This document shows positions 1 through 37,268 of a stretch of DNA of 37,268 bases, piece by piece. The stretch comes from Candidatus Uhrbacteria bacterium. Its GTDB lineage: Bacteria; Patescibacteriota; Patescibacteriia; 2-12-FULL-60-25. The stretch covers positions 1 through 37,268 of the forward strand of contig QIKL01000020.1 of NCBI GenBank assembly GCA_003231955.1. Direction: 5' to 3'. The position numbers and the translations under genes were made by a program. Below the pieces are notes generated by a model. The model ran no database searches and had not been told where the DNA came from. It was given only the letters and a program-made list of their open reading frames with translations. The first letter of the stretch is position 1, and each line of letters begins with the position of its first letter.

Positions 1-832
1 ATTTTTGACCATCCCAGATTTTTAATACCAAACTCCCTGACCATGAAAAAATTACATCGCCAATTTCAACTAAATATTTATCGGCGACTTCTGTTGTTAC
101 CCAATCTGAATTACCACTAATTCCACTATTAAGCTCTTTAATTTTAAGAACTGGTAATTTCTCATTTTCGTTTGTTGGAGGGAATTTTTGGCAAGCCAAT
201 CCGTTTAAGTAATTTGCTATTCCATCTAGCGGTTTCTCTTCCCAACCTTCCTTGGGATCTTCCACAAACCACTTACGAAACAAAGCCTGTGCCATATCTT
301 CCAAAGTTTTATTTTGGCGGTGGAGCAGGTCTATTTTTTCATCCAAGCTACTTAGCACCTCGGCGATGGCTTCTTGTTCATTCGCATCTTTCGGAACAAC
401 CCATTTAGTATCCTTAAGAAAATTCCAGTCTGCACGCGGCATTCGTGTTCCAGATGCACCCGCGTAAGATCTGTCAATAAATTTTTGATTTGCAAAAAAA
501 TAGAAAAGATAGCCAGCATCAAAACCTTTCTTTGGCTTTACAACCCAAATATCAGTTGAACAAACGCCACTAAATTTGGGACGAACAACTTTTCTAAAAT
601 ATGGCCTTAATTTCCCAAACAAAATATCGCCTTTATTGAAATGGAATTTATTACTAGCTAGCCCTGTTGATAGACTAATACCATTCAGTCTTAGTTTATT
701 TTCATCTATATGTTCTAGTCCAATATAAGGAAGATCTAAATCGCCTACTTTCCATGCATTTTTTTGTATAATTGCCATTTCTCTAAGAGGTACATTAGTC
801 CACCCATTTTGTTGTGTTGCTGTTTTAGTCAT
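1..832 (-). CDS. hsdS: Type I restriction-modification specificity subunit HsdS (3' end cut by window edge)
   Basis: An open frame runs on the minus strand from ATG at 832 to base 1 with no stop, giving at least 277 residues. HsdS is the DNA-recognition subunit of a type I restriction-modification complex. The first target-recognition domain covers about residues 1-150 ([27 protein letters not shown]). A conserved helical spacer follows ([19 protein letters not shown], then ALFRKWFVE), and the second recognition domain begins at about residue 195 ([15 protein letters not shown]) and is cut. The start overlaps the end of hsdM by 8 bp, so the two are probably translationally coupled. No hsdR is visible; it could lie past the left edge or be missing. 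The recognition sequence cannot be inferred. Confidence 0.9.
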
Positions 833-2369
833 ATTTAATCTTGCTTAAGTTTTCAGAAATGCGCTTAGTGAGCCCTGTTTCTTCTTTGATTTGTTCTTCA
901 AGTTCAGCTTTTAGAGTTGTAAATCTTTCACCAAAATCAAAATCATCTTCTTCCTCAGGTAAACCAACATACCGCCCCGGTGAAAGTACAAAATCCAATT
1001 CTTTTATTTTTTCAATTGATGTTGAGCTGCAAAAAGCAGGAATATCTTCATATTTTCCGTCCGTCTTTCTCCACTCATGATATGTACTGGCAACTTTTGC
1101 AATATCTTCATCGGTAAATTCTAAAGTACGACGATTTATAAGGTGTCCGAGATTACGCGCATCAATAAAGAGTATTTCGCCAGCTCGATTTCTGTCACCA
1201 TTGAAGCCGTGTCGCTTGTTGGAGAGGAACCACAAACAAGCAGGAATTTGAGTATTCAAGAAAAGCTTACCTGGTAAATTTACAATGCAATCAACAAGAC
1301 CTGCTTCAATTAAGTTTTTGCGTATCACATCTTCGCCACTTGTTTTGGATGTAAGCGAGCCTTTAGCAAGAACAAAGCCAGCCACGCCTTTTGGGGCAAG
1401 GTGATACAAAAAGTGTTGTACCCATGCAAAATTCGCATTTCCTGCTGGCGGTTTTCCATATTTCCATCTGCCATCAGTGGCAAGAAGTTCGCCGCTCCAA
1501 TCACTATCATTAAATGGAGGGTTAGCAATTACAAAATCCGCTTTTAAATCAGGATGTGCATTTTTCAAAAATGATCCTTCCGGATTCCACTTTACCTGCG
1601 ATCCATCTATTCCACGAATAGCTAAATTCATCCGACATAGGCGGTAGGTTGTTTGATTACTTTCTTGTCCGTAAATAGAGATATCGTCGAGTTTTCCTTG
1701 ATGTTCTTGGACAAACTTTTCACTCATTACAAACATTCCACCGCTTCCACAAGCAGGATCAAAGACACGGCCTTTGTATGGCTCAATCATTTCTACTAAA
1801 AGCTTCACTATTGATTTTGGTGTGTAGAATTGCCCGCCCTTTTTCCCTTCAGCCAATGCAAACTCGCCCAAAAAGTATTCATACACTTTGCCAAGAATAT
1901 CTTTTGATTTTGCCGCCTCACTGCCAAGAGCAACATCACCAATCAAATCAATAAGCCCACCAAGAGAAGATTTATCAAGATTTGGTTTTGCAAAAACTTT
2001 TGGCAAAATACCTTTAAGTGTTGGATTTTCTTTTTCAATGAGTTCCATTGCATCGTCGAGGTCTTTGCCAATGGTTGGCAATTTTGCGCGCGAGTGAAGA
2101 TACTCCCAGCGAGCATTTTTCGGCACCCAAAAAACATTTTCTGCCTTGTATTCATCTTGATCTTCAGGGTCAGCTCCTTCGTATTTATCTTTGCCATTCT
2201 TTAGTTTAGTGTGAAGTTCCTCAAAGGAATCCGAAATATACTTGAGAAATATTAAACCAAGCACAATGTGCTTGTATTCTGCCGCATCAATATTTTTACG
2301 GAGTTTATCAGCCGTTTTAAACAGTTGTGCCTCAAAGTTTTCTGATTTTACGGAGTTATTTTTTGTCAT
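825..2369 (-). CDS. hsdM: Type I restriction-modification DNA methyltransferase HsdM
   Basis: The 514-residue product is the modification subunit of a type I system, which methylates adenine using S-adenosylmethionine in complex with HsdS. The N-terminal helical HsdM domain (residues about 10-140) is followed by the methyltransferase fold. The SAM-binding motif [11 protein letters not shown] is at 203-213 and the catalytic NPPF motif of N6-adenine methylases is at 283-286. The phrase [13 protein letters not shown] at about 179-191 is also typical of the family. Length and motif order look complete, so the enzyme appears intact. It overlaps hsdS by 8 bp downstream. The start has no Shine-Dalgarno sequence. 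Neighbouring DNA is AT-rich and a recombinase is divergently encoded, which suggests horizontal acquisition. Confidence 0.95.
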
Positions 2370-2414
2370 AGTTTTACATTCAAGTTAAGTAGTTGTATTG
2401 TATCTGTTTCCACC

Positions 2415-2533
2415 TTATAAATAAACGTTTTCGGAGCGGAGCGGAGAAAACTCCTTATATTCCCCTAATCTAATAAACATTTTTTGTGGAGGTACGGAGC
2501 AAAAAATATCAGATTATCCCCTTTATAAATAAA
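2415..2533. repeat. Two related hairpins bracketed by an 11-bp direct repeat
   Basis: The 11-mer TTATAAATAAA occurs at 2415-2425 and again at 2523-2533. Between the copies lie two inverted repeats. Hairpin 1 has GTTTTC (2427-2432) and GAAAAC (2446-2451) around a loop made of tandem CGGAG units (three copies at 2432-2446). Hairpin 2 has TAATCT plus ATTTTTTG (2466-2486) facing CAAAAAAT plus AGATTA (2500-2516), with a loop that again contains GGAG and CGGAG. Both are preceded by AATAAAC. The module sits between divergent hsdM and the recombinase gene. It could be a recombinase target, a regulatory element or a small mobile element; the sequence does not decide. Confidence 0.6.
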
Positions 2534-2649
2534 AGAAAAAGAAATTTAAAAATTTTTTAAAACAATTGAGCGGTTAGCCCAGAAAAGAAAAGGAATATTT
2601 CAGCTAACTAGTTTTTATCCAAACTATGTAGTTGTACACTAACAATATA

Positions 2650-2678
2650 TTGTATGTTATGCAAACTTTTGCTATTCT
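2650..2678 (+). promoter_or_regulatory. Putative promoter of the tyrosine recombinase, possibly leaderless
   Basis: TTGTAT at 2650-2655, a 17-bp spacer and TATTCT at 2673-2678 fit a sigma-70-like promoter. The start codon lies 6 bp past the -10 element, so the transcript would start at or within a base or two of the ATG. No Shine-Dalgarno sequence is present. Confidence 0.45.
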
Positions 2679-2684
2679 TTCATT

Positions 2685-3497
2685 ATGGAAAATATTTTTA
2701 ACAAAACCGACCGAGTTTTGAAATTGAAAAACTATTCTCCCAAAACTTGTAAAGCATATCTACTCTACATAACTGATTATATCAAATTTTCAAAAAAAAC
2801 CGGAATTAAAAATAAGCAAAAAGCAATTGAGGAATTTTTACTCGATAAACATAAACGTGACCAATCTCCGCAAACAATCAATCTTGCTCTTAACGCCGTT
2901 AAATTTCTATATACAGAAGTTTTAAAAGATTCGCAAAAGATTGATTTGAAATTTACAAAAAGAACAAAGAAATTACCAATTGTGCTTTCACATAGAGAAA
3001 TTGAAAAAATTATTGAAGCAACTGATAATCCAAAGTACAAACTCATGATATCGCTTGGTTATGCTTGTGGTATGAGAGTAAGTGAAGTGATAAGTCTCAA
3101 AATGGCAGATTTGGACATTGACGAACTGGTTGTACATATTAAAAGTGCAAAAGGTAAAAAAGATAGAATAAGCGTGTTATCAAAAAAATTACAAAATGAT
3201 TTACGGAATATAATTGCAAGTAAAAATACAGGAGATTATCTTTTCGGCTCTAATCGTGGTGGTAAACTCACTACAACATCTCTACAAAAAATGTTTCGTA
3301 AGAGTTTGGCAAAAACAAACATAAATAAGCCGGCAACATTTCATTCACTTAGACATAGTTTTGCAACGCATCTATTAGAGAACGGAACGGATGTGCATTA
3401 TGTACAAGAATTGCTTGGACATTCCAACATTCGAACTACTCAAATTTATACCCAAGTCACAAATCCAAAGTTGAAGAATATTAGGAGCCCATTGTAA
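2685..3497 (+). CDS. Tyrosine-type site-specific recombinase (XerC/XerD-like integrase)
   Basis: The 270-residue product has an N-terminal SAM-like core-binding domain (about 1-85) and a C-terminal tyrosine-recombinase domain. The catalytic residues are visible: Arg131 in GMRVSE, a Lys in the AKGKKDR hairpin at about 155-160, His220 and Arg223 in HSLRH, His246 in LLGH and the nucleophile Tyr255 in TTQIYTQ. The enzyme should cut and rejoin DNA through a 3'-phosphotyrosine. It lacks the extra helix-bearing insertion typical of integron integrases. The gene is strikingly AT-rich, has no Shine-Dalgarno sequence, and lies divergent to hsdM. Context suggests an element integrase or an hsdS-shuffling recombinase rather than the housekeeping Xer, but a housekeeping role cannot be excluded. 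Confidence 0.9.
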   Translation: MENIFNKTDRVLKLKNYSPKTCKAYLLYITDYIKFSKKTGIKNKQKAIEEFLLDKHKRDQSPQTINLALNAVKFLYTEVLKDSQKIDLKFTKRTKKLPIVLSHREIEKIIEATDNPKYKLMISLGYACGMRVSEVISLKMADLDIDELVVHIKSAKGKKDRISVLSKKLQNDLRNIIASKNTGDYLFGSNRGGKLTTTSLQKMFRKSLAKTNINKPATFHSLRHSFATHLLENGTDVHYVQELLGHSNIRTTQIYTQVTNPKLKNIRSPL

Positions 3498-3840
3498 CTA
3501 TAATGTAGCGAACCCACAAAAAACCAAAATTTTATCTTTGTATCTTTTTCTTTTCTCCACTTTTTAAAAAATGTTTTTGCAATTTGCTGAAGTAAAATAG
3601 AGGCAAAAATGACGCAGTGAAAACTATAAAGGCTACTACAAAAACATCTTTAGCATACGCAAAATTTTAGAATCATCGCGTACCGAGCCAACTGCCGCGG
3701 TGACTAGCAATAAACAACCCGCGCTTTGCGTGTTCCGCTTTCTTAATTATAATTTTGAAAATAGATTTTAACTTGATACAATAAATACATTAAATGATAA
3801 AAAATAAACTCCTCAACTCAATATTTGACTAGGGTTATTG
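3498..3840. other. AT-rich intergenic stretch after the recombinase
   Basis: No reading frame worth calling is present. The only local structure seen is TTTTTGC (3573-3579) facing GCAAAAA (3603-3609), and a short GC-rich imperfect stem around 3718-3735. The base composition resembles the recombinase gene and changes toward the right, so this may be the edge of acquired DNA. Confidence 0.5.
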
Positions 3841-3861
3841 CAGACCAACTCATCCACGGAG

Positions 3862-3890
3862 TTGACAAAGTTCTGAAACTCATATAGTAT
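3862..3890 (+). promoter_or_regulatory. Strong sigma-70-like promoter upstream of the foldable region
   Basis: TTGACA at 3862-3867 (perfect -35), a 17-bp spacer and TAGTAT at 3885-3890 predict a transcript starting near 3897. A small inverted repeat, CAACTC (3846-3851) and GAGTTG (3859-3864), overlaps the -35 box and could be an operator. Confidence 0.55.
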
Positions 3891-3896
3891 GTATCT

Positions 3897-4075
3897 ACCT
3901 TAGATTCAAGTTCGTCACAGATTTGCCCATCATTGAGCCAATTCTGACGGTCGTGAATTCGGGCCGTAAGGCCACAACACACAGTCCCAGCAAGACATCT
4001 GAAGAATAAACAGTACTTAGATATTCCTGAATTGGATACAGATTCTTATCATTTGAAACTGGGACTGTGCAGTAG
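3897..4075 (+). ncRNA. Candidate structured RNA or long structured leader of the RNase J gene
   Basis: Downstream of the 3862 promoter, three successive stems can be drawn. The first pairs CAGATTTG (3918-3925) with CAATTCTG (3939-3946), one mismatch, with ATTCA (3904-3908) and TGAAT (3954-3958) pairing outside. The second is GGCC-GTAA-GGCC (3962-3973), a perfect stem closed by a GNRA tetraloop. The third is an 11-bp perfect long-range stem, CACAGTCCCAG (3980-3990) with CTGGGACTGTG (4059-4069), enclosing 68 nt with further possible pairing (AAGAAT 4002-4007 with ATTCTT 4042-4047). No coding frame or known RNA family was recognised, and no U-tract terminator follows. It may be a free RNA or part of a 320-nt 5' leader of the gene at 4220. 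Confidence 0.5.
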
Positions 4076-4098
4076 GTACATCACTTTACACATCATAT

Positions 4099-4128
4099 TT
4101 GATACTTAAACATTTAATCATTTATTTT
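4099..4128 (+). promoter_or_regulatory. Possible second promoter before the RNase J gene
   Basis: TTGATA at 4099-4104 and TATTTT at 4123-4128 with an 18-bp spacer lie in an AT-rich stretch about 90 bp before the start codon. The match is weaker than the 3862 promoter. Confidence 0.3.
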
Positions 4129-4219
4129 ATTTCGTTCATTCCGTGACATCTGACATATTCGAAGAGTACTTTTAAGGTGCTCCGTCGATCTCAAGTATCC
4201 GGAAAATCTATCCACTATT

Positions 4220-6367
4220 ATGGATTCTATAAGTTTTTCTCCCGCCACAGACGGGAATGGTTCCGATTCATCTGGAAAAGCAGGACGTAAGCCGTTCCAT
4301 AAAGGGCCTCCCCGTTATAGCCACAGTCCAAAATCTCATTCTAAATCTCATACCTCTCGTTCTTCAGGTACATCTTCGGCGTTTGCCAAGGCTGCGCAAC
4401 GCGCAATCGAAGTAAACTCGTCGACACCTTCTGCATCTAGCGTTTCGTCGATCATCCAAAAAGCAATCGCAAAAAATGGAAAAAAGAATGCAACGCCCGA
4501 CGTGCATAAAATGTCGCTAAAACAAGGATTCAAGCGTGAAGAAGGTCAAAAACCCAGTCCAAAAAGTCCTCGACATACGGGGGGGAAACATAGTGGACGC
4601 ATGGGCGGCGGTGCGTTTCAACGCGAAGCTCGCATGCATACATACAAACATAATCCGTATCTTAAGACAGGAACGGATAAAGATTTCCTAGTTGGTAAAC
4701 CGAACGAGCGCCTAAAGATCGCTGTTCTCGGTGGTAATGAGGAAGTCGGCCGAAATATGACGATGATGGAATACGGCGACGATATCATCCTCATCGACAT
4801 GGGCCTGCAATTTCCGGACGAAGACATGCCCGGCATCGACTACATCATCCCCAATATTTCTTGTCTTAAAGGCAAAGAAAAAAATGTTCGTGGTGTGATT
4901 ATCACCCATGCGCATTATGACCACATTGGTGGTATTCCGCACCTCATGCCCAGACTGGGTAATCCGCCAATTTTTTCAACAGACCTAACGTGCGGTATTA
5001 TCCAAAAACGTCAAGAAGACCATCGCGATGCTCCCCCGCTTAACATGCACATCGTGAAATCAGACGACGTTCTTCGTCTCGGCTGTTTTGAGATTGAATT
5101 CTTCGGCGTTGCGCACTCTGTGCCAGCCTCAATGGGCGTTATCGTAACCACGCCATGCGGTATTATCGTCCATACTGGAGATTTTAAACTTGATCCAGAA
5201 CCTGGAGCACAATCTATCCAAGAAACCGAAAAAATCAAGAAACTCGGGGATCGAAACGTCCTTGCACTTATGATCGACTCGACGAACGCGACCCAACCAG
5301 GCCACCAGCTTCCAGAGCACGACATTCAAACAAACATCGACGAAATCATCGCCGATGCAAAAGGAAAAATTATTATCGGGACGTTTGCCTCAATGATCGC
5401 ACGTATCCAACAGATTCTTCTTGCATGCGAACGTGCTGGTCGCAAAGTCGCCGTCGAAGGATTCTCGATGCGCTCTAATATCGCAATCGCGCAAGAACTC
5501 GGCTATATAAAAGTTCAAAAAGGTACACTCATCGAGACCAAAGAGGCTGTCAAGCTTCCACCAGAAAAGGTGGCAATTGTCTGCACGGGTGCACAGGGTG
5601 AAGAACGCGCAGTTCTCATGCGGATCGCCAACCGTGAACATCCGTTTATCGAAATTGAACCTGGCGATACGGTTGTCTTTTCGTCATCCGTTATTCCAGG
5701 CAACGAGCGTTCGGTTCAGCGCGTGAAAGACACACTTTACCGCGAAGGTGCAAAAGTCATCCATTACAAAATGATGGATGTACATGCTGGCGGACATGCT
5801 AAGCAGGAAGACCTCGTCGAAATGCACGAGATGATAAAACCAAAATATTTGATCCCCATTGAAGGACATTATGCATTCCTATGTGAACATGTGAATACAG
5901 CTGCTGCTGCTGGTTTTCCGCGCGAACGCGCCTTTATTGCCGATAACGGTCAGATTATCGAATTTGACAATAAAGGTAACGGCCAATTGACGAACAAAAA
6001 AGTACCGACCGAGTATGTCTTCGTCGACGGTCTCGGTGTAGGTGACACAAATCACATTATTCTTCGTGACCGTCAGGAGTTAGCTGGAGACGGCATTGTG
6101 ATCGTAATCGCGGTCGTATCAGACCGGACTGGGAAGCTTCTAAACCTTCCAGATATCATCTCTCGTGGTTTTATCTACATGAAGGAGCATACGGAACTCA
6201 TTCAGGCCGCACGAAAAAGAGTCGCCACAGTACTAAAGGACGAAGATCCGCGCTCTGGAGCGAACGCTGTCTACCTCAAAGACAAAATACGAGATGAACT
6301 CGGCGAATTTCTCTACCACAAAACCCAACGCCGTCCCATGATTCTTCCAGTAATTGTGGAGGCATAG
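4220..6367 (+). CDS. rnj: Ribonuclease J with a long disordered basic N-terminal extension
   Basis: The 715-residue product is an RNase J-type metallo-beta-lactamase/beta-CASP nuclease, which combines endonuclease and 5'-3' exonuclease activity in mRNA decay and rRNA maturation. The zinc motif is HAHYDH (His230, His232, Asp234, His235). The family start LKIAVLGGNEEVGRN appears only at about residue 165; the beta-CASP region and the C-terminal motif (GHYAFLCEH, then GDGIVIVIAVV) follow. Residues 1-160 are low-complexity, rich in Ser, Lys, His, Pro, Gly and Arg, with no recognisable domain, unlike the usual 550-560-residue enzymes that lack such a tail. No Shine-Dalgarno sequence precedes the ATG. 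A strong terminator follows, so the gene is probably monocistronic. Confidence 0.95.
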   Translation: MDSISFSPATDGNGSDSSGKAGRKPFHKGPPRYSHSPKSHSKSHTSRSSGTSSAFAKAAQRAIEVNSSTPSASSVSSIIQKAIAKNGKKNATPDVHKMSLKQGFKREEGQKPSPKSPRHTGGKHSGRMGGGAFQREARMHTYKHNPYLKTGTDKDFLVGKPNERLKIAVLGGNEEVGRNMTMMEYGDDIILIDMGLQFPDEDMPGIDYIIPNISCLKGKEKNVRGVIITHAHYDHIGGIPHLMPRLGNPPIFSTDLTCGIIQKRQEDHRDAPPLNMHIVKSDDVLRLGCFEIEFFGVAHSVPASMGVIVTTPCGIIVHTGDFKLDPEPGAQSIQETEKIKKLGDRNVLALMIDSTNATQPGHQLPEHDIQTNIDEIIADAKGKIIIGTFASMIARIQQILLACERAGRKVAVEGFSMRSNIAIAQELGYIKVQKGTLIETKEAVKLPPEKVAIVCTGAQGEERAVLMRIANREHPFIEIEPGDTVVFSSSVIPGNERSVQRVKDTLYREGAKVIHYKMMDVHAGGHAKQEDLVEMHEMIKPKYLIPIEGHYAFLCEHVNTAAAAGFPRERAFIADNGQIIEFDNKGNGQLTNKKVPTEYVFVDGLGVGDTNHIILRDRQELAGDGIVIVIAVVSDRTGKLLNLPDIISRGFIYMKEHTELIQAARKRVATVLKDEDPRSGANAVYLKDKIRDELGEFLYHKTQRRPMILPVIVEA

Positions 6368-6380
6368 CATAAAAAATAGA

Positions 6381-6412
6381 AAAAAATACCCTACTTCGGT
6401 AGGGTATTTTTT
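6381..6412. terminator. Bidirectional rho-independent terminator with UUCG loop
   Basis: AAAAAATACCCTAC, loop TTCG, then GTAGGGTATTTTTT form a perfect 14-bp stem just after rnj. A-tract and T-tract flank it on both sides. Confidence 0.92.
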
Positions 6413-6531
6413 GAATCCATCTTTAATGACTCTACGACTTTACTCGACATGACTACACTTATATAAAATACATAAAACGGAATTATGCTATGATTGCCGC
6501 GGTGCAACACTTCAGGCATTCTGTGAATAAT

Positions 6532-7533
6532 ATGACTCAAGAACTTCTCTTTTCTGGCGTTAAGCCGACAAATAATCTCCACATTGGCAACTACATCGGG
6601 GCGCTTAAACAATGGACAGAAATCCAACACCGCTACAGATGTTTCTTTTGCATCGTAGATCTCCATGCGATTACTGTCCCACAAGCTCCAAAAAAACTGC
6701 ATGAGAGTACACTGACCGTAGCCGCGACCTATCTTGCTGTAGGGATAGATCCAAATCGTTGTCGCATCTTCATACAGAGCGAGGTCCCCCAACACACGGA
6801 ACTTGGATGGATCCTCGGTACGATGACTAAAATGGCGGAGCTTGAACGCATGACGCAGTTCAAAGACAAATCCAAAAAACGCGGTGAACCCGTTGGTGCC
6901 GGACTTTTTACTTATCCGCTACTCATGGCTGCGGACATCCTCCTTTACGATACGACTGTCGTGCCGGTGGGCGATGATCAAGTCCAACACCTTGAACTCA
7001 CGCGTATGCTCGCACGCCGATTTAACACGCAGTTCGGTGAAACGTTCACTGTGCCACAAACACTCATCCAAAAAGTCGGCGCACGTATCATGGCCCTCAA
7101 TAATCCGACAATAAAGATGTCAAAAAGTGCGAGCTCTACTGCAAACTATATTGCACTCACTGACGAACCTAATGTTATCCGCAAAAAGATTATGAGAGCC
7201 ATGACTGATTCTGGAAATGAAATCCATTATGATATCGAAAAATATCCCGCAATCTCAAACCTGCTCACAATTTTTCATCATGCGACCGGCCGTACAATAA
7301 AAGATATCGAAAAAGAATTTGCAGGAAAGGGTTATGGAGATCTAAAAAAAGCACTCGCCGAAGCGGTAATTACCATGCTTGAACCGATACAAAAACGAAT
7401 CCATTACTATCTTGACGATACAGGTGAACTCATGCGAATTTTGAACCGAGGACGTGATGAGGCAATCGGACTTGCAGAGACAAAAATGAAAACTGTCCTT
7501 GAACGCACAGGGTTGGGAAGACAATCAAACTAA
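6532..7533 (+). CDS. trpS: Tryptophanyl-tRNA synthetase
   Basis: The enzyme charges tRNA-Trp with tryptophan using ATP. The class I signatures are HIGN at residues 17-20 and KMSKS at 195-199, and GDDQVQHLELTR of the active site is present. The product from ATG 6532 is 333 residues, the normal bacterial length. The frame is open up to ATG 6490, which would add 14 residues without family resemblance and lies inside a possible -10 element (TATGAT, 6489-6494); 6532 is therefore preferred. There is no Shine-Dalgarno sequence. The gene stands alone between two terminators. Confidence 0.95.
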   Translation: MTQELLFSGVKPTNNLHIGNYIGALKQWTEIQHRYRCFFCIVDLHAITVPQAPKKLHESTLTVAATYLAVGIDPNRCRIFIQSEVPQHTELGWILGTMTKMAELERMTQFKDKSKKRGEPVGAGLFTYPLLMAADILLYDTTVVPVGDDQVQHLELTRMLARRFNTQFGETFTVPQTLIQKVGARIMALNNPTIKMSKSASSTANYIALTDEPNVIRKKIMRAMTDSGNEIHYDIEKYPAISNLLTIFHHATGRTIKDIEKEFAGKGYGDLKKALAEAVITMLEPIQKRIHYYLDDTGELMRILNRGRDEAIGLAETKMKTVLERTGLGRQSN

Positions 7534-7703
7534 ACCCCGTAAGTAGTGAGACACTTCTCCCGACTAAAAAACAACCTACACGATCAGAAGGCACAAAGGA
7601 GAATATCTGAGATTGCAAAGAGTGGCACCCAGATCTCCGTGCGCGTATATTAATTACGATGAGCATCCGTTTATCCGCATAGCCTGCGTAGAAAAATACA
7701 TAT

Positions 7704-7733
7704 AAAAAAATCGGTCATAACCGATTTTTTTTT
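7704..7733. terminator. Bidirectional terminator that includes the end of dedA
   Basis: AAAAAAATCGGT, loop CATA, then ACCGATTTTTTT give a 12-bp perfect stem. It serves trpS on the plus strand and dedA on the minus strand. The dedA stop codon (7715-7717) lies at its loop, so the last codons of dedA form part of the hairpin. The 170 bp between trpS and this hairpin hold nothing recognisable. Confidence 0.9.
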
Positions 7734-8383
7734 CTGCGACGGGCAAGATACCAACGATTAAACCATCGCTTCCAGTGACCCGTACGAAGGTAGCTCACAA
7801 TACCTGGAAGAATCGAGACAAAAATTACGACAAGGATGACAGGTGTGATGTATGTATCGATATCTGGAATAAACCGTCCCAGCCCATACCCGAGTCCGAC
7901 CGTTGCCGAAACCCACACGATGCCGCCAATAACATTAAAGGTAGCAAACTGCGCGTATCGCATACCAGCCATACCCGCGACGAGCGGTGCAAATGTCCGA
8001 ACAATTGGCATAAAACGCGCAAGAACAATCGTCTTGCCTCCATGCTTATCGTAGAATGCACGCGTGCGCTCCAAGTGTCGGCGTTTAATGTAGCGGTGCT
8101 CCCGCTCAAAGATCTTGCGTCCAGAGAGTTTTCCAATTTCAAATCCCATCGCATCTCCAAGAATTGCACAAGCAGAGAGAAGGATAAGCAAGATAAAAAT
8201 ATCGAGATTCCCGCGTGCAGCAAAAATCCCCGCTGTGACTAAAAGTGAATCTCCAGGGAGAAAAAATCCAAAAAAAAGCCCTGTCTCCGAAAAAACAATG
8301 AGTGCGAGCGCCACATAACCGCCAGTTCGGATTATGACATCAAGATTCTGCAAATGTAGAAAAAAACTATAGAGATATTCCAT
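7715..8383 (-). CDS. DedA/VTT-family membrane protein
   Basis: The 222-residue polytopic protein belongs to the DedA (SNARE-associated/VTT) family. Members are involved in membrane homeostasis, and some flip undecaprenyl phosphate or phospholipids. Family marks are FFLPGDSLLVTAG at about 41-53 and the FMPIVRTFAPLVAGMAGM segment at about 122-139. Hydrophobic segments lie near 20-42, 55-75, 133-160 and 172-195. The basic tail ends inside the terminator stem. It starts 9 bp after the cyclase stop and is the last gene of a three-gene minus-strand run. A role as a lipid-carrier flippase would match the nearby polyprenyl-phosphate glycan genes, but that is inference. Confidence 0.9.
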   Translation of the reverse strand: MEYLYSFFLHLQNLDVIIRTGGYVALALIVFSETGLFFGFFLPGDSLLVTAGIFAARGNLDIFILLILLSACAILGDAMGFEIGKLSGRKIFEREHRYIKRRHLERTRAFYDKHGGKTIVLARFMPIVRTFAPLVAGMAGMRYAQFATFNVIGGIVWVSATVGLGYGLGRFIPDIDTYITPVILVVIFVSILPGIVSYLRTGHWKRWFNRWYLARRRKKNRL

Positions 8384-8392
8384 GAGTCTGTA

Positions 8393-10399
8393 TCATTTTT
8401 TTGTGAAGACCCACGTCCCAACCCAGTCATCTGCTGGTGGAGTCAAACGGAAATGTTCTGCGCGCACCTTGAGGTTTTTCGTTGGTCCATCATTCGGTGT
8501 TGTTGTGAGGATCACATCACATTTAGTTATGGCACCCTCAAAATCACGGGCGAAATACGCATCAAGTGCGGTCTCAAAATCCTTAACGAGTTTTCGTTCT
8601 GCTAAAGATACCCGCTCAATAGAAGCAACGACTTCATAAATCATGACCTGTTCCTTTTTACCTTTAACCGCGACTTTATCGAGACGCCGACAGAAGATCT
8701 TTGATGCAATTTCTTTTGCTGTCGAACCTGAAATAATAATCCCGACACCATACTCTTTCGTCAGACCTTCAAGCCGCGAACCAAGATTCACATTATCGCC
8801 GATAACAGTGTAATCAAACCGCACTGTCCCGCCCACGTTACCCACGACCATGTCGCCAGAATTTACGCCGATCCCGATGTGAAGCTCAATATCTCCGAAG
8901 GCTTTTGTGCGATTCATCTCCACGAGCGCATCCCGCATATCGAGTGCCGTCCGAACCGCGCGTTCTGCGTGGTCTGGTTGATCAAACGGCGCATTCCAAA
9001 ATGCCATAACCGCATCACCGATGTATTTATCAAGTACGCCTTGGTGCTGAAATACGATATCAGTCATACGCGTGAGGTACATATTCAGAACTTCGACGAG
9101 GCGTTCCGACGGCAATCCTTCAGAAATAGTCGTGAACCCACGAATGTCGGAAAAAAGTACGGACATCCGCTTACGTTCACCTCCAAGCTTAAGCTGGGAC
9201 GGATTTTTGATGATAGAATTAACAACTGACTCAGAGACATATCGTGAAAAGGCACTCTTAAGTTCGCGACGATCACGATCCGACTGAACACGCTGTTGGA
9301 GTGTCACAGCGGCGTATCCAAAAACAAGCGTAAACGTCGGCCAGACGATATCCACGATAAAACCCCGATCAAAAGCCATAAAAGCTCCGATAAGTACCGC
9401 AATCCAAACAACGAGAAGTACTGGGATACTCCATCGTGCGCGGATAAATGGAACAATTAATCCGACGAGGACACCAAGAAGCAATATAAATAATCCCATG
9501 AAGACGAATGGGACTGGACGAAGCCAATGTTCGCCTGCGATGGTATCAAAGATTGATGCATGAATCTCCGCACCTGGCATGAGCACGCCGTTTGATGTCG
9601 GTACGAGCAACGAATCATGAAGATCTGGCGCCGTGGATCCTACAAAAACGATTCCATTTTTGATCACGGAAAGATCTGCCGTACCGCGTAAAACGGCGGC
9701 TGCCGAAATTGTACGGAACGTATGAAATGGAGGACCGTCGAAATTCACCATCATACGATGGTCATGATCAACTGGCGCAGCGGAGAGCTGTGCGGATAGA
9801 CCGGCAAATTTCGCTACCTGCACGGCGAACGCATCAATCGAACCACCGTCTGGTGCACGAACTAAAAGTGGAATCCGCCGCATAATACCGTCGGCGTCAG
9901 GTGGCGTATTGCTATGTCCAGCCGCAGCAGCCGCAGAAGCTATTTCTGGGATCGACGCGAGAACACTCCCTGGAGCATATCGCAGTCCGCTCGACGTAAA
10001 CTCCAGTTTGAGTTCAACAGGCAAAACCACACGACCAGATGCGCGAAGCGCATCTGCTAATGCCGTATCATCCGCAGGATCCGATGAGTCAGGAAAATTA
10101 ACGTCATAAGCGATCACTTTTGCCCCCGCATCTGTAAGTTTATTTATAAGCTCCGCATGGATCTTTCGCGGCCATGGCCATCGACCGATCGTCGCAATTG
10201 ACGCATCATTAATTGCAACGATCGTAATATGCGAATCTGGAATACGGTGTATAAATAAACGATCCGTCGCGCGATGACTCCAACTTTGAAGAATACCAAA
10301 ACTAAATCCTGCCGCACAGATCAAACCAATCATCAATCCTACGAGGATTGGCTGAAAAAAACGCCTCTTTCGACTAAATACTTTCGGCATACCTCTCAT
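8393..10399 (-). CDS. CHASE2-domain class III adenylate cyclase
   Basis: The 668-residue protein has a membrane segment (16-37), an extracytoplasmic CHASE2 sensor domain (about 40-290), three further membrane helices (about 295-318, 322-343, 348-368) and a cytoplasmic class III cyclase domain (about 405-595). Catalytic residues are present: metal-binding Asp418 (FSDIRG) and Asp462 (KYIGD), base-contacting Lys458 and Asp535 (VIGDNVN), and transition-state Asn538 and Arg542. Lys plus Asp favour ATP over GTP, so it should make cAMP in response to an outside signal. The C-terminus (600-668) may be a TPR-like helical tail. Its ATG overlaps the FecR gene stop by 4 bp (ATGA). No cAMP receptor is seen in the window. 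Confidence 0.95.
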   Translation of the reverse strand: MRGMPKVFSRKRRFFQPILVGLMIGLICAAGFSFGILQSWSHRATDRLFIHRIPDSHITIVAINDASIATIGRWPWPRKIHAELINKLTDAGAKVIAYDVNFPDSSDPADDTALADALRASGRVVLPVELKLEFTSSGLRYAPGSVLASIPEIASAAAAAGHSNTPPDADGIMRRIPLLVRAPDGGSIDAFAVQVAKFAGLSAQLSAAPVDHDHRMMVNFDGPPFHTFRTISAAAVLRGTADLSVIKNGIVFVGSTAPDLHDSLLVPTSNGVLMPGAEIHASIFDTIAGEHWLRPVPFVFMGLFILLLGVLVGLIVPFIRARWSIPVLLVVWIAVLIGAFMAFDRGFIVDIVWPTFTLVFGYAAVTLQQRVQSDRDRRELKSAFSRYVSESVVNSIIKNPSQLKLGGERKRMSVLFSDIRGFTTISEGLPSERLVEVLNMYLTRMTDIVFQHQGVLDKYIGDAVMAFWNAPFDQPDHAERAVRTALDMRDALVEMNRTKAFGDIELHIGIGVNSGDMVVGNVGGTVRFDYTVIGDNVNLGSRLEGLTKEYGVGIIISGSTAKEIASKIFCRRLDKVAVKGKKEQVMIYEVVASIERVSLAERKLVKDFETALDAYFARDFEGAITKCDVILTTTPNDGPTKNLKVRAEHFRLTPPADDWVGTWVFTKK

Positions 10400-12378
10400 C
10401 CAGCCGTGACTTGCATATCAATCCCTCCTTTTGCCGAACCGGCCTGATCTGTATAAGAAGCAGTTATTGTAACCATTCCCGCAGCATTCCCGGCATGAAA
10501 AAGATTTCCAGACATAGAGCCAATACTCGGATTGGATGTGACAAACTGCGCCATTTGCGTCACATCTTTCGTAGACCCGTCGGAATAATATGCCGTTGCT
10601 CTTAAAAGAACACGCGTTCCAGATACAAGACTCGTTACACCTTGTGAAACAACCTTAATCCGCGTCAGTGTCACAGGTGCCGCATTGATCCGCACACTGC
10701 GCGTAGCGTTTAGGGTTGTATCGCCATCGTGATACATCGCTGTAATCGTCACATTCCCTTCCGCCGTGGCACTATATATGGGACCGTTCAGAGAACCGAG
10801 CGCACTAGATAAAGAAAAGATTGAGCGCGCTGTTACATCATGCGTCGAACCGTCCGACGAGGTACCAATAACAGATAGCCGCACAGTATCTCCGACTGTC
10901 GATGGATTTGGTTGAACTGTAAAATTCAATTGCGTAAATCTCGGAGTAGCTGGCGTGCTCGTCGCAATAATCACATCAGTGGATGTCGTTGCTGTTATCT
11001 TCGGCACGATGATCTGACTAGTCGGCGGTACAATCGCCGTAGCAAGGCGGATCCGCAAACTAACTTCACGAATCTTGAGCCCACTCAATTTTCCGCGAAG
11101 AGCTCTCAACCGGCTAATTGGAACCGTATCAGGAAAATGATCAATAGTACGCTCCACATTTTGCAAACCTTGACGTGCTGCATCAAGTGAGGCCTTTGCA
11201 TGATCAAGTGACGACATGTCGATTAGGATCCCCGCCTCATCCAGCCATGTCTCAATATTCAAAAGATGTGCATAAGCCGTATCGATCCGGTCCGTCCCAG
11301 CAAGTGTGACATTCAGATCTTCCATGATCTGCTTCATATGATATGCCGGCGAGGCAAATTCCACGCCTCTCATGAGAAACAGAATATCACCAAGTGATAT
11401 CTTTAATTTTGCACGATAAGCGGCCCCATTTGTACCCGCAATATGTGCCGCAATATCATTCTGCACTGCACTCAATGTTTGAAACGCGACACTGTATTTT
11501 CCACTCTCAATCTGACGCTCAATGGCATACAATCGACGGGCCGTATAACGAGCGTACAACTCCGGCGCATGTGAAGGATCAAGCATGATGTGCAAACGCT
11601 CCGAATTATGCGCAAGCACATCCGTAAAACTCCCAGGCCGCGCACCACCCATTGCATTCATTTGTGCAATCAGACTTTGTGTTATTGAATGGACAAACAA
11701 TTTATCGCCAGCCGTATTTTTTATGAACCACTCACTCTGCTTTACATTATCGCTCAAAGGCTGGGAAGCAATCACCTTGCCTTTGGCATTAAATGTAGCC
11801 AAGAATCCTTCTGAGACAACAAATGCAGAATCCAAATTCGGCGCGGAGCTCCCAATTTCACCTCCCGAAGCCTGAACAGCTGCATCCGAAACCCAAAGTG
11901 TTGTTCCAGCCGATGTGGTTTGAAGATTGAATGTTGTCCCACGAACGGTAGCAACGACCGTGTTTGTATGCACAACAAACGATTCGTTGAGATCAAGCAA
12001 GCGCAATACACGACTCCATACCCGTCCAGAAACGAGCCGGAGATTTACAACAAACGGAGTACTCCGAACCATATCTGCGCGTTCAATGTGAATTTCTGTC
12101 TTTGATGCGAGCCGACTTTCTCCATGTCCATCAAATTCAATTGTTGCCTCCGCGTGTACGCCCGTTCGGACTGTATCTCCTGGAGATAACTTCTCATCAT
12201 CCGAAGCCTGTTGCCACGCATCAGATCCTGCATGCTGGATATCGACCTGTCCGGCGACTGCTTTCAGTTGGATAAAAGCCTCTGAAGGCGGAGGAAGCGA
12301 ACCGAGCGACCAAAACCAGAACCCAGTGCCCGCGAGGAGCACAATCAAACCAATCAGAGAGACGACCCATCTTCGCAT
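10396..12378 (-). CDS. Membrane-anchored FecR-domain protein with two C-terminal Ig-like (BIG2-type) domains
   Basis: From ATG 12378 the product is 660 residues. It starts with a basic N-terminus and one hydrophobic anchor (MRRWVVSLIGLIVLLAG), then an extracytoplasmic FecR domain at about residues 40-140 (VAGQVDIQHAG, LSPGDTVRTG, VVATVRGTTFNL). A helical middle part spans about 240-440. Two Ig-like domains follow (about 470-565 and 570-660), each with the SDGSTHDVT or SDGSTKDVT motif of bacterial Ig-like group 2. In-frame ATG 12417 would add 13 residues but lies within the divergent rnpB promoter region. A possible -10 (TATGCT, 12397-12392) sits between the two ATGs, so 12378 is preferred. 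It is translationally coupled to the cyclase, which suggests a joint sensing unit; iron signalling as in classical FecR is not implied. Confidence 0.88.
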   Translation of the reverse strand: MRRWVVSLIGLIVLLAGTGFWFWSLGSLPPPSEAFIQLKAVAGQVDIQHAGSDAWQQASDDEKLSPGDTVRTGVHAEATIEFDGHGESRLASKTEIHIERADMVRSTPFVVNLRLVSGRVWSRVLRLLDLNESFVVHTNTVVATVRGTTFNLQTTSAGTTLWVSDAAVQASGGEIGSSAPNLDSAFVVSEGFLATFNAKGKVIASQPLSDNVKQSEWFIKNTAGDKLFVHSITQSLIAQMNAMGGARPGSFTDVLAHNSERLHIMLDPSHAPELYARYTARRLYAIERQIESGKYSVAFQTLSAVQNDIAAHIAGTNGAAYRAKLKISLGDILFLMRGVEFASPAYHMKQIMEDLNVTLAGTDRIDTAYAHLLNIETWLDEAGILIDMSSLDHAKASLDAARQGLQNVERTIDHFPDTVPISRLRALRGKLSGLKIREVSLRIRLATAIVPPTSQIIVPKITATTSTDVIIATSTPATPRFTQLNFTVQPNPSTVGDTVRLSVIGTSSDGSTHDVTARSIFSLSSALGSLNGPIYSATAEGNVTITAMYHDGDTTLNATRSVRINAAPVTLTRIKVVSQGVTSLVSGTRVLLRATAYYSDGSTKDVTQMAQFVTSNPSIGSMSGNLFHAGNAAGMVTITASYTDQAGSAKGGIDMQVTAG

Positions 12379-12410
12379 AATTCTTATAAGAGCATACCAT
12401 GCAAAACTCG

Positions 12411-12439
12411 TTGACAAAAGCTAAAAAATCAGCTATATT
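12411..12439 (+). promoter_or_regulatory. Promoter of the RNase P RNA gene
   Basis: TTGACA (12411-12416), a 17-bp spacer and TATATT (12434-12439) precede the first base of the P1 helix by 7 bp. The same -35/-10 pair recurs before the secreted protein gene at 16878. Confidence 0.85.
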
Positions 12440-12445
12440 TAGCGA

Positions 12446-12898
12446 GCTCGGGTCGGCTAGATGGCTACTCGACCTTGTAAAAGATCGGGAGGAAAGTCCG
12501 AACACCTATCCCGATGCGAATCGGGATATCGTGAGAGCCGTTAACGACGGCCGGGATATAGCGAGGTAAACGAAAGGACACGTGCCAGACGTTTCCACGT
12601 AAACCCAGGGAAAGTGCCACAGAGACTACTCTATCTTCTGTCGCATAAGCTGCAGAGGACAAAGGTGAAAAGTGAGACGATGTGGATTTGCATCTGTGAA
12701 CCTGCTACGCCTCTCCGTCGATGGTGACATCGACGCGCGGCAAACCCTCTCTGGTGCAAGAGCAAGAATCGGTGCGGTAACGCACTGATACTGGTAGCTC
12801 GCTCGAGCCGCGCAGCAATGCACGGCCCAGATAGATTGCCATCACCCCGGTACAATTGTGTCGGGGGACAAAATTCGGCTTATCGGCCGATCCGAGTA
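12446..12898 (+). ncRNA. rnpB: RNase P RNA (bacterial class A)
   Basis: This is the catalytic RNA that removes 5' leaders from tRNA precursors. The conserved region GAGGAAAGTCCG is at 12489-12500, and the 3' conserved ACAAAATTCGGCTTA is at 12868-12882. The P1 helix pairs CTCGGGTCGGC (12447-12457) with GCCGATCCGAG (12886-12896), which fixes both ends. The conserved AGATAGATTGCC at 12829-12840 is also seen. Length is about 450 nt, somewhat larger than the E. coli RNA, with extra hairpins in the middle (about 12630-12760). It is divergent from the FecR gene. Confidence 0.95.
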
Positions 12899-12899
12899 T

Positions 12900-12930
12900 C
12901 AAAACGCTCCGCGGAATGCGGAGTGTTTTG
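12900..12930 (+). terminator. Hairpin terminator after rnpB
   Basis: CAAAACGCTCCGC (12900-12912), loop GGAAT, GCGGAGTGTTTTG (12918-12930) form a 13-bp stem with one G-T pair. The following T-tract is short (four T, inside the stem). An extended -10-like TGGTATACT follows at 12932-12940 and may serve the next gene. Confidence 0.7.
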
Positions 12931-12956
12931 ATGGTATACTACTATCATCGACTTCC

Positions 12957-14390
12957 ATGCGTGTCCGCCGTCTTGATCTCACCTTTACTGCACTCCAGCT
13001 TCCACTGGACATTTTGGCGCTGTATGTAGCCGCGATCTCCGCCTATTTTCTCCGCTTCAGTGGTCTCCTCGCCAACATTCTTCCAATCCTCCAAAATGTA
13101 CCCTTCACGGAATATCTTTCGACTACGACAGCCTTTGTTGCCGTTTGGATCGTATTTTTCGCGCTTTTGGGTTTGTACAGGACTCGACCACGGCGCGCAT
13201 GGGACGAACTCGGACGCATTATCATTGCCTGTGGCGCTGGTACGCTTACTGTTATCGCCACAGTCTTTTTCCGACGCGAAATTGCAACGTCCCGATTTAT
13301 TGTCCTTGCAGTCCTAGGACTCTCAATCCTTTATGTCTGGATTTTCCGCCTTTTTCTGCGCGTAATGCGCCATTCCCTTTTACAAGCACGAATCGGTCAC
13401 CGTCTGACAGTCGTCATTGGATCTGGCCCCGCGGCCGACCGGATCGTTGCAACATACAAAGAAAAACCCATCCTTGGAGTTACGATTATTCACCATTTTA
13501 AAACTTGGAATACCGACGTACGAAAAACAATCAAACGTTTTTTAGACAAAGACCAACTCGATGGGATCCTGCTTGCAGATCCAAATTTGGACAAAGAACA
13601 CTCCCTTGAGCTTATCGCGTTTGCCGAAAAATCACATCTAACCTTTACTTATCTCGCGGATCTCTTTGCTGCAACATTCACAAATGTCTCGGTTACGACT
13701 GAAACAGGTGTACCAGTCATTGAAGTACGCCACACGCCGCTTGATGGATGGGGGCGCATTACGAAACGAACATTTGATATTGTGGGTGCACTTTTTTTTC
13801 TTATAATAACGAGTCCGATTATTCTTCTCTCTGCGTTTCTACTTAGTATCGAGGACAGCCTCCCCGTGATCTTTCAAAATGAGCGCGTCGGAGAGCGTGG
13901 CCGTATCTTCAAGCTATACAAACTGCGGACTATGTGGCGGAAATACTCAATCGGACCGCAGTTTGACAGGATGAGCAAAAAGAATCTTGAATTGGAAAAA
14001 GAACTCATCCGAAAAAAAAGTATTAAACAAGGCCCGGTCTACAAAATCGCCGAAGATCCACGCGTGACGCCTATCGGTCGATTCCTTCGACGTTGGTCCC
14101 TCGACGAACTTCCCCAATTCTGGAATGTACTTAATGGAGACATGTCACTTGTGGGACCGCGTCCGCATCAACCGCGTGAAGTCGCACACTACCCTCCGCA
14201 ACACCGCCGCGTGCTCGCAATCCGACCAGGAATCACAGGCCTCGCACAGATCTCTGGACGCAGCGACCTAACTTTTGAAGAAGAGATCAGCCTTGATATG
14301 TGGTACATCGAAAATTGGTCCATCACTCTCGACGTCTATATCCTCCTAAAAACCCCATTCGCTGTCCTTTACCGCAAGGGCGCATATTAG
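12957..14390 (+). CDS. Polyprenyl-phosphate sugar-1-phosphate transferase (exopolysaccharide/O-antigen initiation)
   Basis: The 477-residue enzyme belongs to the WbaP/WcaJ-type polyisoprenyl-phosphate hexose-1-phosphate transferases. These start a lipid-linked glycan by moving a sugar phosphate from a nucleotide sugar to undecaprenyl phosphate. Four N-terminal membrane helices lie in about 12-140, a CoA/NAD-binding-like middle domain starts at VVIGSGPAADR (152-162), and the bacterial sugar transferase domain starts at KRTFDIVGALFF (270-281). Catalytic-domain motifs are FKLYKLRTM (318-326), DELPQFWNVLNGDMSLVGPRP (383-403, family core) and RPGITGLAQISGRS (423-436). ATG 12957 is preferred because an upstream in-frame ATG (12858) lies inside rnpB. 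It begins a three-gene glycan operon. Confidence 0.93.
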   Translation: MRVRRLDLTFTALQLPLDILALYVAAISAYFLRFSGLLANILPILQNVPFTEYLSTTTAFVAVWIVFFALLGLYRTRPRRAWDELGRIIIACGAGTLTVIATVFFRREIATSRFIVLAVLGLSILYVWIFRLFLRVMRHSLLQARIGHRLTVVIGSGPAADRIVATYKEKPILGVTIIHHFKTWNTDVRKTIKRFLDKDQLDGILLADPNLDKEHSLELIAFAEKSHLTFTYLADLFAATFTNVSVTTETGVPVIEVRHTPLDGWGRITKRTFDIVGALFFLIITSPIILLSAFLLSIEDSLPVIFQNERVGERGRIFKLYKLRTMWRKYSIGPQFDRMSKKNLELEKELIRKKSIKQGPVYKIAEDPRVTPIGRFLRRWSLDELPQFWNVLNGDMSLVGPRPHQPREVAHYPPQHRRVLAIRPGITGLAQISGRSDLTFEEEISLDMWYIENWSITLDVYILLKTPFAVLYRKGAY

Positions 14391-14433
14391 CCTTGACTTT
14401 TCCCCCGACAGATCCATGCGACGTGCGTAAAAT

Positions 14434-15597
14434 GTGCGGCATATGGAGGAAGCCTCACAACAAGAGCAAATCTTAAAAACGCACCCGACGAGGCGAGAAC
14501 TTTGCTCGCTCAAAGTCGCACTCGTTCACGATTATCTTGTACAGGATGGCGGCGCAGAACGTGTCCTTTCCGCACTCCAAGAAATATTCCCAGACGCACC
14601 GACGTTTGTCCTTCTCTATCATAAAAGCCATGCACAAGCGAAAGGTCGAACCGTAATCCCTTCGTTCCTTCAACGTTGGCCGCTGGCACTCCGCAAATAC
14701 CAATGGTACATGCCTCTTATGCCCACAGCTGTGGAATCCATCAATCTAACAGGCTTTGATCTCGTAATATCAACAACCAGTCTTTTTGCAAAAGGTGTCA
14801 TTGCGCCAGCTGATGCTGTACACGTCTGCTATTGCCATACACCAACACGCTTTCTTTGGCAGGAACGATTCGGATATCTGAGCAACCTACCATATGCGCG
14901 TATATTCCATGTCTTTGCGCCATTCTGGTTCCACGAACTACGCTTATGGGACCAGCTTGCGGCCGGACGGCCGGACTATATGGTAACGAACAGTCAAACG
15001 AGCCGGGAACGAATCATGCGTTGCTACCGTCGTGAAGCATCTGTTATCCCTCCACCTGTAGATACGGATAAAATCCAACTCACAACTAATTTAGGGACAT
15101 ATTGGCTCGCTGGCGGTCGCCTCGTTAAATATAAACGATTTGAACTCGTCATTCGAGCATTCAACGATCTCAACCTTCCGTTAAAAATCTTCGGTACTGG
15201 GCCAGAAGAACGAAAACTTCGCCGCCTCGCGAATAAAAATATCAATTTTCTTGGCTATGTTCCCGAGGGTGAAAAAGTTCAACTATACCAAAGTGCTATC
15301 GGTTTTCTCGCTCCACAGATTGAGGACTTCGGGATCACATCCGTTGAAGCCATGAGTGCAGGGAAACCTATCATTACTTGCCGCAAAGGCGGAGGTGCAG
15401 AAACTGTGATTGATGGAGTCATCGGACGTCACGTCGATGTTCAGCACTGGGAGGATCTGCGAGACGCTGTCTTGCGTTTTGATGCGTCACACTTTAATCC
15501 TGCAACGATCCGTGCGCACGCTGAACAATATTCGCGGGAACGATTTCAATCTAGCATCCGAAAATTTCTTCAGCGAACGATTGATGAAAAAGCATGA
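14434..15597 (+). CDS. GT4-family glycosyltransferase
   Basis: The 387-residue product (GTG at 14434; ATG 14443 is an equally good start) is a GT-B retaining glycosyltransferase of family 4. The N-terminal domain opens with KVALVHDYLVQDGGAERVL, the common start of this group. The C-terminal nucleotide-sugar domain has GGRLVKYKRFELVIRAF, GTGPEERKLRRL and the E-x7-E type motif EDFGITSVEAMSAGKPII. It should add a sugar to the lipid-linked glycan begun by the upstream transferase; donor and acceptor are unknown. The N-terminus (residues 1-25) is polar and variable. It overlaps the next gene by 4 bp (ATGA). Confidence 0.92.
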   Translation: MRHMEEASQQEQILKTHPTRRELCSLKVALVHDYLVQDGGAERVLSALQEIFPDAPTFVLLYHKSHAQAKGRTVIPSFLQRWPLALRKYQWYMPLMPTAVESINLTGFDLVISTTSLFAKGVIAPADAVHVCYCHTPTRFLWQERFGYLSNLPYARIFHVFAPFWFHELRLWDQLAAGRPDYMVTNSQTSRERIMRCYRREASVIPPPVDTDKIQLTTNLGTYWLAGGRLVKYKRFELVIRAFNDLNLPLKIFGTGPEERKLRRLANKNINFLGYVPEGEKVQLYQSAIGFLAPQIEDFGITSVEAMSAGKPIITCRKGGGAETVIDGVIGRHVDVQHWEDLRDAVLRFDASHFNPATIRAHAEQYSRERFQSSIRKFLQRTIDEKA

Positions 15598-16649
15598 GAA
15601 TCTTTATCGACGCACGTTCGTTTATTGACACGCAAAGAGGGGGCGTGAGTCGTGTCGCAACTAAAATCTCTACAGCATATGCAAAAGCATATCCTAATGA
15701 CGAAATCATCTGCGCAACAACGGGGATAAAAAAACCAAAGCTCCCCAACTGTCTCGCTTCACAACCCAACGTCAATCATATTCATCTCAAAATCGCAAAT
15801 AAACTCTGGAGCGCCGGATGTATGTCTGGCATTGCATCCCTCCCCCGCTCCGTTGCGCGCATAAGTAAAAAAATAGATGTCTTTTTTTTCCCAAACATCG
15901 GATTTATCGGTGCCACCTCAAAAATGCCTACGATATTACTACTGCACGATCTTTCATTTTTGATTGAACCACACTGGTTCACGCGTAAACAACGCCTATG
16001 GCATCATGCTATTTATACACGACATCTCATCACAACGGCAAAACAGCTACTCTCCGTCAGTGAAACAACAAAACGTGACGCTATCCGTATCTTAGGCATC
16101 CCCGAAGATCGTATCACTGTCATTCCGATTGGTCCGACATTGACAGACACAAGTAACATTCGCCTAGATCCGCATAACAAAAGGAGCATGGCGCATCCTT
16201 TTACAAAAAAATATATCCTTGCTCTCGGTGAAAACAATCCACGCAAAAATATTGCGATAGCCAAAGCCGCAGTCAACGCACTCCGCGCAGATACACACTA
16301 CGCAGATATCAAACTTATTATCCCGACGGGTAAACCGACGGATGATCAGCTAGCGTCTCTATATAAAAATGCCGCCGTATTTCTCTATCCATCATGGTAC
16401 GAAGGCTATGGATTACCGCTTCATGAAGCTGCTAGTTTTGGTACGCCGTGTGTCGCATCGACATCTGGTGCACTTCCTGAAACTGCGCCTATGGGAACGT
16501 TCTTCGCAGACCCCGCAAAACCTCATCACTGGGTCGAAGCGTTAAAACTTGCACTTACCAAGCCACGAACGCCCGTAGCTCCAGATCTAGACGGCTGGCG
16601 AAAAGCAGCAACGACACTTCATCATGCTATCTCAACGATCAAAACTTAA
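15594..16649 (+). CDS. GT4-family glycosyltransferase (second)
   Basis: The 351-residue product starts MRIFIDARSFIDTQRGGVSR, a typical start of family 4 glycosyltransferases of the mannosyltransferase-like group. The C-terminal half carries KYILALGENNPRKN and the E-x7-E type stretch YEGYGLPLHEAASFGTPCV, followed by SGALPETAP. It is the third gene of the glycan operon, joined to the preceding gene by an ATGA overlap. The two glycosyltransferases are clearly different in sequence, so they probably add different sugars. Specificity cannot be read from the sequence. Confidence 0.92.
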   Translation: MRIFIDARSFIDTQRGGVSRVATKISTAYAKAYPNDEIICATTGIKKPKLPNCLASQPNVNHIHLKIANKLWSAGCMSGIASLPRSVARISKKIDVFFFPNIGFIGATSKMPTILLLHDLSFLIEPHWFTRKQRLWHHAIYTRHLITTAKQLLSVSETTKRDAIRILGIPEDRITVIPIGPTLTDTSNIRLDPHNKRSMAHPFTKKYILALGENNPRKNIAIAKAAVNALRADTHYADIKLIIPTGKPTDDQLASLYKNAAVFLYPSWYEGYGLPLHEAASFGTPCVASTSGALPETAPMGTFFADPAKPHHWVEALKLALTKPRTPVAPDLDGWRKAATTLHHAISTIKT

Positions 16650-16692
16650 ATTAAACTTACATTGCTCTATGCTTTTTTAACGATTGACAGAC

Positions 16693-16732
16693 CGGCTTAA
16701 AAGGCAAAGCCGACAGTAGCATTATTTTTTTT
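16693..16732 (+). terminator. Weak terminator-like hairpin after the glycan operon
   Basis: CGGCTT (16693-16698) pairs with AAGCCG (16707-16712); a T-rich tract (TTATTTTTTTT) begins 11 bp later. The distance to the T-tract is longer than usual. Confidence 0.45.
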
Positions 16733-16775
16733 AGAAATATCAGAAATCTAGCGTTCTCGAAGAGAGACGGCGCCG

Positions 16776-16804
16776 TTGACAAAAAACTCATTTTTTGCTA
16801 TATT
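16776..16804 (+). promoter_or_regulatory. Strong promoter of the secreted propeller/Ig protein
   Basis: TTGACA (16776-16781), a 17-bp spacer and TATATT (16799-16804) match the rnpB promoter in both boxes and spacing. The leader to the ATG is about 67 nt, A-rich and without a Shine-Dalgarno sequence. Confidence 0.8.
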
Positions 16805-16877
16805 GCGACATTCGTACCTCATAAATATTTTCACGCAAACAATACTTAAATAAACCGTTAACATAGCAAAATACAAT

Positions 16878-19800
16878 ATGAAACGTACACTTATTCGCGT
16901 TACCATCGCGGCCCTTATTACTGGGTTCGCACTTTTTACGACGTTTACACCCGTGCTCGCGCAAAGCAACTGGACATGGACCAATCTCTCGTCCATGATC
17001 GCAGAACGTCAAAATCGTCCAGTCTGGGCCAATAGCTACGCCTCACCATATTGGTATTTTACAGACGGACAAGACCTGTGGTCTGGAGGCCATGTATGGA
17101 AGACTGACGGCTCAAGCATGGCAGACATTACTAGCGACGTTCGTAGTGCAGGCCTTTCACGCGTGGACGACATCGTCTCCGACGGCCAGACGATTTTCTT
17201 TTTGGAGAATGTTACACCGCGAAATAATTCGATTCGAGTCATTGCATACAACGGATCGTTCACCAATCTCACGAGCCACATTCAACAAGATCTTTCATCC
17301 CACGAAGGAATCGTCCAGATAGCTGGTTCAGATGGTGTTTGGGCCATTCTGACGTCAAACGGCCGTATAATTCTGTACACGCCTGCAAGCAATACATTCC
17401 ACACGATCCATGCTGGAATAACTGCACAGATTCCGTATATCCAAAATCATGTTTCAACCGAAAATGGGATGCATTTTACGATGACGATTCAACCTTTACA
17501 ACATGGCTGGATTCTCGCTGATGCGACAAATGGCATTAACGTTCAGTTATCACGTATCGATACATCTGGGAACGTCACTCCTATCAACAATACTGGATAC
17601 CCAATGACAAATCTTGATGCATTCGCATCTAATGGACAAACAGTTATCATGGCAGGGGTGAACGCATCTTCACCATTCGTCTATACCTACAACGGAAATG
17701 CATTTAGCAATGTCTCTTCGCAGGCTTCTGTGATTTCTAATTGGAAAAATACATTAATTGGATACGATGGAACATCATGGCTCATCCTCAAAAGAAAAAA
17801 TCTCTATCGTTTTAATGGAACAAATTTTGACAGTCTCGGACAGACAAAAGACTATTTCGTCACGATTGCCAACAATAACTCCGGCACATTCCTACTTGGC
17901 GGCGCAGTCTCAACGGCTGGAAATCCAGACCCTTCCTATCCACTAAAACTAAAACTCGTAAAGGTGCAAGAACCAAATGTTGTGGACACACACTCAAAGA
18001 CGGATACCAACACCGCAAGCGATTCATACGGCGGCGGCCGAACGTATACCTCAGATTTTGGCCCAACAATCACGACAGCTGGCAGTCCATCAACCTACAC
18101 TGTAAGCAATGGCGGAACATTCGACTATCACGTGACGGCAACTGATCCGAGTGGCATTGATCATATCGATCTCTATGTAAACACTGTACGAATCAAAACA
18201 TGTCATGCAAGTACTTGCGACTATTCTGCCACCTATTTTACGAATGGTCTTTCAACACGAGCCGTGCCGATCTTTGCCTACGCACAAAATCGCAATGGCA
18301 ATACGACCAAGACGTCCTGGGAGAAGCTGACTGTGAACATGTCAGATGCGTCGGATACAATTGAACATTCTGTCGGGGAAACAACGGTTGCGGTAGGGAC
18401 GCGTCCACTAGGTATCGCATATGGCGGAAGTTACATTTGGGTGTCAAATTATGATTCAAACACCGTCTCAAAAATAGACCCCTTAACAAACACAGTCGTG
18501 GCAACAATTGGGGTGGGGGCGGCTCCATGGGGTATCGCATATGGCGGAAGTTACATTTGGGTGGCGGACAGTGGCTCTAATAGCGTCTCTAAAATTGACC
18601 TATCGACGAACAAGGTTGTGGCAATGGTTGTAGTGGGGACGGGACCGAAAGGTGTTGCTTTTGATGGAAGTCACATCTGGGTGACGAATAGTAGGATGAC
18701 GAATGGTGAATGGAATGGTAGCTCTAATAGCGTCTCTAAAATTGACCTATCGACGAACAAGGTTGTGGCAACGGTTGTAGTGGGGACGGGACCGGAAGGT
18801 GTTGCTTTTGATGGAAGTCACATCTGGGTAGCGAATGAAGGTTCAAACAACGTCTCAGAGATTGATCCTCTGACAAACGCGGTTGTGGCAACGGTTGCGG
18901 TGGGGACGAGCCCGATGGGTGTTGCTTTTGATGGAAGTCACATCTGGGTAGCGAATAATAGTTCAAACAACGTTTCAAAAATTGACCCCTTAACAAACAC
19001 AGTCGTGGCAACAACGACCGTGGGGGCATGGCCTGAAGGTATCACATATGACGGAAGTCACATCTGGGTAGCGAACATTCGGTCAAGCGACGTCTATAAA
19101 ATTGATCCCTCAACAAATAAAGTTGTGGCAAAGGTTTTGGTGGGGACGAGCCCAATAGGTGTTGCTTTTGATGGAAGTCACATCTGGGTAGCGAACAGTA
19201 GCTCTAGTAATGTCTCTAAGATTGACCCATCGACAAATTCAAATCGTGCAAATGATAATATCTCAGTGCGGGGAACGCTTGATCCGTCGGGACCAATCCT
19301 GAACTGGAACACGACTGCGACGTATCATGCCCATGCTTCCGCTTCAAGCGGTCTCTCGTATATTGAAATCTACGTCAACGATTCTTTTGAACACGGGTGT
19401 ATATTTAGCCGGACGGCTAGTGCTAGTACTCTAAACTGCGATGCTTCAATCTATACATCAAACTACTCAAATGGCGCCCAACTCACATTCAATGCCATTG
19501 CGATGGACAACGATGGAGGGATCGCTTGGAACAATTCAAAGACCGTGACCATCCATGACAACAAATCGACGAGTAGTAATACGTGGATCTCCTCAAATCC
19601 AGATACGACAACCCTGCAAAGCGGCCAGACCGTGATCTTCACGGCTAACGCAACCAATCCGATCGGTATTCGTAGTATTCAGATGTATGTAAATGGCAAT
19701 GTCCAAAACACATGCAACCCAGATATTCTGATATATGGAACAGCGACCTGTAGCGCGACAATCCATGGTGCAAACTATTCAAATGGCACGAGTGTCTATG

Positions 19801-20501
19801 TAAATGCACGTATCACGGACGGAAATGGAAACATTACATGGTCACAAAACCGCACCTACGATATCACCTTAAAAAAATCGACAAATACCGAAACCTCAAC
19901 GTGGATCTGGTCTAACCCGAACGTAACACAGATTGCGGCGAATCAAAATGTCCGCTTTTACGTAGGTGCATGGAATGCAGCAGGCATTAAAGACATTAAG
20001 ATGTATGTAAACGGCGTTAACTCTCGATCATGCGATCTTGGCTACATCGCCAACGGAAATCAACGATGTTCCGCCCTAATTCAGGGAGCGAATTACCAGC
20101 CAGGAACGAGTGTTTACGTAAATGCACGTATCACGGACGGAAATGGAAACATTACATGGTCATCAGCACGAACCTACACCATTTCTAAAACGCCAACGAT
20201 GATGACTACGACGACTCAGCCGAATCTTCCAATCCGATTCAGTATGGTCTCGAACCATGAAGATGGTTTCACTAATAATGAAACAATTTCATTCGTAGCT
20301 ACGGCTACAAATCAAGATGCCATCCAGCGGATTAACATCATGGTGAACGGTACGCTTGTTAAAACCTGTACTCATTCAAACTCCTGCGCATACACAGGAG
20401 GTCCATACAATAACCGTACATCTGTGTCCTACGGCGCTAAAGTAATCGATAACAATGGTAACTCCCTCTGGACTGGCTACAAGATCCTCATCAAAAAATA
20501 A
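16878..20501 (+). CDS. Large secreted protein with a seven-bladed YVTN-type beta-propeller and five Ig-like modules
   Basis: The 1207-residue product has a Sec signal peptide (residues 1-28, cleavage likely after VLA before QS). Residues 30-365 resemble an irregular propeller-like region with no clear family. One Ig-like module (about 395-495) precedes seven 40-residue repeats (504-787) with consensus VGT.P.GVAFDGSHIWVAN then SKIDPSTNKVVAT, the YVTN/NHL-like blade pattern; seven blades make a closed propeller. Four more Ig-like modules follow (about 797-895, 900-1000, 1000-1105, 1110-1207). Each of the five Ig-like modules carries two cysteines in a similar place. No sortase signal, lipobox or C-terminal anchor is visible, so it is probably released or held by glycan binding. 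Function is unknown; adhesion or binding is inferred from architecture only. Confidence 0.9.
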   Translation: MKRTLIRVTIAALITGFALFTTFTPVLAQSNWTWTNLSSMIAERQNRPVWANSYASPYWYFTDGQDLWSGGHVWKTDGSSMADITSDVRSAGLSRVDDIVSDGQTIFFLENVTPRNNSIRVIAYNGSFTNLTSHIQQDLSSHEGIVQIAGSDGVWAILTSNGRIILYTPASNTFHTIHAGITAQIPYIQNHVSTENGMHFTMTIQPLQHGWILADATNGINVQLSRIDTSGNVTPINNTGYPMTNLDAFASNGQTVIMAGVNASSPFVYTYNGNAFSNVSSQASVISNWKNTLIGYDGTSWLILKRKNLYRFNGTNFDSLGQTKDYFVTIANNNSGTFLLGGAVSTAGNPDPSYPLKLKLVKVQEPNVVDTHSKTDTNTASDSYGGGRTYTSDFGPTITTAGSPSTYTVSNGGTFDYHVTATDPSGIDHIDLYVNTVRIKTCHASTCDYSATYFTNGLSTRAVPIFAYAQNRNGNTTKTSWEKLTVNMSDASDTIEHSVGETTVAVGTRPLGIAYGGSYIWVSNYDSNTVSKIDPLTNTVVATIGVGAAPWGIAYGGSYIWVADSGSNSVSKIDLSTNKVVAMVVVGTGPKGVAFDGSHIWVTNSRMTNGEWNGSSNSVSKIDLSTNKVVATVVVGTGPEGVAFDGSHIWVANEGSNNVSEIDPLTNAVVATVAVGTSPMGVAFDGSHIWVANNSSNNVSKIDPLTNTVVATTTVGAWPEGITYDGSHIWVANIRSSDVYKIDPSTNKVVAKVLVGTSPIGVAFDGSHIWVANSSSSNVSKIDPSTNSNRANDNISVRGTLDPSGPILNWNTTATYHAHASASSGLSYIEIYVNDSFEHGCIFSRTASASTLNCDASIYTSNYSNGAQLTFNAIAMDNDGGIAWNNSKTVTIHDNKSTSSNTWISSNPDTTTLQSGQTVIFTANATNPIGIRSIQMYVNGNVQNTCNPDILIYGTATCSATIHGANYSNGTSVYVNARITDGNGNITWSQNRTYDITLKKSTNTETSTWIWSNPNVTQIAANQNVRFYVGAWNAAGIKDIKMYVNGVNSRSCDLGYIANGNQRCSALIQGANYQPGTSVYVNARITDGNGNITWSSARTYTISKTPTMMTTTTQPNLPIRFSMVSNHEDGFTNNETISFVATATNQDAIQRINIMVNGTLVKTCTHSNSCAYTGGPYNNRTSVSYGAKVIDNNGNSLWTGYKILIKK
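18387..19238 (+). repeat. Seven tandem propeller-blade repeats of about 120 bp
   Basis: Blades start at 18387, 18507, 18627, 18774, 18894, 19014 and 19134. Six have a 120-bp unit (the last is 105 bp to the end of similarity) and blade 3 is 147 bp. DNA identity is high: GATGGAAGTCACATCTGGGT recurs in blades 3 to 7. The pair 18573-18680 and 18720-18827 differs at only about three positions. Confidence 0.93.
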
Positions 20502-20514
20502 AATATTACACACA

Positions 20515-20548
20515 AAAAAATGCTCCAATGGACAACGGAGCATTTTTT
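20515..20548. terminator. Rho-independent terminator after the secreted protein gene
   Basis: AAAAAATGCTCC (20515-20526) and GGAGCATTTTTT (20537-20548) give a perfect 12-bp stem around a 10-nt loop. Confidence 0.9.
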
Positions 20549-20862
20549 GTTTCTTTGATCAAATCTCAAATATATGTATGTACTAATGAGTCTCTGTGCG
20601 ATCAAAGTACATAGGATCCGATTTTTATAATATCGTATCAAATCACCGAGAACGTTTCATTTTGCATCCCAAATTCGAGGTCATCCATTAGCTTACACAA
20701 TACATCTACGAATAAGACTCTAAAAAAATCATGTGCCTAAGATCCTAAAAAAAACGAAGCGCCTATGTGCTCAAATCTTCCTTATGCACAAGAAAATATT
20801 ACTTTCTCACATCATTAAAATAAACCAATGTAGCTTATCCGACATGTCCGATAGCTTGATTC
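20549..20862. other. Non-coding stretch upstream of the S1 gene
   Basis: No gene is seen. A perfect 8-bp inverted repeat TATGTACT (20577-20584) and AGTACATA (20606-20613), with TTTGATC (20554-20560) and GATCAAA (20600-20606) beside it, lies near the left end. A near-palindrome GCTTATCCGACATGTCCGAT (20833-20852, continuing AGC) lies just before the S1 promoter. The middle part shows nothing recognisable. Confidence 0.5.
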
Positions 20863-20891
20863 TTGCCAAAAACACCAACTTCCTATATAGT
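20863..20891 (+). promoter_or_regulatory. Promoter of the S1 gene with upstream dyad
   Basis: TTGCCA (20863-20868), a 17-bp spacer and TATAGT (20886-20891) precede a leader of about 70 nt. The dyad at 20833-20855, with perfect centre GACATGTC (20841-20848), ends 7 bp before the -35 box, a usual place for an activator site. Confidence 0.55.
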
Positions 20892-20966
20892 CCCCGTAAC
20901 TTTTGAGCCTTCTGTAACCGTACAAAAAATTAAATAACGCGGGGGTTGGCGCACAAAAGATGTAAC

Positions 20967-22094
20967 ATGTCAGCTATAAAAGAACAGGAAAAAGAAGTCC
21001 CACAGACAGAAATCGGAAAGCTCCTAAGCGATACGGCGAATGCGCCGTTTACAACCTTCCCTACTGTCGGCGAGGTAATTAAAGGAAAAGTCATCGCAGT
21101 TGGCCGTAACGAGGTTCGCATAGATCTCAATGGTCTCGCAATCGGCCTTATCCGTGGACCAGAGCTTGACCCAAACGCCCACCTCACGGCAGGCGAAGAG
21201 GTAGAAGCAACAGTCATTGATCTTGACAACGAATTCGGTGAACTTGAACTCTCGCTCAAGGGCGCGGATAAAAAGAAATCCTGGGAAAAACTTCGTGAGC
21301 TCTTCACCAAAAATGAACCGATCCCCGTCAAAATCCTTGAAGCAAATAAAGGAGGTCTGCTCGTTCGGCTTGAAGGTATTACTGGATTCCTCCCAGTATC
21401 ACAGCTCAGCCCGGAGAACTATCCACGCGTATCTGGTGGCGATAAGATACAAATTCTCGAGAAGCTCAAAGAGTTGATCGGCAGCCAGTTCGATGTAAAA
21501 ATCATCGATGTCAATGAGGATGCAGGTAAGCTCATTGTCTCTGAAAAGGCCGTATGGGAATGTAAACAGGAAAGTGTTATTTCCAAATACAAAGTCGGAG
21601 GTATCGTTGAAGGCGATGTCACAGCTGTGACAGACTTTGGCGCCTTTATCCGCTTCGATCAAAACCTTGAAGGTCTTGTACATATCTCGGAGATCGCATG
21701 GCAACGTATCGACCATCCACGCGATGTACTCAAAATTGGTGATCATGTACGTGCCGAGATCATCAACATTGAAGGATCCAAGATTTTTCTCTCTATGAAG
21801 AAGCTTATCGAAGATCCATGGAAGAGTGTCAGTGAACGGTTTAAGGTTGGCCAGATGATTACGGGTAAAGTTATCAAGATTAACCCGTTCGGTCTCTTTG
21901 TGGAGCTCGACCCAGACATCCACGGGCTCGCACATATCAGCGAACTTTCAAACAAACCTGTAAAGGACGTAAATGAAGTCGCACGGATCGGTGATGAGTT
22001 TGAATTTCGTATTGTATCTATCGAACCCGAAAATCATCGCCTCGGCCTCTCGCTTAGATCGCAAAAAGATGAAAAAGAAGAAGCTAAAGCCTAA
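20967..22094 (+). CDS. rpsA: Ribosomal protein S1 homologue with four S1 domains
   Basis: From ATG 20967 the product is 375 residues with four S1 RNA-binding (OB-fold) domains: about 24-98 (GEVIKGKVIAVG), 108-190 (PVKILEANKGGLLVRLEG), 198-275 (VEGDVTAVTDFGAFIRFD, LVHISEIAW) and 286-362 (GKVIKINPFGLFVELD, LAHISELS). Domains 3 and 4 are the most canonical. S1 binds mRNA on the 30S subunit and helps initiation. The E. coli protein has six domains; four-domain forms occur in other bacteria. An in-frame TTG at 20946 is possible but the N-terminus it adds has no merit. In a region without Shine-Dalgarno sequences, S1 may matter more for mRNA binding (inference). Confidence 0.9.
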   Translation: MSAIKEQEKEVPQTEIGKLLSDTANAPFTTFPTVGEVIKGKVIAVGRNEVRIDLNGLAIGLIRGPELDPNAHLTAGEEVEATVIDLDNEFGELELSLKGADKKKSWEKLRELFTKNEPIPVKILEANKGGLLVRLEGITGFLPVSQLSPENYPRVSGGDKIQILEKLKELIGSQFDVKIIDVNEDAGKLIVSEKAVWECKQESVISKYKVGGIVEGDVTAVTDFGAFIRFDQNLEGLVHISEIAWQRIDHPRDVLKIGDHVRAEIINIEGSKIFLSMKKLIEDPWKSVSERFKVGQMITGKVIKINPFGLFVELDPDIHGLAHISELSNKPVKDVNEVARIGDEFEFRIVSIEPENHRLGLSLRSQKDEKEEAKA

Positions 22095-22102
22095 GACAAA
22101 CA

Positions 22103-22134
22103 ATCAAAACTCCCTCAATCGAGGGGGTTTTGAT
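22103..22134 (+). terminator. Hairpin between rpsA and ftsH
   Basis: TCAAAACTCCCTC (22104-22116), loop AATC, GAGGGGGTTTTGA (22121-22133) form a 13-bp stem with one T-G pair. The T-tract is only four bases and lies within the stem, so termination may be partial. Confidence 0.65.
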
Positions 22135-22193
22135 ATCCATGAACACATCTCGACAATCCTTCCGCCATTCGCTACAGTGACCGAATTGAAACT

Positions 22194-24041
22194 ATGAATT
22201 CAACTTCAAAAAATATTTTTCTATTCGTGGCAGCGCTGGTCATCGTCGGCGTCGTATTTGCGACGATCAACGTGAACCCAACAAAACGAGTAGACATCTC
22301 AACTATCATCCAAGATGTCCAAAACGGCACGATTAAAAGTATCACTGTAAATGGCGCCAGTATCAAAGCGACGCTTAATAATGGCACCAAAGTCGACTCC
22401 ACAAAGGAATCTACTGAGTCCCTTTCGACCGTACTCAAAAACTATGGCGTCGACGCCAAAAAGATGCGCAACATTAAAGTAGATGTAACTGAAGGGACTG
22501 GATGGAACTATTGGCTTGGGGTCATTCTACCGAATGTTTTGCCGCTTCTCCTTATTTTTGCCCTCATCTGGTTCTTCCTTCGCCAAATGCAGGGACAAAA
22601 TAACAAGGCAATGATGTTTGGACAATCTGGTGCGCGCGAGATCCAAAAAGATGCAAAAGATAAGGTGACTTTCAACGATGTCGCTGGCGTGGCGACAGCT
22701 AAGGAAGAGTTAACTGAGATCGTCGAGTTCTTAAAAAATCCCAATAAATTTACCGCGCTTGGTGCCAAAATCCCAAAGGGTGTGCTCCTCATGGGAAGCC
22801 CTGGTACAGGAAAGACACTCCTGGCACGCGCAGTCGCTGGTGAAGCCAACGTGCCATTCTTTCACATTAGCGGATCTGAATTCGTCGAGATGTTTGTCGG
22901 CGTCGGTGCATCTCGCGTCCGCGATCTCTTTGCCAAAGCAAAAAAAAGCGCACCATGTATTATCTTTATTGATGAGATTGATGCTGTAGGCCGCCAGCGT
23001 GGCTCAGGTCTCGGCGGTTCGCATGATGAACGTGAACAAACATTAAACCAGATCCTCGTAGAGATGGACGGTTTTGAACCGAATAACGGCGTCATTGTCA
23101 TGGCTGCGACCAATAGACCGGATGTTCTCGACCCGGCGCTTCTACGCCCAGGCCGTTTTGACCGCCGCGTAGTCCTTGATCCGCCAGACATTAACGATCG
23201 TGAACAAATTCTTAAAATTCACGCCAAGAACAAGCCACTCGCCAAAGACGTTTCGATCCGCATACTCGCGGAGCGTACGCCTGGATTTACTGGAGCAGAT
23301 CTTATGAATCTTATGAACGAAGGCGCAATCCTCGCGGCACGAAAAAATATCAAAGAAATCCCCATGCATCTGTTGCTTGAATCGATTGAAAAAGTCCTCC
23401 TAGGACCAGAACGCCGCAGCCATGTCATGAACGAGGATGAACGTAAAGTCACGGCGTATCATGAAACAGGACATGCACTCGTCGCTCATCTCTTACCGCA
23501 CGCGGATCCGATTCAGAAAGTATCGATTATTTCGCGCGGCCGTGCAGCAGGATACACACTAAAGATGCCGACAGAAGATCGTCTTATGCGAAGCAAATCG
23601 GATTACATCGACGATATTGCCGTTATGTTGGGAGGCTATGCTGCAGAACAAGAGATATTCCACGACATTACGACTGGCGCATCCAGTGACATGCAACAGG
23701 CAACGCAATTAGCTCGCAACATGGTTACGCAATGGGGCATGAGCGATAAACTAGGACCTCGAACGTATGGCCAACATGGAGATATGATCTTCCTTGGACG
23801 TGAGATTCATGAAAATCGCGACTATTCGGACAACAAAGCCGTGGTTATCGATGAAGAGATCGACAAACTCATCTCCGACGGCCTCATAACGGCCAAAAAA
23901 CTCATCACCAACCATCGAGACGCCATGGACCGTGTTGCAGATAAACTTCTTGTACAAGAAACTCTCGAGCGAAGGGAGTTCACGGATACGATCGGACTCC
24001 CACCCGCGAATCCAAAAAATCTCATGCAGCCCAACACGTAA
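22194..24041 (+). CDS. ftsH: ATP-dependent zinc metalloprotease FtsH
   Basis: The 615-residue product is the membrane AAA+ protease that degrades membrane and short-lived soluble proteins as a hexamer. Two membrane helices lie at about 7-25 and 108-130 with a small extracytoplasmic domain between them. The AAA module has Walker A GSPGTGKT (201-208), Walker [12 protein letters not shown] (256-266) and the second region of homology with RPGRFDRR (318-325). The zinc site is HETGH (423-427), with the third ligand likely the Asp in [11 protein letters not shown] at about 500. All catalytic parts are present. No Shine-Dalgarno sequence is seen. Confidence 0.96.
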
Positions 24042-24068
24042 AAGTAGATTATGGGAATATAAAAAACG

Positions 24069-24103
24069 AAAAAGATCGATGCCACAAGCATTCGACCTTT
24101 TTG
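24069..24103 (+). terminator. Imperfect terminator after ftsH
   Basis: AAAAAG-ATCGATG and CATTCGA-CCTTTTT pair imperfectly (one mismatch and a bulge) around a loop of about 7 nt, ending in five T. It sits 20 bp before the next ATG, so it may attenuate rather than stop transcription. Confidence 0.5.
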
Positions 24104-24122
24104 TGCTATTATAGTTGGTGCT

Positions 24123-25136
24123 ATGATTCGTTCCTCTTTGCGACACCATGATCCCGTCTACCGTGACGTAATCAAACATGCCCTCATTAATGCGTGGAAG
24201 GGTTGGCGCTATTGGCCGCTCGCCTTCTTAGCTTCGGTTCTGCTGACCGGTAGTTCCTATGGTTTTCTTGTTCAGTCACTTAGTGTGGTTGGGAAGAAGA
24301 GTTCCCTCATTGGACAAAAACTACCCAACATTCAAACTGCGTTCGCAACCATTTCGCAGGGTGGCAATATCGTTAATGCTACATATGCACTTCAAATCGT
24401 CTTCATTATTGCGATCCTCATTCTGGCTTTCTTTGGTCTGTCCGTGATCGCACAGGGCGGACTTGTTTTTATTCTTGGCGAGACCCGGCGCGGAAAGAAA
24501 CCCACACTCCGCGAAGCATTCCGCGTCGGCGGGAATGCCTTTTGGCCACTTGCTGTGGTCAATATTCTTGCATTCGCCGTTATCGGCATCCTCCATTTCT
24601 TTGTGGCATTTCCACTCTATCTTGCCATTACGAATCCGACCCAATTGATGCTGACTCTATACATCCTTTCGTTTATTGTCTTCATCCCGCTCATCTTTCT
24701 TATTGTAATCATCCAGATTTTTTCTATTAACGCCATGATCTTACAAGGAGCACCTGCGGCTGAAGCAATTATCCGTAGTTATAATCTCTTCAAAAAACAC
24801 TGGCTGACTATTTTTGAAACAGCTTTCATTCTCTTCTTCCTCACGCTCGGAATTTTTATCATCGCGACAGGGCTTATCTTCGTCGGAGTCATCCCGATTC
24901 TCGTCGCGGTCTTAATCGCAGCATTTATACATTCAACATTCCTCTTTGGAACGGCACTCGGCGTTGGGCTCGCCGCACTTATTATCGGCGGATTCGTCGT
25001 CGCATCGTTTGCCACCCAACTACAATATGCTACGTGGACTTACCTGTACCAACGACTTGGTGAAGGCGGAGTGGTACCCAAACTCCACCGGTGGATCCGA
25101 GGCCTCATGGAGTCCTTCTCCGTCCCAAAATCCTAA
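24123..25136 (+). CDS. Polytopic membrane protein of unknown function
   Basis: The 337-residue protein has about six or seven strongly hydrophobic segments (near 30-50, 90-118, 138-160, 170-200, 228-268 and 275-300). A repeated pattern of GxALREAFRVG-like loop (GKKPTLREAFRVGGNAFW) and AAEAIIRSYNLFKKHW loop recalls the membrane domain found in glycerophosphodiester phosphodiesterase-associated and YciC-like proteins; this is a resemblance only. No catalytic motif is seen. The stop is 3 bp before the ATG of the PilB/GspE-type ATPase gene, so the two are co-transcribed. A role in pilus or secretion assembly is possible from context but not shown. Confidence 0.8.
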   Translation: MIRSSLRHHDPVYRDVIKHALINAWKGWRYWPLAFLASVLLTGSSYGFLVQSLSVVGKKSSLIGQKLPNIQTAFATISQGGNIVNATYALQIVFIIAILILAFFGLSVIAQGGLVFILGETRRGKKPTLREAFRVGGNAFWPLAVVNILAFAVIGILHFFVAFPLYLAITNPTQLMLTLYILSFIVFIPLIFLIVIIQIFSINAMILQGAPAAEAIIRSYNLFKKHWLTIFETAFILFFLTLGIFIIATGLIFVGVIPILVAVLIAAFIHSTFLFGTALGVGLAALIIGGFVVASFATQLQYATWTYLYQRLGEGGVVPKLHRWIRGLMESFSVPKS

Positions 25137-25139
25137 TCT

Positions 25140-26987
25140 ATGGCCATGGCGAAAAAACCAAAAAAGGCCCAATCTATCGAAGAACTCTTTAAGAAACCAG
25201 CAGCTTCGATAGATGACGCCTCTTCAGAAGTCTCAACAAAATCCAACACAAAAACGTCACCCATCCGTAAAGGCAACGCAGGCGAAAAACTTGAAGAAAA
25301 AATACAAACGATCCACTTGCGTGAGATTGAAAAACAAACGGTTGCTAAGGCAGCATCACTCAACCTTCCCTACATCGACTTACACGGATTCCCCATAGCA
25401 CAAGAAGCTCTTGCTCTTATTCCGCGAAAAAATGCAGAAAAACTTCAGACTGTTATCTTCTTCCGTTCTGGAGACGAGATCCGCATCGGAACAGTCCAGC
25501 CCAGTGATGGCGTCGACGCGCTCGTTGCGCAGCTAGCTAAGGACTTCTCAGCAAACGTCGCGATCTATCTCATCTCTGAAGAAAGCTTCAAAGCCACATT
25601 GAAATTGTACGATGCACTTCCGCAGATCAAAGAGATTATTTATGGCGTCCGCATCGAAGAGAAAACTCTCGAAAAATACTCGCAAGAAATTACAGACATC
25701 CGAAAGCTTCAAGAAATAATCAGTCATGTTTCCACGACCGATACAATTGCACTTATCCTGGGCGCAGCACTCAAACTAAATGCATCAGATGTCCATGTTG
25801 AAGCGGAAGAATCTGACGTCAAAATCCGTTATCGTGTCGATGGCGATCTCCGTGATGCAGCAAAGCTTCCAAAAACTTCCTGGAAACAGATGATCACACG
25901 ACTTAAGCTCCTTGCTGGTGTCAAAATGAACATTGAAAACACACCACAGGATGGCCGTATTACAATCTATCTCACCAATGAAAAAGTCGACATTCGCGTC
26001 TCTTTTCTCCCCACAGCATTCGGCGAATCTGTTGTTATGCGGCTACTCCGTCCAAAAACGATCTCGCTAGAATTTGAACAGCTCGGTGTCCGCGACCACG
26101 CATGGGAATCGCTCAAGCGAGAAATCTCCCGTCCAAACGGGATGATCGTAAATACGGGACCAACAGGATCTGGAAAGACAACTACACTCTATGCCATCCT
26201 GAAACATCTAAATATAGAAAAAGTAAAAATTATCACACTTGAAGACCCTGTCGAATATAAACTTCAAGGAATCAATCAAAGCCAAATTAATTACTCTAAA
26301 AATTATACATTTGCCAAAGGCTTACGCTCAATCTTGCGCCAGGATCCGGATATTGTGATGATCGGTGAAATCCGCGACCTTGAAACTGCCGAGATCGCAA
26401 TCCAAGCCGCGCTCACCGGCCACCTTGTGATTAGCACAATCCACACCAATAGTGCCGCTGGCGCCATCCCCCGATTTCTTTCTATGGGGGTGAAACCTTT
26501 TCTTCTTGCACCAGCGATTAACTGCATCATTGGACAGCGCCTTGTAAAACGCATCAACCCAGATGTAAAGATACGCGCTACGCTTTCAGCGAGCGTAATG
26601 GCTCAAGTGCGCGGAGAACTCTCAAGAATTCATCCAGATATTCTTAAGGAATATAAAGTCGACTTAGACAATCTTCAATTTTATAGCCCCAAAGAAGATG
26701 CGGAAGAGCCTTATAAAGGTCGCATCGGCATCTTCGAAATCTTTAGTATGAATAAGGCTATCGAACGGCAGATCCTCTCTGGTAATGTTTCTGAATATCA
26801 AATCGTCGAAATCGCTCTCCGAAACGGAATGCTTACCATGGCGCAAGATGGATTACTTAAAGCACTTGAAGGAATCACAAGTGTCCACGAGGTCCTGCGC
26901 GTCGCAGAGCTTCAAGCACTAGAAGAACCACCGGAAGAAACGCAGACAGCGCCGCCGAATCCATCGGTTACGGCGCCAAAGCAATAA
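25140..26987 (+). CDS. pilB: PilB/GspE-type assembly ATPase lacking the zinc tetracysteine
   Basis: The 615-residue product is a type II secretion/type IV pilus extension ATPase. After a Lys/Ser-rich head (1-50), an N1 domain-like part spans about 60-180. The ATPase part has ASDVHVE (215-221), RYRVDGDL (230-237), Walker A GPTGSGKT (340-347), Asp box LEDPVEYK (367-374), Walker B MIGEIRDLETAEIA (407-420) and the His box TGHLVISTIHTN (426-437). The stretch at about 465-525, where relatives carry two CxxC pairs, has no cysteine. ATG 25140 or the ATG two codons later may be used. No other pilus gene is near apart from the membrane protein upstream. Confidence 0.93.
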   Translation: MAMAKKPKKAQSIEELFKKPAASIDDASSEVSTKSNTKTSPIRKGNAGEKLEEKIQTIHLREIEKQTVAKAASLNLPYIDLHGFPIAQEALALIPRKNAEKLQTVIFFRSGDEIRIGTVQPSDGVDALVAQLAKDFSANVAIYLISEESFKATLKLYDALPQIKEIIYGVRIEEKTLEKYSQEITDIRKLQEIISHVSTTDTIALILGAALKLNASDVHVEAEESDVKIRYRVDGDLRDAAKLPKTSWKQMITRLKLLAGVKMNIENTPQDGRITIYLTNEKVDIRVSFLPTAFGESVVMRLLRPKTISLEFEQLGVRDHAWESLKREISRPNGMIVNTGPTGSGKTTTLYAILKHLNIEKVKIITLEDPVEYKLQGINQSQINYSKNYTFAKGLRSILRQDPDIVMIGEIRDLETAEIAIQAALTGHLVISTIHTNSAAGAIPRFLSMGVKPFLLAPAINCIIGQRLVKRINPDVKIRATLSASVMAQVRGELSRIHPDILKEYKVDLDNLQFYSPKEDAEEPYKGRIGIFEIFSMNKAIERQILSGNVSEYQIVEIALRNGMLTMAQDGLLKALEGITSVHEVLRVAELQALEEPPEETQTAPPNPSVTAPKQ

Positions 26988-27009
26988 TCCCATGTCTGCG
27001 GAATTATTG
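26982..27009. terminator. Hairpin between convergent pilB and tsaE
   Basis: CAATAATCC (26982-26990) pairs with GG-A-ATTATTG (27000-27009) with one bulged A. The pilB stop codon is inside the stem, and T-rich sequence follows on the plus strand. Confidence 0.55.
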
Positions 27010-27507
27010 TTACGTTTTGTTTTCCGTAATATGTAGTGTCGTCACGTCATGACGCAAAATCCAATTTGGAACATTTTCTGGCCATTCAAGAACAAGAATA
27101 CTACATCCGTCGGACAGCTCATCTTCTAAATCAAGGACGACAAGGTCATTCTCATTTTCGATACGATATGCATCCACATGGATAAGTCGACGAATACCGT
27201 TTACAGACTTAGGTAATCGATAACTACGCATAATGGCAAACGTCGGACTTGATGGAAGACGATGAATACCAAGCGCCCGCGCGAGCGCCTGCACACACGT
27301 CGTTTTCCCCATACCTAATTCACCGGAGAGCGCAAGAATATATCCAGGTTTAAGTCTTTTAACGATCTTTCGTGCGAATGCATCCCATGCGCGAATGGAA
27401 GGTAGTATAAAACTTGTATTTTGAAACGTAGTGGATATGATTGTCACCCTTCTGCCAAGAAGATCTTTTTGAGCTTTAAATTTTAAGCTTTGAGCGACGA
27501 ACTTCAT
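27010..27507 (-). CDS. tsaE: tRNA threonylcarbamoyladenosine biosynthesis ATPase TsaE
   Basis: TsaE is the P-loop ATPase that works with TsaB and TsaD to form the t6A37 modification on ANN-decoding tRNAs. Walker A GELGMGKT, the SPTFAIMRSY motif, HVDAYRIE and LEWPENV are all in order. ATG 27507 overlaps the tsaD stop as ATGA and gives 165 residues; ATG 27516 is also in frame. The first 25-30 residues (rich in Lys and Phe) lie before the usual family start, so the true start may even be later. It follows tsaD directly and is likely translationally coupled. Confidence 0.92.
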   Translation of the reverse strand: MKFVAQSLKFKAQKDLLGRRVTIISTTFQNTSFILPSIRAWDAFARKIVKRLKPGYILALSGELGMGKTTCVQALARALGIHRLPSSPTFAIMRSYRLPKSVNGIRRLIHVDAYRIENENDLVVLDLEDELSDGCSILVLEWPENVPNWILRHDVTTLHITENKT

Positions 27508-28577
27508 AGATCCCATTCCGGCTTTGCATCAAGTGTCTTCCAGTTATCCGTCTTGTTTATGGATAAGCGCCAGGAAGCCGCGGCGGCGATCATAGCCGCG
27601 TTGTCTGTATGAAATCCCTTTGCTGGATGGAGTAGGTATCTACCGTCAAGATAATCGTCGACTGCATTAGTCATTTCCTTTTGTAATAAGTAATTAGCCG
27701 AAACGCCGCCTACGATCGCGATCGCTGCAGGTTTTACTTTTTGCGCTGCACGGATCGTCTTTTTGACAAGTAGATCCACAATCGCTTGCTCAATAGATGC
27801 CGCAAGGTCTGCACGAATATCAAGGTCTGCACGTCGTGCGCTAGGAAGCTTTTCCCACGTCTGACGGACCGCTGTTTTGAGTCCGGAAAAACTTAAATCT
27901 AAACTCGGATCATGCAGCATTGGCCGCGGAAAATTAAAGGCTGTAGGATCGCCGTTTGCGGCAAGCTTCGCGATTGCGGGACCACCAGGATAACCGATCC
28001 CCATAAGCTTCGCCGTCTTATCGAACGCCTCACCCGCAGCGTCGTCGCGTGTACGTCCGAGAATGCGGTACGAACAATAGTCCTTCATGAGTACGAGCTC
28101 CGTATGACCTCCAGAAACCAAAAGAACAAGCATTGGAAACTTCCAGACGTTCCTATTCTCTGGGACAAGCCAGGCCGAAGCCAAGTGCCCTTCAAGATGA
28201 TTTACACCGATAATCGGAACGCCAGTCGTAGCCGCGAGCGTACGCCCAGCCTCAACTCCAACCCGTAAAGCTGTTGCGAGCCCAGGGCCCCGTGTTACTG
28301 CGATCGCGTTATACCGATGTTTGGCGCCAAAAATCTTTGCGCGTTCAAGAAGTGCAATAAGCTCTGGAACGTGTGTCCGTGCCGCAACCTCTGGGACTAC
28401 ACCACCATAACGTTGATGGATCGGAATCTGAGTGGCAATCTCATGATGCAAAATGCGTATATTGCATTTTGCTGGTTGTACGCCAGACATCTCTAAAATC
28501 GCGACGGAAGTCTCGTCACAACTCGTCTCAATAGCAAGGATCTTCCATGTCCGTGGCCGCTTAATTATATGTGACAT
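27504..28577 (-). CDS. tsaD: tRNA N6-adenosine threonylcarbamoyltransferase TsaD
   Basis: The 357-residue product transfers the threonylcarbamoyl group to A37 of tRNA and belongs to the ASKHA/Kae1 family. Family marks are ILAIETSCDETSVAIL near the N-terminus, the metal-binding HLEGHLASAW at about 126-135, LLVSGGHTELV at about 150-160 and the C-terminal HTDNAAMIAAAA. Length is normal. A 6-bp stem hairpin, GCTAGG and CCTAGC (28580-28596), stands immediately before the start codon. The gene overlaps tsaE by 4 bp. Confidence 0.96.
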   Translation of the reverse strand: MSHIIKRPRTWKILAIETSCDETSVAILEMSGVQPAKCNIRILHHEIATQIPIHQRYGGVVPEVAARTHVPELIALLERAKIFGAKHRYNAIAVTRGPGLATALRVGVEAGRTLAATTGVPIIGVNHLEGHLASAWLVPENRNVWKFPMLVLLVSGGHTELVLMKDYCSYRILGRTRDDAAGEAFDKTAKLMGIGYPGGPAIAKLAANGDPTAFNFPRPMLHDPSLDLSFSGLKTAVRQTWEKLPSARRADLDIRADLAASIEQAIVDLLVKKTIRAAQKVKPAAIAIVGGVSANYLLQKEMTNAVDDYLDGRYLLHPAKGFHTDNAAMIAAAASWRLSINKTDNWKTLDAKPEWDL

Positions 28578-28579
28578 AC

Positions 28580-28596
28580 GCTAGGCCAATCCTAGC
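28580..28596 (-). promoter_or_regulatory. Hairpin directly before the tsaD start codon
   Basis: GCTAGG (28580-28585) and CCTAGC (28591-28596) form a perfect 6-bp inverted repeat with a CCAAT loop, ending 2 bp from the ATG. It could act on translation or be a protein site. Confidence 0.4.
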
Positions 28597-28694
28597 TCAC
28601 TTCTTATTTTTTTGTCCATCTATTTTAGGATAAATGGCAATCATAATCTACAAAAATATTTTTATCAGAGTTTGATCGACGTGGTGGTATTAGA

Positions 28695-29921
28695 TTAGAC
28701 GTACTGCTTTGCAATGGCCGCAGCGAGACGCTCCACCGCAATATGAAAAGCGGCCTGTCGAAATGTAATCGTATGTTTTTTTGCCATATCTAAAACCGCT
28801 TGTGCGGCATCACGCATAATAGCTTCCATACGTGTCATAACTTCATGCTCTTCCCAGTGTTCATTAATACGATTCTGTTCCCATTCAAGATACGATACCG
28901 TTACGCCGCCTGCGTTAGCCAAAATGTCTGGAATAACAACCACACCGCGTTTTTGAAGAATACTATCTGCTTCCGGTGTTGTCGGTCCGTTCGCGACCTC
29001 GAGGATCACTTTTGCTTCAATCTCTTCCGCAACCTCTGGCATGATTACACCTTCAAGCGCAGACGGAACAAAAACACCGCATGGAATACGGAGAAGACTT
29101 TCGTTAGAGATCTCCCTCGTGGATACAGGAGCAGATAAGCGTCCTGTTTTTTTCTTTATCTCAATAAGCGCGGGAATATCAAGACCATTTTCATTGTGTA
29201 ATGCGCCATGCGAATCAGAGACGGCAACGACCGCATATCCATGATGATAAAAAAGCCTCGCAATTTCCTGACCGGCATTGCCGAATCCTTGTACTGTGAT
29301 CGTCGCCGTCTCTGGATCCATACCGAGGTGCGACCGAAATGCCTTAAAAACGATATATGCGCCCATCCCAGTCGCTGTACTCCGGCCCTCGGATCCGCCA
29401 TGTGCAATAGATTTCCCTGTCACAACCGCTGGCGTCGGAAATCCAACAATCTTGGAATATTCATCCGACATCCAGTCCATAATTTGTGGCGTCGTATTCA
29501 CGTCTGGTGCAGGCACATCGCGCTCTGGACCAATTACATCTGAAATAGCGCGCGTAAAACTTCGTGTGAGCCGTTCTAGTTCATCTCTTGATAGCGTCTT
29601 TGGATCAATCTTCACACCGCCCTTACCTCCGCCGAACGGAATATTAACAAGGGCACATTTAAGCGTCATCCAAAATGAGAGAGCTTTAACCTCATCAACA
29701 TCTACCTGCGGATGAAACCGCATCCCGCCTTTGTATGGACCAATTGCATTATTCCATTGCACACGATATCCATGAAAAAATTGCGTTATTCCATTATCCA
29801 TCTGAACCGGAAACTCAACATCCACGATACGTTGTGCACGCTTAAGCCGTTCAAAGACTGCTGGATCGACGGATAAATCTGACGCAGCCAACTGACGCAT
29901 CGCGGCATCAAAGACTGACAT
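28695..29921 (-). CDS. gdhA: Glutamate dehydrogenase (Glu/Leu/Phe/Val dehydrogenase family)
   Basis: The enzyme interconverts glutamate and 2-oxoglutarate plus ammonia with NAD(P)H. From ATG 29921 the product is 408 residues, the usual length. Substrate-site lysines are in GPYKGGMRF (Lys64), TLKCAL (Lys88) and GGGKGG (catalytic Lys100), the catalytic Asp is in VPAPDVNT (Asp140), and the nucleotide fold has GFGNAG (212-217). The frame stays open another 84 codons upstream, but that part runs through trxB and is not family-like. The start overlaps trxB by 14 bp, so it is coupled to the thioredoxin genes. The substrate could in principle be another amino acid. Confidence 0.92.
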   Translation of the reverse strand: MSVFDAAMRQLAASDLSVDPAVFERLKRAQRIVDVEFPVQMDNGITQFFHGYRVQWNNAIGPYKGGMRFHPQVDVDEVKALSFWMTLKCALVNIPFGGGKGGVKIDPKTLSRDELERLTRSFTRAISDVIGPERDVPAPDVNTTPQIMDWMSDEYSKIVGFPTPAVVTGKSIAHGGSEGRSTATGMGAYIVFKAFRSHLGMDPETATITVQGFGNAGQEIARLFYHHGYAVVAVSDSHGALHNENGLDIPALIEIKKKTGRLSAPVSTREISNESLLRIPCGVFVPSALEGVIMPEVAEEIEAKVILEVANGPTTPEADSILQKRGVVVIPDILANAGGVTVSYLEWEQNRINEHWEEHEVMTRMEAIMRDAAQAVLDMAKKHTITFRQAAFHIAVERLAAAIAKQYV

Positions 29922-30840
29922 ATGCGGTAAGGGATTTTTCAGCATCCAAAGCAGCCATACATCCAGAACTTGCGGCCGTAATCGCCTGTCGATATCGCGT
30001 ATCTTGAACATCACCCGCAGCGAAGACGCCTTCGATATTGGTCCGCGATGTTCCAGGTATCGTCTTGATGTATCCCTTTTCGTCAAGATCGACTTTTCCT
30101 TTAAAAAGCGATGTATTTGGTTCGTGTCCGATGGCCGCAAACACGCCATCAATCGAGATTTCATATGTCTCACCGTTTACCGTGTCCTTTAGACGAACAC
30201 CCGTCACATGACCGACAGCCACGCCAAGAATCTCATCAACCTCCGCGTTCCAAATGATATCGATTTTCGGATTATCCATAACTCGTTCTTGCATAATCTT
30301 GGATGCCTTGAATACATCACGTCGATGGACAATCGTAACTTTTTCTGCGAATCGTGTAAGAAAATTCGCTTCTTCCATCGCACCATCTCCCCCACCGACT
30401 ACAATGACATTTTTCCCTTTAAAAAAGAATCCATCACATGTCGCGCATGCAGAGACGCCGTGACCAAAAAGCTTTTGTTCGGATTCAAGCCCAAGCCGAC
30501 GCGCTTTGGCGCCTGTCGAGATAACTATTGTCTTCGCTTTAACAATCTGTTCCTTAGTCGTAACCGTATACGGTCTCGAAGAAAAGTCGACGGATTCAAC
30601 CACTTCACTCATAATCTGAGTGCCAAAACGCTTTGCCTGATCGCGTAAAACTCGCATAAGTTCTGGACCTTGAATACCATTTACAAAACCAGGAAAATTT
30701 TCAACCTCTGTCGTAGTCATAAGCTGACCGCCAGGTTCAGATCCTTCAAAAACGAGCGGCTTCAATTCCGCTCGTGCAGCATAAATCGCAGCAGTCCAGC
30801 CTGCTGGACCAGATCCGATAATAACAATATCGTAAATCAT
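29908..30840 (-). CDS. trxB: Thioredoxin-disulfide reductase
   Basis: The 310-residue flavoenzyme reduces thioredoxin using NADPH. The FAD motif GSGPAG is at 9-14, the redox-active CATC is at 132-135, the NADPH-binding GGGDGA is at 149-154 and the FAD-contacting GVFAAGDV lies near the C-terminus. All parts are intact. Its ATG overlaps the trxA stop as ATGA and its 3' end overlaps gdhA by 14 bp, so trxA-trxB-gdhA form one unit. Confidence 0.96.
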   Translation of the reverse strand: MIYDIVIIGSGPAGWTAAIYAARAELKPLVFEGSEPGGQLMTTTEVENFPGFVNGIQGPELMRVLRDQAKRFGTQIMSEVVESVDFSSRPYTVTTKEQIVKAKTIVISTGAKARRLGLESEQKLFGHGVSACATCDGFFFKGKNVIVVGGGDGAMEEANFLTRFAEKVTIVHRRDVFKASKIMQERVMDNPKIDIIWNAEVDEILGVAVGHVTGVRLKDTVNGETYEISIDGVFAAIGHEPNTSLFKGKVDLDEKGYIKTIPGTSRTNIEGVFAAGDVQDTRYRQAITAASSGCMAALDAEKSLTAYVSL

Positions 30841-31160
30841 ACGAGGTACTTTTGAAGTTTCTGCAAGAAACCTTCTTTCAACATCCCGCCAACAAATTGC
30901 TGATCAATTTGTCCGCCCTTAAAGATGACAAAATTTGGAATGGACATGATGCCATATTTCATGGCTATATCCCCGTTCTCATCAACATTGCATTTACCAA
31001 TCTTAAGTTTTCCCTCGTCAATTTCTTTAGAGAGTTCTTCGATAATCGGACTCGTCATGCGGCACGGACCACACCATGGCGCCCAAAAATCGACCAAAAC
31101 GGGTACTGAAGATTGTAAAACTTCAGCGTCAAAATTCGCATCAGTAAATAGGTGTTCCAT
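30837..31160 (-). CDS. trxA: Thioredoxin
   Basis: The 107-residue product is a classical thioredoxin with WCGPC (29-33), the DFWAPW strand before it and the cis-proline in IMSIPNF at about 73-79. It is the partner of the adjacent reductase and provides the cytoplasmic dithiol reductant. It has no signal peptide. A promoter-like sequence lies so close that the transcript would begin only a few bases before the ATG. Confidence 0.96.
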   Translation of the reverse strand: MEHLFTDANFDAEVLQSSVPVLVDFWAPWCGPCRMTSPIIEELSKEIDEGKLKIGKCNVDENGDIAMKYGIMSIPNFVIFKGGQIDQQFVGGMLKEGFLQKLQKYLV

Positions 31161-31169
31161 AGTCTATCC

Positions 31170-31198
31170 AATCTAACCCCGCAGCCAACTCGATGCAA
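31170..31198 (-). promoter_or_regulatory. Putative promoter of trxA-trxB-gdhA
   Basis: On the minus strand TTGCAT (31198-31193), a 17-bp spacer and TAGATT (31175-31170) precede the trxA ATG by 9 bp, so the mRNA is nearly leaderless. Confidence 0.5.
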
Positions 31199-31228
31199 GA
31201 GTATTTCGACAGTTCTACCTTTTAAGCA

Positions 31229-33250
31229 TCACCGCGGAATCACGAGTTTCCGTTCTTTAACCTCCTCATGATAGACCTCAAGCCGATCACCAGGCTGAAG
31301 TCTCGTCTTGCCTTTGAATGACACTCCACACTCCTGTCCAGCATGAACTTCTTTAACCGTCTGTTTTCCACTCTGCAACGAATCAATAGAGCCTTCACCA
31401 ATAGGATCTTCACCACGCCACACATGAACTTTCTCTCCAGATACGATCTTCCCATCATTCACTTTGCCGCCGACGACCATCCGTCCCGTCTCTGTTCGAA
31501 AAATAGCCACTGCCTCAAAATTACCAAGCGGGGTAATAATAATCTCTGGTGGAACGAGCTCGTTCAAACGTTGGATTACATCATCAAAAAGTTCATAAAT
31601 AATCTTATATTCCTTAATATCGACACCCTTCTCACGCGCCAATGCCAATGCCTGCGGTGATGGGACCACGCCAAACGCATAAACAACGGACGGCGGAGAA
31701 TTCTCCGCACGAGTGACGTCATTCTCATTGACATTTCCTAATCCTTTTTGAATAACCTCTGCTCCGACGATATCGTTCTGAATTTTCTCGAGCATACCAA
31801 GTAATGCTTCAAGCGAACCGAGCGTGTCACATTTGAGAATAATATTTAAATTCTTCTTGCTAGTTTCCTCTTCGGATTCTGTTTTAATCGGAATCTGTTT
31901 GGTTGCCGTAAATGCCTGTGCGACTTGATGTGTACTCTTTGCCTTAGCAACTTCAAGTTTTTTTGAATCTTCTGGAACCTCAAAAATATCCCCGACAGAT
32001 GGCAAGACTTTGAAGCCAAGCACCTTAACTGGCGTCCCTGGAGATGCAGCACTAAGTTGTTTTCCATTCCAGTCACGCATAGAGCGCACACGCCCATACA
32101 AGGCATCGGCAATACTGAGACTATCATTCCGTTTTAATGTTCCAGCTTGGACGAGAACCGTTGCGACCGGACCTTCTCCTTTGTCGACATGCGACTCGAC
32201 AATCGTACCAACTGCGCGGCGGTCTGGATTTGCACGAATCTTGTCCACATTCATGTCGGACAAAAGAATTAAGACGTCTAAAAGCTCATCAATACCCATT
32301 TGTGTTTTCGCCGATAGCTTAACGAGCGGAACGGAGCCGCCCCAAGCATCAGTCGTAACGCCAAGCTCTGCAAGCTGGGAGAGTACACGATCTGGATCCA
32401 CATCCGGCTTGTCCATCTTATTCAACACGACTACAAATGGAAGCTTAGCAGCCTGAATGATACTAAGAGCCTCCTTTGTCTGAGGCTGAACACCATCATC
32501 AGCAGCTACAACAAGAATTGCGATATCTGCAACTTTAGCTCCGCGGGATCGCATAACCGTAAATGCTTCATGTCCCGGCGTGTCGATAAAAGTAAGATTA
32601 CGATCCTTCCGAACAACTTGATACGCTCCGATGTGCTGAGTGATTCCACCTGCCTCCTTATCAACAACGTTGGTCTCACGAATTGCATCGAGAAGTTTTG
32701 TCTTTCCGTGGTCTACATGCCCCATAACCACAATGACTGGCAGACGCGTTTTGAGATTCTCCTGTTCTTCCTTCTCAAAAATATCTTTGATGCGGTCCGA
32801 GTCCTGGATCGTTTCAACATAGCCTTCCGCTTTTGCCTCTTCTGGACGCGCTTTAAACCCCAACTCCTCTGCGATAATGGCTGCTGTTTCAAAATCCAGA
32901 CGCTCATTTTGTGATGCAAGAATCCCAGCGCGCATCAGTTGTTGAATAACCTTTGTGACCGGAAGGCCAAGTTTCCCAGCGAGATCACGCACGATCACCA
33001 CGGATGGGAGCGCCACCTCCTTAATTACAGTCGTTTCTACACGGTCATCAGACTTCGTCGACAATGCCAACAAGGAATTTCGAATCCGTTCCCGTCGTTC
33101 GTTCTCAAACCACTTCTTAATAATACGATCCGCAACCTGATTATCGACTTTGATTGCCTTGCGGCCAATATCAAAACCAAGCGCTGGAAGTTTATCCAAA
33201 AGCTCGTGAGGAGTCACTCGTAATTTACGAGCTAAATCAGAGACGTTCAT
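31229..33250 (-). CDS. infB: Translation initiation factor IF-2
   Basis: IF-2 is the GTPase that brings initiator tRNA to the 30S subunit. From ATG 33250 it is 673 residues. An N-terminal IF2_N module (about 1-50, [11 protein letters not shown]) and a second one (about 80-135) precede the G domain with GHVDHGKT (177-184), IDTPGHEAF and NKMD, then domain II and the C-terminal domains. The very long low-complexity N-terminus of the E. coli protein is missing, giving a short form. ATG 33259, three codons upstream, is also possible. No Shine-Dalgarno sequence is seen. Confidence 0.96.
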
Positions 33251-33260
33251 GTTGCCCAAG

Positions 33261-33287
33261 GGTATAAGATTTTAATGAAAAAGTCAA
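33261..33287 (-). promoter_or_regulatory. Possible infB promoter
   Basis: TTGACT (33287-33282, minus strand) and TATACC (33266-33261) are separated by 15 bp, shorter than ideal. The leader would be very short. Confidence 0.35.
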
Positions 33288-33372
33288 TCTCTATAAGGTA
33301 CCCAGATGCCGCTAAAAATCAGCTCCCGTACGTTCAGAGTAAACGAATGTTTTGTTGTGCTAGGATACAAGT

Positions 33373-34044
33373 ATGGAAGGATGCATTCTCTTAGTCGACA
33401 AACCCTCAGGCTGGACCTCTCACGATGTTATAGCAAAACTTCGCGGTATTTTTCATATTCGGAGAATCGGCCATGCAGGGACGCTGGACCCATTTGCAAC
33501 GGGATTATTGATCATTGGAGTAGGTTCAGCGACAAAAAAACTTACCGCACTCGTCGGATTGGATAAAACATACACAGCAACAGCATACCTTGGCGCAACG
33601 AGTACAACTTTTGATCCAGAAGGAGTGATTACACCAACTAAATATATCCGTCAGCCAATGCCGAACGATGTCACTGCCGCGCTAAAAAAATTCCAAAAAG
33701 GATATGAACAAAAAGCACCACTCTATTCTGCAAAAAAAATCGCTGGTAAAAAACTCTATGAACTCGCACGCAAAGGTATGGCAACCGAAGAGATGCGCCC
33801 ATCAAAATTTATAACCATTTCTATGCTTCAAGCTACGAGCTATGTATGGCCTTTTCTGACTTTTGAGGTCTCCTGCTCATCGGGGACGTATATCCGTTCG
33901 CTTGCAGACGATATCGGACGAACGCTCGGCTGCGGAGCGTATCTAACCCAGCTTCGGCGGATAAGTATCGGGAACTACGGGATTAAAGAGGCTAAAACGA
34001 TCGACCAACTCACCGAGACATCAGCTCATTTACAGTCCTCTTAA
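33373..34044 (+). CDS. truB: tRNA pseudouridine(55) synthase TruB, short form
   Basis: The 223-residue enzyme forms pseudouridine 55 in the T-loop of tRNAs. The catalytic motif GHAGTLDPFATG carries Asp39, and the family start LLVDKPSGWTSHDV and the SGTYIRSLADDIG motif are present. The C-terminal PUA-like part of longer enzymes (about 300 residues) is missing; the stop follows about 20 residues after the core. TAGGA lies 7 bp before the ATG, the closest thing to a Shine-Dalgarno sequence in the window. It is divergent from infB. Confidence 0.95.
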   Translation: MEGCILLVDKPSGWTSHDVIAKLRGIFHIRRIGHAGTLDPFATGLLIIGVGSATKKLTALVGLDKTYTATAYLGATSTTFDPEGVITPTKYIRQPMPNDVTAALKKFQKGYEQKAPLYSAKKIAGKKLYELARKGMATEEMRPSKFITISMLQATSYVWPFLTFEVSCSSGTYIRSLADDIGRTLGCGAYLTQLRRISIGNYGIKEAKTIDQLTETSAHLQSS

Positions 34045-34314
34045 ACAATTCGTGCCCAAGATATCTCCACCTTTTATCTGTACTCCGCCGGAGATTCTGT
34101 CATTTTTTTCCATAGACAAACAGACAAACATTTGCTACGCTTCAAACACTGACTTTTTATTCTTGATCGCTCCGGGTGCTTCGGTCGCAGCTCTAGGTCG
34201 GAATTCCTCTCACTTCGAAATTTGGGACATACGGACGTTTTTCATACCCAAAATCACACAGAAGAAAAGACCACACGCTGAATCCACCGTATCCCGGGCG
34301 CTTAGTTTCCATGT
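34045..34314. other. Intergenic stretch between truB and rny with a possible terminator
   Basis: ATCTCC (34063-34068) can pair with GGAGAT (34090-34095), or CTCC with GGAG around GCC (34083-34093); a run of seven T follows at 34103-34109, so this is probably the truB terminator. No gene is seen in the remainder, which must contain the rny promoter. Confidence 0.5.
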
Positions 34315-35847
34315 ATGTGGTACATCATTATTGCCGTCGCCAGTATTGCAACCGGCGCGCTCCTCGCACGAACATTTGCCTCTGATAAAGCAAAAAAAAT
34401 TCAAGCTCAAATTGATGAGGCTGAAACTAAAGCCAAACAAATCATCGCTCACGCAGAGACTAAGGAACAAAACGTCCTCATTAAAGCCAAAGATAAAGCC
34501 ATTAAAATCCTCGAAGAGGCACGGCTTGAAGAGAAACAGATGACCGAGGAGCTAAAAAAAGATCGCCAAGCACTCGTGGAACGCGAGAATGAATTTGGCA
34601 AAAAAATATTTGAGATTGATGAAAGCCGCAAAACAATTGAGGCTGGTACAATAAAACTCGCTGAAGATAAACAAGAAATAGAACAAATAAAACTCAAGGC
34701 AATGGAACGTCTTGAAGAAGTCTCCGACCTTTCTCGTGATCAAGCCGTGGAACGTATCATGAAAACGATTGAAGAAGAACACGCAGAAGCGCTCATGTCT
34801 CGAATACGTAAAATCGACGAGATGGACACGGAAGAAGTCGAACGCAAGGCAAAAAACATTATCGCCGTCGCGATCCAGCGTATCGCATCCTCAACGGTCT
34901 CTGAGACTACAACAAGTTATGTGGAGCTACCTTCGGATGACATGAAAGGCCGTATTATCGGTAAGGAAGGACGCAATATCAAGGCGCTTGAGTGGCTCAC
35001 GGGCTGCGAACTTATTGTGGACGACACGCCTGGTATCATCACGATCTCGGGGTTTTCCCCCATTCGTCGCCAGGTTGCAAAACGTGCGCTTGCAAAGCTT
35101 CTCAAAGACGGACGAATTCATCCAGGCCGTATAGAGGAAGCAATCGACGAATCCAAACGTGAAATTGCGATTGATATCAAGAAAGCTGGCGAGGATGCGG
35201 TCTTTCAACTCGGCATTCAACTCACGGGGATTGATCCTAAACTCATCCAGATCCTAGGAAGACTTAAATACCGCACGTCATTTGGCCAGAACGCGCTCAT
35301 GCACTCAATTGAGGTCGCCAATATCTCTGCGCTCATGGCGGAAGAACTTAAAGCAGACGTCTCGATTTGCAAAAAAGGCGGGCTTTTTCATGATATCGGC
35401 AAGGGTGTGGATCACGATATACAGGGCGGACACCCTGAACTTGGCTATCAAATCATGAAAAAATTCGGATTGCCCGAAGAGATCTGCTACCAGTCAATCG
35501 GTCATCACGAGGATAAGCCAAAAACACTGGAAGCCGTGATCGTAAAATCCGCGGATGCTATTTCCGGCGCACGTCCAGGTGCACGCAAAGACAATCTTGA
35601 ACTCTATGTAAAGCGATTAGAGGATTTAGAACGTACTGCCGCGTCATTTGAAGGCGTGGAAAAAGTCTATGCGATCCAAGCTGGTCGTGAGATTCGCATC
35701 TTTGTAAACCCCAGCCATATCGATGATATTTCAGCTACGAGATTGGCACGGGACATAGCGAATAAAATCGAAGCGGAATTAAAATATCCCGGCGAGGTCC
35801 GTGTGACTCTCATCCGCGAGACTCGTATTATCGAATACGCAAGATAG
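34315..35847 (+). CDS. rny: Ribonuclease Y
   Basis: The 510-residue product is the membrane-tethered endoribonuclease that starts mRNA decay. It has one N-terminal membrane helix (about 2-20), a long charged coiled coil (about 25-190), a KH RNA-binding domain with GRIIGKEG (212-219) and an HD hydrolase domain with LFHDIGKG (His359, Asp360) and further metal ligands in HHED (397-400). Length and order are typical. Another ATG 4 bp upstream is out of frame. The next gene starts directly after the stop, giving the known rny-ymdB pairing. Confidence 0.96.
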   Translation: MWYIIIAVASIATGALLARTFASDKAKKIQAQIDEAETKAKQIIAHAETKEQNVLIKAKDKAIKILEEARLEEKQMTEELKKDRQALVERENEFGKKIFEIDESRKTIEAGTIKLAEDKQEIEQIKLKAMERLEEVSDLSRDQAVERIMKTIEEEHAEALMSRIRKIDEMDTEEVERKAKNIIAVAIQRIASSTVSETTTSYVELPSDDMKGRIIGKEGRNIKALEWLTGCELIVDDTPGIITISGFSPIRRQVAKRALAKLLKDGRIHPGRIEEAIDESKREIAIDIKKAGEDAVFQLGIQLTGIDPKLIQILGRLKYRTSFGQNALMHSIEVANISALMAEELKADVSICKKGGLFHDIGKGVDHDIQGGHPELGYQIMKKFGLPEEICYQSIGHHEDKPKTLEAVIVKSADAISGARPGARKDNLELYVKRLEDLERTAASFEGVEKVYAIQAGREIRIFVNPSHIDDISATRLARDIANKIEAELKYPGEVRVTLIRETRIIEYAR

Positions 35848-36651
35848 ATGACCTTTTTTAAGATCCTTTTTTTTGGTGACATTATCGGCGCAATCGGACG
35901 CGACGGCGTGATAAGGGCGCTCCAAGAGCTCCGAATGGAACTCTCACCTGATCTTATTATCGCGAACGTTGAGAATCTATCGCATGGCCGTGGTATCTCA
36001 GTAAAAAGTCTCTTGGAACTTGATACAAGCGGTATTGATGCCTACACATCCGGTAACCACGTCTGGGAAAATACTCAGGGGGTAACTTGCTTTGACGATC
36101 CGCGATGGAAGGATCGACTCGTACGTCCAGGCAATATCATTTCTGGACGTCCAGGACGTGGATCGACGATCATTAAAAAATGTGGCGTACGTGTTCTCAT
36201 TATAAATCTCCTTGGCCAGATCTTCATGAAAGACGAAGTCATGAATCCATTCAAAGCCATAGATGGAATTTTACGAGATCCTATGGATGTGGATCTGGCG
36301 CTCATTGACCTCCACGCTGAAGCGACATCAGAAAAAGAAGCCTTTGGCCATTATGTGGATGGCCGAGCGGCCGCTGTATTCGGAACCCATACACACGTCC
36401 CAACCGCGGACCAAAAAATCCTACCTGGCGGAACTGCCTATGTGACAGATATCGGACGGAATGGGGCCATGGACTCGGTAATTGGATTTGAAAAAAATAG
36501 TGCTGTTACGGCATTTTTAGACCCTTCTACTAAATCCTATGGACTTCCCAAACATGGAAAGATCGAGATCAATGCGATACTCCTGACAATTAATATTGAT
36601 GCTAAACGTGCGGCGAGTATTGACCGAATAAGAAAAATTGTTGATGGATAA
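35848..36651 (+). CDS. ymdB: YmdB-family metallophosphoesterase (cyclic-nucleotide phosphodiesterase)
   Basis: The 267-residue protein is a TIGR00282/YmdB-family calcineurin-like phosphoesterase; the B. subtilis homologue is a 2',3'/3',5'-cyclic nucleotide phosphodiesterase that affects biofilm and motility decisions. Metal-binding motifs are FGDIIG (Asp11), NVENLSHGRG, TSGNHVW and GTHTHVPTAD. It starts on the base after the rny stop, so it is translationally coupled. If it cleaves 3',5'-cAMP it could oppose the cyclase at 8393-10399, which is speculation. Confidence 0.94.
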   Translation: MTFFKILFFGDIIGAIGRDGVIRALQELRMELSPDLIIANVENLSHGRGISVKSLLELDTSGIDAYTSGNHVWENTQGVTCFDDPRWKDRLVRPGNIISGRPGRGSTIIKKCGVRVLIINLLGQIFMKDEVMNPFKAIDGILRDPMDVDLALIDLHAEATSEKEAFGHYVDGRAAAVFGTHTHVPTADQKILPGGTAYVTDIGRNGAMDSVIGFEKNSAVTAFLDPSTKSYGLPKHGKIEINAILLTINIDAKRAASIDRIRKIVDG

Positions 36652-36728
36652 GCCATTTCCGAGTATCATCGAAATAGTAAATCTTTCATTCTTTAATCTA
36701 AAATCCCTAAAATCAATTAAGATGTGCC

Positions 36729-36773
36729 GTCCCGATTTTTAAAAGAGTGGGACTGACAGATCGCGATTTTTAA
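36729..36773 (+). promoter_or_regulatory. Inverted and direct repeats upstream of the HU gene
   Basis: GTCCC (36729-36733) faces GGGAC (36749-36753). CGATTTTTAA occurs at 36733-36742 and 36764-36773, 31 bp apart, about three helical turns. This is a reasonable operator or leader structure for the HU gene. Confidence 0.4.
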
Positions 36774-36786
36774 GGATCATCTGCAT

Positions 36787-37125
36787 ATGAATAAAGCAGA
36801 AATCATCTCCCATATTGCGGAAAAAGTAGGTGTGACAAAAAAACAGGCCGAAGACATGATCGAGTGTTTCGTCGATATGGTTACTGATACGCTAAAAAAT
36901 GGCGGAGAAGTGACAATCGCCGGCTTCGGCTCATTTATGTCTAAAGTACGGGCTGGCCGCACGGGTGTAAATCCACGCAATACATCGGAAAAAATCCAAA
37001 TCCCCTCTGTAACCGTACCAAAATTCAAAGCCGGTAAGGGACTAAAGGATGCATTAAAGGCATCAGGCGTGCACGATTCCACACCGCCCGCCCCGCCGAT
37101 TACTCCTCCAACTCCATTAACATAA
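36787..37125 (+). CDS. hup: HU-family DNA-binding protein with proline-rich tail
   Basis: The 112-residue product is a histone-like HU/IHF-family protein that bends and compacts DNA as a dimer. Residues 1-92 are the full HU fold: MNKAEIISHIAEKVGVTKKQ helices, EVTIAGFGSF, a beta arm with RAGRTGVNPRNTSEKIQIP including the intercalating NP, and PKFKAGKGLKDAL. Residues 93-112 add a Pro/Thr-rich tail (PPAPPITPPTPLT) absent from ordinary HU of about 90 residues. It is followed by a terminator and appears monocistronic. Confidence 0.94.
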   Translation: MNKAEIISHIAEKVGVTKKQAEDMIECFVDMVTDTLKNGGEVTIAGFGSFMSKVRAGRTGVNPRNTSEKIQIPSVTVPKFKAGKGLKDALKASGVHDSTPPAPPITPPTPLT

Positions 37126-37134
37126 TCTGTAAAA

Positions 37135-37169
37135 AAAACATCCCCCGAGACAAATCGAGGGGGTGTTTT
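37135..37169 (+). terminator. Terminator after the HU gene
   Basis: AAAACA (37135-37140) and CCCCC (37142-37146) pair with GGGGG (37159-37163) and TGTTTT (37164-37169); T37141 is bulged. The 3' arm ends in TTTT. Confidence 0.8.
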
Positions 37170-37179
37170 GTACTATACA

Positions 37180-37234
37180 GGTGCTAAGAAGCAATACCAT
37201 GTCTCCGTCTCCTTTTGGAGAAAACAATAGCACC
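37180..37234. repeat. Nested stem-loop near the right edge
   Basis: GGTGCTA (37180-37186) faces TAGCACC (37228-37234), and inside it TCTCC-TTTT-GGAGA (37208-37221) forms a small hairpin. The function is unknown and the element is close to the window edge. Confidence 0.5.
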
Positions 37235-37268
37235 ACACTAGCCGCAGATTAAACTTCTGGAACTCTTG

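Follow-up and report, generated by a model that had tools for sequence, protein, structure and literature searches.

In many bacteria RNase J serves as the main 5' exonuclease. The question raised by this locus is whether the leader of its gene (rnj) carries an RNA structure that is under selection and, if so, what that structure may do for expression of the enzyme. The sequence derives from Candidatus Uhrbacteria bacterium (GCA_003231955.1, contig QIKL01000020.1), and the term window is used here for the whole stretch of DNA that was analysed, 37,268 nt of the forward strand. A preliminary description had claimed a promoter with a perfect -35 box, followed by three stems in a structured leader upstream of rnj. 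The features of the locus are listed below.

3862 to 3890, forward strand: sigma-70-type promoter recognised from sequence, with -35 box TTGACA (3862-3867), a 17-nt spacer and -10 box TAGTAT (3885-3890)
3897 to 3902, forward strand: predicted start of transcription, about 7 nt past the -10 box, with approximately 6 nt left unpaired at the 5' end
3903 to 3959, forward strand: conserved rnj 5'-terminal hairpin, 57 nt, supported by covariation and by covariance model matches to 32 of the order's 41 genomes
3962 to 3973, forward strand: GGCC hairpin with a GUAA loop, GGCC(GUAA)GGCC, present here and not conserved
3980 to 4069, forward strand: perfect 11-bp long-range stem, CACAGTCCCAG (3980-3990) with CTGGGACTGTG (4059-4069), in this genome only
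4220 to 6367, forward strand: rnj, encoding RNase J, 715 aa (Pfam beta-lactamase, RNase_J_b_CASP and RNase_J_C domains)

The next gene after the leader encodes a full RNase J, as judged by its Pfam domains. An N-terminal extension of approximately 165 aa (window 4220-4720) is basic, of low complexity and without a Pfam domain, and a short motif resembling SIIAKAV..LKEGLAREE is common to the corresponding extension in relatives. Just 5' of the rnj promoter lie a type I restriction methylase-like gene (825-2369, reverse strand) and a tyrosine recombinase gene (2685-3497, forward strand), the upstream neighbour of rnj being variable from genome to genome. The same window also holds RNase Y (34315-35850, Pfam RNase_Y_N) and RNase P RNA (12449-12898). 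A Shine-Dalgarno-like motif precedes the first ATG in only two of the 23 window frames of at least 200 aa, this being a crude check as some of these frames may start elsewhere than at the first ATG.

Promoter and leader of rnj

The promoter is present as described, in the form TTGACA-17-TAGTAT, and a promoter of the type TTGAC[A/C/G/T]-17-TANNNT is located directly upstream of the conserved hairpin in 30 of 31 aligned leaders, the remaining one (L011) not being scorable as only 27 nt of its contig precede the element. The distance from the end of the -10 box to the first column of the element is 4-14 nt in 29 leaders and 30 nt in L033. Since the -10 box is thus positioned just ahead of the element, the rnj message probably begins, at a start site predicted from sequence, with a few unpaired nucleotides that are followed by the hairpin. 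The element is separated from the rnj start codon by 61-410 nt on the same strand, and neither the sequence of the intervening stretch nor the length of the leader is conserved among relatives. Its position is that of a cis-regulatory leader, being in the 5' UTR, on the same strand as rnj, past a promoter and in most genomes. The interval from the element to the start of rnj contains no intrinsic terminator (3500-4400 examined), and a transcription attenuator was rejected on this ground; the free small RNA that had been offered as an alternative is likewise unlikely, given the lack of a terminator before rnj and the strict association of the element with rnj on the same strand.

The claim of a structured leader was borne out, as a free energy of -52.3 kcal/mol (z = -3.3) is predicted for the fold of 3897-4080, with none of 200 shuffled sequences folding as well, and no known family covers it: a search of Rfam 15 at both thresholds, in which the RNase E leader was included, returned for the leader region only chance hits with E values of 1.1 and 3.4. 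Among 14 other strong promoters in control loci, three are followed by a 5'-terminal domain of at least 45 nt, and at least two of these three are diverged rnj leaders; in this small control, at most one of some ten strong promoters of genes other than rnj has such a domain.

All three stems of the preliminary description can be found in the sequence, but the two stressed there, the GNRA-capped GGCC hairpin and the 11-bp long-range stem, lack conservation. When family leaders were compared, neither had a counterpart in the closest relatives: an unrelated GGCC hairpin occupies the same place in L008, scattered unrelated second hairpins occur there in some relatives, and most relatives have no GGCC hairpin at all. 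Both stems were consequently ruled out as conserved features. Perfect pairing of this kind had been considered hard to explain as chance; none of 300 shuffles of 3897-4075 reached a perfect 11-bp stem, although seven of 413 overlapping 179-nt tiles of the window (the leader tile included) contain a perfect stem of at least 11 bp. A repeated or mobile origin of this region was rejected, since it is present as a single copy in its own genome.

Architecture and covariation of the 5' hairpin

Alignment of homologues yields one extended hairpin, the length of which ranges from 54 to 82 nt across Uhrbacteria. In the genome under study its parts are located as follows.

3905 to 3910, forward strand: 5' arm of the outer helix, pairing with 3952-3957, with 3909 x 3953 mismatched here (covarying columns 3-58 and 8-53)
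3913 to 3917, forward strand: 5' arm of the middle helix, CGUCA, pairing with UGACG at 3945-3949 (the three strongest covarying column pairs)
3918 to 3919, forward strand: 2-nt bulge CA, columns 16-17 (column frequencies)
3920 to 3923, forward strand: GAUU, pairing with AAUUC at 3940-3944 around a single bulged U at 3942 (alignment and covariation)
3925 to 3938, forward strand: variable terminal hairpin with arms 3925-3929 and 3934-3938 (comparison of genera)

The outer helix is formed by alignment columns 3-8 with 53-58, in which columns 5-56 are often mismatched as A-G or G-G, while column pair 3-58 reads UA, AU or GC and column pair 8-53 reads GC, UA, GU, AU, CG or UG across genomes. A 2x2 internal loop separates it from the middle helix, which consists of 5 bp (columns 11-15 with 46-50) and occurs among genera as CGUCG/CGACG, UGUUG/CAACA, UAUUG/CAAUA, CUUUG/CAAAG and UUUCG/CGAAA. 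The first base of the adjoining bulge is C in 90% of genomes despite being unpaired. Columns 18-21 pair with 41-45 as two 2-bp segments with one U or C bulged out between them, the GAUU segment covarying to AG/CU, GG/CU and similar combinations in other genera, and at the tip pairing is retained while both sequence and length differ between genera. Conserved unpaired positions are few. When 31 sequences were each folded alone, essentially the same shape was obtained, with a mean z of -3.0 and a few sequences with weak z-scores. Just 3' of the element, three leaders (L023, L022 and L034, from genera g12 and g19) share a short block, AATTTAAGAGTTA / AATTCAAGAGTTC.

Covariation was assessed in three ways. 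Double-change cells numbered 97 in 29 sequences, as against 33.6 ± 5.4 upon shuffling, all slide controls being far lower. Parsimony on an RNase J protein tree identified 24 compensatory events in 16 pairs, compared to 2-8 with slid partners. In a simplified R-scape-like test, which is approximate as its tree was built from the short element itself, the top three of all 903 column pairs were pairs of the middle helix, with E values of 0.08, 0.08 and 0.39 over 903 pairs, or approximately 0.001-0.007 if limited to the 16 proposed pairs; no other helix pair was individually significant in this test. The comparison with relatives that the preliminary description had proposed therefore supports its first hairpin and neither the GGCC hairpin nor the 11-bp stem. 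The 5' hairpin is a selected RNA structure and represents a conserved RNA family.

The roughly palindromic nature of the element, and the weak match of its model to the opposite strand, could point to a DNA operator, i.e. an inverted repeat bound by a repressor at the rnj start. Outside the tip, however, G-U pairs outnumber A-C pairs by 22 to 9, an excess which favours an RNA of the rnj strand, the bulges are asymmetric, and the tip hairpin shifts in length and sequence with pairing retained, all of which renders an operator highly improbable. With the tip included the G-U and A-C counts do not differ, a consequence of the tip lacking a common register in the alignment.

Distribution of the element

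When 57 genomes were searched at the DNA level, only window positions 3904-3957 were matched; the matches came from four further members of the family and were each upstream of rnj (in L005 on the minus strand). Three covariance models (R1, R2 and R3) were run against whole genomes. R1, built from 15 sequences, alone recovered further genomes, with all matches upstream of rnj. As genomes of this same family went into R2 and R3, their recovery by these models is expected; what is informative is that each genome has a single locus, that this locus is always linked to rnj and that the element is absent elsewhere. R3 matches 32 of the 41 genomes of the Uhrbacteria order, representing 18 of 21 genera, and all 32 have the match at a single locus upstream of rnj; in one genome a weak palindromic echo appears in addition on the opposite strand. 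Among the nine genomes without a match, two lack an rnj hit and the one hit in G058 is weak and comes from another gene than rnj, while in the other six (genera g11, g15 and g17) a consensus promoter is directly followed by a diverged 5' hairpin.

The class search covered 381 genomes, at least 36 of them from the same family, and gave no real match among the approximately 345 outside the order; a phylum search gave no match among approximately 374 other genomes. The only outside matches in the class search, weak ones in G042 from another family, were dismissed as unrelated tandem DNA repeats; repeats of approximately 37 nt (TCACGGTCGTGAGTTTTGAGAA...) underlie the weak chance matches of the model at L156 (G042:C78) and L157. 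Two rnj leaders of Andersenbacteria (L089 and L103, at approximately 2400-3000) share a different conserved block, CTAGCGT..TTGAGCCGTATTTC, after a consensus promoter; this block is not matched by R3 and is possibly another rnj leader element.

No earlier description of the rnj leader motif was found in the literature searched. It is well supported that the rnj message of Uhrbacteria carries at its 5' end a structured RNA which is absent from Rfam and from that literature, and which adds a structured RNA family to the Candidate Phyla Radiation, for which the literature searched holds little on such elements.

Putative function and known leaders of decay enzymes

Occurrence of the hairpin only at rnj, combined with its conserved unpaired bases, is best explained by a feedback element. 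On balance we favour the view that the hairpin is a cis-acting leader controlling decay or translation of the rnj mRNA, most likely through feedback by RNase J; autoregulation by this enzyme is the most natural model and a plausible one. In such a scheme, the 5'-terminal hairpin would shield the rnj message from attack by a pyrophosphohydrolase and a 5' exonuclease, RNase J or its decay complex would, when in excess, recognise the conserved bulges (the C-N and the U), and this recognition would trigger decay or block expression of RNase J's own message, such that the level of RNase J would track demand. The hairpin would thereby probably let the cell tune the amount of RNase J that is made. 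The more specific proposal that the hairpin is a sensor of RNase J, a structure which the enzyme must recognise in order to start decay of its own message, has a somewhat less than even chance of being correct; if true, the RNA itself would directly gauge how much RNase J capacity is free in bacteria that have no RNase E.

The main rival to feedback is a constitutive 5' stabiliser that blocks access of RppH and RNase J and renders the rnj message long-lived. Hairpins at the 5' end are known to stabilise mRNA against the RNase J pathway in Bacillus, where BsRppH requires unpaired 5' nucleotides (PMC3997798); the hairpin described here, judged by its distance from the -10 box, probably lies within a few nucleotides of the 5' end, and a fixed stabiliser that exerts no feedback would be expected to leave largely similar traces. 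Against this, conserved bulges are not required in a generic stabiliser, which should also occur on other genes, whereas the motif is found only at rnj and its conserved unpaired C suggests specific recognition, for which reasons we regard a stabiliser as unlikely, if less so than the other alternatives.

RNase III or RNase Y might also open the message to decay by cutting within the hairpin, as in rnc and rny leaders. Both enzymes are encoded in nearly all genomes (each in 39 of 41), and RNase Y of Bacillus subtilis, in an autoregulatory manner, cuts its rny message within the 5'-terminal 50 nt (PMC10303841). The helix is, however, short and interrupted for RNase III; in addition, the element-bearing genomes G009 and G019 lack an RNase III hit and the nearly complete genome G002 lacks an RNase Y hit, which is weak evidence since draft or divergent genomes may hide such hits. 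A processing site is therefore considered improbable. Conservation of the internal loop and bulges could alternatively reflect a site for another protein or a small ligand, as in a riboswitch or a different type of regulator, yet neither a terminator nor a conserved expression platform was detected, and the element, which is small for a ligand pocket, is strictly linked to one RNA-decay gene, which makes this reading more improbable still.

RNase J itself is encoded in these genomes, with the exceptions given above, while RNase E/G was detected in none of the 41 although the search controls were positive, which rules out a leader of the RNase E type. A compact conserved hairpin at rnj offers a testable element for the balance of RNA decay in bacteria that lack RNase E.

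Feedback by RNase J through a leader has a precedent. In Helicobacter pylori, RNase J (of the RNase J-RhpA complex) represses its own gene via the rnj 5' UTR (PMC5874925), this being the only report of such feedback in the literature searched; the likeness to the present element is one of described behaviour, the phylum is unrelated, and the available part of that source describes no defined RNA structure. A structured leader on the message of the main decay ribonuclease is also found in Escherichia coli, where binding of RNase E to a hairpin in its own leader brings about repression (cited in PMC3997798), but this is another enzyme family, one that is missing here, the rnj element has no match to any Rfam family, and the rnj hairpin, unlike the rne structure, is at the extreme 5' end. 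Bacillus subtilis rny resembles rnj in that the message of a decay enzyme is held down by that enzyme through events close to the 5' end, RNase J1 acting as the exonuclease (PMC10303841), and differs in that multiple cleavages in the leader and early coding region are involved instead of one conserved hairpin. Stem-loop stabilisers such as that of the Bacillus subtilis aprE leader share the placement of a hairpin at or near the 5' end; they are generic structures, in contrast to the rnj element with its conserved sequence, bulges and linkage to a single gene.
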